A stretch of 64,000 nt of DNA from Aurantiochytrium sp. KH105 (taxonomy: Eukaryota; Sar; Bigyra; Thraustochytrida; Thraustochytriidae), in assembly GCA_003116975.1 (NCBI GenBank), contig BGKB01000044.1, positions 12,940 to 76,939 on the forward strand, in the 5' to 3' direction. Positions 1 to 64,000 of the stretch are shown one piece after another. The notes below the pieces were generated by a model, which did not search any database, was not told the origin of the DNA, and saw only the letters and a list, made by a program, of their open reading frames with translations. The number at the start of each line of letters is the position of its first letter. The first letter of the stretch is position 1. A program made the position numbers and the translations under genes.

Positions 1-999
1 AGGCACTTGCGAGCGCACTCGCGGAGCACAAGTCGCTGCATACGCTTAAGTAAGTCATTGTGATAAAGTGAAAGCAGAGTTCAGAGACCGAGAAGCAGAA
101 AGAGCTGACCACAACCTACGTATGCCCGCTCACATGTGTTGCAACGAAATGTACTCCATCGGCGCGATTTCGTTCATCTTTGCATCTCATGTTATGACGA
201 GCGCAGTCTTCGGAACAATGATATTGGCGTAGAGGGCGCCAAGGCGCTTGCGAACGCGCTCGCGAAGCACAAGTCGCTGCATACGCTTGAGTAAGTCATT
301 GCGACAAAGTGAAATCAGAGCCGAGAGCACGAGAAGCAGTAAGAGCTGACCACAACTCACGTACGCCCGCTCACATGTGTTGCAACGAAATGGATCCCTT
401 GGCGCTGTTTTCTTCATCTTTGCGTCTCATGTTATGACGAGCGCAGTCTTGAGCACAACAATATCAGCCACGAGGGCGCAGCGGCACTGGCAAACGCACT
501 CGCGGAGCACAAGTCGCTGCATACGCTTGAGTAAGTCATTGCGACAAAATGAAGGCAGAGTTCGGAGACCGAGAAGCAGCAAGAGCTGACCACAACTCAC
601 GTACGCCCGCTCCCATGTGTTGCAACGAAATGCAACTCTCGGCGCGATTTCGTTCATCTTGGCGATTCATGTCATGACGAGCGCAGACTTCAGTACAACG
701 ATATCGGCGACGAGGGCGCCACGTCGCTGGCGGGCGCAATCGCAAAGAACGATTCGCTGCATACGTTAGAGTAAGTCATTGCGACAGAGGGAAAGGAGCG
801 CCGAGCCCAAGAAGCAATACCGTCTGACCAGATTTCATGCACGCATGGATTGCGACGGATGGAACCCTTCGCGCGATTTCGTTCATCTTGGCGTCTCATG
901 CAATGTCGAGCGTAGTCTTCGTAACAACAATATCGGTGATAAGGGTGCCACGGCACTGGCAAACGCTCTCGTGAAGGACGAGTCGCTGCAAAAGCTAAA
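1..999 (+). repeat. Tandem LRR exon-intron units (240-bp period)
   Basis: Exon ends fall at 290, 530 and 770, so the period is exactly 240 bp: an 84-bp LRR exon plus a 156-bp intron. The first intron (50-206) is 157 bp, and the fourth (771-915) is shortened to 145 bp and more diverged. Introns 1-4 share their donor region (gtaagtcattg), a central block around gctgaccaca, and the block before the acceptor (gatttcgttcatctt). The repeat therefore arose by duplicating genomic exon-plus-intron units and not by duplicating spliced sequence. The fifth intron (1000-1058, 59 bp) is unrelated. Confidence 0.9.
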
Positions 1000-3900
1000 G
1001 TAAGTTACAAAGGAAGCCCAAACTCGTCAGCAACCTTCTTCTGACGTTCACATCACAGTATCGAGCTTGAGAATCCTGCTTTCGAAGCTGCTCTTGCTCG
1101 CGCTCAAGCATTGTACGAAAAGAGTTTGACACCGCTAATGCAGGCGTGCAAAAGTGGGGACATTTCAAGGGTAAGAAAGCTTGTGGCGGACGGAGAACGA
1201 ATCGACGCGCGTGATACTTTGGGCCAAACACCACTCTTCCACGCCTGCGGAGTCAAAGACGGAAAGAAGAGTCTCATTCTCGCGAAGATCCTTTTTGAGC
1301 ACAGCGCAGGCCTTTCAAACGAGCCGCTCGGGGTAAGAAGGTCACTTGCTCGTGCTTCTTGCAAGCATCACGAAGAGCTGTCTACCTTTCTTTCTTTCAT
1401 ACGCTTGCTACCGCTGGCTCATTTTACCACCAACGCACTGCGGGTAATGGTCGTCAAGCTCTTCGATCAAGGTGTGAGAACCTTGGAAGAAGCTCGCCAA
1501 CTTACTTCTGGTCGTCTTGAGCAAAGGGGGATATCACATGCGTCAGATCGCCGTGAGTTGCTCCTATTATTTGCGTTTTCTGGGCAAGCAGTCAATCTCG
1601 AAACACTTGCGGAAAAGGTTTATCTTGCACGGACAAAGCGCAGAGAAGGTAAGCCGACTCTTCACATGAGCCTGCGTGAGGTCTTTGCCAAGCAGCTCTC
1701 ACGCAAAGATCCGGTCGCATTTCTTGCAAGCTTTGACACGCAGCAAGTATGTCTTCGCGAGAAAGCGCAAGAGCTGGCTGCGCTCCAGAAGGCTGTCAAA
1801 ACAAATTTGGAAAAAGTGGCTGAACGGGATAAAATCCGACGCGACCTCGTAGAGGGTATTCGAATAGCTTTGTCGGGGGAGATCGAAGGTCAGCTGAAGA
1901 AAGTATCGACGGATACAGGAACAAAGGCCACTATAGACTCCTATCATGATCTGTGGAAGGATATTTTGAAAGATCCAATGGAGGTGAACGATGCTGTTGC
2001 ACCAGTGACCTTTGAACAAGTACAGGAAGCAACGCAAATCGCGCTGGAGGCCTTAGGAGCCTGGGAAACTCGTCACGACACGATCGCTGCGCGCAAGCAA
2101 AGCGAAGCAGCCATTGCTGCTTTGGACGAGAGGAAAAAGGACCTTGGTATTCAGACGACATCCATCATGGCGTTGAGACATCCCGAGAAGACAAAGGATA
2201 TCACGAAGGAGCTAGAAGAGGTGCAGGAAGCACTTGAGGCAGAGCATGACGCCTTGACGAGCGCCGATCCCATGGCAGACGCTCCAGTGGAAGAGACGCG
2301 ACGAGCGTTGGCCAGCGCAATATTATTTTACACTCGCACAGTGACAAACAAGGTCTCGCGCTTGCAAACAGCCGTAAAAGATCTCACAACACTCCTTGAT
2401 GACCACGTTCCCGGACTGACGCCGCCGGACACGTCCCGTATGAAAGAAATCATTCGTCGTAGTCGCCACGAGGACGAAGTCTCAGGCGCCTGTGAGGAAG
2501 GGCAATGCGATAATGTTCAAGACCAGGCCAAGATGGCAAATCTAAAAGGAGAGCTTGATGAGATTAGAAATCTTGACAAGCGAGACAGCGAGCTGCAACG
2601 GGAGCGCACGAGCCTTTTACGCCTTGCAGAAAAACACTATCCGGAGCTCCTACTGGATGAAAAATGGCTCAGAACGATAGGTATCATCAGAAATGCGCCC
2701 CCCGAGCTGTCCAGGCTGGGCATCTGTGACTGGTGCGTCATTTGCGACGACCTTCGCCCCATTAAAGAGGGTGTCTCCTGCGCCAATGGGCATTTTACAT
2801 GCCGAGAGTGCCTCAGCGGGTCAGTTCGCGCTGCAACTCAGCCAAATGCGCACGTTATGGTGCTCCGAGATGGAAGCATGTGCTGTGTCGTGCCAGACTG
2901 CAAGCTCGTCATCTCAGGACGAGCCATTGGACCCGTGGTTCCCGAACAGGACTTTCAAAACTTGATCGACATCGTGCGCAAGCATATTGAGCGAGATACC
3001 GCTGCCGAGCAAGAGCTTCAGCTTCAGCGTCGTCTTGATGCAGCGCTCCGGGAGCATGGAATAGACCCAATGATGATGCAGAATCACATTCGCACCATCC
3101 AAAATGAAGTCTTGAACATGGCGTGTCCGCGTTGTACGGCTGTTTTTGTAGACTTTGATGGCTGCTGCGCTCTCAAATGTAGCGCGTGCTCGTGTCAATT
3201 TTGCGCATGGTGCTTGGAGGATACAGGAGATAACTCAAGTGCTTGTCGTCAGCACGTGGCAAGGTGCGCGTCAAAGCCTGCTGGCCAACATCGTTTTTAT
3301 GGTCAAAAGCACGTTGTGGAGCAAGCATGGGCCCGAATTCGGGCACAGCGGCTCCGTCAGTACATGGTCGAACATTTTCAAGACGCTGTTCAACGCGCCA
3401 GTGTCGTGGAGAAGCTGCGCCCGCTTCTCACGCCAGATATTGTTGGTGAAGGCTTCAAGTTCGAAGATCACCACCCTCAGCATGGGGAAAATGATGGTCA
3501 TCGCCCTCAGCATGAAGAAAATGATGCCCCCCCCCTTCAGCATGGGGAAAATGATGGTCATCGCCCTCAGCATGAAGAAAATGATGCCCCCCCCCTTCAG
3601 CATGGGGAAAATGATGGTCATCGCCCTCAGCATGAAGAAAATGATGCCCCCCCCCTTCAGCATGGGGAAAATGATGGTCATCGCCCTCAGCATGAAGAAA
3701 ATGATGCCCCCCCCCTTCAGCATGGGAGAACCATTTTCCTGGCTGGTCGTTTTTTGATGATATCTCTCTTGATTGTGAGTGCTTACATTCTGTTTGAATT
3801 TGTTCGCCAAAATGGAGACCCGAACGCCTGGAAAGCGGAGATGACGCTGCGCCTTCACAGCATTACCAATATGATGACCTCGGATTTGCAAAGCGCCCGT

Positions 3901-4014
3901 CAGCTCTCGCACAAACCGGCTATCAGCCCTTCTAATAGGGGACCAGACAGACGCAGCTCTGTAGACTCTTTCGTGGAACGCATCTATGCCTGGTTCTCGA
4001 CGAACTTCACATGA
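1..4014 (+). CDS. LRR-ankyrin-RING/IBR (RBR-like) E3 ubiquitin ligase with C-terminal membrane segment, 5' partial
   Basis: Spliced gene entering from the left edge. Exons read as 1-49, 207-290, 447-530, 687-770, 916-999 and 1059-4014, all joined by phase-2 GT-AG introns with GTAAGT donors. Exons 2-5 are each 84 bp and encode one 28-residue ribonuclease-inhibitor-type LRR. The last exon holds an ankyrin-like stretch (LTPLMQACKSGD, QTPLFHACG), a long helical region and a RING-like cysteine cluster (CDWCVIC, CANGHFTCREC) near 2728-2830. A second cluster (CPRC, DGCCALKC, FCAWC) lies near 3120-3215 and resembles RBR RING2, with a candidate catalytic Cys after DG. A four-copy 20-residue repeat and a hydrophobic segment (about 3740-3800) precede the C-terminus. 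Likely role, by family: ubiquitin transfer by a membrane-anchored ligase with LRR/ankyrin recognition. The N-terminus lies outside the window, and small unrecognised introns in the long exon cannot be excluded. Confidence 0.78.
3481..3720 (+). repeat. Perfect 60-bp coding minisatellite, four copies
   Basis: Four consecutive identical 60-bp units encode a 20-residue repeat made of two related halves (HGENDGHRPQ and HEENDAPPLQ). Each unit carries a run of nine C. The sequence is in frame within the RING/IBR gene, between the second zinc-binding cluster and the membrane segment, and so would act as a hydrophilic linker. The unit length is a multiple of three and copies are identical, which suggests recent expansion or homogenisation. 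It also keeps other frames open, producing long spurious ORFs on both strands. Confidence 0.95.
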
Positions 4015-4194
4015 GAGCGTTTCAACGAGCCGTCCATCGTCTCTCTGGACCACTTCTTAATGGCCCGTACGTAGAGATCGCGCCAATGTACAGATCTTCC
4101 ACCGGGTTCATGGTATCAGACGCTCATTCCGAAAACGAAACATTTCTAAACCTTTTCTATCACAAAATTTTCGCAAGGGGAGATGCTATCCTGG

Positions 4195-4400
4195 CCAGCG
4201 CATCGACCATGCATGTGGGGAACTTCTCGCTGATTTCCCTCTTGTTTGTGCATTTCTTGCCTTCACAACCAAACTGGGGACACGAACGCGTGGGAAGTGG
4301 AGTCGTCGCTGCGCCTTTGAAATTATTACAATATTATGACGTAGGTTTCGAGCAGCGCTTGCCCGATCGTGATGACGTTGATTTTGAGCATGCGGCGCAG
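4195..4400 (+). pseudogene. Decayed partial copy of the 3' end of the LRR-ankyrin-RBR gene
   Basis: This stretch aligns with the membrane-segment and tail coding region of the upstream gene (about 3735-3900). Matching blocks include the run around atttccctcttg versus atatctctcttg, the run around ggggacacgaacgcgtggga versus ggagacccgaacgcctggaa, then gtcgctgcgcctt versus gacgctgcgcctt. Identity looks like roughly 70% by eye over about 90 bp, with small indels. Reading frame is not preserved throughout. A short ORF (4011-4436) crosses it but is probably incidental. It is most simply the remnant of a tandem duplication of the gene or its last part. Confidence 0.7.
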
Positions 4401-5296
4401 TTTCTCGCTGAAGGCCCACGACTCGACAAGGACTGATGAGCGAACGAGATGTTTCCGTCCGTTACCGCGTTGGGATTCGCCGAGAACTTGTATCGTAAAG
4501 AGCGCGAATGTTTATGCTCGATCCGATCGGAACTGAGCCTACGTTTCGCCAATGCAGAGCTATGCAGCAAAGATTGCGAGTAAGCCTCGTAGTGCGGACC
4601 GCAAAGGGAACGAGAAGGAGCGCCGCTTGGTGCAACCGAGCAGGGGTCGCTTTTCGTTGGAGCAGTTTGTTCTGTACTGCCCACCTTTTGGTCTTCATGT
4701 TCGAAAGTGATGGATCATGATGCAGGGTGCCATGCAGCAGCTCTTTTCGGGCACGCGTGAGCGCCGGAGGCCTTTAGGTCAGCGCCGGCAAGGCCAGCGC
4801 GTTAAAGCGCGAGCATCCTTCTGGCCCGACAACGTGGCCTACCCCTCGCGCTTGCGAGCTACACGGAGCACGCGATGGCGCGTAGTCAGACAGACAGAGC
4901 AAGATAGAGGGGCGGCGACCAGACAGCTGCCCGCCCGTCCGCTCGGCGAATCACAGTCCGCGCAAGCGCAGCTTCGGCAAGGCAATAGCTCCGTTGGGCA
5001 CAACAACTTGGAGATGACTCGATTCTTGTGGGTAGAAGACTGACCATCGTGTGCATCAAGTAACGGACCACGTTGCATATCATCCGTGGTACAAGGGGGT
5101 GTTGAGCACAGGCTTCCTGCACAAGAAATCATGGCCAGCTCCTGTGTATGCATCCGCGCGGTGCTTCGATAAGCAAGGCGGCGGCGGGGGGCACAGGTGG
5201 AAAGCTTAAAATTGCTCTTTTTCTTTTCATGCATTTGCAATCGTTCCTCGTCCCGTTTGAATAATAAAAAAAACGAAAAATATGAGTCGTCGATGT
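4401..5296. other. Intergenic, no supported gene
   Basis: Short ORFs on both strands lack recognisable motifs. The region lies between the RBR-gene relic and the 3' end of the P450 gene. I see no RNA gene or mobile element. Confidence 0.5.
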
Positions 5297-6937
5297 CTAT
5301 GTGCGCGCGACGGGACGAAGGTGAATGGGGCACGGGTTGAGCGTCATCCAGACAATCGGGTCTTCTTGAAAGTCTTCGCCTGGATGATGTTCAAAGTCGA
5401 AGCGTTGGAGAAGCTTGATGAGCGTGAGCTTGAGCTCAAGGTTGGCAGCAAGACTCCTGCCGACACAGTTGCGGGCGCCGAGACTAAACGGGAGAAAGGC
5501 GTAATGACGGCCGAGGACTGCAACTTCGGTCTTGAGGGGCAAGCTGTCCTTTTCCAATCGCTCGAGCCAGCGCTCAGGCAGAAACTCGTTGGGACGGTCA
5601 TACAGCGCCGGATCGCGCTGCGTCAGGTTGGGGAAAACGACCACCTGGCAGCCTTTGGGGATGACGTGGTCGCCGATGCGCACGTCTTCGACGGGTTCTC
5701 GCGTGAAAGCTGCGGGCGGGTGGAGCCGCATCACTTCGATGAGGACGGCGTCCATGAAAGGCAGAGCCTGAAGGGCCTCAAAGCTCGGATTAACGCTGCG
5801 GTCCGTGCCCAGCACCGCTTCGAACTCTCGACGGAGCCGTCTTACATGGGCAGGATCGCTTGCCGCGAGCTGGTAGAGTGTCATCGTGAGGACGTTGGCG
5901 GTCGTGTCGTGACCGGCAAAGAGCATCGTCTGAATGTTGTCCACGATTTGCTGCTGTGAGAGCTTGCGCTCGGTGCCCGGGACCGAGGTAGCGAGCATAA
6001 CATCAAGGAGGTCTTTGGGGGCGGCGCTTTCTTCGCTCGCGACCTTGCGCGAGTTGACAATGGCACGCACGTGACCATCCAAAGTGGCCATGGCGCGATC
6101 GAATTCCTTGTTGATGGGCAACGGGGCCCACGTCAGGTACTTGAGCGGTGGCATTGTGGTGCGATAGTTGAGTGTGCTGAGAATGGTTTGGAAACAGCTG
6201 TACAAGGGGGCGTCGGCCGAGGTGGGTGCGCGCACGCTGCCAAAGTCGTACGAAAAGGCGAACTTGCCCAGCACGTCCATTGTGAGCTTGAGCGTTTCCT
6301 CCGAGGCCTCAAAGGTCGTGCCTGCGTCTGCAACGCCCTGCAATTTGTCGACGAACTGCTGTACGGACTCGGTGGCGGCTCCTAGCGCGTTGCGTAGGAG
6401 GTCGTCGTGGAACCCGTGCTCAAGGATGAGTCGCTGGTCGTGCCACTCGGGGCCAGAGGTAGCGAGCACGCTTCGTCCGATGAGCGGCTTGCTCACCTTG
6501 TAGGCCTCGCCTTTGAGGAACTTGTCAAGATTCTTTTTCGACAAAAGCTCGCGGACCTCATCGGCGCCATGGACAACCACGGTGCAGGCCACATTCGGCA
6601 CATTGCGCGCAATCGTGGAGTTGAGTCGCCACATGGCGAGTATGCCCTTTTTGCGAAGCCCTGGGTCGCGCTCGAGTCGTCGCCGCAGCGCGCCCAAGAT
6701 CTTGGTGCGGATGCTGTCAAGGGAGACGGGCAAGCCTTGCAGGAACTCTTCCGAGGTCGCCCAGCCAAAAAGACGGCCCTCGCGCGTAGGATCCGAGCCC
6801 AGGCTTGGGAGCGCGAGCAGCATGCGATGCGTGCGCACCACCTGCTTCCAGTACGCCAGGGCGCGGAGGACCACGAAGGCCGCGGCGCAGGCGAAGGCCG
6901 TTTTCCGCACCGCCGCGGTCAGCGTCGCGGTCGCCAT
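5297..6937 (-). CDS. Cytochrome P450 monooxygenase
   Basis: 546 residues, intronless. It would insert one oxygen atom into an organic substrate, with electrons from a P450 reductase, at the endoplasmic reticulum. An N-terminal hydrophobic segment (about residues 10-28) fits a membrane anchor. Visible motifs in order are the I-helix AGHDTT, the K-helix EVMR (ExxR), the PERW meander and the heme loop FSLGARNCVG with the ligand Cys near residue 491. The start at 6937 was chosen because it immediately precedes the hydrophobic anchor and has a good context (ACGATGG). The frame stays open another 94 codons upstream but is low-complexity Arg/Glu there. The gene is divergent from the serine dehydratase. 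The substrate and CYP family cannot be read from sequence alone. Confidence 0.93.
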   Translation of the reverse strand: MATATLTAAVRKTAFACAAAFVVLRALAYWKQVVRTHRMLLALPSLGSDPTREGRLFGWATSEEFLQGLPVSLDSIRTKILGALRRRLERDPGLRKKGILAMWRLNSTIARNVPNVACTVVVHGADEVRELLSKKNLDKFLKGEAYKVSKPLIGRSVLATSGPEWHDQRLILEHGFHDDLLRNALGAATESVQQFVDKLQGVADAGTTFEASEETLKLTMDVLGKFAFSYDFGSVRAPTSADAPLYSCFQTILSTLNYRTTMPPLKYLTWAPLPINKEFDRAMATLDGHVRAIVNSRKVASEESAAPKDLLDVMLATSVPGTERKLSQQQIVDNIQTMLFAGHDTTANVLTMTLYQLAASDPAHVRRLRREFEAVLGTDRSVNPSFEALQALPFMDAVLIEVMRLHPPAAFTREPVEDVRIGDHVIPKGCQVVVFPNLTQRDPALYDRPNEFLPERWLERLEKDSLPLKTEVAVLGRHYAFLPFSLGARNCVGRSLAANLELKLTLIKLLQRFDFEHHPGEDFQEDPIVWMTLNPCPIHLRPVART

Positions 6938-8304
6938 CGTGCAGTGCTCTCCAAGATCTTTCCGCGTCACTCTCTCGCCCTCGCCCTCGCCCTCGCGCCC
7001 GCGTTCGCGTTCGCGTTCGCGCTCTGCCTGCCCGAGGCCGTCGCTCCAGTCTGCTCGCTCGGCGCCTTCTCTGCCCGAGCAGTCCGGAATCCGCGGCGCG
7101 TCCCGTCGCCAGATCGCGACCCGGCCCCGTTTTGCGTTGCGCAGATATCGAGTCCGCCCCCTCGACAACTTGAGACTCTGTTCAAGGACGACCGGGACTT
7201 GCAGTCGCAGACGACGCACTTGGTTGAAGCAGTGCAGATGGCAAAAGAAAGAAGAAAGAAGGAAGAAGAAGAAGAGGAGGCTCTGCCTCCGACCAGCAGC
7301 AGCAGCAGCAGCTGCAGCAGTGGCAGCTACCAGCGAGGCCGTCCCTCATCAGATCGCGTCACAATGACTCCACGGCCACACCAGCGTCCGATTCGTCCCA
7401 CCGTTGTGCCCTCGCATAGCGCTCGCTCGCGGGCGACCGCACTGAAAGACACCACTCCCCCAAAAAAACCAAGGCGTCCAGCAGCCAGCCAGCTGCTGCT
7501 TGCCACTGCGCTCCAAATCGGGTTGCGCAGAGCGCGGCGTTTCCCGCCCGCCGCTCCCCGGCGCCTGCCTCCGGGAACGCGCGGGAACGCAGCTTCCCGC
7601 GCAGCGCAGAACCGGGCGTTCTGCAGCTGCAGCCATGGCAGCTGCAGCTAGCTCTCTCTCTCCCGCCCGCCCGCGCCAGGCAGCTCGCTAGCTAGCTGCA
7701 GCCAGCTGGCCGCACGCGCCTGCTCCAGCGGCAGCGGCATCCCGCGCGCGACTTCGTGGCCGCCCTCGCGCGAAGCCCGCGCCCGCGCCCGCGCCCGCTC
7801 CTCCTCGGCGGCGCATGGTCCGGGTTCGTCGCCGGATCTCGACAGGACAGCGGCAGGCGGGCGTGCCTTCTTCTCCCTCTCGCCGCGGCCTCGAGCGCGC
7901 AGCGGCCGACGGAGCGGAGCGGAGCGGAGCCGAGCAGGCAGGGCCGGGCCGCGAGCGCCCTTTCTCCGCCGCCGCCGCCGCGCCCGGAAAGGCAGCTAGC
8001 TGGCTGGCTAGCTAGCTAGCTGTGGCTAGGTGGCGCCAGAAGCAGAGGCGAGGTCCCCGAGGAGGGAAAGAAAGGGCACAAGGAAAGAAGGAGAGAGGAG
8101 GAAAGAAGAACGGCGGCGCCAAGACGAACTTCACGGCACGTCGCCTGCGGCAGACCCGGCAGACAGACAGACAGACAGACAGTCCCCAGCAGATCTCCAT
8201 CCTAGGGCAGCGGGCCGAGGCATCGACAGCGCGCAGGGCAAGGCAGAGTCGACAGCAGCAGCGAGAGCAAGAGCAGCAGCAGCAGGAGCGAGAGCGAGAG
8301 AACG
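6938..8304. other. GC-rich divergent intergenic region between P450 and serine dehydratase
   Basis: No supported gene. It holds simple repeats: CAG/CTG-type runs near 7290-7330, GCTAG-type runs near 7998-8026 and (CAGA)n near 8160-8182. It presumably contains both promoters and 5' leaders. Long ORFs crossing it are compositional. Confidence 0.55.
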
Positions 8305-9861
8305 ATGCTGGCCAAACAGTCCCTTCGGGCCCTGGGCCGGCGCGCAGGTGTGGTGAGCCTGGCGACGCGAGGCGTGACAACGTCGACCTTCGAGCTCTTC
8401 AAGATCGGCGTCGGCCCATCGTCCTCGCACACGGTGGGACCCATGAAGGCGTGCAACGACTTCGTCGACCGTCTCCGCGAGGAAAACCTCCTCGACGCCA
8501 CGGACCGCGTCGAGATCGAACTCTTCGGCTCCCTCTCGCTTACCGGCAAGGGCCACGCCACCGACCAGGCTTGCCTTCTCGGCCTCTCCGGCATGGCCCC
8601 GGACAAGGTCGAGGACGCCGTCGGCGTCCTCCACGCCATCTCGCGGGACCGCGTGCTCAAGCTTGGCGGCGAAAAGTTCATCTCCTTCGAAGAGCGCGAA
8701 CAGCTCCACTGGAGCTTTGAGCGCAAAAAGGAGCACTCCAACGCCATGACCGTGCGCGCGCTCGGCGATGGCGGCAAGACCACCCTTCTCGAGGAAACCT
8801 ACTTTAGCATCGGCGGCGGCTTCATTCGCACCATGCAGGAGATGCACGCCTCCAAGGAGGACCTCAAGGAGGAAAAGGAGGCCAACCAGCTCGACCTTCA
8901 CTTCAAGAACATGAAGGAGCTTCTCAACATTTGCGCCACCAAGCAAATGGACATTGCCGAGGTCATGCGTCACAACGAACGCCACAAGGGATTCTCCGAC
9001 GAGGAGATCAACGAGCGTCTCGACCGCATCTGGGGCGTCATGAACGGCTGCGTCGAGCGCGGACTCAACAGCACCGAGCCCGTGCTCCCTGGCCGCCTCG
9101 AGGTCAAGCGTCGCGCACCCAAGCTTTTCCAAAAGGAAAAGCGCTTCGCGCGCAGCAACTCCTTGGGCGCTGAAAACGATTCCTCCATGCCCCTGCTCAA
9201 CGGCATGTCCAAGCTCTCCATGTACGCCATTGCCGTCAACGAGGAAAACGCTGGCGGATGGTCGCAAATCGTTACCGCGCCCACCAACGGCGCGAGCGGC
9301 ATCATTCCCGCTTGCATCAAGCACCTTCTCGTCGATCTCCTCAACCCGCGCACCGTCCGTCAGCTCCCGAACCTCTACCCGACGTACGAGGATGCCATGA
9401 TCGAGGCGCCCCGTCGCTTCCTCCTCACGGCTGCTGCCATTGGCGCGCTTTTCAAGCAAAACGCATCCATTTCGGGTGCCGAGGCTGGCTGCCAGGGCGA
9501 GGTTGGTGTGGCGAGCTCCATGGCTGCAGGCGGTCTCGCCGCCTGCCTGGGCGGCTCTCCGGGCCAGGTAGAGAATGCCGCCGAAATTGCCATGGAGCAT
9601 TCGCTCGGTCTCACGTGCGACCCCATTGATGGTCTCGTGCAGATCCCTTGCATTGAGCGCAATGCCATGGGTGCCACCAAGGCCATGAACGCAGCTGCTC
9701 TTGCCATCGTCTCGGCCGAGGAGACTCACCACATCTCCTTTGACACCGTCGTCGAGGTCATGCGTCAGATCGGAAACGACATGAAGGAGGAGTACAAGGA
9801 GACCGCTCTTGGTGGCCTTGCTCTCGCCAACAAGATTACGCGCTCCTCGCCGGCCTGCTAG
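8305..9861 (+). CDS. L-serine dehydratase, bacterial-type [4Fe-4S], single-chain, probably mitochondrial
   Basis: 518 residues, intronless. It converts L-serine to pyruvate and ammonia using a labile [4Fe-4S] cluster instead of pyridoxal phosphate. After an Arg/Ser/Thr-rich N-terminus (about 25 residues, presequence-like) comes FELFKIGVGPSSSHTVGP, the hallmark start of the SdaA beta domain. The C-terminal half holds GAEAGCQGEVG, LTCDP and IPCIERN. The three cysteines are spaced C-x41-C-x10-C, as in bacterial single-chain enzymes. The protein ends in Cys, matching the known 'tail-in-mouth' arrangement in which the C-terminal Cys completes the cluster at rest. The start at 8305 gives the presequence. 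A bacterial origin of the family in this lineage is likely but needs a tree. Confidence 0.95.
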   Translation: MLAKQSLRALGRRAGVVSLATRGVTTSTFELFKIGVGPSSSHTVGPMKACNDFVDRLREENLLDATDRVEIELFGSLSLTGKGHATDQACLLGLSGMAPDKVEDAVGVLHAISRDRVLKLGGEKFISFEEREQLHWSFERKKEHSNAMTVRALGDGGKTTLLEETYFSIGGGFIRTMQEMHASKEDLKEEKEANQLDLHFKNMKELLNICATKQMDIAEVMRHNERHKGFSDEEINERLDRIWGVMNGCVERGLNSTEPVLPGRLEVKRRAPKLFQKEKRFARSNSLGAENDSSMPLLNGMSKLSMYAIAVNEENAGGWSQIVTAPTNGASGIIPACIKHLLVDLLNPRTVRQLPNLYPTYEDAMIEAPRRFLLTAAAIGALFKQNASISGAEAGCQGEVGVASSMAAGGLAACLGGSPGQVENAAEIAMEHSLGLTCDPIDGLVQIPCIERNAMGATKAMNAAALAIVSAEETHHISFDTVVEVMRQIGNDMKEEYKETALGGLALANKITRSSPAC

Positions 9862-10476
9862 TTCATCATCCTCATCCTCCTTCTTTCTGCCACCTCGCGA
9901 TCTGTATGTACACTATGAAAGGGCTGTCTTGACATTGGCTCCTCGCTGGTCAATTTCGCTCTCTACCTACTACTTACTACTCATGTTCATCTTTTTGTGC
10001 GCTTTCCATCCTGCGACGAGCCCTTGGCGTCATTCATGCATTCTTCACGACCCTCCAGACATTGTAAAAAAGAGTAGGCCTAGGCCTACATACGCCTTGC
10101 TGGCCTTGTCATGGCCCTCCAGACATTGTAAAAAAGAGTAGGCCTAAATACGCCTTGCTGGCCTTGTCATGGCCCTCCAGACATTGTAAAAAAAAGGAGG
10201 CCTACATACGCCTTGCTGGCCTTGTCATGGCCCTCCAGACATTGTAAAAAAAAAGAGTACCTGAACGATCGATTCCATACGTACATGATCCATCGCCTGC
10301 GCCTCCCTTTTAAGGACGCTGGGAGCGGTGGCCTCCCTCCCTCCCTGGCCTACCCTACAATCTACCTAATGTGGCCCACCGTCCTTGCCTAGCAGGAGTG
10401 AGCGCAAGCAAGTTGAACTCGTTTGTCTTCCCACCTCACACCGAGAACACAAAAAAAAAAAATGATTTCAAAAAAA
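9862..10476. other. 3' flank of serine dehydratase
   Basis: No gene is supported. The stretch contains the 10050-10258 tandem repeat and otherwise mixed-composition sequence. Confidence 0.5.
10050..10258 (+). repeat. Tandem repeat, about 62-bp unit, 3+ copies
   Basis: Units begin ccctccagacattgtaaaaa and continue with a gaguagg-like segment (DNA gagtagg), then tacgccttgctggcc and ttgtcatgg. The copies differ in A-run length and in a duplicated aggcct in the first unit. The array ends in a truncated fourth unit. It is non-coding and lies 190 bp after the serine dehydratase stop. Confidence 0.9.
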
Positions 10477-10581
10477 TACTTCGGTCGGGGATCGAACCCA
10501 AGACTTGCAGGGACTTTCGAGAAGAGTACATAAGACTCTTAGGGTGTAAACCTACCACTCTACCAACTGAGTTACCGAAGC
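10477..10581 (-). tRNA. tRNA-Val (anticodon UAC) with 32-nt intron
   Basis: Read on the minus strand, the acceptor stem is GCTTCGG paired with CCGAAGT (one G-U) plus discriminator A. The D arm is ACTC/GAGT around AGTTGGTA. The T arm is TTGGG-TTCGATC-CCCGA. The anticodon stem GTAGG pairs with CCTGC only if 32 nt (10513-10544) are removed between positions 37 and 38, the canonical tRNA intron site. The loop is then TTTACAC with anticodon TAC (complement of 10546-10548), and the intron contains GTA that can pair with the anticodon. The mature length is 73 nt without CCA. A run of T on the minus strand just after the gene (10470-10476) fits a Pol III terminator. Confidence 0.93.
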
Positions 10582-10741
10582 ATTCACAAGGTGACAACTT
10601 GGAACACTGATTTATAACGGCAAAGTTGTAAAGTTGTCTGGCGATAAAGTCGATCTTTTGTGTTTGGTTCAGCCTCGCGAGACCAAGCTTTTCACGATAC
10701 CTCACTCAATTTTGTAGGTCAATGAGATTGTTATTATTTTC

Positions 10742-12154
10742 TTAAAGAAATCCTCCGCCCTTGAGCACAAGCAAGCTCGTCGCGATGCCACCCGCAAAGC
10801 CTGAAGCCACAAGAGTGATCCAGCGACTGTCAGCAGCAGCAGATCCTTGCGACAAAGACTTGACTTGGCCAGGGCCCTCCCACACATCGTTTTCAGCCCA
10901 AGCCTTGATAAGATGGTGAGCAATTGCCCAGGACGGCGGTACAATCTTCCCAAGTTCGGGCTTGGACATGGCGCCCGGCACACGAGAACGCTCGAGCATC
11001 TCGAGAGCCTCCGCGCGTGTGAACCAGCGCACGTCAGACATTTCCTTGATATCCATATCGATATTTTCCGAGGTGGCTCGAGCAATGCAACCAATCATGA
11101 GCTCGCAATGTCCAGCAGCGCCCAAAGGCCACGGCTGCGTTCCCACGACCTGGACCTCTTCACCAACGCGAATGCCGCTCTCCTCGAATACCTCGCGGCG
11201 GCATGCCGACTCTACGGACTCGCATTGCTCCACGAAACCGGCCAGACAAGAATACATATTGCCACCAGCGCGCCGTTTGGTCTTGCCCAAAAGGCATCGT
11301 TCACCATCTGCCGATTGCACAAGCATAATTGCTACTGGATCTGTGCGTGGGTAAAACACGGCCTTGCGACGGTCCTCCTGCGACCAGTCACGACGGCGGT
11401 GCCCACACCCCGCCGGCGTCATGGCTGCACCTGTCCGCGGACTGAACGAGAGCTCCATGTGCCAGTTCATGCGCGAGACGGCCTGGCCCATCACAGCAGC
11501 TTCTCCGCTGGGCAACTTGTCCATGAGCGAGTTGGGCCGGACAAAGTTCACGTCGTCGAGTGCAGGCGCATTCACGCCGCTCACATCGCACACAAAACGC
11601 CATCCCGCAGAGGTCAGCACAGCGTCCGAGGTTTCGCCGCAATGCTCATAGTCTACGTCGCCGGGCTGTTTGCGTCGTCCCAAAAGCACGACTGTGCGTC
11701 CGGCATCGTCACCATCGGTCTTGCTCGTCCCGCCGCCGTCCTCTTCGAGCTCGCGAGCACGCCACGAGGGCAGCGCCGAGACCTCTTTCCAAGTCCACCA
11801 TGCGAGGCCGCCATCTTTCTGCGTGCCAATTTGGCCCTCGGAAAACAGCAAAAACCGCGAGTCGGGATCTTCAAATGCCTTACGAATCACCTTCGTGCTC
11901 TCTTCCCCCGTCACCTCGTCATCGTGCAGCTCGGGCAGCGGGTGTCGGTCGAGTGGCAGCGATGACCAAAACTGTCGTTCGATGCGATAGAACCTGCGCT
12001 GCGTCTGCGCTTGCGGCATCCTGCCGCGCCACGAATCTGCGCGTAGCCCGTGCCCTTCTACCGTCGTCGCTCTTCGCGTACTACTCGCTCCGGTCCTCGC
12101 AAGCGTCGCCGGTCTGCTGCGACAGCTTCGCTGCGCGATGAGTCTCAACACCAT
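10742..12154 (-). CDS. Nudix hydrolase, NAD(H) diphosphatase (NUDT12/NudC-like), putative tail-anchored
   Basis: 470 residues, intronless. The family hydrolyses NADH/NAD+ to NMN(H) and AMP and can remove NAD caps from RNA. The C-terminal half has YPRTDPVAIM followed by a complete Nudix box, G-x5-E-x7-REVFEESG (about residues 310-332), then TQPWPL, which matches the SQPWPF signature of NADH diphosphatases. The zinc ribbon usually found just before YPR is degenerate: the first CxxC position reads FSPRTG, and no second pair is visible. The last 25 residues are hydrophobic (ITLVASGFAGGIATSLLVL), suggesting a C-terminal membrane anchor. The N-terminus is Arg/Ser/Thr-rich and could be a targeting peptide. 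An alternative start exists at the later Met before PQAQTQ. Confidence 0.88.
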   Translation of the reverse strand: MVLRLIAQRSCRSRPATLARTGASSTRRATTVEGHGLRADSWRGRMPQAQTQRRFYRIERQFWSSLPLDRHPLPELHDDEVTGEESTKVIRKAFEDPDSRFLLFSEGQIGTQKDGGLAWWTWKEVSALPSWRARELEEDGGGTSKTDGDDAGRTVVLLGRRKQPGDVDYEHCGETSDAVLTSAGWRFVCDVSGVNAPALDDVNFVRPNSLMDKLPSGEAAVMGQAVSRMNWHMELSFSPRTGAAMTPAGCGHRRRDWSQEDRRKAVFYPRTDPVAIMLVQSADGERCLLGKTKRRAGGNMYSCLAGFVEQCESVESACRREVFEESGIRVGEEVQVVGTQPWPLGAAGHCELMIGCIARATSENIDMDIKEMSDVRWFTRAEALEMLERSRVPGAMSKPELGKIVPPSWAIAHHLIKAWAENDVWEGPGQVKSLSQGSAAADSRWITLVASGFAGGIATSLLVLKGGGFL

Positions 12155-12786
12155 CTTTTCGCGCTCAAAGTTTGCAATTTATCTCGGCAATAAACAACAA
12201 AGCGCCACAAATCGATTAACTGCACGTAACAAAGGACGGACACTGTCTGGGCATGCGCAAACTTCGTCTCACGATCGCTCACGATCACTTCGTGCTGCAG
12301 CTCTTCGAACAAGTGCTTGGCTAGGCTTGACTCGGCTTACGTGCTTGCCAATGCTGCAAGGAGTGTTGCTGGAACGGGCGGACGAGAAGTGTTGCTGGAA
12401 CGGGCGAACGAGAAGAGACTTCCGGGAGGCAGAACGGGTCGATGACATTAAAGCTCCTGTACAAAGCATATAGTAGTAGAGTGCGGAACGTCGGTTAAAG
12501 TACTACGACGCATTCATATAAAAGCAACTTCTCTTCAGAAAATTGGTGCAGTAGGCCTATCTTCTTTCCTCTCACGACTCAAATGAATTCCAATTTTTGA
12601 AAAAATTGTGACAAATCATTTCGACAGATCAGATCAATTTCACAGCAAAGTAAAGCAACAGAAACGAAAACATCAAAAGTATTTGAAAGAAAGAAGAAAG
12701 AAATACAACAAGCGCAGCTGCCAACTACCAAAGAAAAAGAAATGCATGGCGAGGGAGGCAAAAGATCTTGATGACACGAACAGAAT
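12155..12786. other. Intergenic with short direct repeat
   Basis: No gene supported. A 26-bp direct repeat (two copies, units containing gttgctggaacgggcg) lies at about 12363-12414. The stretch from 12560 to 12720 is A-rich. Confidence 0.5.
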
Positions 12787-13467
12787 TCACACAAGCGTAC
12801 TGACGTCATGACCATTAACGTCGCGGATGGCGACCCTTCGCTTCCCGCCATTCTTTTCGCTCGGGTAAATCTTCTTCACGCCGCGATACCGAGGCGGGAC
12901 CGGAAGCCATTCGGGAAAGTTGAAACGAGGATCCTCACTCGCAACTGGGGCGCGCGTCTTTCCAGCAGGCGCACGCTGTGCTGCACGGGCCGTCTCGAGG
13001 GTTGATCCTACAGGAACAGTGCGCTGAGTAGGTCGGCTGCTTGAGCCGACATCGACCGCATCAACAGCAAAGGCATCTGCCACGTTGGGAAAATACTCGC
13101 GCAAGGGAGCCCACGTCGGATTGTCGAAAGCAACGTTGGTGATTTGCAGGGTGGGCTCAAAATACCCGGCCATGTGCCATTGGCGCATGTGAATGTCCGT
13201 GAATGGGCCCTGTTGCTGATGATTCCGGTCCAAAAAGTACCATTGCCCGCCTTCGGAGCCCTGGTCCGGCGACTCATCCATGAACGCGTTACTTCCGTTG
13301 GGAAAAAGCTCTGCAAGCGTCTTAAACGCGTTCGAGCGCGGGTCGCCCTTGGCCACGAGCAGGTCCGCCTTCAAGTACCCGGCCTCGTACCACGCACGCA
13401 TTTCCTCGTTTCCAAAGGGGCCCTGCACCTTGTTATCATTGTCGCGAAAGTACCACTGCACGCTCAT
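12787..13467 (-). CDS. Tandem GYF-domain protein
   Basis: 226 residues, intronless. Two GYF domains follow one another. The first starts at residue 5 (WYFRDNDNKVQGPF ... MRAWYEAGYL). The second starts near residue 75 (WYFLDRNHQQQGPF ... MRQWHMAGYF). GYF domains bind proline-rich peptides, typically in splicing, mRNA decay or translational repression. The C-terminal third is basic and low complexity, ending in a short conserved-looking block (FNFPEWLPVPPRYRG). In the second domain the Tyr of the namesake GYF is kept; in the first the last aromatic is Leu. No catalytic domain is present, so the protein is probably an adaptor. The specific orthologue is unknown. Confidence 0.85.
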   Translation of the reverse strand: MSVQWYFRDNDNKVQGPFGNEEMRAWYEAGYLKADLLVAKGDPRSNAFKTLAELFPNGSNAFMDESPDQGSEGGQWYFLDRNHQQQGPFTDIHMRQWHMAGYFEPTLQITNVAFDNPTWAPLREYFPNVADAFAVDAVDVGSSSRPTQRTVPVGSTLETARAAQRAPAGKTRAPVASEDPRFNFPEWLPVPPRYRGVKKIYPSEKNGGKRRVAIRDVNGHDVSTLV

Positions 13468-13924
13468 CTTGCTCGCCCGCGTTTTGGTAATCTGATGGGA
13501 TCAACGTTGCTTCGCCCGCGCTTCTCGTCACGCGAGAATGTACGAACGCACGTGCAAGACCGCGTCGCGCCCTCCTTCGGCACGTGCTGATACCTCGCCG
13601 CGAAAAGGCCGTACGCGACCTTCCGTGCGCGTCCTCGTCTCCTCCCTGAGCAGGCGCTCGCTTGCTCGCTCGCTCGCTCGCTCGCTGGCAGGCTCCTCCC
13701 GACTGCCGCTCTCTGCGCACGCTCGCTCGCTCGCTCTCCCGTGCGTGCCTCCGACGAAGCAGTCAATACCAAACTGGACGCGCGCGCGCGCGCTCATGTG
13801 CACACGACTGCATTCACACAGCACAGACACGGAACTAGTTTCGAGACTAGTTCGCTCTTATTTATAGACCTTTTTCTGTTTGTTTTGCGTTTTGTTTTGT
13901 TTTGTTTATCAATCAATCAGTCAG
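13468..13924. other. Intergenic with (GCTC)n runs
   Basis: Simple GCTC repeats at about 13650-13690 and 13720-13740, and an alternating CG run near 13780. This is the 5' flank of the GYF gene and 3' flank of the kinesin gene. No gene seen. Confidence 0.55.
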
Positions 13925-16531
13925 TCAGGAACTGGCCCCGGCCGAGGGCGGCGATGGCGGCTTCTCACCTTGTGCTCCTTCCTCGCGAGCAGAAGAAGTG
14001 CCCTGCGTCGTCTTGGACGACGAGGATAGCCATCCAAAAACACCTCCACCCCCGCCGCTGCTAGCAGCTGATTGCCCCGACGAGGCGTCGCCGCCGCCGC
14101 GAAGGGGCTTGACAATGCGATTGCCTTGCGGTGGGCTCTTGCTCAAAGGCGATGCCGTCGATCGACCAGGCGAAACGCCAGAGGCCGTCTTGTTCATAAA
14201 GGCGAGCGCTTTCGCCCCAAACGAGGATTTTTGCTCGTTGAGCTCACGCCGCGCGCGCGTCACCTCGAGTTGCAGCTGCTGCACCTCCTTTTGCCGCTCA
14301 ATCTGCATGTCCTCAATTTCAAGGGCATGTCGCTCCGCCTGGGCGCGAAAGTTGAACTCTTTACTCTTGATATTGTTTTCCAGCACCTTGATGCGCTCCT
14401 CCTTGAGTGTCAGCAGCTGCGTCTTTTCCGCCGCTGCCAGTTCAGCATAGGCATACTTTCGCAGGAGTTGCTTGTGTACGGCAATGAGCTGGTACAGACG
14501 CTGTTCCAGCGCAGGATCCATGCTCTTGCCTTCTGCCCCACCGCTCGCCGCAGACGCGCTCGTCGCCGCCGCAGCAGCAGCCACCGCAGCCCCGTCCGAG
14601 GTCCCAGTCCCGGCCCCGGCCCCTGTCCCGCTGGCGGCCCCGGCCTCCGACGAAGATTCGCCCACTTTGCTCCGCAAATCCTGGATCGTCGCCTCATACG
14701 TGCCTGTCTTTTGCTCGAGATCTGCGCGCAGCCGCCGTGCTTCCTCCTTGGCCGCAGCCAGCTGCTCCTCGAGCGGAGCGTCCGGTCCCACCGCCGGCGC
14801 CTCCACCGCGCTCGCGACACTCGCAGCTGGCGCTCCAATTGGCACAGCGTCCAGCTCCTTGTTAAGTCGTTCGTTCTCCTTTTGCAATGTATTCACATTC
14901 AGCTCCACCTCCTTGAGCTGGTGCTCCAAATGAGCATACTTGGACTCTGCCTCATCGAGTTTATTTTGAAGAGCCTCCTTCTCCGCTTGCGCCGTGGCGA
15001 TTTGCTCTGCACTCCCCGCAGCTGCTGGTGTGAGCGGTGCCTCGACACCTGTCCCATCGCCGGCTTGCCCGCCGCCAACGCCGCCGCTAACACCGGCCCC
15101 GTTGCCGCTGCCGCTGCGCTTCGCCTCGTTTAGCTCCTGACTAAGAATCTGAATCTCTGCGTTCGATCTTTCCAGCTCTTGCACATCGCTTTCGTGTGCG
15201 TCGCGGAGCTCCTTGATTTGCAGCTCGAGCGTGACAATCTGTTTCGCCAGGTCTTCGCTGCTCTGCCGGGTGCCGTCCTCGCCGTCGTCGGCGCTGGCTT
15301 TCTTGGCCTCTGCATTGTCCCCACGACTATCGTCTCCGCCCTGCGCAAGCCGCCGCTTCAGCTTTTCAATGTACTGCGCCTGAACGTCAATGGCGCGTTC
15401 GGCCTGTGCTAAAAGGGCCTCCAGCTCCTCGACGGTGCGCACCTGGTTCACGACTGCCTTGTTCTTGATTGCTTTGGCGCGATTACCAAAACGTAGGGTA
15501 TTGATGGTCTCTAGCGCATTATAGCTGCTCGGAGAAACGTTGATCACGAGCCACGTCCGTGCATTTCCACCGAGCGACTCTTGCAGCATGCGCGTCAGCT
15601 TCGAGTCACGGTATGGCACGTGTGCAGACTTGCCGTCTGTGAGCGCGTTAATGACCTTGCCAAGTGCCGAGAGAGAAAGATTGATCATCTTGGCTTCATC
15701 GAGGCGATCCCCCGTGGCGCCCGTCTTGCGCACCATTTCTGAACCAGCCAAATCCACGAGATTGATCTTGCTCGTCTTGGTTGTTCCCGTTGTTGTATCC
15801 GTTTGCACGAGCTGCAACACAAACACGCTGTGACTGCGCGAACTCCCCTCATTCATGCCGGTCGCGGCCTGCGCGCGATTGCCCGCGCCCAGTGCCATAA
15901 GCTCCATCATTTCCTCGAAACTGTTTACATATCGCTCGCTCATGTGCTCGACGTAGATGCCGCGGTTTGGGTCCTCGCGGACTTGCAAGTTTTGCCGGCT
16001 CACATCGAGCAAATCCCGGATCCGCTCCAGGTAGATTTCGACGTAGCTTCCGCGGACCGTAAACTCCATGTTCTCTCCCGCGCGCGCAATGTACTGAAAG
16101 ATGGCCTCCACGGTCCGCGGAATGATGCCCGCGAGCTCCGGGTCCGTAATGTTCGGCCCTTGCATCGTGTGCGTCTTGCCGGAAGACGTTTGCCCGTACG
16201 CAAAGATCGTGCCATTGTACCCTTCAAACACGTTCTCTACCAGCGGCCTGCCGATGCTCTCAAACACTTCAGCCTGCGTGCTTTCCGGCTGGAAGACACG
16301 GTCAAAGGTGAACCGCGAAACGCCTTCGCCCGACAGGCTGCCCACGTTGTCCACTTGGATCTCCTCCTTGGACACCTTGACCGCGACCTTGCCGCCGGCC
16401 GCTTCCTCCTTGGCGTTTTGAGGCCGCACGCGGACCACCACGTGCACCGAAGACGCCGCGCCCTCGCCGCCGCCGCTGCCGCCGCCACCGCCGCTGCCGC
16501 CGCCACCGCTGCCGGACGGCGTCGCCGGCAT
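13925..16531 (-). CDS. Kinesin heavy chain, N-terminal motor (kinesin-1-like)
   Basis: 868 residues, intronless; a plus-end-directed microtubule motor. After a Gly/Ser-rich N-terminus (about 25 residues), the motor domain starts with VHVVVRVRP and carries the P-loop GQTSSGKT (about residues 112-119), switch I NEGSSRSH, switch II DLAGSE and the microtubule-binding HVPYRDSKLTRML. The neck-linker region follows LRFGNRAKAIKNKA. From about residue 360 to 780 there is a heptad-rich stalk interrupted by Ala/Gly/Ser-rich linkers. The tail is short and low complexity. The motor motifs and N-terminal placement resemble kinesin-1/KIF5, but the tail lacks an obvious light-chain-binding or IAK motif, so the subfamily is inferred. 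Confidence 0.95.
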   Translation of the reverse strand: MPATPSGSGGGGSGGGGGSGGGEGAASSVHVVVRVRPQNAKEEAAGGKVAVKVSKEEIQVDNVGSLSGEGVSRFTFDRVFQPESTQAEVFESIGRPLVENVFEGYNGTIFAYGQTSSGKTHTMQGPNITDPELAGIIPRTVEAIFQYIARAGENMEFTVRGSYVEIYLERIRDLLDVSRQNLQVREDPNRGIYVEHMSERYVNSFEEMMELMALGAGNRAQAATGMNEGSSRSHSVFVLQLVQTDTTTGTTKTSKINLVDLAGSEMVRKTGATGDRLDEAKMINLSLSALGKVINALTDGKSAHVPYRDSKLTRMLQESLGGNARTWLVINVSPSSYNALETINTLRFGNRAKAIKNKAVVNQVRTVEELEALLAQAERAIDVQAQYIEKLKRRLAQGGDDSRGDNAEAKKASADDGEDGTRQSSEDLAKQIVTLELQIKELRDAHESDVQELERSNAEIQILSQELNEAKRSGSGNGAGVSGGVGGGQAGDGTGVEAPLTPAAAGSAEQIATAQAEKEALQNKLDEAESKYAHLEHQLKEVELNVNTLQKENERLNKELDAVPIGAPAASVASAVEAPAVGPDAPLEEQLAAAKEEARRLRADLEQKTGTYEATIQDLRSKVGESSSEAGAASGTGAGAGTGTSDGAAVAAAAAATSASAASGGAEGKSMDPALEQRLYQLIAVHKQLLRKYAYAELAAAEKTQLLTLKEERIKVLENNIKSKEFNFRAQAERHALEIEDMQIERQKEVQQLQLEVTRARRELNEQKSSFGAKALAFMNKTASGVSPGRSTASPLSKSPPQGNRIVKPLRGGGDASSGQSAASSGGGGGVFGWLSSSSKTTQGTSSAREEGAQGEKPPSPPSAGASS

Positions 16532-16969
16532 CTTTCTCTGTCAGAGTCTCGGCGACAGACAACGACTCCGCTCCCTCTCACTCGCGCTCCGCTCGGGTCT
16601 CCGTCGCGCGAACGTATACCACGCGCACGCACCCGAGAGCGCGCCGCTGCGTCGTTGCGACTGGCCGCGTCGCCGTCGCCGTCGCCGTCTCGACTCGACT
16701 CGACTCGGCTTCAAAGGTTTGGTCAAATCTCAACGTCGTGGAGCCTTCAGCGAGTCGCAACTTTGAAGATGTTTGTGAAAACGGAAGCAAAAAGCAAAAA
16801 AATGGCCTACAACTAGCCTGCTTCTTTCTGTGGCGGCTGGCAGCGGACATCACGCCAAACGCCTGCACGCCTCCCAGTCGTCTGGGACTTTCAGAAAAGG
16901 ACCAATGGGGTCACAGTCAACCGATTATAAAACTTAGTGTTCACACGCATTTATTTGGTTGGATGTACG
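16532..16969. other. Intergenic, 5' flank of kinesin gene
   Basis: GC-rich immediately upstream of the kinesin start with (CGTCGC)n-like runs near 16660-16700, then mixed composition. No gene seen. Confidence 0.5.
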
Positions 16970-18823
16970 TCAGTCGGTCAGAGATCCCGAGGCCGAAAAG
17001 GAAAAGTTCTGGTGATTCTTGGCCTGATTTGCGACGAGAATGCGCTCCATCGCCAGCTGGACAAGATCCTGGTGCGCAAGCGGCGGCAACTCCGGCGCCG
17101 TGGCGAGCCCGCGACTCGCAGCGCTTAGCTTTTCACTCTGACGAAAGCTCGCGAGGTCGGCCTCGCTCAGCTCAAAATGTAGAGGGTCCGGCTCTCCGGT
17201 CGACCCATGACGCCGCAAGGTACCGCCTTTATTGATCCCGCGCTCCGCAACGTTCTGCGCAGATCCGGCAAAGGACGACGCAGACTTGGAGCCCAGAGAA
17301 GCTCGGCCTTCAAAGGGCTCGTGCGCGCGGATGCGCGCCTCAAGGATGGCACCGGCATCGAGGTCGTGGCGTCCATTCTCGACATTCTCATCATCGTCAT
17401 CATCATCATCATCGTCGTCGTCGTCGTCGTCCGAGTCACTTGCGTCCGAGGACCACGATGAAGCGTCAAAAGCCTCCATGATGTGGTTCTCCTCGTCATT
17501 GCAAGAGTTCTCCCAGCGCTGCAGCAAAGGGTTAAAGGTCATTTGGCCCACAGTGTGCTGCTTGAAGCTCGAGTCGCGAAAGGGAAGCAGCATAGGTCCG
17601 GCGTGGGCCTGGGCACCCGACTCGAGCACAGGCTCATCGTCCTCGCCTTCGACCGAGGGGAGCGACAAGTCCGCCCAGCTATCGCTCTCCGGCCGCGCAG
17701 TCCACCTCGATGATGGTGCCTCCGCACCCACGGCGACTACGCTACGACCGCCTACACTCGCCAATGCTGACTCTTCAGGCTTGCTCGGCACGCGAGATGC
17801 TGCAGAAGCACAAACGCCCTTGTGACCGGGCTGCACGTCCACTCCAGGAAGAGCGGCCGGGTCGATCTCAAGGTCATCCCACACGTCTTCCGACGCATCC
17901 TCTTCGACGGCTGCCTCCACAGTCGCAGGCAGCTGTGATACTGATACTAGAAGGCCCGTCGTTGCTTCTTGTGCAGCTCGTCGCGCTCTCGAGCCGCGGG
18001 CGCGGCTGGCGCGTGCTTCGGCGCGCGCCTTTGGCGACGGGGCAACTTCCGAGGCGCGTCGTTGAGGTACCGCACGAGCACGTTGCCGCGACGAAGCTGT
18101 TGCACTCAAGAATGATCGTCCTGGCCTTGCCTTGGCGCTCCTGCTGTGACTCGCACCAGCGTGACCTGCCACGCCAGCCCTATTAGTGGCCACGACAGGC
18201 TCTGTCCCCGTCCCGAGATGTCGCACGTGCGACGAGAGTTTCGTAGAAACGGTGCTGGAAGAGCGTCGATGACGCGGTCGTGCACTGTGCGCACCTGATC
18301 CCAATTTTCCACTACTCGCGCTGCTTGCATTTGACAACGCGGCTCGGGAACGAGCAACGGCATTGCTCGCGGCGCTACTAGCAGCGCTGCTGCCGCCCTC
18401 GCTGCCCTTGGAGACGCGTCGCGTGCCGCTCGTCTTGGTCTTGAGTTTGCCTTTTAATTTCGCAGAGGCAGCCGCTGTAGGGCTGGGGGAGCGCGGCCGC
18501 GTGCTCCGCATGCTGCGAAAGCTTTGTGCTCTGGTCGTTTCTGCAAAGGATCGCTGTCTTTGCATTTGGGAGCGGTATGCGTGTCGCAGACCCGCCGTGC
18601 GGTGCATGCTACCGAGGCCGCCCTCTGCCTCGGCATGGGCATTGTCGATGATTACTCGTTCCGCAAGACGGCGCAGCTCTGGCGAGCGAAAGTGTCGCGC
18701 GATCAGATGATGAAGTCCCGCATCGCGATTGTCCTTGAGTTCTTGCTGCAGGGTTTCGGCCGTCTCGGACGAGTTTTCCATGAGCACTTGGCCTTGTTGT
18801 CCAGGGCGCGACCTGCTCCGCAT
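16970..18823 (-). CDS. Low-complexity protein with Byr4/Bfa1-like motif and poly-Asp tract
   Basis: 617 residues from the Met at 18823 (603 from the next Met at 18781). The frame is open to 19525, but upstream codons look compositional. It is rich in Ser, Ala and Arg. Near the C-terminal third is QMTFNPLLQRWEN, which resembles the short M-x-F-[DN]-P-x4-RW motif of fungal Byr4/Bfa1 subunits of the Spg1/Tem1 GTPase-activating complex (septation/mitotic exit). An uninterrupted run of about 16 Asp follows, encoded by a CAT/CGT trinucleotide tract on the plus strand at about 17386-17436. The C-terminus carries a more ordered block (LHFELSEADLASFRQ). Gene reality is supported by the motif and the long frame. 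Function beyond that is inference. Confidence 0.6.
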   Translation of the reverse strand: MRSRSRPGQQGQVLMENSSETAETLQQELKDNRDAGLHHLIARHFRSPELRRLAERVIIDNAHAEAEGGLGSMHRTAGLRHAYRSQMQRQRSFAETTRAQSFRSMRSTRPRSPSPTAAASAKLKGKLKTKTSGTRRVSKGSEGGSSAASSAASNAVARSRAALSNASSASSGKLGSGAHSARPRHRRSSSTVSTKLSSHVRHLGTGTEPVVATNRAGVAGHAGASHSRSAKARPGRSFLSATASSRQRARAVPQRRASEVAPSPKARAEARASRARGSRARRAAQEATTGLLVSVSQLPATVEAAVEEDASEDVWDDLEIDPAALPGVDVQPGHKGVCASAASRVPSKPEESALASVGGRSVVAVGAEAPSSRWTARPESDSWADLSLPSVEGEDDEPVLESGAQAHAGPMLLPFRDSSFKQHTVGQMTFNPLLQRWENSCNDEENHIMEAFDASSWSSDASDSDDDDDDDDDDDDDDENVENGRHDLDAGAILEARIRAHEPFEGRASLGSKSASSFAGSAQNVAERGINKGGTLRRHGSTGEPDPLHFELSEADLASFRQSEKLSAASRGLATAPELPPLAHQDLVQLAMERILVANQAKNHQNFSFSASGSLTD

Positions 18824-20055
18824 TCTCAGCGCCTTTCTCGCCGCCGCTCTGCCCCCCAGCAGCCACAAGCCGAGCACACGAACTGCGACGAGTGCCAGGA
18901 GCCCGACTTCTTGCCACGGCGACCGCACCGCGAGCACGAGCCTTGCGACCACCACGACGCGCTCCAACAAGGAGGCCGTCGTCGTCCTCCGTCTGCGTCT
19001 CGCCGCTCCTCGTGTCCTTGCAGCACAACCAGCACCGGCGCCAGCAACGTCTGCTCGCCCACGACGACCTTTTACAGCAGCGCCAGCAGCAACGAAGAGC
19101 AGCAAGTTTTCTTTCCTCCTTTCCGCTGTCAGTTCCGCGCGGCGTCTCCGCTCCTCGCGCCACAACAGGCAGGTCCGCCAGCACGCACGCACGCACGCAC
19201 GCACGCACGCGCGCGCGCCGCCGCGTCGCCGCCGCGCCCGCTGGCCCTCGCCGCGCGAGCAAGCGCGCGCGGACTCGAGTTTGGCCGCGGCCCTCGCTGC
19301 GGCGCAAGGTCCGCCCAGGAGGCCGTTTTTCGTCCCGGAGCCGCCGCCGCCTCTTCCCTCCTCCGAGTCCTCTTTCCCTGCGCCAGCTCCTGCGGCGCCG
19401 CCCTGCTGCCGCCGCCGCCGCCGCCGCTGCCGCCGAGCAGTGCTGCTCTGCTCTGCTCGCCTCGCCTCTGCCTGCGCCTTGCGCGCAGGGCGGTTTCGCC
19501 TGCCGAGGCGTGGCAACGAAGGCAAGGCGGGCGCGCAGGAAGTCTTGCTTGGTTGGGATGGGATGATAGGCAGCCAGCTGGCTAGCTAGCAAAGGCCTCG
19601 AGAGCGGCGCCGAGAGCAATGCAATGCAAGCAGAGCAGCAGCGAGGCGAGAAGTCGAGGTGATATGCAGGGGGCGCGGCCACGCGTCAACAAAGATTGAG
19701 CAGCAAAAACAACACCAATGCAACTAAGTTCTAAAGATGACCTGCCCTGGCTGAAATCACCAATGCGCGCACGGGCTTGTTCTTGCGGCGAGGCGAGACG
19801 ATTCGAGCTACAGCGCTTCCGCTTACTCGCTTGCTTCTTCTGACCTCGGAAATAATCATGGCAACAGCAAATCTCCAGTGGCGGAGGACGATGGTGATGA
19901 AGGCCGGATGACGGATGAGGAGAACCATGCGAGAACCATGCTTTCTTTTATTGGCGCCGTCTGGCAGCCCAGTCCGAGGCAAAATCTTTTTTTTCTCATC
20001 GAAAACATCTGCGGCGGCAAATCTGGCCGCGGCGAGCCCGAACGGGGGAGAGCAA
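18824..20055. other. GC-rich divergent intergenic region
   Basis: Long ORFs overlap here in several frames on both strands, which reflects base composition. A (GCAC)n/(GC)n run lies at 19180-19215. The minus frame continuous with the downstream gene includes a hydrophobic stretch just upstream of 18823, so an N-terminal extension of that gene is possible but unproven. Confidence 0.45.
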
Positions 20056-21186
20056 ATGCTGAACGCTGCACGGACAGCATTGCGCGCAGGCAGCGAGACG
20101 GGCCGACGCAAGAGCTCCGCCGCAGCCCTTCTCCACGGAGGTCTTCGCACCATGGCGACCTACGATGCGCCGACAAAGGTGCTCGTCGTCACCAAGCCGA
20201 GCTACAAGGTGAGCAACGCCATCATGGAGAGCAGACACATTGTCGCGGACGAAAAGATCGAATTCGTCATTGCCGAGAGCGCAGATGACCTCTTGGCCAA
20301 GCATAGCAAAGAAGAGCTCGCCGACTTGAGCGGCGTCCTGCTCACGCCCCAGTTTGCAAGCGCCGATTTGGGCAAGCTGCTCGAGCCAGAAGCCGAGCTT
20401 GCCAACGTAAAGTGGATCCACAGCTTTAGCGCAGGTGTCGACCACATGGCCGACCTTCTTGCTGGCACGCTGTCCAAGTCCCGCACCGACATTGCCGTCA
20501 GCAATGGCCGCGGCGCCTTCTCCTCCTCCCTCGCCGAGTACATTATCCTCGGCTGCCTTCACTTCAACAAAAAGGTTCCTCGCTGTCAGCAAAACAAGCG
20601 GGAAAAGCGATACGATCGCTTTACCATGCCCGTGCTCAAAGGCAAGACCATCGGCTTCGTTGGCTTTGGCCACATCGCCAAGAGCGCCGCGCGTATCGCC
20701 AAGGATAGCTTTGGCATGAAGATTGCTGCCGTACGCCGCAACCCCGACAAGAGCGATTCTGCGCTTGCCGACCAAGTCTACACGGACAAGGTCGAGTTGG
20801 CTCGCAATTCGGACTTTGTCGTTTGTACGCTTCCGGGTACGCCGGCCACCGTCAAGTTTTGTGACCAGGCCCTTTTCGATGCCATGCCCGATGGAGCCGT
20901 CTTTGTCTCTTGTGGCCGCGGAAGCGCCGTCGACGAGGCAGCGCTTGCCAAACATCTTCGCGAAGAACGTCTCTTTGCGGCGCTTGACGTCTTCGAGCAG
21001 GAGCCGCTCCCCGAGTCCAGCGAACTCTGGGAGGTTCCGGACGATCGCCTTCTCATTACGGCTCACAACGCGGACCTCACCGAAGACTTTTTCGAGCTCG
21101 GTTGGGAGACCTTTCGCAAGAACTTTCATCGTTTTCGCGCCGGCGAGCCCCTCGACACACCCGTTGACAAGGCTCACGGGTATTAA
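20056..21186 (+). CDS. D-2-hydroxyacid dehydrogenase (NAD-binding), copy 1, putative mitochondrial form
   Basis: 376 residues. It would interconvert a 2-keto acid and a D-2-hydroxyacid (for example glyoxylate or hydroxypyruvate reduction) with NAD(P)H. The Rossmann motif is GFVGFGHIAKSAARIAK, where the usual GxGxxG ends in Ala. Catalytic residues of the family are present in order: Arg in SCGRGSAVDE, Glu in DVFEQEPLPE and His in TAHNADLTEDF. The start at 20056 adds a basic, Ser/Ala-rich segment (MLNAARTALRAG...) that looks like a mitochondrial presequence. Starting at 20152 would remove it and give a 344-residue protein aligned with the two paralogues at 51.3 and 53.2 kb. Substrate unknown. 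Confidence 0.92.
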   Translation: MLNAARTALRAGSETGRRKSSAAALLHGGLRTMATYDAPTKVLVVTKPSYKVSNAIMESRHIVADEKIEFVIAESADDLLAKHSKEELADLSGVLLTPQFASADLGKLLEPEAELANVKWIHSFSAGVDHMADLLAGTLSKSRTDIAVSNGRGAFSSSLAEYIILGCLHFNKKVPRCQQNKREKRYDRFTMPVLKGKTIGFVGFGHIAKSAARIAKDSFGMKIAAVRRNPDKSDSALADQVYTDKVELARNSDFVVCTLPGTPATVKFCDQALFDAMPDGAVFVSCGRGSAVDEAALAKHLREERLFAALDVFEQEPLPESSELWEVPDDRLLITAHNADLTEDFFELGWETFRKNFHRFRAGEPLDTPVDKAHGY

Positions 21187-21687
21187 CTTTTAAAAATTAA
21201 ATTAGAAGATGAAGAAATGTATGCAGATGGATGGCTGGCTCGCTGGCTGGTTGGCTGGTTAAGTCTGTCATCCGTCCGGATGTTACTGATTATCGCAAGC
21301 CTTGCAACGAGGAAAGGAAAAACCTTTTGCTTGGTGAATCTCATCCTGGACCTCAAAGTCCCTCCCTCTCTTGCCGCCGGCACCAGCTCGCTTTCAACCT
21401 AGAACAAAAGGAACGTATGTGCCGCTTCGCCTCCCACAAAGATGCCCTCGTTAAACGGCACATTTGTAGAGAAAAGCTGGCTGCTGGCTTGTGGACAGGG
21501 GGGCAGTGACGGTGACGACTGCCGTGCGGAGCGAGCAAACACAACACTTGCCATCGCAAGCACGAGTCGCGCGGCGACGGGCGGTCGGCGGTGAGCGTCC
21601 GTGCGGAGGCAGCCCTCTCTCTCCTACAGCGCGCAGAGGGTACTTTTTCCATACGAGTGCGGCTTCGACCGCTCTGTATTGTCAAAG
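21187..21687. other. Intergenic between hydroxyacid dehydrogenase and bL36m
   Basis: Contains a short ggctgg-type repeat near 21230-21260. An in-frame upstream Met for bL36m at 21601 lies here. No other gene seen. Confidence 0.5.
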
Positions 21688-21948
21688 ATGAAGGTCCGGA
21701 CCGCCGTCCGCAAGCTCTGCCGCGACTGCCAGATCGTGCGCCGCAAGGGCCGCGTCCGCGTGATCTGCAAGAGCAACCCGCGCCACAAGCAGCGCCAGGG
21801 TATGCACACCATTGCCAACGAGAGTGCCCCGACCCTCACCGCGCGGGCACACGTCGTCGGCCCGGCCTCGATCGCGGCTTCCAGCCCCATGGGTGTCCAA
21901 ACGCGCTTCTCGAGCACTGCCGCGGCTCTCCGTGTGCTCATGCTGTAG
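21688..21948 (+). CDS. Large-subunit ribosomal protein bL36, nuclear-encoded mitochondrial, with C-terminal extension
   Basis: 86 residues. The first 38 are a complete bL36: [11 protein letters not shown], a CRDC pair, [10 protein letters not shown] and PRHKQRQG, the terminal zinc-knuckle signature. bL36 occurs only in bacterial-type ribosomes, so this is an organellar protein. About 48 extra residues follow and include a basic/Ser/Ala segment ([15 protein letters not shown]) that looks like a targeting sequence placed at the wrong end. An upstream in-frame Met at 21601 would add a 29-residue N-terminal leader, so which end carries the targeting signal is open. The Met at 21688 (context AAAGATGA) was chosen because it coincides with the universally conserved bL36 start. 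Confidence 0.93.
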
Positions 21949-22281
21949 AACCTCGTTCGAAAGGAATGATTGAATCACAACGACCCTACCACCCTCGCAA
22001 TAATAACAACAACAGATTATAGTATTGAAACAGGAATTCACATCAAACTCCGCCCTCTGTTTGTCATTTCGTTTTCGAGGCATGAACTTGAATACGACAC
22101 GACGCACATCATCAACGTCCTAGCAAATATTCGCGACTGCATCTTCACACTACGAATTGAAAAGTAAAGTCGGAAAAAAAAAAAAAGAGAAGAAAAGAAA
22201 AAGGTCTCTGATTGCATCACAACTCTTCCTCTGTCCTCTCGACCATATTGTCCCCTTCTCTTATTGTTCTTTTATTTCTTT
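21949..22281. other. Convergent 3' region
   Basis: Lies between the 3' ends of bL36m (+) and the coiled-coil gene (-). It is A/T-richer than the surroundings, with a poly-A run at about 22176-22200. No gene seen. Confidence 0.6.
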
Positions 22282-25200
22282 TCAACAGCTTACATTGTCG
22301 TCGCGTAATATCTCGTCCAGGTACTGTTTGACCTCAGTGGGCGACAGATCTATAGTCTGGTTGTTGCCTGGCCGATACGTGCTGCGTTCTTGCATACGCT
22401 TCATCTTTTGCTGGTTCGTTCCAGCCTTCCTCTTGTTCTGATCATCTTCGACACGACTAGTCAAAGGATCAGCGTCTCCTGCGCGACGATGGTCTTCTTC
22501 CTCAATTCGCCTTCGCGGAGTTCCATCGTTCCGCTGATGCTTGCGCCGCAAAATGTCCGCCACCGAGCGGATCGCGGTTTGACTCTTGATCTCGTCACTC
22601 TCAATCTTGTCTCCTTCTTCTTCCTCCTCCTCCTCGTCCTCCTCGTCCTCCTCGTCGTCGTCGCCCTCCTCCTCTTCCACGTCGTCCTCAGCGTCATCTA
22701 CTACATCCGCCTCGACGCCAACTTTTTCAACAGTGTCATCGCGCGCATCCACGAAGGAAAGCGGCGAAGCCGACGTCGCGTCCACAGCCAGGACAAGAGG
22801 AGCCAGGCGAGGCTTGTGGTTTTTCCTTTTCCCAGCTGGCGCGGGGCGTCGTGAAACCCGCGGTGCTGCTGATCGCGGCCGAGGCCTTCGCAATGCGCCA
22901 GTCGACGCTGTCGTTTGCATTGCATGCGCCCCTCGAGTCTTTCCAGAGGTTGCGCCTCTCTTCCCATGCGCACCCATTGTGACCGCCCCCGGCCCCGCAG
23001 GATCTGCCATCGACTTGTAAAGCTTCAAAAGGCTCTGTTCGTTATCCGCAAGTCGCGCATTCTCCTCTTGAGCGCGCGCAAGCTGATCAGCAAGCGTCGC
23101 TTTTTCAACTTGCAAGGAGTTAAGCTCCTCTTCAACTCGGGCCGACCTCCATCGAGATTTCTGTACTTCTTCGCGGGCCTTTTGTTGATCTTCTTCCAAC
23201 ATACGCTGAAGCGATTGCTTTTCCGCAGCGAAATCTTGCCGCAATGTCGAAATTGCAAGCTCGTGAGCCGCCTTTTCTTGATTTGCTTGTCGGACCCGCG
23301 TTTCGAGAATCTGCACCTTGGCCTCGAGCTCCTGTCGCGTAGCCGCGGTCGCTTCCGTAGCTTGTGCTTCTTTACTCGCCATTACTTGCAAATTCGCCTT
23401 GAGACGGGAAATCTCGTTACGCAGCCCTTCGCTCTGCTGATGATATGCTCGTGCCTTTTCGTTCAGACCAACAATTTGGGCGGCCATCGTCTGCTGCACC
23501 TGTTGATTTCTCGCCTCTAGGGCCCCGCAGCGGTCCTTTGCTTTGGACAAGTGGCCTTTGCAGGTCTCATACTCGTCCGCGAGCTTGCGTACGAGACCTT
23601 GGTACCTCTCTGCCTGCGCTTGTTGTGCAGCGGCTGCTTCTTTCGTTGCAGCCTGCAGCTCTTCTTCTGCGGCGCGCAATTTCTGTTGCAAAGACCGGAT
23701 CGCAGACTCGGCAACGTCTGCTCGTGCCCCCGTCGATTTCTCTCGTTCCTGCGCTTGGCGAAGCAGGCTTTTCACCTCGACAAGCTGTGAGGCAAGCGCG
23801 TCCTTTTCTTTTGTGGCTGTGGTAAGGTTCGCAGCCCTTGACCTCAATTCCGTTTCCACAACCTCTCTCTTTCGTGCTTCCGTCTGAAGCGAGGCCTCCG
23901 CACTTTGCTGCGCGCGCTGCAGCGCAGACGCAGCCTTGCGTTCGCGCTCACGAAATGCCTGTACTTCACGAGCGCGCTCTTCCTGAAGTTCACCCAACTC
24001 TTTGCGCACCTTGGTCAACATGTCGCGTTCCTCCTGAAGACTGGCGTTCAGGCGGTCTGCAGCGTCCTGCGCACGCTTGCGCAGACTCTCAAGCTCTTGC
24101 GAAAGATCTACAGACTCGGCGGATTTGGCAGCGAGTTCTTCGTCTGCGCGCTCTGCGCTGCGCTTCGCCGATTGGAGATCTTGCTCCAATGCTTGGGCCT
24201 TTGCATTCGCCTTGGCCAAGGCAGCTTTCGCGGCCTTTGATGCCTCGTCAAGCGCTTGCGTCAACGCCTCTTCGCGCGCCTTGATAGCTGCCATTTCGCC
24301 ATCTTGTTTCTCAACCACTCCGCTAAGCTCCTCCTGCGCAGCTTTTGCCCTTGAGAGCGCCTCCACCGTCTCGTCTCGCTCAGCGCGGGCCTCCTGCAGC
24401 AAGCGTTGGTGCTGTTCGAGGCTACGCTGGAGACCATTGAGCCGCGTAGTCAGCCCTCGCACACTTGTGGCATGCGCCTCACGTTCTTGTGCGAGTTCCT
24501 CGCTTCGGGCTTTGTTCGTCTCTTCCAGCTCGCTCCGAGCCTTGTGCAACCCTTTCTCAAGCGTGCGCACTTGCTCATCGCGCTCCAGTTCCAGGGCATC
24601 GAATTTGTTTTGTAAATGCTGTGCCTTGGCTGCAGCTAGCTCTTCATCCTGCGCGGCCTTGGCCCGCGTCTTGTCCAGCGTAGCTTCCAAGGCAGTTTGC
24701 TCTGCATGCGCTTCGTCGACAAGGACATGTTGCGCCTTGAGTTGCACTTCGAGCTCGGTGATCTTCTTCTCAAGCATCGCGGCACGCTCGGCGCTCCGAC
24801 TTGCCTCGCCGCGAGCATGCCGAAGAGCCTCCTTTTGGGCCACCTCGGTATCGCGTAAAACAGAGACCTCCTCCAGCGCATTTTGCTTGCCCGCGCGAAG
24901 ACTTGCGACTTCGCTTCGAACGCTTTGAAGCTCGACTTCGTTCGCGCTGACGGCGGTCTGCAGGGAAACGCACCTTTTGCGTAGCTCGTTGGTTCTTCGT
25001 TCGCTCGTTTGTTTGTGCTGAGCGAGAATGGCTTCAGTCTCCCGGACCTTCTCCGCAGCAGCCAGGCCCTCGAGCCGAGCGTGCTCCAACTCGCTCTGGA
25101 GCTTGGTTTGTGCCACATCGCGAGTCTCAATTTGCTCCTCGAGATCTCGAACGCGCTGTTCCAGGCCGCGCAACGAGGCTTCATACCCTACCCGCACTTT

Positions 25201-25518
25201 CTTCGCATCTTGGACACTCTTTTGAAGCTTGCAAATATGCTCTTGCTGCTTTTCTGCAAAGCTTTGCAGCTCGGCGAGCTGATGCTGCAGCTGGTCGCGT
25301 TCCTCGCGGAGCCCACTCGCCTCCTTGTGCAGATTATCGAGCGAGGTGGCCTGCTCTGCGAGTCTTCGCTCTTTACTCTGGATGCTAAAAGTCTGCTCCT
25401 CTGCGGAGAGAAGGACCTCGCGCAGCCTCGATACAAGGCCCTGCTGGCCCAGCTCACCTGAGACCACCGCATCAAGGCCTGCAGACACCTTGCTGTCGGG
25501 GGCGCCGCTCGACGCCAT
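22282..25518 (-). CDS. Long coiled-coil protein, 1078 residues
   Basis: Intronless. From about residue 30 to 860 the sequence is nearly continuous heptad-type coiled coil, rich in Glu, Gln, Ala, Leu, Arg and Lys with no visible enzymatic motif. The following 100 residues are basic/Ser-rich. An acidic run (Glu/Asp, about residues 965-1000) is followed by RSVADILRRKHQ and a short terminal block (TIDLSPTEVKQYLDEIL) that looks structured. Such architecture is typical of centrosome/basal-body, Golgi-tether or intermediate scaffolding proteins, but sequence alone does not choose between them. It is divergent from the EF-hand-like gene, with starts 495 bp apart. Confidence 0.85.
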   Translation of the reverse strand: MASSGAPDSKVSAGLDAVVSGELGQQGLVSRLREVLLSAEEQTFSIQSKERRLAEQATSLDNLHKEASGLREERDQLQHQLAELQSFAEKQQEHICKLQKSVQDAKKVRVGYEASLRGLEQRVRDLEEQIETRDVAQTKLQSELEHARLEGLAAAEKVRETEAILAQHKQTSERRTNELRKRCVSLQTAVSANEVELQSVRSEVASLRAGKQNALEEVSVLRDTEVAQKEALRHARGEASRSAERAAMLEKKITELEVQLKAQHVLVDEAHAEQTALEATLDKTRAKAAQDEELAAAKAQHLQNKFDALELERDEQVRTLEKGLHKARSELEETNKARSEELAQEREAHATSVRGLTTRLNGLQRSLEQHQRLLQEARAERDETVEALSRAKAAQEELSGVVEKQDGEMAAIKAREEALTQALDEASKAAKAALAKANAKAQALEQDLQSAKRSAERADEELAAKSAESVDLSQELESLRKRAQDAADRLNASLQEERDMLTKVRKELGELQEERAREVQAFRERERKAASALQRAQQSAEASLQTEARKREVVETELRSRAANLTTATKEKDALASQLVEVKSLLRQAQEREKSTGARADVAESAIRSLQQKLRAAEEELQAATKEAAAAQQAQAERYQGLVRKLADEYETCKGHLSKAKDRCGALEARNQQVQQTMAAQIVGLNEKARAYHQQSEGLRNEISRLKANLQVMASKEAQATEATAATRQELEAKVQILETRVRQANQEKAAHELAISTLRQDFAAEKQSLQRMLEEDQQKAREEVQKSRWRSARVEEELNSLQVEKATLADQLARAQEENARLADNEQSLLKLYKSMADPAGPGAVTMGAHGKRGATSGKTRGAHAMQTTASTGALRRPRPRSAAPRVSRRPAPAGKRKNHKPRLAPLVLAVDATSASPLSFVDARDDTVEKVGVEADVVDDAEDDVEEEEGDDDEEDEEDEEEEEEEGDKIESDEIKSQTAIRSVADILRRKHQRNDGTPRRRIEEEDHRRAGDADPLTSRVEDDQNKRKAGTNQQKMKRMQERSTYRPGNNQTIDLSPTEVKQYLDEILRDDNVSC

Positions 25519-26013
25519 GTCTCACGCGCCTTCGGGCCTGCGGACGCCCCCCGCCAAGTTTGGCGGACCGCCAGCGCAAGGCCCAAACCTCGCGCGGGCC
25601 CCGATTCTGCCTTGCTCGTGCGTGCGAACGTTGTTCGCCTCTCTGCACATAGCCGTTCAGAACTTCTGGAAGTAGGTGTACACAACGGCAGGATGCGTGC
25701 AAAGGCGCTCTCAAGTCTTCTTATACGCCCTTTAGAGCTACTGGATCGATGCCGCTAAACGCGCAAAATAGCCCCCTCTCCAGTCCGGCTGCTTATCTCT
25801 CAGTCCGCATCATCACGAAGCGCAAGAAGTAGAGTGCGCACGCGCGAGAGAGAAAGAGAGTACATGCACGCATGAGCCAGGGAAAAAAGGAGATACGGAG
25901 GAGATACGTGGGAAAAGGGGCGGGGCGGGGTGGAGGAGACCCTCTCGCAATTGCTGCAATTGTTGTTGCCGCCGCCACCGCCGCCGCTGCCGTCGTCGTC
26001 GTCGTCGGCAAGG
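25519..26013. other. Divergent intergenic region
   Basis: Shared 5' region of the coiled-coil (-) and EF-hand-like (+) genes. Short GCC/GTC repeat runs at about 25970-26005. No separate gene seen. Confidence 0.55.
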
Positions 26014-27420
26014 ATGGCGGGCGGGCGCCGACGAAAGCGCGAGAGACCCCGCGGCGTGGGCGCAAGCACGCGCGATGACGCAGAACAGCGTAAATGTCTC
26101 GCGCCGCGAACGCTACCGCCGCTTCCGCAAATCAAACAGAGCACGCTACGCGCTCTCGCAGAGCGTCGCAGGCAAGACGCTTCGACGCAAGACACGTCAC
26201 GGAGGCGGAACGATGCTCGCGGGGGCGCGAACGTCGTCTTCGACCCTCTCGATCCAGTTGCCATGCTTCAGGCAATGCGAGAAGCGCGCTCGCAACCCTA
26301 TATTCACCCTGACTCCGTCTTTGAGGCCAAGATCAAGGTTATTAACGAGGAACGTCTCGTCCCGCTCAGCTACCAAGGAGCGCAACACCTCCAGCAAGAG
26401 CTCGAAGAACGAGAAGAGGCACAGCGCAAAGAAGAAGCTCGGGCGCGCCAAGAGGCCGTCGCAAACCAACGTCGCGAAGAGCTGCAAGCCAACGCTGGGG
26501 CGTTTGCAGCCTTTCGCCGACGCATGGAAGAGCAGGTCGGCAAAGTTGTTCTTCAAAAGGTTGCCTCGCGCGGCGTTCCTCTTTTGCATCACTTGCGTGA
26601 GCTAGATGTGCGTGGTTCCGGCTTTGTCAGCGCAAAAGACTTCCGAAGTGCCATGAAGCAGCACCAGGACGATCTTGGACTTTCCCTCGCAGAATGCGAC
26701 AAGCTCATCGAGCAAGTTCTTGAGGGCGATCTTGTACACTACGAGCTCCTGCAAATTATTCCGCAAATGAGACCGGCGCTGGAACGAACAAAAAGCGCAG
26801 CCGATCTGCAGCACGAGTCTCTGCAGGAGCTCGCAGCGCACCGAGCCCAGCGGTACCAATTTGCAGCCTTGAAAAACCACAGCACCTCGCGCCTTTTGCG
26901 TCCAGCGACAGGTACAGAAGCATTCTTTCCGGATGAGCAAAGGCTCGTCACAACAATGCAAAGGCCGGCAGAGGAGTGCCTCTCCCCGGTTCGCATTGAA
27001 AAGTTGACAAAGGCCGCCGCCTCGAAACAAGCAGGGCTTCAAGCTCATCTCGCACGCTTTGCAGTCATCCAAGCGCAAGAGCTCAAAGCCGCTGAGGACC
27101 GCGAAACTGCTCGACAAGAACGCCTCGTGCGTCAGCGAGAAAGCTACCTGGCCCCCTTTGAGGCCCAGGCGCAACGAGATATCGCACGGGCGCAGAACCC
27201 CCGCGGCAAGCGTATTTTTACTTCCCTTCCGCCACGACTCAACCAAAAGGCGCACCAGGTCGATCAACGCATTGGTGAGGACGACGCGCGCAAAGCATAT
27301 GCAGCCTACGAAGCGCGGACACGAACAAAGGAATGGCAAGAGGTCTTCGGAATCCGCAGAGAGGTGCTTCACGCGCTTGTTTCGCGCGACGCATCCTTGA
27401 AAGAGCATTTGCTACGTTGA
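26014..27420 (+). CDS. Helical protein with single EF-hand-like loop
   Basis: 468 residues from the Met at 26014. The frame extends to 25930, but that part is a Leu/Pro/Ser simple repeat. After a basic N-terminus comes a Glu/Arg-rich helical segment. A probable EF-hand pair follows: helix LLHHLRELDVRG, loop DVRGSGFVSAKD (Asp at 1 and 12, Ser at 5 and 9, Gly at 6), then helix FRSAMKQHQ. A second, loop-poor half follows (LSLAECDKLIEQVL). The rest is helical and charged, with RPATG and SLPPRLNQKAH blocks. The loop has Arg at position 3, so calcium binding is doubtful. Similar proteins occur in flagellated protists, but I do not recognise an orthologue. Confidence 0.75.
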   Translation: MAGGRRRKRERPRGVGASTRDDAEQRKCLAPRTLPPLPQIKQSTLRALAERRRQDASTQDTSRRRNDARGGANVVFDPLDPVAMLQAMREARSQPYIHPDSVFEAKIKVINEERLVPLSYQGAQHLQQELEEREEAQRKEEARARQEAVANQRREELQANAGAFAAFRRRMEEQVGKVVLQKVASRGVPLLHHLRELDVRGSGFVSAKDFRSAMKQHQDDLGLSLAECDKLIEQVLEGDLVHYELLQIIPQMRPALERTKSAADLQHESLQELAAHRAQRYQFAALKNHSTSRLLRPATGTEAFFPDEQRLVTTMQRPAEECLSPVRIEKLTKAAASKQAGLQAHLARFAVIQAQELKAAEDRETARQERLVRQRESYLAPFEAQAQRDIARAQNPRGKRIFTSLPPRLNQKAHQVDQRIGEDDARKAYAAYEARTRTKEWQEVFGIRREVLHALVSRDASLKEHLLR

Positions 27421-27475
27421 ACATGTAAGATAAGTAAATGATTGATTCACGTAAAACTTTGGTCGGACATTCGAC

Positions 27476-27492
27476 ATATCCCTATCTCAGAG
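27476..27492 (+). repeat. Left terminal inverted repeat
   Basis: 17-bp exact inverted match to 29045-29061. Confidence 0.85.
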
Positions 27493-29044
27493 CCCCATAC
27501 AAAAATAGCATATTTTTATCCTTTTAATTTTGACTAAAAGAAATTTTTACGCCGGAGTTAGCTCTACATAGTAAATAGGGATAATTTTATCCTTTTTTGG
27601 TAAAAGTAGTTAGTTGCTGACAGCGCTGGTCTTTGGTTTCTCGGTTCGCGAGCGCGAGCAGACCTTCTGCGCGCGGTGAACTTGCTGCGCCCCAAGTGTC
27701 AGGCAAGGAGACGCAGTAGCGGCTGCGCAAGGGTCTTTGGCGCTCGGCCCGCCCCTGAGAGCGGCTGACGATGGTTAAGTCTCGACGAGACGGCAAGCGC
27801 AGCTTGTCGCGCGACTCAACATCGTCGAGCGAACTTTAACCACCACGCTCAAGCGCCACAACGACGACGTCTCGCCTTACGTGTTGATACCTTGTCTGCG
27901 GCTCCTGAGACACTGTCTCGTGCAGAGACGCGGTCTCCTGCAGTGACGCACATTCTTTTCGATTCGCAGGCAACTCGAGAGGACGTGCAATCCGTCTCTT
28001 CTCAAGAAGATCAGCGCGTTCTACATGCTGCGCCTCGAGCAGAATTGCAAGGGGCTTTTGATTCACAGGCAACTCGAGATTGTGTGTCATCGGCCTCTAC
28101 TCTGGGGCACCTTGTCTCGCAGGCCACACAAGAGCGCACGCCATCGCCATAGTCTCAGGTTATTCGAAGGTTGAACGAGCCAAAGCTGCAACGTCCTGGG
28201 CCATATTTTAACGTCTATCATACAGGAAGCCTTGAAAGACAGCAAGACAGAAGTCAGTCAAACGAATCTACAGCAGCCGAGCCTCGTGTTGACAATCTTA
28301 GGCGCCTTGACGATAGCCGCGGCACCAAACGTAGTGGTATCAGAGGTGGTCAAGGACGTGACCGGTCCGGACCCTAACTTTGTCGAAATCATGCAGTCAA
28401 TCAGACCAGATTTCCCCAATTTCATCACATTCAAAAGACGGCCATTCCACCTAAGCGCAGGCTGATAAGATTGTGAGTAGTTGTCAATGGAAGCACGTAG
28501 GAAAGACCCGGGAGTTCTTCAACAAATGAAATGGCCAGCAGGTCAGACTCGACAAGTCATTGAATCACAGATCAATCTCGCTGGGTAAAAGATCTTCCTT
28601 TCAAGTCATACAGCAAATGTGCGCAAGGTGCGGTGACAACGACAAGCGAGCAAGCAAAATGTGCACAACGTGCAAGGTTCCACTGCACATCCACGTGTCA
28701 GCTCCTAATGGACCTCACTCTTGACATGATAAATGGCATATCCACTAGTTCTGCATTTCTCACCATAAATAAGCAGATATATGCTCGCCGACTTCTGAAG
28801 ACCCGGCATCGTTCATTGTCCACACCAGGATGTTTTCTGGTCATCCCTCTCCTTCTCAAGCATCAAAAAAAAACTTTTTGAGCTTGAAAAAAAGTGGTTC
28901 TACACCGTTCCACGACCTCATTTATAGCAAATACGAATAAAAATAACCTTTTTTGAAAACCCTATCAATAAGGTGGAGACTTTTCTTTTAATTAAAAAAT
29001 TTAATTGGGAATAAGCAGTAATAAGGATACTAATATCCTTGTTT

Positions 29045-29061
29045 CTCTGAGATAGGGATAT
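29045..29061 (-). repeat. Right terminal inverted repeat
   Basis: 17-bp exact inverted match to 27476-27492. A small hairpin (aaggata-ctaa-tatcctt) lies just inside it. Confidence 0.85.
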
Positions 29062-29150
29062 CTATAAGCCGTTAGGTACGCAGACACTGAAATAAAACAA
29101 AACAAAACAAAACATAACATAACTTCTTGAAGTGGCTCTTTATCAGCAGA

Positions 29151-32100
29151 CTACACAAACGCTCCGTCGACGATTTGGAGCACATGGACCCGCCCTGACT
29201 CATCGCCGGCAACAGCAATGTTTGCATCGGATGCAACGGTCGTGATGTTCGTGTCGCTGGTGTACCCAATGCACCTACGCGAAGCGAGTGACATGTGAAC
29301 GCCGTCAAACTGTGGAATAGGTGACGCCATGTGACGCCAAATCCTCGCCCTCTGACCGATGGGCATACCGGTGTTTAGACTGAAGCTGTACACCTTGCCG
29401 TGTTCGGTACTTGCAACGACAACGCCAGCATCCAGCACAAACACCTTGCGAATCGTCGTTCTCGGATGCTCCGGATCAGTGACGGCGATGCAACTCGTCT
29501 CCACAAAACTATTTCCGGCGCGGCTCCAGATGCGCAATGTCTGGTCAAGAGATGCACTGGCAACCACGGTATCACGCAGCGTGACCGAGGTCACTGGGCC
29601 GGCATGGCTGTTGAGAACCTGAATGACGCGCCGCGTCTCCACGTTCCACAATCGGATCGTAGAATCGTCACTGCCGGACGCAAGAGCGCCTTCATGGTGC
29701 GAGATGGAGTTCACCGGAGCGGTATGACCCGTAAGCGTGAAAAGATGCTCATAAGGCGGCTCCAAGGACCACGCCCGGATGGTATTGTCGGCCGAGCCGG
29801 AATACGCACGCATGATGTCCAAGTCAAGACTGACGGTGAGAATCGAGTCGGTATGCCCATTGAAGACAACCCGGATCCTCGCGTTCTCAGTGTTCCACAT
29901 TCGCACGGTGTCGTCATCGGAACCTGAGATAATGATATTGTCACGAAACGCGATGGCGTTGACGCAATCCTCGTGGCCTTGAAGAACTTCAAGTTGGGCG
30001 CCAGTTTCCGCGTCCCACGTACGTAACGTGGCGTCGGCGCTTGCAGAGACGATCGTCGAGCCCGATATTTTGATCTTGGTGACCTCATCTCTGTGACGCT
30101 GCGCATCCCGCGTGAAGATCGTGCTGTCTTTGAAATTCCACACCTTGAGCGTCGTGTCATCACTTGAGCTGATAACAACGTCTCCCTTGAGGGTAAGCGC
30201 GCGAACAACATTCGTATGGCCCCGCATGAGGCGAATGTGCGTTTGCTCGCCAATATCCCAGATGTGCACGTACTTGTCATCTCCGCCTGACACAAGCGTA
30301 TCGCCCTGCAGCGCCAGACAGCGCACGGCGGCTCCCCTGTGCGCATCTCGAAATGAAAAGACTTCGTCTCTCGTGCTGGCATCAAAGATGACAATGTCTC
30401 CAGCAAGCGAGCCGAGGGCCACGGTACTGTCAGGGGTCGCCAGATCGATCGCCACGGCGAGCCACGCAGGGGTCTCTTTCGCAGCCACAGCAAGTGTCGC
30501 TAGCTCTTGGCCCTCAAAGGGGGACCAGATGATTGCATTCCCATCATCTGAACACGACACGAGCACGGGATAATCACCAAAGGGCTCAAGCGGGGCGCAG
30601 GCAAAGTCATTGACTGCTGAGGTGTGGCCCTCGAGATTACGCAGCACATTGCCGGAAATAGCATCCCACACGCGAATACCGCCGTCGGCCCCGCCAGAGG
30701 CAACGAGTGTGCGCATGGGCTGCTCAGCATTGGGACGGCTGCGTCGGCGGAGCATCTCGGGCCTCTGCAAGATGATGACACAGTTCACGGGCCCAGCATG
30801 CCCGAAGAGCCTGTGTCTGAGTTGGCCCGTCTCCGCGTTCCACAGGCACACCGTCCCATCGTTGTCACCACTTGCGATTAGACGGTCAAGGATATACACG
30901 GACTGCACGGGAGCGTCGTGACCTTCCATGAGGAGCTGCTCTTGCCCGGTGTCAGCGCTCCAGGTACGGATGGTATGGTCGTCCGAGCCCGACACGATGA
31001 TGTCCAAGGCGTTGCTCACGGCCCGAACTGGTGCCGTGTGGTCACGAAGCGTCTTGCGTAACGCTGCGTTCGCGCGAATAAGGACGGGTCGTACGGGCCG
31101 CAGCCACGCCTTCCTGTGTGGGGCCCAGTTGTCGTGAATGGAGGCTACGATGGGGTGTTGATCGTCAGTGATCCTTCCCAGGAGCTGTGAAGCGAGCTCA
31201 CGGGGATCCTGAATGAGCGCCTCGCCTCCCTTTTCAATGGCACGTATCACGAGGTCGCTTTGAAAACGCATAGTGCTGCCATCACCGCCCCTGCCTCTGC
31301 CTCTGCCCTCACCGTTCGGTAAGGCCCCGCGACGAGGCAGATAAAAGCGCTCAGCGTCAAGGACGAGATCGTAAAACGGTACAGCATGCTTGCCGAGCGC
31401 GCGCATAAGCCACGAAAAGTCCAGCAACAGAGGGGGCACCTTTTCAAACTGCTCGGACATGCACAAATGATAGAGGACATTCTGGTCGCCAAAGGGATGA
31501 TCGACGCTGAGACAAACCCGCGCCAGATTCAAGTGACCGTCCAGGGGCCTTACGTATAGTTCCGAGGCGCGTTCCCTCGACGTGAGGAAATCTACCATGC
31601 TCTTATGCACGAAGCCGATCTCGTCGTCGCCCACGTAGAGAAGTTGACGTGCGCGATCCAGTAATTCGTCGACTCTGTCCTCGTCAGCTTCGCCCTCCTC
31701 TCTCGGAAGCGTCGAAAGAAGCGACGAAAGAAGCTCCAGGGGAATGGGACTTCGTGAGACGGCCATGGATCCCAGCAAGACTGTGTAGAGCTCACGATTA
31801 CCGTCCAGCGCGCCATCGAGAAATCGAGAAAAGTTCTCCGTGTACATGCCATCAAGGCCGTCCGGGAATCGGTTCGTTTCCTCCCTAATCTGATTCAAGG
31901 AGACCGAACCAAGCTCCAGTTGGCTGAGCACCTCGCGGAGGAAACTCGCATAAAGAAAGAGCCCTTCGGACCGCTCTGCCATGATTTCCGCAGCCTCGTT
32001 GAGTTCGTTTGGGTTGCGCATATATGGTTTGAGTTCAACCTTCATGTACAACTTCATATCCTGCTCGTTCTCCGCGTCGCTCGTACTCACCTCGTATGGA

Positions 32101-33640
32101 TGAAAACGCTGCAAGCGGTACGGAATAATGGAGGCCGGGCGAGAGGAAATAATGAGGCCGAGCCACCGTGGCGTGTTTTCGAGCCACCGGGTCTGTAGCA
32201 GCTGCAAGAAAAGGGTTCGCTGGTCCTTTTTCGCCTCGTCAAGACCATCGATGATAAGTACGATGCGCTCTCTTGGCACGGGCGTGATTTGAGAGCAAGG
32301 ATTGGCGATGAGTGTCATAAACAACGCGTTGAGATCAAGTACGTCGCGATCGAGTTCCTGGGCGTCGAGGGTGCTGAGGTTTTCCCGCATGCCAGGAATG
32401 ACGTCCGCAAGCTGATTGGCCAAAGAGTAGAGGCACGTGCGCACCGAGGAGGCCTGATCGTCATCGTGCTTGAAGAAGTGCACTCCGCCCACCAGAATGA
32501 CGCGGCGCTCGGCATAGTATTCGTCTTCGCTCTCGCTGTCGCCATCACGAATGGAGCGAAGGCCGGGCATGCCTCGCGAGCTGGCCCTACGCATGGCAGC
32601 GCCGAGGGAGGCGCGAAGGTTGCGACCTTTACTGGACGAGCGCCTTGTCGAGCTCGCTCCGCTATTGCTGGGGCGCGACTGCGTCTCGGACCCAATCAGA
32701 GAACGCGTGCTTGTCATGAATGCAGATGGCCGGCGCACGCCGGTCTCCACATCAGGAGCAACGAGCAGACCACCGAGGTAGCACAGCCAAGCCATGATGA
32801 CGGACTTGCCGTAGCCGGCGGGGGCGAAAAGCACGAAGATTCGGTTTCGCATCCACGCCTCTCGCTCTTGGACGTACCAGCCGGCAATGCGCTCAATGAT
32901 CCAGTCGCGCGTGTTCTTGACATAATTGGCTGCCTTGTTGCGGACCATGAGGTACGGGTCAAAACCGTAGTCGAGAGGAAAGACGGCGCCGCCCTTGCGA
33001 GTCCTCACCTCACCTGTCGCCTTGTTGCGGAGCATGGTCGCGAGCGTGAAGGCTTGTTCACGCACGATCTCGTCGGAGAACAGATTAATGTGAACCTCCT
33101 CTCCCAGCACGACGCTGAGGCGCCCGGTCCAGAAGCGTCGATCCGGGACTGCGGTTTCCATGATGGCGGGGACGATGCGGTTGGGCATTTGATGCGCCGC
33201 GTGCAGGAGTTCACGCCAGCAGTTGTCGCTGCGGTCGTCGCTGTTCACCTTGGTCATGTATTGGACGGTGATGAGCGGGAGGAAGACGTCTGATCTCTCG
33301 ATGCTGCGAGCGATCCAGCTGAGCAGCTCGCCCTCGGCGTTGTACTGATCCAGAATTACGTCGAATGAGGTTCCATCTTCCAGCCTTACTTCGGCTAGCA
33401 TGTTGGCCACGACGGTCGCTCTCTCTCTCATCGTGCGACCCTCTTCATCATCCTGCCACGTGTACGAGACAAACACCGTGAGTCTCCGCGCGCGGCCTCC
33501 TCGCCGGCTGCGTCTCCGCTGCGCACGCGCGAGTCGCTGTTCGCGTCGCTGTTCGCCGCCGCGTCCCAGCTGCTCCGGGACCGTGTCTCCTTCCTCTTCC
33601 TCCTCCTCCTCCTGCAGGTGCTCATCTTCCTGCAGCTGCA

Positions 33641-33675
<35 letters not shown>

Positions 33676-33761
33676 GCCTCCCTGTTCGCCCTCGCTGTGG
33701 CCAGCAGGCCACCTTTCTGCGCCTGTTTCGTCGCGCGGCGGCTGCGTCGCCGTGTCCACAT
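29151..33761 (-). CDS. TIR-NACHT-WD40 protein (NLR-like STAND NTPase)
   Basis: 1536 residues, intronless. After a poly-Gln (CAG tract at about 33637-33677) and Glu-rich N-terminus, a TIR domain starts near residue 93 (FVSYTWQDD). It keeps the NCWRELLHA segment with the Glu equivalent to the NADase residue of catalytic TIRs (about residue 179). The NACHT NTPase follows: Walker A APAGYGKS (about 312-320, first Gly replaced by Ala), a Ser/Arg-rich insert of about 100 residues, Walker B VLIIDGLDEA (about 500) and sensor IISSRP. A helical segment ends with VHKSMVDFLTS. From about residue 905 there are 14 WD40-like blades (GHTAPV...SGSDD...IRLW), enough for two seven-blade propellers. By family, the propeller senses a ligand, NACHT oligomerises on ATP and TIR is the effector or adaptor. 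An immune role is inference. Confidence 0.93.
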
Positions 33762-35113
33762 CGTCTCGTCTTCTCCTCCTCTTTCTCCTTCTCGTCCTCC
33801 TTCTCCTTCGCCGCGTTGAGGGTTTGCTCGGCTCAGCCGGCACGGCGCGGACGCGCGATCCTTCTCCTTCGTTCGTGATCTGCGGATTCGCCCGCGGGAC
33901 TTGCTCGTGCCTCCACGTTCTGCTGCTTCTCCTCGAGCTCACGAACCTCTTTCGCACCAACTTACGATCCTACTTACGCGGACGCACGCGCGCACACACT
34001 CACGCACCCATCCCGAAAACAAGCGCACGGAGGAACGATCGATCCATCGAACGGACAGACTCTGCGCCGCGACCCGCGACCCGCTCGTCGCGTCCGCGCT
34101 CGTCGCGTCCGCGTCCGCGACGCGCGGCGCGTGCAGGTCTGCGGCACGTGCAGCCTGCTCAGGCATCCAAGATTCCCCTCTCTTCCTCCCCTCCCCTCCT
34201 CCCCGGGCCAGCCCGGCCGAATCTGCGCTCGCCGCCGCGCGGCGTCTGCCTCCGCGCGGGGACCGCGCGCGCGTCTCTCCGCGGCGCGGGGCCTCTCCGC
34301 GAGACCAAGTTGGCGCCGCGGGTGCCCCGCCATCCACCAATCATCCATCCATCCATCCATCGCTTGCCCCAGTGGCCCACGGACCGCGGCGCTCGCAGCC
34401 CTGCACGCGCCGACTGCTGCTGCTGCTGCTGCTGCTCGAGGGCGGAGAGAGCGCCGCGGAGTATCACGATTTCCGCGCGGAGCGGACGAGCGCGCTCGGG
34501 AACCTGTGTCTCCGGAGACCGTCGCGAGAGAGTTGGAGTGGCCAGCGCCGGCCGATCATTGTGTCGAGTGCGCCTTTGTTTGTGCGCTGGATGGTCACAT
34601 CTTGAGGTGGTTCCCACGCGAGGCGCGTGGTGCGAACCGGAGCCGGGACCGCGGCCTGGCTGACAGTGACAATGGTGAGTGGGAGTGAGCCTCGCCGCGA
34701 ATCCGTCGCGGTGGCCGCGACCGCGCCTCGTTCCGCCGCGCCGGGTTCCCGGAGCTCGCTCGCCGCGCACGGTCGGCCGAAGCTCGCCTCCCAGGATCGT
34801 AGTTTGTGCATGACCATCTCTGTCAGCGCCTCATTTTGGACGGCATCCAAGCAGCCAAACCCGCGAGCGGCAAGTGACAAGACCGCCCGCGCGGCGTCTC
34901 CACCAGCACTGACCCGCGGCCTCACGCCCGCTCCGCATCGCAGGCGGCGGTCTCGGCTTGCGCAGCCTGCTGCCTCTGCCGGCTTGCGGCATGGACCTGG
35001 CTGGGCTCCTCCTCCGCCCTGCTTGACGAAGGACGGTTGCAACGCGACGGCCTGAGCAGGCGCAAAGCAGGAGCAGGAGCAGGAGCAGGAGCGAGGCCCT
35101 CGCGGCGAGGACG
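33762..35113. other. GC-rich divergent intergenic region
   Basis: Lies between the TIR-NACHT-WD40 start (-) and the acidic-protein start (+). Simple repeats: (CATC)n at about 34343-34362, CTG runs at about 34418-34437 and (GCAGGA)n at about 35069-35094. Long ORFs here are Arg/Pro/Ala/Ser-rich in every frame and unsupported. Confidence 0.5.
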
Positions 35114-35694
35114 ATGTTCCCGTCGCTGCTGCCCGCGACCATCGAGCCCGTGTGGTGCCCGGTGCTCGGCATGGACGAGGAGGACGCGCTCGCGCAGGTA
35201 CGTGGCCGGGGCGCAGCCGCGCGCGCGAGAGCGGGAGAGAGAGAGGTCGTCCATCGAAATGAGATGAACTGACACGCCAAGCCGCCCGCCCCGGGCTTTG
35301 CGCGCGACAGGAGGAGTTCGCCTTTGAGCAGCAGCTGGCGGCCGTGCGCCAGCAGCGAGGTCCTCAGCCCATCGGCGTCCGCCGCACGAAGCGCGGTGGT
35401 GGCGACGACGAGGAAGAAGACGAAGACGAAGAAGAAGACGACGACGACGCCGCCGAGCTCGAAGGCTCCGACATGTCCATGGAGGAGGAGGAGGAAGAGG
35501 AGGAAGATGAAGAAGAAGAAGAGGAGGAGGAAGAAGAGGAGGAAGGCTTTTCTGGCGTTGAGTTCCTTGCTAGCGAAGGCGAGGACATGAGAACATCGGA
35601 CCATGACATGGACGAGGTTTATGCACAACGACACTCCGCGAGGAGTGAAGAATCTGATTCTGACTCTGACGGCGAGGATTCGGGACAATGGTAG
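35114..35694 (+). CDS. Small acidic protein, two exons
   Basis: 155 residues. Exon 1 (35114-35197) encodes 28 residues starting MFPSLLPATIEPVWCP and ends at CAG|GTACGT. The intron 35198-35310 ends GCGCGACAG. Exon 2 (35311-35694) resumes in phase 0 with EEFAFEQQLAAVRQQ. The junction fuses a conserved-looking N-terminus to a short helix, then a very acidic tail with long Glu and Asp runs and a Ser/Asp-rich end. No catalytic motif is visible. Acidic tails of this kind occur in histone or RNA-polymerase-associated chaperones and nucleolar proteins, but I do not recognise this one. It is the only protein gene besides the LRR gene in which I can place a spliceosomal intron. Confidence 0.68.
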
Positions 35695-36099
35695 CGATCC
35701 CTCCCTCACTCTCACTGATCTTGTCATCCGCTCGCGATCCGCTTTCCATCCTTCTCCTTTTTCAAGAATCCTTGAGGAAGAGACAGCCTTGCAAGGAAAA
35801 ATAATTGAAAGAAAGAGAAAAAACAAAACACAAGCAGGCGCGCCTATTGCCTGCAATTTCGACTCCATCTTCGTCGCAACTGTCTGCGCACATGGTCGGC
35901 GAAGATCGGCAAAGAAAAAACAGTGAAAAAAAAAGGAATGGAGAGAAAAGGCACGGTGCAAAGACTTCCCTTTGATAAAATCAAGATCGATCTATTATAC
36001 ATGTACGACGGACTTTGTAAACTTGTAAATCCAAAGATCCAGGTCGCTTCCCTCCGTACGGTGCAAACAGTTCCCTTTGATAAAATCAAGATCGATCTA
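35695..36099. other. Convergent 3' region containing a duplicated gene end
   Basis: Separates the acidic-protein gene (+) from the methyltransferase gene (-). The second half is the outer copy of the 105-bp duplication described separately. Confidence 0.6.
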
Positions 36100-36162
36100 T
36101 TATACATGTACGACGGACTTTGTGAACTTGTAAATCCAAAGATCCAGGTCGCTCCCCTCCGA
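35953..36162. repeat. 105-bp tandem duplication of a gene 3' end
   Basis: Two copies, 35953-36057 and 36058-36162, differ by only a few bases. The inner copy contains the last codons, stop and 3' flank of the minus-strand methyltransferase. The outer copy repeats the same sequence beyond the stop, so it is a relic of the coding tail. Confidence 0.93.
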
Positions 36163-36825
36163 AGCCCCCTCTGCAAGCGAATCTGACGTCCAGTTTGTCC
36201 ACGTGACGCGCGCCCACGGGACGTCCGCAAGCGTGACAGCATCTCTGACACCCGGATCCACGGTTGAAACCTGCAAGTACAAGCCCCCAGGTCGCAAAAG
36301 TCGATGAATGCCTTGGAGAAAACGCCCAACCTCGGCGTCGCCTGCGAACTCGACGGCATCAAGGGTGCCCTTGTCGATACACAGGTCAAAGGTCTCTGAC
36401 GCCAGCTTTGAATCGAGCACATCGTCTTGTACAAAGTTGCTACGTGCAAGCACTTCTGGCTCGTATTTCGCAGCTCCTTGGCTCTGCAGGCCCTCGACCG
36501 CTGCAGCGCTCGTGTCCACGTTTGTGACGTGGACATGCGGAAAAAGCTGAGCCGTGCAGAACCCAAGCTCACTCAGACCGCAGCCCACGTGAAGGCACGC
36601 CACACTCTCCAGCGCAGAGAGGCCTGGCTCGTGCTGGAGGGCCGCCTCGACTGCGCCGACGACACCATCTGCGCCCGCGAACCACTCGCGTGGTGCCCGG
36701 CCGCTGCGATACTTTGCGTCCCAGAACGCGGGGCTTCCAAAGTCGCGCGTGCTGCTGCTCAGCCCGCGACTCCTCGCTGCGCGGGCCACGCGTCGTGCGT
36801 GCTCGTGCGCACGGCCGCGCAACAT
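36100..36825 (-). CDS. Class I methyltransferase, METTL13/EEF1A-lysine-methyltransferase-like
   Basis: 241 residues from the Met at 36825. The N-terminus is Arg/Ala-rich, possibly a mitochondrial presequence (MLRGRAHEHARRVARAARS). Then comes FWDAKYRSG, typical of this family's opening, motif I HVGCGLSELG (about residue 80), an acidic loop VDTSAAAVEGL and the family-typical DLCIDKGTLDAVEF, followed by LLRPGGLYLQVS. The final residues LDLWIYKF match the family's last strand. Likely S-adenosylmethionine-dependent lysine methylation of a protein such as elongation factor 1A. The substrate is inferred from family only. The frame continues upstream to 37293, but that part overlaps the divergent hydrolase gene and looks compositional. 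The 3' end is tandemly duplicated. Confidence 0.85.
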   Translation of the reverse strand: MLRGRAHEHARRVARAARSRGLSSSTRDFGSPAFWDAKYRSGRAPREWFAGADGVVGAVEAALQHEPGLSALESVACLHVGCGLSELGFCTAQLFPHVHVTNVDTSAAAVEGLQSQGAAKYEPEVLARSNFVQDDVLDSKLASETFDLCIDKGTLDAVEFAGDAEVGRFLQGIHRLLRPGGLYLQVSTVDPGVRDAVTLADVPWARVTWTNWTSDSLAEGASEGSDLDLWIYKFTKSVVHV

Positions 36826-36991
36826 CTCTCGCACGAGACTTGCCCTTTTGCATCCAGGCAAGCACGTCGCAAGCCAAGCACGTCTGTCTGTCTGTAAAGT
36901 GGTGACCCGAATGGCCTTGCACAGCACGTGCACGCGTAGACACTGTAGGTTGCAAACCCTCTCTCGCAGCACAGGTCGTCGCGCGAGAATC
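36826..36991. promoter_or_regulatory. Short bidirectional promoter interval
   Basis: Only 166 bp separate the chosen start codons of the methyltransferase (-) and alpha/beta-hydrolase (+). Both genes presumably share regulatory sequence here. No specific factor site is identified. Confidence 0.5.
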
Positions 36992-38176
36992 ATGGGCGCG
37001 GCGGAGGCGGCGCTCGGCGCCCGCCTTGCGCACGAGGACGTGCAGGACGCCGAGGTGGACGCCGACGTGGAGTCCTCGTTGTCAGTGCACTTGGCGGCGG
37101 AGGAGGGGCAAGGGCACGCTCGAATGTGCGAACGCGGGGGACAGCGCCTTGCGTACGTGGACGTCGGTCCTCCGGGCTTGCGCGGCGCTAGCAAGACGTT
37201 ATCAGCGCCTCGGATATCAACAAGGTCAACAAACAAGGGCGATACCGACCTCGAGGAGTCCGCCGCTGACAGTTCTAGCAATGCCGAGGTCAATCATGAA
37301 AATAACAACGATGCCAACGATGACGCCGACGACGACAACAGCGCAAAGGCACAGGAAAGGAAAGAAGCAGAGGGAGAAGACCGTGAAGATGATCAAGACT
37401 GCGAGCCTTCCGTGGACCCTGTCCTACTCTTTATTCATGGCCTTGGCGTCACAGGAACTTTCATTTGGCGCAAGCAGATCGACATTCTCACGCAAGAATA
37501 TGGTATGCGAGTGATTGCAGTTGACTTGCGCGGCCACGGCGCCTCTGTGCCGCTGGCTTACCACGTCGATACACTCTACGAACTTGTCGAGGACTGTATT
37601 GCAGTCTTAGATGACGCCAAGGTGAAAAAAGCCGTGTGGTGCGGTTCAGGTCTTGGCAGCCGCATTGCGCTTAGAGCCGGTCTTGCCTTTCCTGATCGCA
37701 CCGCAGCTCTTGTTCTGCTAGGTTCCCAGGCCCGAGCCGCAACTTGGGGTGAGGTTGTCGTGAACAGTATCTTGTGCACCTTTGCTCAGCAGTGCGGCTT
37801 CAATATGGTGCGCAATGTCTTGGAGCGCCAGCTCATCACCGCCGAATTTGAGGCATCACATCCGGAAGAATCCACCGCCTTTAGGGAAAATGTGAACGCT
37901 CAGGATCCAGAAGCCATCTTGGCCATGGTGACGCCTCTTAACAAGCGGAGTGATATCTCAGAGGAACTGCAAGGCCTCGATATTCCCACGCTCATTCTGC
38001 ATGGCGAGATGGATCGCATTATTAGCTACACAGACGCCAAGGCCATGGCTGACACCCTGCCCGACACGGAGATTGTCGTACTTTCTGGCGTTGGCCATCT
38101 CCTCAGTCTCGAAGCTCCTCGAGACGTTGCCGAGGAGATTCATGGTTTTGTGGATGCACGACTGATCAGCTCATGA
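36992..38176 (+). CDS. Alpha/beta-hydrolase-fold protein lacking the canonical nucleophile
   Basis: 394 residues, intronless. A 140-residue N-terminal extension, with an Asn/Asp/Glu-rich middle, precedes the fold. The oxyanion block is LLFIHGLGVTG (about residue 147) and is followed by VIAVDLRGHGAS. The nucleophile elbow reads C217-G-S-G-L-G-S. Aligning it to GxSxG puts Gly220 at the nucleophile position, with Ser one residue earlier. The later Asp (HGEMDRI, about 339) and His (GVGHLLSLEAP, about 367) are present. It may be a non-catalytic fold member, or Ser219 may act in a shifted elbow. The start at 36992 leaves 166 bp to the divergent methyltransferase; the frame also opens further upstream to 36749 inside that gene. 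Confidence 0.85.
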   Translation: MGAAEAALGARLAHEDVQDAEVDADVESSLSVHLAAEEGQGHARMCERGGQRLAYVDVGPPGLRGASKTLSAPRISTRSTNKGDTDLEESAADSSSNAEVNHENNNDANDDADDDNSAKAQERKEAEGEDREDDQDCEPSVDPVLLFIHGLGVTGTFIWRKQIDILTQEYGMRVIAVDLRGHGASVPLAYHVDTLYELVEDCIAVLDDAKVKKAVWCGSGLGSRIALRAGLAFPDRTAALVLLGSQARAATWGEVVVNSILCTFAQQCGFNMVRNVLERQLITAEFEASHPEESTAFRENVNAQDPEAILAMVTPLNKRSDISEELQGLDIPTLILHGEMDRIISYTDAKAMADTLPDTEIVVLSGVGHLLSLEAPRDVAEEIHGFVDARLISS

Positions 38177-39351
38177 AACAGGTGGAAATCGAAATCGATA
38201 AGCAGACACCTGGAGCGGCACAAAAAGGAACAAAGCTGTCACGCATCCTCAGTAGTGTGCATGTGTTTGAAATATCATCCGTGTCTTTGCAGGCTTATCT
38301 CCCATTCGTCTCGCTCGTTCTATGACACAAGCTTATTTTTTTTCGAAATGAGGCCAGTCGGGAAATATCGCCACGTACTACATGCACCTGATCACCGGTC
38401 ATCACACAAAATCAAAATCAAAACAAGTTTTTCTAAAAAACATTACAAACACGATCAAAATATATACACTCAAGAAAAGAGTTGCCAGTGAAACGCCAGG
38501 CGTCTTTCTGTACTGAGACGTCGCACTGGGCTTACGTCTCTTGTGTGTTTGCTAGGCACGTTGACAATCTATGGTTCTGTGCAACGGCGTTATACATTGT
38601 CAGTCATCGTTCCGAGTAAACGTGTTGCGTCAAAAAGCGACGAGTCCTTTCTCTGAGAGGGCAGCAATCAGGGAATTGTAGTCTTTTAGTGAGTCACACG
38701 AAGGTTCAACCTAAGTTTGTATCTTCATCTTGCTGCCTCGTCTCCAAAAGAAAAAAGGACTCGCCTCTTTCTCCCGCCACGTTCCAGAGTTTGCGAAGTG
38801 AGCGAGCTCAACCAACGTCACCTACTCTTCATCCAATCATAGCAACAAACAACCAGCTGAAGATCAAGCGCTGTGGCATCCCGTCGAGGAAAGCGGCGCG
38901 GCAACGCTAGGCCGCCCTCGGCAGTACTGCCATCACCGCGATGATCCCAACCATCCACGATCGAGGTCTGCTTATCCCCTTCTCGATTTGCCGCCTCTGC
39001 ATTGAAATGAGTGGGTCTGGAAATTTGACCCACGTCTGTGAGAGAGTGGTACCTTTCGTGCGAGTAATTTATCAGCGGGGAATGCGGGGACTCGATATGG
39101 CCGTTCGTTTTCCAACAGCCTCCTCGGTCTTCATTCATTCATTCATGCAATCCCTCGACCCGATTAGTGCAGCGCAAGGTTTCGGAGAAGCTGGGCCAGA
39201 GCGGTATTGCTCCGAGCTCGCGCTACCCTCGCCCCGCCGCCCGCGCGCACCCCTTTTGAGCAAGAAATTGCGCAGGAGGCCGGGACAAGGCTCACGCGCG
39301 GGAGCAGGCGAAGGAGAGAAGCAACCCAACAAGCAAACAAACGACAGAACG
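38177..39351. other. Intergenic, no supported gene
   Basis: AT-richer around 38330-38480. A short inverted pair (gagacgt ... acgtctc) lies at about 38514-38541. The DNAAF1 frame stays open to a Met at 38941, but conservation begins at 39352. Nothing else recognised. Confidence 0.5.
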
Positions 39352-40833
39352 ATGGTGGGCGTGGACATGACCCGGGCAGCCCTGCGCGAGTCGTGCGAGA
39401 AGAACAAGCTATACAGGACGCCTAGACTTAACGACAAACTCTACCTGCACTACAAGGGCTGGAAACGCATCGAAAACCTCGACGAGTACACGGGCCTCAA
39501 GGTGCTCTGGCTCGAGGGCAACGGTCTGCTTAAGATCGAGGGACTCGAGCACCAAAAGGAGCTGCGCACACTTTACCTGCACGAAAATGTTCTAGAAAAA
39601 ATTGAGAATCTCGAAAACCAGGCGAACCTCGACACGCTCAATTTGGCACAGAACTTTATCGAAAAGATCGAGAACCTCGAGCACATGAAGGAGCTCAAGA
39701 CCCTTCTCTTGCCGCAGAATCGGCTCAAGGAGCTCGCCAACATCGAGCACGTGACCAAACTTCCGGAACTTTCTTGCCTGGACATTCAAAAGAACAAGAT
39801 CGAGGATCCTGCCATCCTCGACGTTCTTGAGCGCTGCGAAAAGCTCTCCGTGCTCTACTTGCAAGGGAATCCATGCGTCAAGAAGATCAGGTTCTACCGA
39901 AAGACCACCATTGCACGTCTCAAATCGCTCAAGTATCTCGATGACCGGCCCGTTTTCCCAGAGGAGCGCTTGCGCGCAGAGGCGTGGTGCCGTGGACTTG
40001 CTGAGGGTAGCGTCGAGGCCGCTCGTGCATGTGAAAAGGCCGAGCTTGATCGACAGCGCAAAGAGAAGCAGGAAAAAGAGGAGGCTAACTTTCGTGCCTT
40101 TGAGAAGATGATGCTCGATGGCAAGCGCATTCGCGCCGAGCGTGAGGCCGCGGCCAAGGCTGCGGCAGCGGCAGCGGCATCAGCACCGGGAGCCGAGACC
40201 GAGGCTGTACCTGTTGCCGCGGCTCCCGTGGCGCCTCCTGTGGCCCCGCCAGTGGAGTCCACGTCCGCAGCTAATGCCACTGCTACCCCAACTGATGCAT
40301 CGATGGATCACGAAAGTGCACCTGCGATGGCAATGGCTGCCCCACCTGTGCCACCTCTTCTTTCTGACGATGCCACAAATACCGCGCAAGTTCCTGCACA
40401 GGCGTCTCCGGTGCTTGTAAACCCATACTCAGGCGAGAAGGTTATCAAGCGGCCAGAAAACCCCGCAAGCAAAGCATTTCGCGAGGACAAGCTCCGCCGT
40501 GCCCAAGCTCGCGCGGATAACCTTGATGCGGCGGAAACGCAAGCAAATTCCTCGCACGACGAGCCTGCGTCAGAGCAGACGGTCACTTCGTCTTCTTCTG
40601 ATGATAAAAAGGAGCAAGACTCAATCACGACTGCAAAAATGGCAGATGGTCCTGCTTTGCAGGCTGACAAGGTCGATGGTGCTGAAGAAGAAGAAGAGGC
40701 CAAGGAAGAAGGCGAAAATGCGGCAAGCCCACTTCCTGCGCCGACGCAGACAGTTCCAGCAAACAAGCTCACGCAAAACTCAAGCGAAGAGGATTCGCGA
40801 CGCGAGGAAGCTGCCTTTGATGAACTGGACTAA
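39352..40833 (+). CDS. DNAAF1: Dynein axonemal assembly factor 1 (LRRC50/ODA7-like)
   Basis: 493 residues, intronless. The start [19 protein letters not shown], followed by [18 protein letters not shown], matches the diagnostic opening of DNAAF1. About six SDS22-type LRRs follow (residues 25-170, repeats of the form LxxLxLxxNxIxKIENLE), then the LRR cap with [31 protein letters not shown]. The remainder is a Glu/Arg-rich helical stretch and an Ala/Pro/Glu-rich tail of low complexity. The protein acts in the cytoplasm to preassemble outer and inner dynein arms, so the organism very likely makes motile flagella. The Met at 39352 is in the context ACGATGG and precedes the conserved block by five residues. 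Confidence 0.96.
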
Positions 40834-40974
40834 GTTACGTGAATGTGGAAAGAAAGAAAAAAGGTGATCCATTTTTTTGGTTCTTGATTCGCATTTTTTT
40901 TATTCATACTTGTCTTTGTCTTTGGTCGTTGCGTCCCTCGACAAAAACAGAGGCAGCGCAACACATACCTTTGA

Positions 40975-43008
40975 CTACTTGAGACTCGTGGCAGAACCGT
41001 CGTAAATGGGCACAAAAGTGTTAAAGGCAGCCTCGCAGAACACTCCAGGGTCATTAAATCGGCGATTCCTGTTGAGCGCAGAGATTGTGCGCATCTCCTC
41101 GTCATCAAGCTGCAGAGCCACGGCCTCGAGGTTCGAAACAATGTGATCCGGATTAGAGGACTTGAAAACGGCACATGTGCCGCGCTGCAGTGCCCAGCGC
41201 AAGACGACCTGGTGTACCGTGCTGCCGTGCTTGTCTGCAATGGCCTTGACCTGCTCGTTTTGCAGAACACTATCGTCATCCGAAGCCATACCAATCTCCA
41301 CGTAACTTGCGTGGCCCAGCGGGGAAAAGGCCATAACCTTGATACCCATGGAACGCGCGTACGCGACGAGATGCTCTTGGGTGTTGAGCGGGTGAAGCTC
41401 GACCTGGAGAACGGCGGGAGGGAACTTGGCATAGGCCATCATGTCACGCAGCAATTGCACAGAGAAATTGCAAACACCAATAGCGCGCGCGCGCCCGCTC
41501 ACCACCTCAGCCTCCATGTAGCGCCACGTGCGTTCGATGGGAATGCGTGCGAGCTCCACGCGCGGGTTTTCGGCGTCTGGGTCATAGAACCATTCCGGTG
41601 GGTAGCGCTTTTCGAAAGGGACAAATTTCTGAGGAATCGGAAAGTGGATCATGTACAGATCGACGTAGTCAAGCTGAAGGTCTTTGAGCGTCTTGGTCAG
41701 CGCAGAAGGCACCTTGTCACCATGGTAGGTGTTCCAAAGTTTGGAGACCACAAAGAGATCCTCACGGGTTACAATGCCTTCGCTGATGGCCTGGCGAATG
41801 CCGTCGCCCACCTCCTTTTCGTTGCCATAGTCGCACGCACAGTCAAGGTGACGGACTCCCGCCTTGATGGCCTTGAGCACGATCTCGGCAGTCACATCCT
41901 TGGGCAGCTTCCAAAGTCCGAAACCGAGCCGTGGCATAAAGGCGCCGTTGTACAGGCGGTCAAGAACGGGCGTGCCAACGGCCTTGGCCTCGAGCTCCTT
42001 GCTGCTGGCAAAGGTGCCAGCAAGCGGGACGCGTCCCACGGATGCCAAAACACGCCGCGGTGACGAGTACGTGTTGCGCGAGTGCATCGCAACGCGATTG
42101 TCCACAATGATTGCGTCGCCCTTTCGCCACGGTACGCAGACGCGCTCGCGGTGCATAAAGTCCGCGACGGCCTCGAGCGCCTCTGATTGAATGTAGGTAC
42201 CATCGCCGTACATGACGGCCTTGGTCGGGTCGTTGCGGCTATCGACCCAGCCCTTGAAGGCGGCGACGATGGAGTTAAAGAACACCTTGGTGCCAGGGGA
42301 TCCTGGCTCGCCACGAACGCCTGGGACAATGTTGGTCACATTGCGGAGGTCTCCGTTCGGGAGCCATTCCCACTCGTGGCCCATCTCGCGCATCTTGGCC
42401 TCAGCCTCGGCCTTGTTGCTCACGAGAAAGGTATTTTTCCACGAGCGTCCGATCGCTGACGATTCGTCGTCTTCCTCTGGCATGACTCGTGCGTATTTCA
42501 CGCCGAGCTCCTCGACCTTGTGCGCGGCCTCGGGGAACTTCTGCTCGAAGAAGGACCAAACTTTGCGCGAAAGGATGAGCGGCGTCTCACCACCGCTCTC
42601 GGGCGCCACCTCGCAGTAGAACATGACATAGTCGGGGGGATTGCTCACCTGAGCCATTTCGTGGTGAAAGGGGATTGGCTCGCTCGGAGGCGACTCGTTG
42701 GCAGTAAATACATAGTCGCCAACAATGTTGCGGCGCACGGCGGCCCCGCCCACGTACGGCATATTCTCGAGATCGAGGCTCTGAACGACCTCTCCAAAGT
42801 CTTCAGGTTTCTCGATCGCAAAGCCGCGAAGCAGCACGGCTCCGTGCTGACGCGCCAGCTCACGCACCAGGTCGCGCTGCGCCGCGACGGTCTCCGCGGG
42901 TTTGCTCTTGCTCGCCTCGGACGCCGGTCCCAGCGTCAGCGGGAACACCTTGCCGTCCTCGATCTTGGCGGCATCGTTGGTCACCTCCACGAACCCGCTG
43001 CCCTCCAT
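40975..43008 (-). CDS. Bifunctional fusion: TauD/TfdA-type Fe(II)/2-oxoglutarate dioxygenase plus aldo-keto reductase
   Basis: 677 residues in one frame. Residues 1-330 are a TauD-family domain: RELARQHGAVLLRGF, Fe ligands in FHHEMAQ (His and Glu, about 115-118), distal His in DNRVAMHSRNTY (about 308) and Arg in RRVLAS for 2-oxoglutarate. Residues 345-677 are a complete aldo-keto reductase: LGFGLWKLP, the Asp and Tyr of DCACDYGNE (about 390), Lys of SKLWNT (about 420), His of YMIHFP (about 452), then VCNFS, QVELHP and AVFKSS for the NADPH site. Both catalytic sets look intact. The dioxygenase could yield a carbonyl product that the reductase converts to an alcohol, but the substrate is unknown. 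The frame runs 80 codons further up to 43248 through a CCATG repeat, which is not taken as coding. Confidence 0.93.
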   Translation of the reverse strand: MEGSGFVEVTNDAAKIEDGKVFPLTLGPASEASKSKPAETVAAQRDLVRELARQHGAVLLRGFAIEKPEDFGEVVQSLDLENMPYVGGAAVRRNIVGDYVFTANESPPSEPIPFHHEMAQVSNPPDYVMFYCEVAPESGGETPLILSRKVWSFFEQKFPEAAHKVEELGVKYARVMPEEDDESSAIGRSWKNTFLVSNKAEAEAKMREMGHEWEWLPNGDLRNVTNIVPGVRGEPGSPGTKVFFNSIVAAFKGWVDSRNDPTKAVMYGDGTYIQSEALEAVADFMHRERVCVPWRKGDAIIVDNRVAMHSRNTYSSPRRVLASVGRVPLAGTFASSKELEAKAVGTPVLDRLYNGAFMPRLGFGLWKLPKDVTAEIVLKAIKAGVRHLDCACDYGNEKEVGDGIRQAISEGIVTREDLFVVSKLWNTYHGDKVPSALTKTLKDLQLDYVDLYMIHFPIPQKFVPFEKRYPPEWFYDPDAENPRVELARIPIERTWRYMEAEVVSGRARAIGVCNFSVQLLRDMMAYAKFPPAVLQVELHPLNTQEHLVAYARSMGIKVMAFSPLGHASYVEIGMASDDDSVLQNEQVKAIADKHGSTVHQVVLRWALQRGTCAVFKSSNPDHIVSNLEAVALQLDDEEMRTISALNRNRRFNDPGVFCEAAFNTFVPIYDGSATSLK

Positions 43009-44225
43009 CCTGCTCGCGCGTCTACCCGGCCTCTTCGTCCCGGTCGGTCGGTCGGTCCGTCGGTCAAGCGAACGAGCGAGCGAGCGATCTCGATCGATGG
43101 ATCGATCGATCGATTGATTGGGGTTTGCTCCAGCCAGCACGCCGCACATCACATGATGCTGTCCTTCTCGTGCCAGGTCAAGATTATCTTCACGAGGAAG
43201 AAAAAGGTCCCCAAAATCACCATGCCATGCCATGCCATGCCATGCCATGCCATACTACGCCACGCCACCACGCCACCGCGCCACGCCATGTCATTCATCA
43301 TCGAGCCATCCATCCCTCTGTGCGCGTCTCGGCGTTTTTCGCACATCGCTGCGCAAATGCGCATCGCAAAGAAAGAAGAGCTCGCTCGACCTCCGCCCGG
43401 GCTGGCTGGCCCGGCAGGCTGGCACGATGGCGCGACCGCTCCTGTCGCCTGGCACGATGGCTGCGCTTCCTCCCTTTCCTTCCTTGCTTCCTTCCTTACT
43501 TCCTTGCTTCCTCGCTTTCTTCTCGACCCGCGACGTTCTCGCGGACACCGCCCGCAGAGGTGTGCGCGTTCTCGCCCTCGAGGCTCCCCTCTCGTCTTCG
43601 TTGTTGGCGAAGCGAGCGCGATGCAAGGCGACCAAATCCGAGTCGAAAAGGAGCGCAGACTCTGATCCAAGCTCGAGGCAACCTCGCAGGCAGCAGCAGC
43701 GGCTGCAGCGGCTGCAGGAGACGCGTGCAGCAAGCAGTCAAGGCGCAGGGCGGGTTTGGTTGGGCCTCGTCGCAATGCCCTGACGCGCGAAGACCCTGGT
43801 CAAGATGAGAAGATGCCTGCAGCAAGCGACCGAGCTTCGAAGACCTCTTCAAACTCGTACAGCGGGGCCCGGCCCGACTTCCCGCTCACGCTCCACGTCC
43901 CGCTCGGCCCGGAACCAGACCGGGACGCGGCGCCCGGCGCGGCAACGCTGCGCACGGAAAACGACTCGAGCGAAAGCGCAAGTGCGGGTTAACCTGCACT
44001 TGGCTGGAAGGCCGTCTCGCCTCGAAGGCGCTAGTAAATGAGCGCAGATCGCGATCACCGCGCCCCGGTCGCGGCTCCTTCGCGCGCGCGCGAGGCGAGG
44101 CGAGGAGCGCGGGCGGGAGGCTCGGCCGCGAGGCGCTCCGGCGCGGCGCGACGCGGCGCGACGCGCCTGCCCAGGGCCCGCCCAGCGCGCCGCAGCGGAG
44201 CTCTCGGCGCGGAGGCAGCGGCGAG
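43009..44225. other. Divergent intergenic region with CATGC repeat
   Basis: Shared 5' region of the TauD-AKR fusion (-) and XPB (+). It includes (CGGT)n near 43043-43065, (GATC)n near 43092-43117, the (CATGC)n run and CTTCC-rich sequence near 43470-43510. No gene supported. Confidence 0.55.
43221..43253. repeat. (CATGC)n pentanucleotide microsatellite
   Basis: Six tandem CATGC units plus a partial unit, followed by degenerate CACGC units. Because five is not a multiple of three and the unit lacks stops, it opens spurious frames on both strands (MAWHG repeats on minus). Confidence 0.95.
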
Positions 44226-46751
44226 ATGGGGCCCAAGCAGGCCGACCTGCTGCAGGCCGCCCTCGCGGAGGCGGAGAACGTGGCGCTGCAGGAGAACAAC
44301 TACCTGGGCGAGGACTTTGTGACAGAGGACTATGACGACAAGCTGGACAAGTCGGCGTCCGCAAAGATTGCCGACCGCGCGCGCAAAAACACGAGCGTGC
44401 TGGCCTCTGGCGTCGACTTTCGCAAAATCATGCAGCTCAAGGAGGGTCACGAATCGCGCCCCATCTGGGTCGCACCCACGGGCCAAATCTATCTCGAGGC
44501 GTCGAGCCCTTATTTTGCCCTCGCCACAGACTTTCTCGTGGCCATCGCCGAGCCCGAGTCGCGCCCAGAGCTCATTCATCACTACAAGTTGACACCGTAC
44601 TCGCTGTATGCCGCCGTCTCGGTGAATCTCGACACGGAGACCATTTTAAGGACCCTCGAACGTCTCAGCAAGGTCCCAATTCCTCCCGAAGTGGACACCT
44701 TCGTCCGCCGCTGTACCGCGTCTCATGGCAAGGCCAAGCTCGTGCTCAAGCGCAACCGTCTTTATGTGGAGAGTCCGTACCCGGAAGTGCTCAAGAAACT
44801 ACTAGAGATTCGAGCGATTCGACAGGCTCAGGATCAGTCCATCGACGCGCGTCTGCGGCGTCTCGAGGCCCGCAGAATGGGCCAAGAGGCCGAGGGTGTC
44901 GGCCCGGGTCAAAGTGCCAACAGCGTTGTCCAATCCAACGACGTGCGTCTTCTCGAGTCTGCCGCCGTCCAGGAGGATCGAGCCGCGCAGGCTACAGACT
45001 TTGAAGAGCTCGACAAATTGCTGGAGCGCCGAATCGAGAACATTGACGACATTGCCGACGACGAAGAGGAGGATGGCGGCATCGGCGCCAATGATGCAAC
45101 GGCCATGGCCACAAACGATGGCGGCGGTAGCGGCAAAAAACGATCTGCAGCCGAGGCCGGTATGAAGGATGTCAAGAGTGAACCCAGCGCCCAGCGAAAG
45201 GTTCTGAGCTTTGAAATTAGACCCGAGTACATTGAACAGGTCAAGGAGGCCGCGATGATGGCAGATTATCCACTCATGGAAGAGTACGACTTTAAGCGTG
45301 ACTCGCGCAATCCTGACCTTCCCATCAATCTCCGCGCATCAACTCGCGTGCGCGCGTACCAGGAAAAAAGTCTCGCCAAAATGTTTGGTAACGGTCGCGC
45401 GCGCTCGGGCATCATCGTTCTGCCTTGTGGTGCCGGCAAGACCCTTACGGGCATCACCGCGGCGTGCACGGTCAAGAAGAGCTGCATCATCTTTTGTATC
45501 AACTCAGTCGGCGTGGAACAGTGGATTCGCTCAATCAAAATGTTCACCACCCTCAAGGACGAGCACATTCGCCGATTCACCAGTCTCTCCAAGGACGACT
45601 TGCACGAGTCCGGCGCCACGGTGCTCGTGACAACGTACAATATGATGTCCTACAGCAAGGGGCGATCTGCGGACGGTGAGCGCGTCATGCAGCAGGTGAA
45701 AAATACCGAGTGGGGCCTCATCATCATGGATGAAGTGCACGTTGTTCCTGCGAAAATGTTTCGCATGGCGCTGCGCCACGTCAAATCCCACTGCAAGCTG
45801 GGACTCACCGCCACGCTTGTGCGCGAGGACGGTCTCATTGACGATCTCAACTTTCTCATTGGCCCCAAACTCTACGAGGCCAACTGGCAGGCCCTTACAG
45901 AGCAAGGTTTCTTGGCCAAGGTGCTGTGCGCCGAGGTATGGTGCCCCATGACACCCGAATTCTTCGAAGAATACCTCCGCCCCGATACGCCCGCCAAACG
46001 CAAGCAGCTATTGTATGTCATGAACCCCAACAAGTTCGCCATTTGCCAGATGCTGCTGCGCTACCACGTGGAAAAGAAGGACAAGGTGCTTGTCTTTTCC
46101 GACGACATTCCTGCTATTCTGCGCTATAGTACGTACTTGCGCATCCATCATCTGTACGGTGATACGACGCAGTGGGAGCGAGAGCGCTTGCTGCGCCGTT
46201 TCCGCGGTGGCAAAAACATGCTTGAAGGCGAGAAGGAAATCAATGTCCTGGTCATCTCACAGGTCGGTGACGTGGGTATTGACTTGCCGCAGGCCAATGT
46301 CATCATCCAAGTGTCCTCTCATTTTGGCTCGCGTCGTCAGGAGGCGCAGCGCCTTGGCCGTATTCTGCGGCCCAAGCCCGGCGAGGACTTCAACGTGGGC
46401 TGGAACGCATTCTTTTACACTCTCATTTCCATGGACACCTCGGAAATGTACTTTTCCAACAAGCGTCAGCAATACCTTGTCGATCAAGGCTACACGTTCA
46501 AGGTCATTCGCAACATCAAGGAGATTGCCCGTGCGAGTGGAATTCCGTACGAGGAGCTTCCGATCGAAAAGCAGCGGGAGATTCAGCGCGATTTGCGCGC
46601 CAACAAGGTGTCTGAAGCGCTCTTCGAAAAGAGTCTTGAAATCGCGAATCGCCAGGCTGCCGCGAAGAGTCGCAAGGCTGCCGCGGGCCGGATTGCGCCA
46701 ACCAACAAGCTTATGCGCAGTGTGCTGCGCAAGACGGGGCGCCTCAAGTAG
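44226..46751 (+). CDS. ERCC3: TFIIH core ATPase/helicase XPB (ERCC3, Ssl2)
   Basis: 841 residues, intronless. It is the 3'-5' DNA translocase of TFIIH that opens promoters and acts in nucleotide-excision repair. The N-terminal half has the XPB-specific region (VAPTGQIYLEASSPYF, LTPYSLYAAVS) and a DRD-like stretch, then an acidic linker. The helicase core carries Walker A LPCGAGKT (about 399-406), the DEVH box IMDEVHVVP (about 500) and the RED motif VREDG, which distinguishes XPB from other SF2 enzymes. Helicase domain 2 has SQVGDVGIDLPQA and EAQRLGRILRP (motif VI). A thumb-like segment precedes it. The length and order match eukaryotic XPB. The start at 44226 opens with MGPKQADLLQAAL. Confidence 0.98.
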   Translation: MGPKQADLLQAALAEAENVALQENNYLGEDFVTEDYDDKLDKSASAKIADRARKNTSVLASGVDFRKIMQLKEGHESRPIWVAPTGQIYLEASSPYFALATDFLVAIAEPESRPELIHHYKLTPYSLYAAVSVNLDTETILRTLERLSKVPIPPEVDTFVRRCTASHGKAKLVLKRNRLYVESPYPEVLKKLLEIRAIRQAQDQSIDARLRRLEARRMGQEAEGVGPGQSANSVVQSNDVRLLESAAVQEDRAAQATDFEELDKLLERRIENIDDIADDEEEDGGIGANDATAMATNDGGGSGKKRSAAEAGMKDVKSEPSAQRKVLSFEIRPEYIEQVKEAAMMADYPLMEEYDFKRDSRNPDLPINLRASTRVRAYQEKSLAKMFGNGRARSGIIVLPCGAGKTLTGITAACTVKKSCIIFCINSVGVEQWIRSIKMFTTLKDEHIRRFTSLSKDDLHESGATVLVTTYNMMSYSKGRSADGERVMQQVKNTEWGLIIMDEVHVVPAKMFRMALRHVKSHCKLGLTATLVREDGLIDDLNFLIGPKLYEANWQALTEQGFLAKVLCAEVWCPMTPEFFEEYLRPDTPAKRKQLLYVMNPNKFAICQMLLRYHVEKKDKVLVFSDDIPAILRYSTYLRIHHLYGDTTQWERERLLRRFRGGKNMLEGEKEINVLVISQVGDVGIDLPQANVIIQVSSHFGSRRQEAQRLGRILRPKPGEDFNVGWNAFFYTLISMDTSEMYFSNKRQQYLVDQGYTFKVIRNIKEIARASGIPYEELPIEKQREIQRDLRANKVSEALFEKSLEIANRQAAAKSRKAAAGRIAPTNKLMRSVLRKTGRLK

Positions 46752-47233
46752 TCAGATCCTTTTTTCCTACCCTTTTGCCATGTGCCAGCGGTTTCTGCAT
46801 TGCGCGCGTGGCGTCAGCAAGCTTTTGTATGCAGCTATCTAAAAAGCCAAATACACTTGTATTTTTGTATTGATCGACTGACTGACTGACTGACTGACTG
46901 ACTGACACACCGTCTTTGACCCATTTCATTTTTCCAATTTCTTGTCACCGAAACTCTTCGGAATCGTTTCCCTTTCGCAATCTATGCCTTTCAGGAATTG
47001 CGCACAGAAAAGACTCTTGGGTTCTTTGCCGCGTGCATTCGTAGCTAAACACTGAATGGAAATTGACGAAACAGAAAGCCATTGATGATTGGTCCAAAAT
47101 GTCTCTGTGTGTGTCTGTCTGTTTGGCAAAAAAATAACATTGCCCTACCTCACCATACCCAACCTTACTCCCACCTTCCCCTAGTGACCCCCCTGATAAC
47201 ACTTGAGCAAGTACATTTCCTGGCTACGTCCCG
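46752..47233. other. Convergent intergenic region
   Basis: 3' ends of XPB (+) and the SET gene (-). Contains the tetranucleotide run at 46876-46906. No gene seen. Confidence 0.6.
46876..46906. repeat. (GACT)n microsatellite
   Basis: Uninterrupted GACT units, about 7.7 copies. Confidence 0.95.
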
Positions 47234-48358
47234 CTAGTGTGTGGCTCCAACGTTCGCCGGATCATCTCTGACGCTGCAGCCGCAGTCAACCTTACACTTG
47301 AAACCATAGTTCCAAGAAAGAAACTTTTGCAGCTGATCCTGATTGAGACCTCGCGACCCCGCATAATGGAAGGTGAGCTCGTCTCCGGAGGCATGGTCTC
47401 TGCGTGGTACGAGATAAGCCATGGCGCCGTCAAAGCTAAGATCAACACTTGGGTCGCAAGAGTGATTGGCAAAGCTAAGCGTAGGATACAGCGCCGACGT
47501 TTCGGGCGAGCGCAGCGAATTTACATGCAAGACGGACATGCATTGCATGTAAAGTGCTTTGGCCCCGCCAAAGTCGTGGTCTTCCGGCTCAGCACTCCAT
47601 AGAGGAGAAAGATCCAGAGGAATCCTAGCGCGCGCGCATACAGCCTCCAAAGTTGTGCGTGCCTTTTCCCAGTCTGCCTCCCATGCCGTCTCTGCTCCCT
47701 TGCCAAGCTCAGGACGCATGAGTGCATACATTAACGTCGCACTATTTCCAATCTCCATGACCCACTCCTCTACGATGCAGCGCAGCAAGATGGACTGTGC
47801 AATCACTGGGAACCGATTGGGTTCCGTTCCGCCGAGCACGCCAGCCCTTGCATTCTCATCATGCAACACTCTCAGCGCATTGTGCAGCGTTTGTTCTAAA
47901 TGAGTGACTTGCGAGTTGGTCCCATTGCAATAGACACACTGCAGGCGCGTGTCTTTTGCAAAGCACGAGGGGCAAACTTCGGCGCGCACGTCGGCGCGAG
48001 CATCAGCATGAAAGGTGCGTCGCTTTTTCCCTTTGTTCTTGTTTTTGCTGTTGGCCCCAGCTTTCCGAGGGCGATGCGTGAACACCTGCGGCTTGTTCTC
48101 CTCACTCTCCCCAGCCACATCTGCGGCCAGCCTCGGGGTCCACCGAGGCGCTCTCCGTGCAGCCTGCGCCAGCAAGTCTGGCGAGACGGGTGCCGCTCCG
48201 AGCGGCGGCAACGGGCCGATGGGGGCGCCTTTCTTGAACGGAATTTGCACGAAAAGCCCACGGCCGCCCCCCACCTTGGCCACCCCCTTGATCGTGAGCA
48301 CGCTCGGGCACGCCAGCTGCGACAAGAGCTCCAGCGAGAGGCCCTGGACGCCACTCAT
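47234..48358 (-). CDS. SET-domain protein, SMYD/SET5-like
   Basis: 374 residues from the Met at 48358. It opens with a first SET strand region (VAKVGGGRGLFVQIPFKKG, the usual 'GRGLfA' block). A cysteine-containing insert (CPSCFAKD ... CVYCNG) sits where MYND-type or similar zinc binding interrupts the SET fold. The main SET core is ALYPTLSFANHSCDPSV (NHSC near residue 299) and GDELTFHYAG, with a post-SET-like CKVDCGCS at the end. A split SET with N-terminal strand, cysteine insert and C-terminal core is the SMYD/SET5 pattern, implying protein lysine methylation. The substrate is unknown. A longer frame to 48889 lies upstream but is Arg-rich and overlaps the divergent WAPL-like gene. Confidence 0.86.
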   Translation of the reverse strand: MSGVQGLSLELLSQLACPSVLTIKGVAKVGGGRGLFVQIPFKKGAPIGPLPPLGAAPVSPDLLAQAARRAPRWTPRLAADVAGESEENKPQVFTHRPRKAGANSKNKNKGKKRRTFHADARADVRAEVCPSCFAKDTRLQCVYCNGTNSQVTHLEQTLHNALRVLHDENARAGVLGGTEPNRFPVIAQSILLRCIVEEWVMEIGNSATLMYALMRPELGKGAETAWEADWEKARTTLEAVCARARIPLDLSPLWSAEPEDHDFGGAKALYMQCMSVLHVNSLRSPETSALYPTLSFANHSCDPSVDLSFDGAMAYLVPRRDHASGDELTFHYAGSRGLNQDQLQKFLSWNYGFKCKVDCGCSVRDDPANVGATH

Positions 48359-48369
48359 GGTATCGTGCC

Positions 48370-48402
<33 letters not shown>

Positions 48403-48789
48403 GCTGCTGCTGCCTTCGACGCAAGCTCACGGGCGCCTTTCCCGCCGCGTCCCCGCCTCGCGCCGCTCTCCGTCTCCGCCGCCGCGCGCTCGCTGCTCGC
48501 GTCGCTTTCCCGTCGCTGGCCGCTCTGCGATCTCGCTTTGCTCTCGCAAGCCGAGTCGAGTCGAGTCGCGCCTCGCAGGAAAGCGAGAAAAGGAGACGAG
48601 GAGACTCGCCTCTCCTAGGGGGAGAAGAGGGGAAAGCAGGGGAGCGGAAAAAGACGGAGGGACCCGCGAGCAGAGCAGAGCAGAGCCCGAACTGGAGGGT
48701 ATAACCACCGCGGCGCGACCCCGGCGCAGCCCGCGGCGGCGCAGCGCGGCGCGACGAGCGGCGCGGCGCGGGAGCAGGCGCGGGCCACG
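48359..48789. promoter_or_regulatory. Divergent promoter region of SET and WAPL-like genes
   Basis: 431 bp between start codons, with CCG-type runs near 48365-48400 and a duplicated cgagtcgagtcg near 48550. No factor site identified. Confidence 0.45.
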
Positions 48790-50913
48790 ATGGCGGCCGG
48801 CGGCCGGCGCGTCGAGACCGGCACGCCCGCGGAGGCGCACTGGGAAGAGGCCGGGTACCACATGGACGGCCTGGCCTCGAGAAGCGCAAACGTGCGCTCC
48901 GCGAGCGCGCGGGAGCTCGCGCGCTTCCTGGGCGAGGCGAACCGCGCGCAGGAGTTCTTGTACTACGAGGGGATGAAGCTCGTGCCGAAACTTAATGCCG
49001 GCGTGGAGCGCCTGCTGACCATGACGAGAGAGCAGGTTGGCTACGATGAGGGAGCTGTTGCGGCCTGCCTCGCCGTGGCCAAGGTGTACTCGCACGAGGA
49101 CGAGTGGGACGGTCTTCAGGAAATGAACATCGATCTCGACCCTCTTGTGCCCTCACCGCAGTGCCTTCTAGAAATTGCCCGGGCAGCCGCTGGACCTGCA
49201 GCTGCGGGTCGTGTTGAAGGACTGGACGATATCGACCAAGATGGCAAGGCCGGCAAGGCCGCCGCAGCAAGTGCCAAGCGAAAGAAACGGGCGTTGCAGT
49301 CCCGTAAGCCAACGAGGGAAGTCTTGATCACCGATGAGGCCATGCTTCGAGGCCTGGGCGAAGGAAATGGAGAGGGAACCTCCATTCAGTCCCAATGGCC
49401 GCGAGGCGTCGGGATCCGAGACGCTGCGCTCTTGGCTCTTCTCAAGCTATGCAAGCTCCACAAACTTTACTTGCAGACGCGGCGCGCAGGCAAGGCCGGT
49501 CGTGTTGCAGCGCAAGCTACATATTTCCAAAAGGTCGTTCGTGTCGTGCGCGAAGCGCTCCTCGATGAGCTGCGCAAAGCAACGAGTGAACCTGTGATGC
49601 GGGCCGACGGTTCGGTGGCGGCCTCTGCGTCGCCCTTGCTCGCCTGGCGCCTTGGCGCCTGGGCCTCTATCGCTGAAGCTTATTCGTCCGTGATGGTTCT
49701 CGCGGCCGCCTTTGAGGCCAAGGACCATGACGTCTTTATGGAGCACGTCATGCGCGCGAGCCGAGGAATCCTTGCATCGTATGTCGCCAAGTCGCCTTGG
49801 GCAGAGGCAGCGCTGTCTCCGCTGCTGCGCGTGGCGACGAATCTGACGCATGAGAATGCAGCCGGCTGTGAGGCCATGAACGATAAGGGATTGCAGCTTG
49901 CGGTGGATATGTTCAAGCAGTTGACAGCACTCGGGGCTTTCGGAAACAACAAGAAAAAGTCCAAAGGATCTGACGCTGACGATTTACTTTTAGGTATGGA
50001 TATCGATGTGGAGGAGACGGAGCCGGATGCACGTTCGCAGTTTCTCTTCGACTCTCGGCTCACGCTGCTGGGTCTGCTGACAAATTGTGTCGAGACCAAT
50101 TCACAGAACCGGGTGTGGCTGAGTGACCATTGCGGCGCCTTTGTCAATTTTTTTGTTTCCTTTCTTCCCAGCGAGGCATTGGCAAAGCTGCGCCGCGGCG
50201 CAGGCGCTGAGGCGCGCATCGAGTTTGGTTGGACTGCTGAAGACCTCATTACGTGCTCATACGCCTGCCTTTTGCTCGGTTGTCTAATGAGGGAAAACAA
50301 AGCCAACCAGCGTGGAATCAAGATGTTGCTGCCCGGGAACTCTTTGGCCATTGTCATGCAGGTCCTTGAGGCCTTTATCACTTTTCAGCGGGACGCACGC
50401 GTGCTTTCTGAAGAGGCAAAGACCAAGACGCAGGAGATCATGGCCGAGTTACGCGGCGCGGAACTCGCCGAGTCTGCGGCATCTTCAACGGCGGCCGCCG
50501 GCGCTGCGCCCGTTCTGGTCTCTCGTTCAGGCGCGGATGTCATTAAAGAAGAAGATGGCGGCCCCGAGAAGGCTGGCAAAACGGAAAAGCCAAAGGTCAA
50601 GCGCCCAGGGGGTGTCGTCTTTGACGACAGTGCCAATGATAAGAAAAAACAGCGTCGCAAGGTTGTCATTGTGGAGGATTCGACACAGGCACAACGTTCT
50701 CGGGCCAAGTCAGCAAAATCTGCTCCAAAGCCTTCGCGGGGACAAAGTGCGCCCACGCAAACCAACACGACGAAACGTTTCGTCAAATCACGCGCGCCTG
50801 TTTCTTCAACGCGAACTGCTTCATCTAAAAACGGTATCAAGACGAGCAAAGACGGCAGCAATGGTGATAAGGACGCCAAGCCTCTCTTTTCGCTCGATGA
50901 CGTCATGGGTTGA
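48790..50913 (+). CDS. WAPL-like cohesin release factor
   Basis: 707 residues, intronless. The WAPL family is an all-helical repeat fold that opens cohesin rings during prophase and interphase turnover. Matching blocks are RVATNLTHENAAGCEAM (about residue 350), the DSRLTLLGLLTNCVETNSQNR block (about 420) and SYACLLLGCLMRENKANQRGIK (about 495), followed by LPGNS and LEAFITFQ. These occur in the order seen in WAPL C-terminal domains. The N-terminal 130 residues include a conserved-looking helical segment (LGEANRAQEFLYYEGMKLV). The last 150 residues are Lys/Ser-rich and disordered. Typical WAPL N-terminal FGF/YSR Pds5-binding motifs are not visible. The downstream 3' flank has GAGTTGAATT repeats. 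Confidence 0.8.
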   Translation: MAAGGRRVETGTPAEAHWEEAGYHMDGLASRSANVRSASARELARFLGEANRAQEFLYYEGMKLVPKLNAGVERLLTMTREQVGYDEGAVAACLAVAKVYSHEDEWDGLQEMNIDLDPLVPSPQCLLEIARAAAGPAAAGRVEGLDDIDQDGKAGKAAAASAKRKKRALQSRKPTREVLITDEAMLRGLGEGNGEGTSIQSQWPRGVGIRDAALLALLKLCKLHKLYLQTRRAGKAGRVAAQATYFQKVVRVVREALLDELRKATSEPVMRADGSVAASASPLLAWRLGAWASIAEAYSSVMVLAAAFEAKDHDVFMEHVMRASRGILASYVAKSPWAEAALSPLLRVATNLTHENAAGCEAMNDKGLQLAVDMFKQLTALGAFGNNKKKSKGSDADDLLLGMDIDVEETEPDARSQFLFDSRLTLLGLLTNCVETNSQNRVWLSDHCGAFVNFFVSFLPSEALAKLRRGAGAEARIEFGWTAEDLITCSYACLLLGCLMRENKANQRGIKMLLPGNSLAIVMQVLEAFITFQRDARVLSEEAKTKTQEIMAELRGAELAESAASSTAAAGAAPVLVSRSGADVIKEEDGGPEKAGKTEKPKVKRPGGVVFDDSANDKKKQRRKVVIVEDSTQAQRSRAKSAKSAPKPSRGQSAPTQTNTTKRFVKSRAPVSSTRTASSKNGIKTSKDGSNGDKDAKPLFSLDDVMG

Positions 50914-51326
50914 GTTGAATTGAGTTGAGTTGAATTGACAGTTGACTTCTGCGATGCCAATGCTAATGCTGCATGCTGAGGCGCAAAAAGAACAACCAAA
51001 AACAAAAGGAAAAACAGAGCGAAAGGGAGGAAGAAAGAGAGAGAGAGAGAGAGTGAAAACGCGCGCGTGCGTGCGCGAGACAACAACCTTTTGCTCGCTT
51101 CGATTTACTGTGAGTATAGTAAAACTGCAAGATAAGACATTTTATGCATCAACAGCGACCTAACAACCGGTCGACCTTTCACCTTGCGAAAATGCGTTCC
51201 GCAGATATCATGAGAACTTGCACTGATGACCTGATGAGCAGGCAGCAGCAGCAGACAAATCACAAACGTTCGCGAAGACGGCCGAGCACGAGTGAAAGAG
51301 AGCACACAAGAGAGCAGCGAGCAAAG
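50914..51326. other. Intergenic, no supported gene
   Basis: Begins with gagttgaatt-type tandem repeats (50911-50940), then a GAGA tract near 51030-51055. The hydroxyacid dehydrogenase frame stays open upstream to 51144 but without conserved sequence. Confidence 0.5.
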
Positions 51327-52367
51327 ATGACGACGCACATGCGGGGGCAGCATCCGAAGATTGCGCTCCTCGCTCGAGCAGACAATGTCGCGAGCCGAGA
51401 GGTCATGAAACGCAAGGACGTGGTCGCCGACGAGAAGATCGAGTTCATCGTGGAAGAAAGCGCTCAAGACTTGGTTGCCAAGCACGACAAGGAGGAGCTG
51501 GCCCAGATCGGCGCTATTCTACTGGCGCCCGTAGCACCAACCGAAGGTCTCGACGCCCTGCTCGAACCTGGCGCCGCGCTCGCGAATGTCAAGTGGATCC
51601 ATAGCTATAACGTTGGCGTGGATCACATGACGGGTCTGCTCACGGGCACGCTGTCTACAACACGCGCCGATATTTCTGTCAGCAATGGTCGAGGCGCGTT
51701 CTCATCAGCTCTTGCAGAGTACGCCATGCTTGCTTGCCTGCACTTTACCAAAAGAGTTTCACGTTGCCAGCAGAACAAGCGCGACAAGCGTTACGATCGC
51801 TTCACCATGCCCGTACTTAAAGACAAGACCATTGGATTTATTGGCTTTGGGCATATTGCTAAAAGTACCGCGCGCATCGCAAAGGACGGATTCGGCATGA
51901 GAGTAGCTGCCTTTCGACGAAACCCAGACAAAGAGGACTCTGCTCTCGCCGACAACGTGTATACCGACAAGCTCGAGCTCGCTCGTAAGTCTGACTATAT
52001 CGTCTGTTCATTGCCGGGAACGCCTGCGACGATTCGATTCTGCGACGAGGCCTTTTTCGACGCCATGCAAGAAGGCGCTGTATTCATTTCATGCGGTCGT
52101 GGGGTTGTCGTCGATGAAGCTGCTCTTGCCAAGCAGCTGCGCGCCGAGCGGATCTTTGCAGCACTCGATGTTTACGAGCAAGAGCCGCTTTCCGAGTCCA
52201 GCGAGCTCTGGGATGTTCCTGATGACCGTTTGCTAATGACTGCGCATAATGCAGACCTTACAGAGGATTTTTGTCAGCTCGGGTGGGAGACCTTTCGAAA
52301 GAATCTTCATCGCTTTCGCGCGGGCGAGCCACTCGAGACGCCTGTTGACAAGGCTCACGGGTACTAA
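51327..52367 (+). CDS. D-2-hydroxyacid dehydrogenase (NAD-binding), copy 2
   Basis: 346 residues. Closely similar along its length to copies 1 and 3, with the shared blocks FTMPVLKDKTIGFIGFGHIAK, SCGRGVVVDEAAL, DVYEQEPLSESSELW and TAHNADLTEDF, giving the Arg-Glu-His catalytic set. Differences include Cys in DFCQLGWE and Val-Val in place of Ser-Ala after GRG. Starting at 51327 (context AAGATGA) gives the same length as copy 3. A longer N-terminus exists to 51144 but is Gln/Arg-rich and unlike a presequence, so this copy is likely cytosolic. It is in tandem with copy 3, 856 bp upstream of that gene's start. Confidence 0.9.
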   Translation: MTTHMRGQHPKIALLARADNVASREVMKRKDVVADEKIEFIVEESAQDLVAKHDKEELAQIGAILLAPVAPTEGLDALLEPGAALANVKWIHSYNVGVDHMTGLLTGTLSTTRADISVSNGRGAFSSALAEYAMLACLHFTKRVSRCQQNKRDKRYDRFTMPVLKDKTIGFIGFGHIAKSTARIAKDGFGMRVAAFRRNPDKEDSALADNVYTDKLELARKSDYIVCSLPGTPATIRFCDEAFFDAMQEGAVFISCGRGVVVDEAALAKQLRAERIFAALDVYEQEPLSESSELWDVPDDRLLMTAHNADLTEDFCQLGWETFRKNLHRFRAGEPLETPVDKAHGY

Positions 52368-52450
52368 TAATAAAAAGAGCTTGTGCTGGCAATTTCCTTA
52401 TTCTGGTTGCTGGGAAGCTTGTATGTTCGAGAACGATAGAGAGCGAGAGC

Positions 52451-52486
<36 letters not shown>

Positions 52487-53223
52487 CGATGTCGGGCCAT
52501 TTGTGTATGTGAGTTGTATGCATATTTTTTCCATCCACCTACTCTGGTTCTTTTCATCATCGTGTCGTGCTCGTTCGTTGTGCGTTGCAAGAAAGTCAAT
52601 TCAACGTTGGACCAACATTTCGATTCTCATCATTCATACCACACTTCCGTCGTAGCATCAGCCTTGGGCCCAAGCCTAGGCCGAATCTGACCTGGCCGCC
52701 ACACATCTTTCCCTCGCTTCCCGCCCCTTTTCGCACAGGGGTCTTCCGCTATTCATCCTCTCCTCCCTGCAAGCTCGGCACAAAATGGGTTTCTCAGGAC
52801 GTCATCGCCTTGTTCCAAGCCGCAAGATGTTCGCTCGAACTTCTCGGCACTCGGCCCGCCGGCCGCTCCGTCCTCTCGCACTGCGACCGTGCGAGCGAGC
52901 GACCGTGCGTGTGCGTGCGTGCGTGCACGTCCCAGTGCGTGCAATAACGCGCCTCGTCGGGAGGGGGGTCGGGGCGGAGGACTGTCTTCCCGCGGGCCGG
53001 TTCAGCCTGCGGGAGTGTGCGCGAAACCTTCGGCGCGTGGCCGCGTCTCACCGAGGTAGCTCCTCGCCATTCACGCGCTGTGCACTGCTAGCAGAGCAGA
53101 CCAGAATAATTGCGAGAGACGACCGCGGCCTTGCCTTGCGCAGGACGAGGCGGTCGAGGCGCAGACCGGGCCGGGCCACGAGGACGGGGCGGGACCGCGG
53201 CGAGGAGGCGAGGAGGCGAGAGC
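52368..53223. other. Intergenic between tandem dehydrogenases
   Basis: Contains a (GA)n tract at about 52441-52484 and (GTGC)n near 52905-52925. No gene supported; the 5' part of the copy 3 frame is Arg-rich. Confidence 0.55.
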
Positions 53224-54261
53224 ATGGCGGCCTACGCCATGAACTTTCCCAAGATCGCACTCATCATGCGGCCGAGCTATGCGGTGAGTCGCGAGGTGAT
53301 GAAACGCATCGATGTCGTCGCGAACGAGAACGTGGACTTTGTCATTGGAGAAGGACCAGAAGACCTCGTGGCCAAATACGACAAAGAGGAGTTGGCGCAG
53401 ATTGGCGCGATCCTGCTGACGCCGCGCATGCCGACCGAGGGCCTTGGCAAGTTGCTCGAGCCCGGGGCCGCTCTCGCGAATGTCAAGTGGATTCATAGCT
53501 ACAATGTTGGCGTGGATCACATGGCCGATCTGCTCAAGAGCACGCTGACGACGTCTCGGCCAGACATTGCCGTCAGCAACGGGCGCGGGGCTTTCTCCTC
53601 GGCGCTCGCCGAGTACATTATGTTTTCCTGCTTGCACTTTAACAAGCAAGTCACGCGGTGTCAGCAGAACAAGCGCGACAAGCGCTACGATCGCTTCACC
53701 ATGCCAGTCCTGCGAGGAAAGACCATCGGATTCGTTGGTTTTGGACACATTGCCAAGAGCGCCGCACGTATTGCCAAGGAAAGCTTTGGCATGAAGGTGG
53801 TCGCTCTTCGTCGGAATCCGGACAAGAGCGACTCTGCGCTTGCCGACAAGGTCTACACGGACAAGTTCGAGCTGGCACGTAACGCCGACTTTGTGGTCTC
53901 GACGCTGCCGGGGACGCCCGCGACAATCAAGTTTTGTGATGAGGCCTTTTTCGATGCCATGCCGGATGGGTCCGTCTTCATCTCGTGCGGTCGTGGCAGC
54001 GCCGTGGACGAGGCAGCATTGGTCAAGCAGCTCCGCAGCGAACGTTTGTACGCTGCCCTTGATGTCTACGAACAGGAACCGCTCCCGGAATCGAGCGAAC
54101 TTTGGGAGGTCCCTGATGACCGTTTGCTTATGACTGCACACAATGCCGACCTGACGGAGGATTTCTTTCAGCTTGGATGGGAGACCTTTCGCAAGAACCT
54201 TGTTCGTTTTCGCGCGGGCGAGCCGCTCGAGACGCCCGTCGATACGACACATGGCTATTGA
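53224..54261 (+). CDS. D-2-hydroxyacid dehydrogenase (NAD-binding), copy 3
   Basis: 345 residues, starting MAAYAMNFPKIALIMRPSYAV. The Rossmann motif GFVGFGHIAKSAARIAK and the catalytic Arg (SCGRGSAVDE), Glu (DVYEQEPLPE) and His (TAHNADLTEDF) are intact. It resembles copy 1 more than copy 2 in the NAD-binding block and copy 2 in the N-terminal third. The C-terminal GEPLETPVD segment is shared by all three. No targeting peptide is obvious. Substrate unknown; family members reduce glyoxylate, hydroxypyruvate or related keto acids. Confidence 0.92.
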   Translation: MAAYAMNFPKIALIMRPSYAVSREVMKRIDVVANENVDFVIGEGPEDLVAKYDKEELAQIGAILLTPRMPTEGLGKLLEPGAALANVKWIHSYNVGVDHMADLLKSTLTTSRPDIAVSNGRGAFSSALAEYIMFSCLHFNKQVTRCQQNKRDKRYDRFTMPVLRGKTIGFVGFGHIAKSAARIAKESFGMKVVALRRNPDKSDSALADKVYTDKFELARNADFVVSTLPGTPATIKFCDEAFFDAMPDGSVFISCGRGSAVDEAALVKQLRSERLYAALDVYEQEPLPESSELWEVPDDRLLMTAHNADLTEDFFQLGWETFRKNLVRFRAGEPLETPVDTTHGY

Positions 54262-54803
54262 GGACTCCTCTTATTCGAAGGCAAAGAGTTCGACTTTGTC
54301 CGCATCGAGTCGCATCGCCGTCTACCAATTGATGACAAATCTCAGTCGAGCGAATCGGTGGAAAAGATTATGTGCTGACGCTAAAGATGTTGTTATCCAG
54401 GTAGTTTTCATATCGCTCGCGTCCCATACCTTGTCAACTTGCGCTGTACAGGCTAGTTGTCCCCTAATTTCCAGAAAAAGTATCCTGCGCTCATTTGCAT
54501 CGCCAATGCGAAGTCCATGGCAGCTCGCGCGCCTCGCCCTTGCCGATGCAAGCGCTCAACAGGTTTCCGCCCTTCGCCTCCATCATCGAAGGTCGCGGAC
54601 ACGGAATCCCGATCAAAAGCAGCGGCGGCCAAATCTCGTTTGCCTTCCTCGCAAGAAGAAATCCAGCTCGGGCGCGAAGGCTGCGCGCGGCGCGGCGAGC
54701 AGGGCAGCGCGGCGCTCGCGGCGCGACGGTGGCCGGGCCCCGGCGCTAGCGGCGCCCGCGGCGCCCGCGGCGCTAGCGGCGCCAGCTGGCGGCGCCCGCG
54801 GCC
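54262..54803. other. Intergenic, 5' region of the NELF-C/D gene
   Basis: Mixed composition, then a (GGCGCC)-type run near 54745-54790 just before the start. No gene seen. Confidence 0.5.
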
Positions 54804-57752
54804 ATGGCGGCAGACGAGCCCGCGGCGGCGGCGACGACGACGGAGGCGAGCGGCGCCGCGAGCTCGGGCTCGGCGGCCGCGGCGGCCTCGACCGCGGAGG
54901 AGCCGCGCGCGGAGGCGGAGACTGCCGCAGCCACCGAGACGACGCCGGCCGCGACGTCCGAAGGCGACGCCAAGAGCGAAGCCGAAGACGGCAAGGAGCA
55001 AGAGAACGAGGCGCCCAAGCCGTCGCCCGAGGATGCCGGCAACAAGGAGACCAAGAGCGGCAGCGATGGCAACGACGCGAAACCTCAAGAGCCTCTGGCG
55101 CCCGGCTGGACGGAGCTCGATGCTGGAGGCATGCCCTTTTATTTCCACAAAGCCTCGGGCGCCAAACGGTGGACTCGGCCAACAGTGTCTGCGGCAGAGG
55201 TAGCCTCGGCGTCCATGCGAGAGCTCCGTGTGAGCAGCAGCAGCGGCGGCGCCGCGCGGTCGTCCGCCGCAACAGAAAAGAAAGATGCTGGTGCGTCTTC
55301 TTCTTCGACTCGCGAGGAGGCTGCCGTCTCAAGCGATGCAGGTCCCCGGTCTGAAGTGGACGGCGACGGCGACACGGAAATGGGCGAGGACCAGCCCGCG
55401 CAAACGGACACGGATGGACCTTTGTCCGTAGGTAAAAAGCGCAAGGCGTCCTCGAACAAGGACAAGGACGATGACGATGACGACGACGACGATGATGTGA
55501 ATGTGGCCATCGAGGACATGCCGCAAGCCCGCAAGGATTTGCAGTCTCGACTCTCGAGCAAAGACGCAATATTGGACCCTCGTGTCAAGGGATGGATGGC
55601 GCAGTGGCTTCGGCGCAAAGGCGAAGGCGAGTCAGCGAAACGAAGTCACAAACGCGCTCGCCGTGACGTAGACCTTTTGATTGAAATGCTCTCGTCTGGA
55701 TTCGATGGCTATGCCGAATACACGGGCCTTGCCGTGCGATGGCTTCAAGTGCTTGAACAGACCCCATCGCTGCGCGGAACCCCGCAGCACAAACCGCCAT
55801 CCGGCGAGGGCGCTGGGGCGGCTGGTGGTGGCGAGACACAGAAGAATGGATCCGGATTGTCAGCCAAGGAGGGAAATACCGATCGCGACCCGCCGCCTGC
55901 CGCCGTCGACTATCTTTCCAAGCTCGTGGAGCAGCACTTTGACAAGGAAAAGCTAGCAACAATGATGGAGGACGAAGAACCGCCGGCATGGCTCAAGGGG
56001 ATGCTCCGGTGTTCACAATGGCGCGCGACGCTGATTCGGCTCGCCGACAAGCACAAGACTGTCCCTCTGTTGGACTTTGCGGTGCGCGCCATGTGCAAGG
56101 AGGGACACCACGCTGAGGTGGCGCAGGTCATGAGCCCGGCGAGCTACTTTGCCGTCTTTCGGCGAACGTTTACAGACCTTTTGCGCGAAATCCTCGACTG
56201 CGGCGACGATGGCCGCGGCAATAGCCCCGCGGAATTGAGCAAGTTGGAGGAGCGCTTCCGCGAGCTGGCAGGGCACTCGCAGTACACATATTTCTTTGCC
56301 ATGGAGGCGCTCGAGGCGCTTGAGGGCAGCGACGACCTCCCAGAGGGTCTGGAAGGCTCGCCAGCTGCCGCGGCGACCGCTGCTGCAGGCGAACTCCGGG
56401 TGAATTCCACGCTTTTGCGCAGCAAGATGCGTCGACTGCGTCAGGGCCTGATGAACGTGCCTCGCAAGCAAGATAGCGCGGAGCGGGGCCGTCAAAGCGC
56501 AGTGCAGCTGTGCATGCCATTAAATAGACGCAACGAGTTCGGTCTGAGCGCGAGCCCGGCACAGGGCGGTTTTCCGTCGTTGGCGACGCTGCTGCGGACC
56601 TGCCTTGCAGACCGCATGTTCAAGCCAGAAGCCTTTGCGCAGCTGCGCGCCATCTTTGACCCGGAACGGAACCCCGAGGCCTCCTTGGTCCCGTTGTGGC
56701 CTTTGCGCCGCCTGGAGGTGATCTTGCTGCTCGTGACGCAGCTCTTTGATCCGTTCCGCGAGATGGACGCGGCGTGTATTGAAGACGGAGCGTACGTGAC
56801 CGCCGTGGCGGCAGCTCGGGTGCCGGGCAAGGGTCTCGAGCGCGAGGTCTTTGTGGCTCTCGTGGACGCCATCAAGATCTGCAAGGACAGCAAAACGATG
56901 TCAATGGAGGCTCTGCAGGTCGACTCGCCAAGCGTCAAGACGCTGAGCAGCCTGGTGGCCGAGTACCCGATTGTCTCGAGCGGGGTCATTCGCTTCGCGC
57001 GTAATTGCATGCTGTCTCAGGCCTTCCAAAAGGAGCGGTACTTTTACACGGGTATGTCCGTGATGCTGCACCTGATTCGCTGCGCGGCGCGCGCGCACCC
57101 GTTGCAGCGGATCATGGCTTTTTTTGCACTCTGCCATGCGTTGCCCATGAATCCGCTCAATATTTACCAGGCCAAGCTTTTAGAAATCAAGAAGCTCATT
57201 GTCGACGAGTTCATCTTCCTCATCGAGATGGGTTTCGTATTCCAGGTCCTCGAGTTTGTGCGCAACCAAGCTCTGCAGGGCCACATGGACGCGCATCTCG
57301 TGCGCCACTTTGTGGTTCGCCTGGCCAAAACGGTGGGGAGTAATCTTTCGCCGGAGTTCGCCAAGGCCGTTTTGCAGCTCGTCACTTTGGACGCCTGTGG
57401 GCGGGCGGTGCGCATGGCGTACAACCGCGACGATATCCGCCTTGTCAGCGATTTGCGCGCGCGCTGCCAGAACACCGTCGCGCTCGCCTCGACGATGCCG
57501 AGCTCGGCCGTCTCATCCTCTGTCATGCAGTTCGCCTCGACCTCGAGCGCGCCGCGCCCGGGCCCTGCAGCCAAGGCGGCCACCACGCCCGCTCCGCCTG
57601 CGCGGTCTTCCGGCTCCTCCTCCTCCGCCGTGTCACAGGGCCTCGCGCGGACCTCGTCCATCGTCTCCGCCGCCTCCGCCGCCTCGCGCGGGCTTCCGGG
57701 GACCGCCTCCCGCCGCGAGAAGATCTCGCTCGTGCCCTTTCGTCCCAAATGA
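54804..57752 (+). CDS. NELF-C/D (TH1)-like negative elongation factor subunit with N-terminal WW domain
   Basis: 982 residues, intronless. NELF holds RNA polymerase II in promoter-proximal pausing. Residues 1-95 are Ala/Glu/Thr-rich. A WW domain follows (about 99-128: PGWTELDAGGMPFYFHKAS ... RWTRP, both Trp present). After a long acidic/basic linker, the TH1 fold begins near residue 245 and is recognisable from VEQHFDKEKLATMMEDEEPPAWLKGML and SQWRATLIRLADKH, which parallel the family's 'HFDPRKAD..F..E..TPAWL..M...W..L...LAE.H'. SQYTYFFAMEALEAL and the later RYFYTGMSVMLHLI, EFIFLIEMGFVFQVLEFVR also fit. The C-terminus is Ser/Ala-rich. The assignment to NELF-C/D is by block order and pattern; the WW domain is not part of animal NELF-C. 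Confidence 0.82.
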   Translation: MAADEPAAAATTTEASGAASSGSAAAAASTAEEPRAEAETAAATETTPAATSEGDAKSEAEDGKEQENEAPKPSPEDAGNKETKSGSDGNDAKPQEPLAPGWTELDAGGMPFYFHKASGAKRWTRPTVSAAEVASASMRELRVSSSSGGAARSSAATEKKDAGASSSSTREEAAVSSDAGPRSEVDGDGDTEMGEDQPAQTDTDGPLSVGKKRKASSNKDKDDDDDDDDDDVNVAIEDMPQARKDLQSRLSSKDAILDPRVKGWMAQWLRRKGEGESAKRSHKRARRDVDLLIEMLSSGFDGYAEYTGLAVRWLQVLEQTPSLRGTPQHKPPSGEGAGAAGGGETQKNGSGLSAKEGNTDRDPPPAAVDYLSKLVEQHFDKEKLATMMEDEEPPAWLKGMLRCSQWRATLIRLADKHKTVPLLDFAVRAMCKEGHHAEVAQVMSPASYFAVFRRTFTDLLREILDCGDDGRGNSPAELSKLEERFRELAGHSQYTYFFAMEALEALEGSDDLPEGLEGSPAAAATAAAGELRVNSTLLRSKMRRLRQGLMNVPRKQDSAERGRQSAVQLCMPLNRRNEFGLSASPAQGGFPSLATLLRTCLADRMFKPEAFAQLRAIFDPERNPEASLVPLWPLRRLEVILLLVTQLFDPFREMDAACIEDGAYVTAVAAARVPGKGLEREVFVALVDAIKICKDSKTMSMEALQVDSPSVKTLSSLVAEYPIVSSGVIRFARNCMLSQAFQKERYFYTGMSVMLHLIRCAARAHPLQRIMAFFALCHALPMNPLNIYQAKLLEIKKLIVDEFIFLIEMGFVFQVLEFVRNQALQGHMDAHLVRHFVVRLAKTVGSNLSPEFAKAVLQLVTLDACGRAVRMAYNRDDIRLVSDLRARCQNTVALASTMPSSAVSSSVMQFASTSSAPRPGPAAKAATTPAPPARSSGSSSSAVSQGLARTSSIVSAASAASRGLPGTASRREKISLVPFRPK

Positions 57753-59143
57753 GCCCGCTGCCTCGCGCATGCAGTGCGTCCGGTGCTTCGTACGCCTGCT
57801 GCGTCTGCGCGTGGCCCGGGTCCTGCTGCTCGTCCTGCACGCGCTGCACCTATCTTTAACGTTTACTAGATAACAAACCCAAAACCACCATGACCTGCCT
57901 CTGCCTGCAGCTGCACGCGCCCCTTTCGCGCATTTCTCGCGACGGACCAGACCATGCCACGCTAGCGAGCTAGCTCGCTCAGCTAGCTCTGGCGGCCGAG
58001 CCAGGCCCCAGGCTGCGAACCCGGCGTGACGCCGGGCCGGGTCGGGCCGGGTTGGGCCGGGTTGGGCTCGAGCCGCCCCAACGACCAACTAACTAGGCCC
58101 AGGGTGGCTTGTATCCCTAAACTGCAGCTCGGCGTCGCCGCGCCTGGCGCCCCGTTAGGGTCCCGGCGGTCCCAAGCTCGCATCGGCCGGGTGGACTTCT
58201 GACCCCGCCGCGGCTCCCTCTCGAGCCTCAAGAAGCGTAAGCTCAAGCTCGCAGGCTCGAGCTCAAGCTCAAGCTCGCAGGCTCAAGCTCGAGCTCGAGC
58301 CTGGACTTCAGTTTCCGCCGCGGCGCATGCCGTTGCATCCAACACTCGTCTCCGCTCGGCGTACGTCCCGGCCTGCCTTCGTCTCCGCAGCGTTGCCGGC
58401 CTCGGCCTCGTTCCCGGGCGCGGTGCTGCGGCCTCTCGTCGAACGTACGTACCGCGCCCAAGCGCTCGGGCGCTCGGGCGGTCCTTCGTGCACGAGTATG
58501 TCCTCGACTGACTGACTGGCTGCAGCCCTCCTCTCGCCTGCCTCCAACGCTCTCTCTCGCCCTCGACCTTGCGTGGCAGCGCGGCTCGCTCCTCGCATCC
58601 GCTCGCTCGCTAGCGCGCCGCGCCCGTCTCCTTCCTCGCCTCGCACCGCGGCTTTCACGGTCCGTGCCCTGCCATGTGTCTCATGCTGCGACCTGCCTCC
58701 ATCGCCTCGCCTTGCGCGCCTTTTTCGCTCTCTCGCTCGGCGCTCGCTGTCCGCAGCCGCGCGCAGTTTTTGCAGCCCCGGCCTGGCGCGGCCTGGCTTG
58801 GCGCGGCTTGGCTTGGCCTGGCCTGGCGCGGCTGCGCTCAGGGCTGCTGGCTCGGTCGGAGTCGAGTCGCAGTCGCAGGCGCAGTCGGCATTCTGGCCTC
58901 CTTGCGTTAGTATAGTTAGGTTAGTGCGGCACGTGCACGCGCTGTGAGCAGTGCGCGGTAGTAGTGTCGAGAGACCCAAAGTACATACATACAGAGAGAC
59001 AGAGAGAGAGCACGCACGTGCAGCAGCCGCGACGAGAGAGACCAGAACCGCATCGCTCGGGCGGCAGCGCGCCAACCCCGCGGCGAGAAGACAGACGGCA
59101 GCGAGGAGGAGGAGGAGGAGGAGGAGGAGCAGCGACAGGGAGG
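57753..59143. other. GC-rich intergenic region with simple repeats
   Basis: gggccgggt-type tandem repeats (about 58030-58070), ctcaagctcgagctcgagc-type repeats (about 58230-58305), CTGGCTTGG-type runs (about 58790-58830) and (GAG)n at about 59105-59131. Many frames are open by composition; no gene supported. Confidence 0.55.
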
Positions 59144-61519
59144 ATGCAGGAGGTGCCGCGCGAGGAGCTCGTGCGCCGCATCGGCCAGGTCCGCGTGCTC
59201 ATCCAGGCCGCCGTGCAAGACCTGCGCAGGGCGCACAGGCAGTACCGCCGCGACCGAGATGGGCACAACGGTGGCGGCGTGCCCCGTGGCAAGACGAGGC
59301 TCGGCATCCTCGCCGCGTGCGGACTCGCCGGGTGCAGGTGGACCTCGGCGGCCAGCGAGCGCAAGAAAGACGCCGACCTCATCGAGCGCGCCGTGAGCTT
59401 GTCGGATGCGGAGATCGCAAGACTGCTTCGCGCCAACGATCTTGACCCGCAGGTCGCCTGCAACCAGGCGCTCCAGCAGCTCTTCTGGCGCAGAGACCAC
59501 GGCGTGGACGCGCTGCTTGGCAGCAGCGCAGAGTTCGAGGCGCAGGACAAGCGCGGCTTCCTGTACTGGGCCGGAAAGGACCTCGACGGCAGACCCGTGC
59601 TCACCGTCTGTCTGCGACGCCACGACCCGCAGCTCTTCTCTGCCGAGACCACGCTGCGCTTCATCCTGTGGAAAATCGAGAGCAAGCTTGCCGACCACAA
59701 CGTCGAGGATATCACGCTTCTTCTCGACCTCGAAAACGCATCGCGTCACAACCTCGACAGCAAGCTTCTGCGCGAGCTCGTCCCGCTCCTCTACAATTTT
59801 TACTCCGGCCGCCTCGCCAAGGTCCTCTTTTACCCAGACTCCAGCTTGAGCCAGTCCGTTTGGAGAACATGGTCGTACCTCTTGCGTCAGGACACCTTGC
59901 GCAAGGTCGTTTTTATCGCCAATTGCTCCAAGTCTCCGGATGAAGACCTCGGCTTTCTCTCGAACATTGCCACCTGGCTCACAGCAGGCAACGACCAGCG
60001 CGCCTCCACTTCGCTGGAAACAGCCGCCAGCTTCGATCAGTACCTCGCCGTCGACCAGCGCGAGGAGCGCTTTGGCGGCACGCTTCAGGTTTCCTGGAGT
60101 GATGTGAGGACCAACATGGACGATGACTTTGGCCTCTATCCCAGGATGGTCAAGACCTCAAAGAAGAAGAAGCGATCCAAGGCGGCCTCCACGGCCTCTG
60201 GTCCTCACGCCGAATCTGGTTTCGCCCACTTTCTCGCCTCGCAGGACAGCAGACTCAGCAGTCTCGTTCGTTCGGCTTCGACCCGGTCCGCGGTCTCCTC
60301 TCGCTCGTCGCTGTCCTCGAATTCGGAGAACGACGACGATGGCGAAGACCTGGACGGCGACACCGAGGATGAAGACAACGATGGACTTGAAGTCGACAGC
60401 CGAAGCAGCCGTCCCACCAAGCCTCGGCGCCGCGCTCGCCGCAATCGACGTCACCGTGGTCTCCGACGCCGCAATACTGACACGAGCAAATCGTCGCGCA
60501 AAGCCCGTCACAAGCGCGAAGAGGCTGATATGGTGGCTGATGACGTCTCGCATGGTAGCAAGGAGGAGGTGCAGCCAACTGAAGAGGAAGAAGAAGTTGA
60601 TGATTCGAAGCGAGCCTTTGGGTCGGGCACGGAAAGGTGCGACGCGGAGACTGCCCTTGAGGACGCCTCGCGCATCAATTGCTACGGCGAGATTCCTGGG
60701 TCCAACTTTCGGCTTCGCGTGGGTCCCAATTACAAGCGCAACAAGCGCAAAGCGGAAGCTGGCCCAGCCATTTACGAGCTCGTCTCAATGGATCTCGCAA
60801 GCACGGAGAGAAAGGTCTTTCACCTTGCCGAACGCCTCGCTCTGCCAAAGATCCCCAAGTCATCCGTGGAGAATCGCTCGGGACTACCAGAGGTCCTCAT
60901 TGTGAACTACCAGGCTCCAATGTATGAGCCCGCACTGCTTGGCCGCGACAAGACGGACGGTAAAAGCAGTGGCATGGGCGGAGTCTTTCGTCTTAGTGAT
61001 TGGGCGCGCGACAACCCGGAGCACGTCTCGGTGGAAATGTTTCGTCGCTTTGTGAACTGCTTTGACGGAGATCCGTACCGTGAGCGTCTCAAGTGTGTGG
61101 CGAGCATCGTGAATCCAGACCAAATGGGCTTCAGTCGCGTCGAGCGCGCCATGTTTAACCGATACAACGCCACGCCGTGGATGGTGCGGCCCGAGTACCG
61201 GTTCTTCCAGGGTCAGGGATACTTTGAGATTGATGTGGACATTCACATTTTCAACAAGTTCAGCCGCAAGCTTGGCTGGACGGTCACGAAGCGGCTTGCG
61301 CAGGCCGTCATTGACGGTGCGCTCGTGGTGCAGGCCGAGTCTGACGAGGAGATGCCCGAGCTCCCGATTTGCTGCTGGCGTATGGCGCGCTTTCAGCTTA
61401 CGGAACCTCCGTGCCAGGATCCCGTAGACACAGAGGTCTCTCAGACCACCACTTTCGCGAAAGAAACAATGTCTGCGCCACCTACCTCTGCAAGAGTAGC
61501 CACCGAGGAGCTCTTGTAG
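59144..61519 (+). CDS. CRAL-TRIO (Sec14-like) plus EDR2_C (DUF1336) lipid-related protein
   Basis: 791 residues, intronless. A CRAL-TRIO region at about 110-300 shows the N-terminal helical lead (ARLLRANDLDPQVACNQAL), GKDLDGRPVLTVCLRRHDP, TLLLDLENASRHNL and LVPLLYNFYSGRLAKVLFYPD ... TLRKVVFIANCS. A charged, Ser/Asp-rich linker follows (about 350-500). The C-terminal domain (about 505-745) matches EDR2_C: FRLRVGPNYKRNKRKAE, VLIVNYQAPMYEP, ERLKCVASIVNPDQMG, NRYNATPWMVRPEY, and YFEIDVDIHIFNKFSRKL. CRAL-TRIO binds small hydrophobic ligands. EDR2_C occurs in plants and stramenopiles, often next to START or PH domains, with lipid-signalling roles. The start at 59144 follows the (GAG)n run. Confidence 0.92.
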   Translation: MQEVPREELVRRIGQVRVLIQAAVQDLRRAHRQYRRDRDGHNGGGVPRGKTRLGILAACGLAGCRWTSAASERKKDADLIERAVSLSDAEIARLLRANDLDPQVACNQALQQLFWRRDHGVDALLGSSAEFEAQDKRGFLYWAGKDLDGRPVLTVCLRRHDPQLFSAETTLRFILWKIESKLADHNVEDITLLLDLENASRHNLDSKLLRELVPLLYNFYSGRLAKVLFYPDSSLSQSVWRTWSYLLRQDTLRKVVFIANCSKSPDEDLGFLSNIATWLTAGNDQRASTSLETAASFDQYLAVDQREERFGGTLQVSWSDVRTNMDDDFGLYPRMVKTSKKKKRSKAASTASGPHAESGFAHFLASQDSRLSSLVRSASTRSAVSSRSSLSSNSENDDDGEDLDGDTEDEDNDGLEVDSRSSRPTKPRRRARRNRRHRGLRRRNTDTSKSSRKARHKREEADMVADDVSHGSKEEVQPTEEEEEVDDSKRAFGSGTERCDAETALEDASRINCYGEIPGSNFRLRVGPNYKRNKRKAEAGPAIYELVSMDLASTERKVFHLAERLALPKIPKSSVENRSGLPEVLIVNYQAPMYEPALLGRDKTDGKSSGMGGVFRLSDWARDNPEHVSVEMFRRFVNCFDGDPYRERLKCVASIVNPDQMGFSRVERAMFNRYNATPWMVRPEYRFFQGQGYFEIDVDIHIFNKFSRKLGWTVTKRLAQAVIDGALVVQAESDEEMPELPICCWRMARFQLTEPPCQDPVDTEVSQTTTFAKETMSAPPTSARVATEELL

Positions 61520-61942
61520 TAAATGTTGAATAATTTGGTCGAGGCCAAAACGAACGAGGCCGAGACCGAGGCAGAGGGGAGGTCTTTATCCTCTCTTTCA
61601 CCCATCACGATCGACCGACACTTTTTGTAATCACCAATCAACCGACCAGTCAGCCAACCAACCAATTCGACTGGATCTTGTTTGATAGCGTACGTGCCCA
61701 ATCGTAGGCCTACTAAATTATCTGTGTGTTTTGTTTTATTTTATTTTTTGTTTTGTAGGTTTGTAATTTCCTAAAACGTTGATGCATCCCATCTGCGAGC
61801 TTGTTTATCTAAACATGCGACAAAGCCAAAACCAAAAACCGCTCCTTGCTTGCCATCAAGGCAAGCCCCGGGATTGCTCGCTCGCAAAAGGTAGTAAAGG
61901 GGAGAAAGAAGAAGAAAGAAAAGTCTCTCATTCGGGTTCGCC
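61520..61942. other. Convergent intergenic region
   Basis: Separates the CRAL-TRIO-EDR2 gene (+) from the HAD gene (-). T-rich around 61720-61755. No gene seen. Confidence 0.6.
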
Positions 61943-62833
61943 TCAGCGCCTGGGCGGCAAGGTGAGTTGTTGAAAGACGCGCTTGAAGTTGTTCATTGAG
62001 GGCAGAATAAAGTCTGCGTGCTGCGATAGGTCCTCGAGGGATCCCGCACCGTTGGGAATGCCGATGCGAAGACCAACCTGAGCGGCGTAGCCCATGCTCA
62101 TGTCCGTAATGGTGTCGCCCACCATGACGGTGTTACGCGGCTCGACACCGAGACGATCGCAAATGTGGAAAATCTGCTCTGGGTTTGGCTTGGGGGGCAG
62201 ATGCGCGTCGTCGCCACAAACCACCTGGTCCACAAGATGGTCCACCTTGAGCCAGGCGAGCGTGGTCTCGGTCACATCGCGGTCATCGGTGGTGCAGACG
62301 GCAATCTTCGAGCCGCGCTCCTTGCGCAAAAAGGAGAACAAATCGTGCAAGTCAGTGAGCGCACGTGTGTCCGTCTCCGGGTTGGGCATGTGCCAGGCCT
62401 TGCGAATGGCCTCCACGGCCTCGTCGCGGCGATTGGAGCCCATGTGCGAGCTGACAAATTCCACGCAAATTTCTTCGATGTTGTGCATCGGCGAGCAGCA
62501 AATGGGGCTCCGGTTATGCACCGTGCCCTCTGTCCTGTTGTACCCGAGGGCCTCGGTAAAGAGCTGCATGGCCTCGCGGTTCAGGTGGCCCTGGTCCTCG
62601 AGTCTGGCGCACAGCTTCTCCGCCCACCTGCCCCACATGTATTTGAAATCGATGAGCGTGCCGTCCTTGTCAAAGATCACCAGATCCGGCGCGAACTGCC
62701 GCGCCTCGCGCGCAGCCACCGGCGCGCCTGCCGTCTGCGCGCCTGCCAGCGCGCTCTTCGCGCGGCTCTGCACCGCGAGGCCGCCGCGGGAGCCTCCTCC
62801 GCGCGCCGTCGTTGCCATCTTCATCGCCCACAT
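61943..62833 (-). CDS. HAD-superfamily hydrolase, phosphoglycolate-phosphatase-like
   Basis: 296 residues from the Met at 62833. Motif I is FDKDGTLIDF (nucleophile Asp55, acid/base Asp57), motif II AVCTTDDRD, motif III KPNPEQI and motif IV VGDTITDMSMG. All four are intact, indicating a Mg2+-dependent phosphatase of the subfamily that includes phosphoglycolate phosphatase and beta-phosphoglucomutase. A large helical cap lies between motifs I and II (ALGYNRTEGTVHN ...). The first 45 residues are Ala/Arg/Ser/Gly-rich, possibly a transit or mitochondrial peptide. The frame extends to 63319 through Arg/Ala-rich simple sequence, which is not taken as coding. Substrate not determined. Confidence 0.9.
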   Translation of the reverse strand: MWAMKMATTARGGGSRGGLAVQSRAKSALAGAQTAGAPVAAREARQFAPDLVIFDKDGTLIDFKYMWGRWAEKLCARLEDQGHLNREAMQLFTEALGYNRTEGTVHNRSPICCSPMHNIEEICVEFVSSHMGSNRRDEAVEAIRKAWHMPNPETDTRALTDLHDLFSFLRKERGSKIAVCTTDDRDVTETTLAWLKVDHLVDQVVCGDDAHLPPKPNPEQIFHICDRLGVEPRNTVMVGDTITDMSMGYAAQVGLRIGIPNGAGSLEDLSQHADFILPSMNNFKRVFQQLTLPPRR

Positions 62834-64000
62834 CGAAACCCGCCTCGCGAACGCGGACCTGCCTCCGCTCGCCGCGCCCCTCGTCCCTGCTTCGCCCGCC
62901 CGCTCGAGCGCACGGCCGAGCGCGAGCGCGAGCGCGAGCACGAGCACGAGCGCGAGCGCGAGCGCGAGGACTCCGAGCTCCGGTTCTGCGCACCCGTTGA
63001 GAAAGAAAAGGGTGCTGTGATGATCGCCTCCTCCGTGCCTAGCTAGACCTGCGCTCCATGTACAGACGCGGCTCCGCGCTCCGCTCTCTGCTCCGCTCTG
63101 CTCCGCTCTGCTCCGCTCTGCTCTCCCCGCGCCGCTTTGCTCCTCTCGCGCGCGCCGCCGCCCTCGCGGCTCCGCGCGATCGCGAATCGCTTCTGCGCGC
63201 CAAGATGCGGCCGAGATGCGGCGCCCGATCTCTCTCACAGTCAATGCCCGCGGTGCTAGAAGAGAGACCCGCGACGCATACAGAGAGAGAGAAGGAGACC
63301 GGAAAGCCGGCATCGACAAGTTCGTTACCTTTCTCCGCTGCCGCTGCTCGTACAGTTACTACCGGCCCTTCTACTCACTCTTCTTTGCACCTGCAGGCCT
63401 GGTTGGGCGCACGACGCTCTTCCCGCGTCTCAATCGAGCTAGCTGCACGAGCCAGCACCTGCTACGCGCAGGGCGGTGAGGCGCGGCACGAACGCGCCCG
63501 TCTGGCAAAGCTCACCTAATCGCCGCGCCTCGACTTGCCTTGGCACGACTCGCTCGACTCGACTCGACTCGAGGAAGAAGTAATTCTGCGCGCCGAGCGA
63601 CCGGCGCCGAGTGATGATGAGTGATGGATGATGATGATGATGATGGTCACAGGGTGGGTGGGTGGCACATCATCGTGATCACATCGACGTCCTTGACCGC
63701 CCGGCCACGTTGCGATGACGGGCGAGGCAACGAGGCGGGCTGCCGGCCGTGCCCTCGTGGCGAGAGACTGCTCTGCTGAGCGGAGCTGGGCGGAGCGGAG
63801 CGCGGGCCGAGGGAGAGAGCGAAGGCGACGAGGACAAGATCAGAAAGGTTGCGTTGTGGCCAGCCAGCCGTCAGCAGTCGGTCGGTCGGCCGGAAAAGGA
63901 CGCGCAAAGAGAAAGGCCTGCGCAAGCAAAGGGAAAAATCATTCATAAGCAATCCTAGGCCTCCTCCAGCCGCCGTGGCCGGTCGTTCTCTCTTGAAAGG
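62834..64000. other. Right-edge region, no supported gene
   Basis: Contains GAGCGC-type runs (about 62922-62966), a ctctgctccg tandem repeat (about 63085-63125, four copies), cgactcgactcg (about 63555-63570) and (GAT)n at about 63612-63643. Open frames are compositional. No gene or RNA recognised. Confidence 0.5.

Follow-up and report, generated by a model that had tools for sequence, protein, structure and literature searches.

Most known examples of diversifying NLR repertoires come from plants, animals, fungi and bacteria. Among the closest described systems are the fungal HNWD/NWD NLRs HET-D, HET-E and HET-R of Podospora anserina, in which NACHT is followed by WD40 repeats. The parts of the published accounts compared here describe conserved repeat arrays, a set of hypervariable positions and blades that are almost identical between paralogs. 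The red alga Chondrus crispus has 58 NB-WD40 proteins, 23 of them with TIR, according to the text compared (PMC7145615). In cyanobacteria, TIR-STAND and WRAP WD40-STAND proteins have been proposed to act in bacterial immunity, again according to the portion compared (PMC9218822). Plant TNL receptors, e.g., RPS4, also mount a TIR effector on a STAND switch.

We analyzed a gene in a 64,000-nucleotide stretch of DNA (the window) from a protist, probably single-celled and marine and probably a thraustochytrid, together with its paralogs in the same genome. A PUFA-synthase fragment and general features point to this host; a search with a universal rRNA pattern gave nothing. The gene family shares the NACHT-then-WD40 order with HET-D/E/R and differs from them in carrying TIR_2 instead of an N-terminal HET domain, in a repeat of 40 instead of 42 residues and in its lineage. 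The likeness in conserved arrays, hypervariable positions and near-identical blades extends to the paralogs, whereas the window gene lacks conserved arrays. With the Chondrus crispus proteins it shares TIR, nucleotide-binding and WD40 parts in many copies in a eukaryote, that one an alga; the text compared does not give their NB type or any blade diversification, and here the switch is NPHP3_N/NACHT. The cyanobacterial proteins likewise combine TIR and a STAND ATPase with WD40 blades that were amplified recently, but as described in the portion compared these parts are split over two coupled genes, while here they sit in one chain. In plant TNLs the switch and sensor are NB-ARC and LRR rather than NACHT and WD40. 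Each ingredient is known from fungal NLRs and red-algal TIR-NB-WD40 proteins, and the combination looks new in this lineage. No account of these genes in labyrinthulomycetes appeared in the titles and abstract openings of the literature matches listed (as a rule 10 to 25, of up to 1,944), from a library with few subscription journals. The first-pass annotation had proposed a strong candidate for an undescribed defence system, which is too strong as a statement of kind because TIR-NB-WD40 and NACHT-WD40 receptors are already in print, as far as those sources were compared.

Domain layout of the window gene

The gene is a single ATG frame of 1536 codons without an intron on the minus strand (29151..33761), and all features given below lie on that strand. 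A collinear allele with the same layout and 97% identity is found on contig C122. Residues 1–91 (33489..33761) form a low-complexity N-terminus with basic, poly-Gln and acidic stretches; this copy lacks an additional N-terminal segment that the paralogs have. The TIR domain follows at residues 92–250 (33012..33488). When residues 86–254 are searched alone, PF13676 TIR_2 matches with an E-value of 3e-7 and its 31.4 bits exceed the cut-off of 28; in the longer stretch of residues 86–921 it scores 26.3 bits, below the cut-off. A comparison of the family TIR profile with PDB chains, described below, also supports this domain, and for the family no unrelated domain took the place of TIR. A model predicted from the single TIR sequence has low confidence (pLDDT 61.9); it alternates alpha and beta elements, and its best fold matches are generic rather than TIR proteins.

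The switch carries the Walker A motif APAGYGKS at residues 313–320 (32802..32825). A Ser/Arg-rich and probably disordered insert, read directly from the sequence, occupies residues 341–416 (32514..32741). PF24883 NPHP3_N matches above its cut-off at residues 427–541 (E 1.8e-16; 32139..32483), while PF05729 NACHT scores under its cut-off (E 9.5e-5). The Walker B motif IVLIIDGLDE lies at residues 500–509 (32235..32264), with LGLIISSRP downstream of it. A region linking NTPase to propeller, also read directly, spans residues 621–901 (31059..31901) and leads into the WD40 region at residues 902–1536 (29154..31058), where PF00400 matches ten stretches with an E-value of 8.1e-60. By eye we counted about 14 blades of low internal conservation, the same number as annotated before, which leaves room for two 7-bladed propellers.

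Like NLR/STAND receptors, the window protein has a STAND-type NTPase with both Walker motifs, an N-terminal effector and a C-terminal repeat sensor. The domain profiles, the motifs and the uninterrupted frame bear out the earlier description, in which a single intronless chain joins a TIR effector to a NACHT-type switch and a WD40 sensor. No LRR was present among the matches listed for the protein (25 of 49 families), its C-terminus being WD40, and no HET effector domain was among the families listed, the N-terminal match being TIR_2. None of the curated bacterial defence models matched the window region at E ≤ 0.01.

An expanded TIR-NACHT family

A TIR domain lies just upstream at 64 of the 80 NPHP3_N places in the genome, both haplotypes counted. 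Recurrence of this order at so many places is far beyond chance. The earlier suggestion to look for copy-number expansion is borne out for the family, which rules out single-copy housekeeping at that level; the window gene itself is one locus with two alleles.

TIR_2 was detected at E ≤ 0.01 in 27 of 27 members. The Glu of the NCWRELLHA stretch, singled out earlier as catalytic-type, is Glu184 (codon 33210..33212), and its column holds Glu in 30 of the 31 family loci read and Asp in C88. The GKS of Walker A is present in all 31. Compared with PDB chains, the family TIR profile reached the CRISPR TIR protein Cat1 (E 6e-6), a SEFIR protein (E 2e-5) and the NAD+ hydrolase TIR-1 of C. elegans (E 9e-4). 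In the printed profile alignments with Cat1 and TIR-1, which run through the Glu column, Glu184 corresponds to the Glu of DWCWDEL and DWVHKEL, respectively. TIR chains of RPS4 matched weakly (E 0.044). Within the stretch searched, PF25521 HTH_TANC1 matched 26 of 27 members, the exception being the window copy; NB-ARC matched weakly in one of 27 and not in the window gene. Against curated defence models, the paralog L052 gave bSEFIR (E 1.4e-5) and Avs1b (E 1.8e-5). A relative of the family was sought in a bacterial genome collection and none was confirmed there. In the paralogs, the additional N-terminal segment matches TIR weakly at the profile level (E 0.0024, probability 12%) and has just one sub-threshold, unrelated row in Pfam; that it is a degenerate second TIR is a tentative idea.

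For a survey of contig ends, made to look for possible subtelomeric clustering, 59 family NACHT places were chosen from the 80 NPHP3_N places, two of them (C242, C355) without a TIR match. On contigs of at least 200 kb, which hold 37 of the 59, a contig end lies within 20 kb of 17 places (3.5 expected), and 16 of these 17 point inward. Repeated genes also break assemblies, a caveat on this clustering. A search for TTAGGG/CCCTAA in 40 short contig-end pieces, two of them all N and some from the non-gene end, found one lone CCCTAA.

Conserved and hypervariable WD40 blades

The window gene is 31–34% identical to the 26 aligned members and forms a long branch outside the expanded clade. Between its two alleles dN/dS is 0.295 (TIR 0.143, NACHT part 0.117, WD40 0.353). 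Its blades show little contrast between the five sites that vary in the paralogs and the rest (mismatch 0.76 vs 0.67), and the HNWD-type traits, high internal blade conservation and diversifying positions flanking V and D, are found in the paralogs and not in this gene. It is a divergent, conserved family member under purifying selection. The idea of positive selection acting on the blades is supported for the family, where five codons diversify, and not for the window gene, whose blades are not hypervariable.

Many paralogs carry arrays of 40-residue WD40 blades with high internal conservation (framework identity 0.59–1.00 in 20 genes). Over 166 blades from these genes, the columns of highest entropy are 5, 21, 7, 23 and 4. 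We compared 260 near-identical blade pairs, each drawn from two genes that were not taken to be alleles. Codons 4, 5, 7, 21 and 23, five of 40, take 82% of the amino-acid changes, with a pN of 0.375 against a framework pS of 0.034; pS at these codons is also raised, to 0.209. The ratio of variable-site pN to framework pS was 2.47 (1.65–4.31) in a bootstrap over 16 genes and at most 1.5 in five of the 16. In 694 pairs the profile of nucleotide variation is sharp to the codon. All five codons fall within the seven diversifying positions of HET-D/E/R, as given in the text compared (chance 3e-5). Three variable-type blades used as query gave 148 matches (150 of 1039 candidates scored), by eye all in family loci with one exception, a partial array where contig C85 begins. 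Over whole WD40 regions, three presumed allelic pairs have dN/dS of 0.24–0.46.

Candidate roles of the family

We consider it likely, with a probability of about 0.6, that the family, including the window protein, consists of intracellular NLR-type receptors with TIR effectors. Their C-terminal propellers would bind a ligand, either a molecule from a microbe or a self protein that has been altered. Binding would release the NACHT-type ATPase for nucleotide exchange and oligomerisation. Once clustered, the TIR domains may build an active site able to cleave NAD+ or to produce a nucleotide signal, and defence or cell death would follow. The functional steps, from ligand binding and oligomerisation to NADase activity and defence, are inferred, whereas the domains, motifs, family size, site-specific variation, allelism and purifying selection come directly from the analysis. 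Paralog blades would share and homogenise a framework, and a repertoire of specificities would come from the diversification of five residues in each blade. The window gene does not diversify in this way; it may serve a conserved ligand or work together with the variable paralogs.

The purifying selection between the window alleles, the long branch and the XPB, kinesin and dehydrogenase genes among the tested neighbours would also suit a conserved signalling or scaffold protein that acts in stress or development, with TIR as a protein-binding module and no enzyme. We find this somewhat unlikely, as the gene keeps the catalytic-type Glu and both Walker motifs and belongs to the expanded TIR-NACHT set. 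Less probable still is that the variable paralogs police contact or fusion of conspecific cells as HET-D/E do, the window gene being a relative without that role. Hypervariable positions with high internal conservation, as in the text compared on HET-D/E/R, fit such allorecognition. So do the presumed alleles C2/C262, whose codes differ in 11 of 17 blades, and the array span of paralogs with a recognised C-terminus (about 5.6 to 14.6 blade lengths, and 21.6 in C2/C262). The codes are, however, nearly unchanged in the presumed allelic pairs C51/C123 (10 of 11) and C59/C88 (5 of 6), and regular cell fusion is not known in the probable host.

That the blade pattern stems from targeted mutation of the five codons or from assembly error, not from selection, is improbable. 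Targeted mutation stays a candidate because synonymous change is raised at these same, sharply bounded codons. As for assembly, such arrays are difficult for assemblers, there is N within one frame (C34), and trouble with arrays in short-read assemblies is cautioned against in the part compared of PMC12222747; errors should not, though, be confined to codons. Also against this reading, no excess appears at the five codons in 23 close presumed-allelic pairs (pN 0.028, pS 0.143); the control is weak, as blades that have diversified exceed the ceiling of 12 differences and drop out. Codons 4 and 5 have a mostly fixed third base (T in 117 and G in 114 of 166) with the first two bases varying, as expected under selection for residue change.

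The receptor reading can be extended, at a little under even odds, to a repertoire for innate immunity or self-recognition that sets a single type of TIR effector on two different switches, a NACHT and a Roco GTPase. Its NACHT receptors would gain specificities through shared near-identical blades with five diversifying codons, by a code independent of, or anciently shared with, that of fungal HET-D/E. If true, the blade surface of fungal allorecognition would have arisen or been retained on more than one occasion, and a repertoire of such size in a probably single-celled organism would let the question of NLR immunity in protists be tested directly in organisms that can be cultured. The Roco-GTPase set comprises 124 COR-A matches in the genome, and TIR follows at 91 places. 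Brown-algal ROCO proteins are candidate immune receptors, and up to four ROCOs occurred in the unicellular SAR species searched, according to the part compared (PMC11378527). As far as described there, they share with the Roco-TIR set, which this comparison concerns rather than the window gene, expanded Roc-COR switch genes in stramenopiles, and differ from it in having LRR sensors.

Frame, locus and allele of the window gene

The window gene occupies positions 29151-33761 on the minus strand as an uninterrupted run of 1536 codons starting with ATG, which bears out the single 4.6-kb frame read in the first-pass annotation. Profile searches recovered the three domains proposed there: TIR_2 at residues 86-254 (E 3e-7 with the region isolated, under the cut-off in a longer scanned stretch), the NACHT-type STAND NTPase model NPHP3_N in the central part (E 1.8e-16), where the NACHT model itself matches under its cut-off, and WD40 at residues 902-1536 (E 8.1e-60, 10 stretches). 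Counted by eye, the propeller part holds 14 blades, the number originally put forward, with room for two seven-bladed propellers. The catalytic-type glutamate of the annotated motif is Glu184 in NCWRE.

In the 76.0-Mb assembly of 367 contigs, where the window spans C44:12940-76939, a single other locus is close to the window gene, C122:172674-177296, with 97% identity across the protein; the next best matches reach 33-37% over the NACHT region. The copies on C44 (the window's contig) and C122 are alleles because the sequence is collinear on either side. Their dN/dS is 0.295 overall; by region it is 0.143 for the TIR, 0.117 for the NTPase part and 0.353 for the WD40 region. The pair sits on a long branch of the family tree (1.72 substitutions per site), and the genome-wide NPHP3_N search (80 places) found no second place on C44.

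Downstream of the gene lies a 1578-bp insertion (window 27480-29057) that the other haplotype lacks. It carries 13-bp terminal inverted repeats, CCCTATCTCAGAG, and has seven full-length copies in the genome, the window copy included, at 96-100% identity, together with incomplete and less similar relatives on C73, C84 and C103; it is apparently a non-autonomous DNA transposon with recent activity. Among the nearby genes tested are those for an XPB-type helicase, a kinesin and a 2-hydroxyacid dehydrogenase, and one frame (window 40975-43248) that matches a TauD-type dioxygenase as well as an aldo/keto reductase and appears to be a fusion. Elsewhere, a PUFA-synthase fragment resembling PfaA, with an acyl-carrier domain, is encoded at C61:1-1500 (TIGR02813 at E 9.8e-65 and 218 bits; the stretch is partial and the score stays under the cut-off for the full length). 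The genome shows high GC and long intron-free frames, features that, with this fragment, we take to be compatible with a thraustochytrid.

TIR-linked NACHT and Roco genes in the genome

The TIR_2 model matched at least 150 genome places, every listed one above the cut-off (150 of 258 candidates scored). A TIR plus P-loop query gave 108 places at E <= 0.001, all 139 candidates being scored, and NPHP3_N gave 80 (138 of 138 scored). Merging neighbours among the 150 TIR_2 rows and 66 chosen from the 108 TIR-plus-P-loop rows (42 omitted) left at least about 186 TIR places. A TIR lies within 2.5 kb upstream in at least 64 of the 80 NPHP3_N places, 56 of these 64 falling by eye in frames of at least 1000 aa. 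The first-pass annotation had raised copy-number expansion, and it is seen here, although place counts take in both haplotypes and there are fewer genes than places, perhaps half as many.

Walker A GKS is present in all 31 loci with an alignable TIR, and the catalytic-type glutamate is kept in 30, the exception on C88 having Asp. Interrupted copies occur on C35, C131 and C219. A conserved segment of about 135 residues precedes the TIR at L052:4965-5369, a sampled locus, and in 19 further aligned paralogs; it is missing from the window gene and may be a second TIR that has degenerated and lacks the glutamate. Family NACHT genes stand near contig ends more often than expected, most pointing inward, which may reflect subtelomeres or assembly breaks.

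Beyond the NACHT set, two TIR genes that were sampled have the architectures Roc-COR-TIR (L102) and WD40-Roc-COR-TIR (L103), the N-terminal WD40 being found in one of the two. COR-A was found at 124 places (124 of 124 candidates scored), 116 of them above the cut-off by our own row count, and a TIR follows 0.3-2.5 kb downstream in at least 91 of the 124. The TIR of L102 can be aligned with the NACHT-linked TIRs and has 23% identity to the window copy. One survey puts the number of ROCO genes at four or fewer in the unicellular SAR species that it searched, Schizochytrium aggregatum included (PMC11378527).

Variable codons of the WD40 blades

In contrast to the window gene, many paralogs carry WD40 arrays with a 40-residue period. 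From 31 loci read, we assembled 166 blades of 20 genes, keeping any blade that agreed with one consensus at 24 or more of its 40 positions, in genes that had three or more of them; dropping weaker blades biases the set toward the conserved framework and not toward particular columns. The highest entropy falls on columns 5, 21, 7, 23 and 4 (3.69 to 2.40 bits), followed by column 40 at 2.2. Blades within a gene are 0.10-0.33 identical at these five columns versus 0.59-1.00 at the others.

Positive selection in the blades, proposed as a check in the first-pass annotation, found support in the paralogs and not in the window gene. Across 260 between-gene blade pairs (at most 8 of 120 bases different, genes not treated as allelic), the five codons have pN 0.375 and pS 0.209, against 0.012 and 0.034 in the framework, and these 5 of 40 codons take 82% of the amino-acid changes. 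The boundary is codon-sharp: codons 6 and 22, each flanked by variable codons, change no more often than other framework codons (694 pairs). Variable-site pN divided by framework pS is 2.47 in the bootstrap (1.65-4.31), ranging per gene from 0.8 to 18.7 and staying at or below 1.5 in 5 of 16 genes. These values are counts without a tree; a formal codon model is unsafe because blades exchange. In the window gene the contrast is small: across its six strictly scored blades, mismatch is 0.76 at the five sites versus 0.67 elsewhere.

Synonymous change, too, is elevated at the five codons, either as a possible path-counting effect in multiply changed codons or perhaps through targeted mutation. The 23 close blade pairs of presumed alleles have no five-codon excess (pN 0.028, pS 0.143), with a limit of 12 differences that omits diversified blades. 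Here identity alone was the ground for treating C51/C123, C2/C262, C59/C88 and C36/C363 as allelic, collinearity being shown for C44/C122 only. The five-residue codes differ in 11 of 17 blades of C2/C262, 1 of 11 of C51/C123 and 1 of 6 of C59/C88, and whole WD40 regions of three presumed allelic pairs give dN/dS of 0.24, 0.28 and 0.46. Array lengths may be distorted by the assembly.

A three-blade query matched at least 148 times in the genome (150 of 1039 candidates scored), and among the matches listed all lie by eye in family loci, bar a conserved WD40 array fragment at the beginning of C85 (C85:1830-2819). This fragment is about 14 kb from the closest TIR-NACHT match on its contig.

Comparison with known systems and a proposed mechanism

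A close parallel is with the fungal HET-D/E/R NLRs of Podospora anserina. In HET-D/E, repeat codons 7, 9, 25 and 27, which flank conserved codons 8 and 26, are described as positively selected, and a homology model places them on the top surface of the propeller (PMC1805685). The HET-D/E/R positions 10, 11, 12, 14, 30, 32 and 39 used in PMC12222747 correspond, by hand alignment on the printed repeat, to columns 3, 4, 5, 7, 21, 23 and 30 here; the paralogs' five variable columns are all among these fungal seven (chance 3e-5). Further papers describe HET as a remote TIR relative (PMC4986451; PMC10197012; PMC9153377), TIR-NB-WD40 proteins in Chondrus (PMC7145615), cyanobacterial TIR-STAND together with repetitive WD40 (PMC9218822), and highly repetitive WD40 proteins that occur chiefly in bacteria and fungi but also in some protists (PMC5587647). 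The ingredients of the family are all individually known. Among the papers listed by our literature searches, no title or abstract start describes TIR-NACHT-WD40 combined with diversifying blades in labyrinthulomycetes.

By analogy, the mechanism is most likely of the NLR type. Binding at the propeller would lead to nucleotide exchange and oligomerisation, which would cluster the TIRs for NAD+ cleavage or signal synthesis, and we infer that the family may serve in immunity. A single-sequence TIR model reached pLDDT 61.9 with non-discriminating fold matches. The family TIR profile matches SEFIR and other TIR chains in the N-terminal half only, whereas its matches to Cat1 (E 6e-6) and to C. elegans TIR-1 (E 9e-4) take in the glutamate column.
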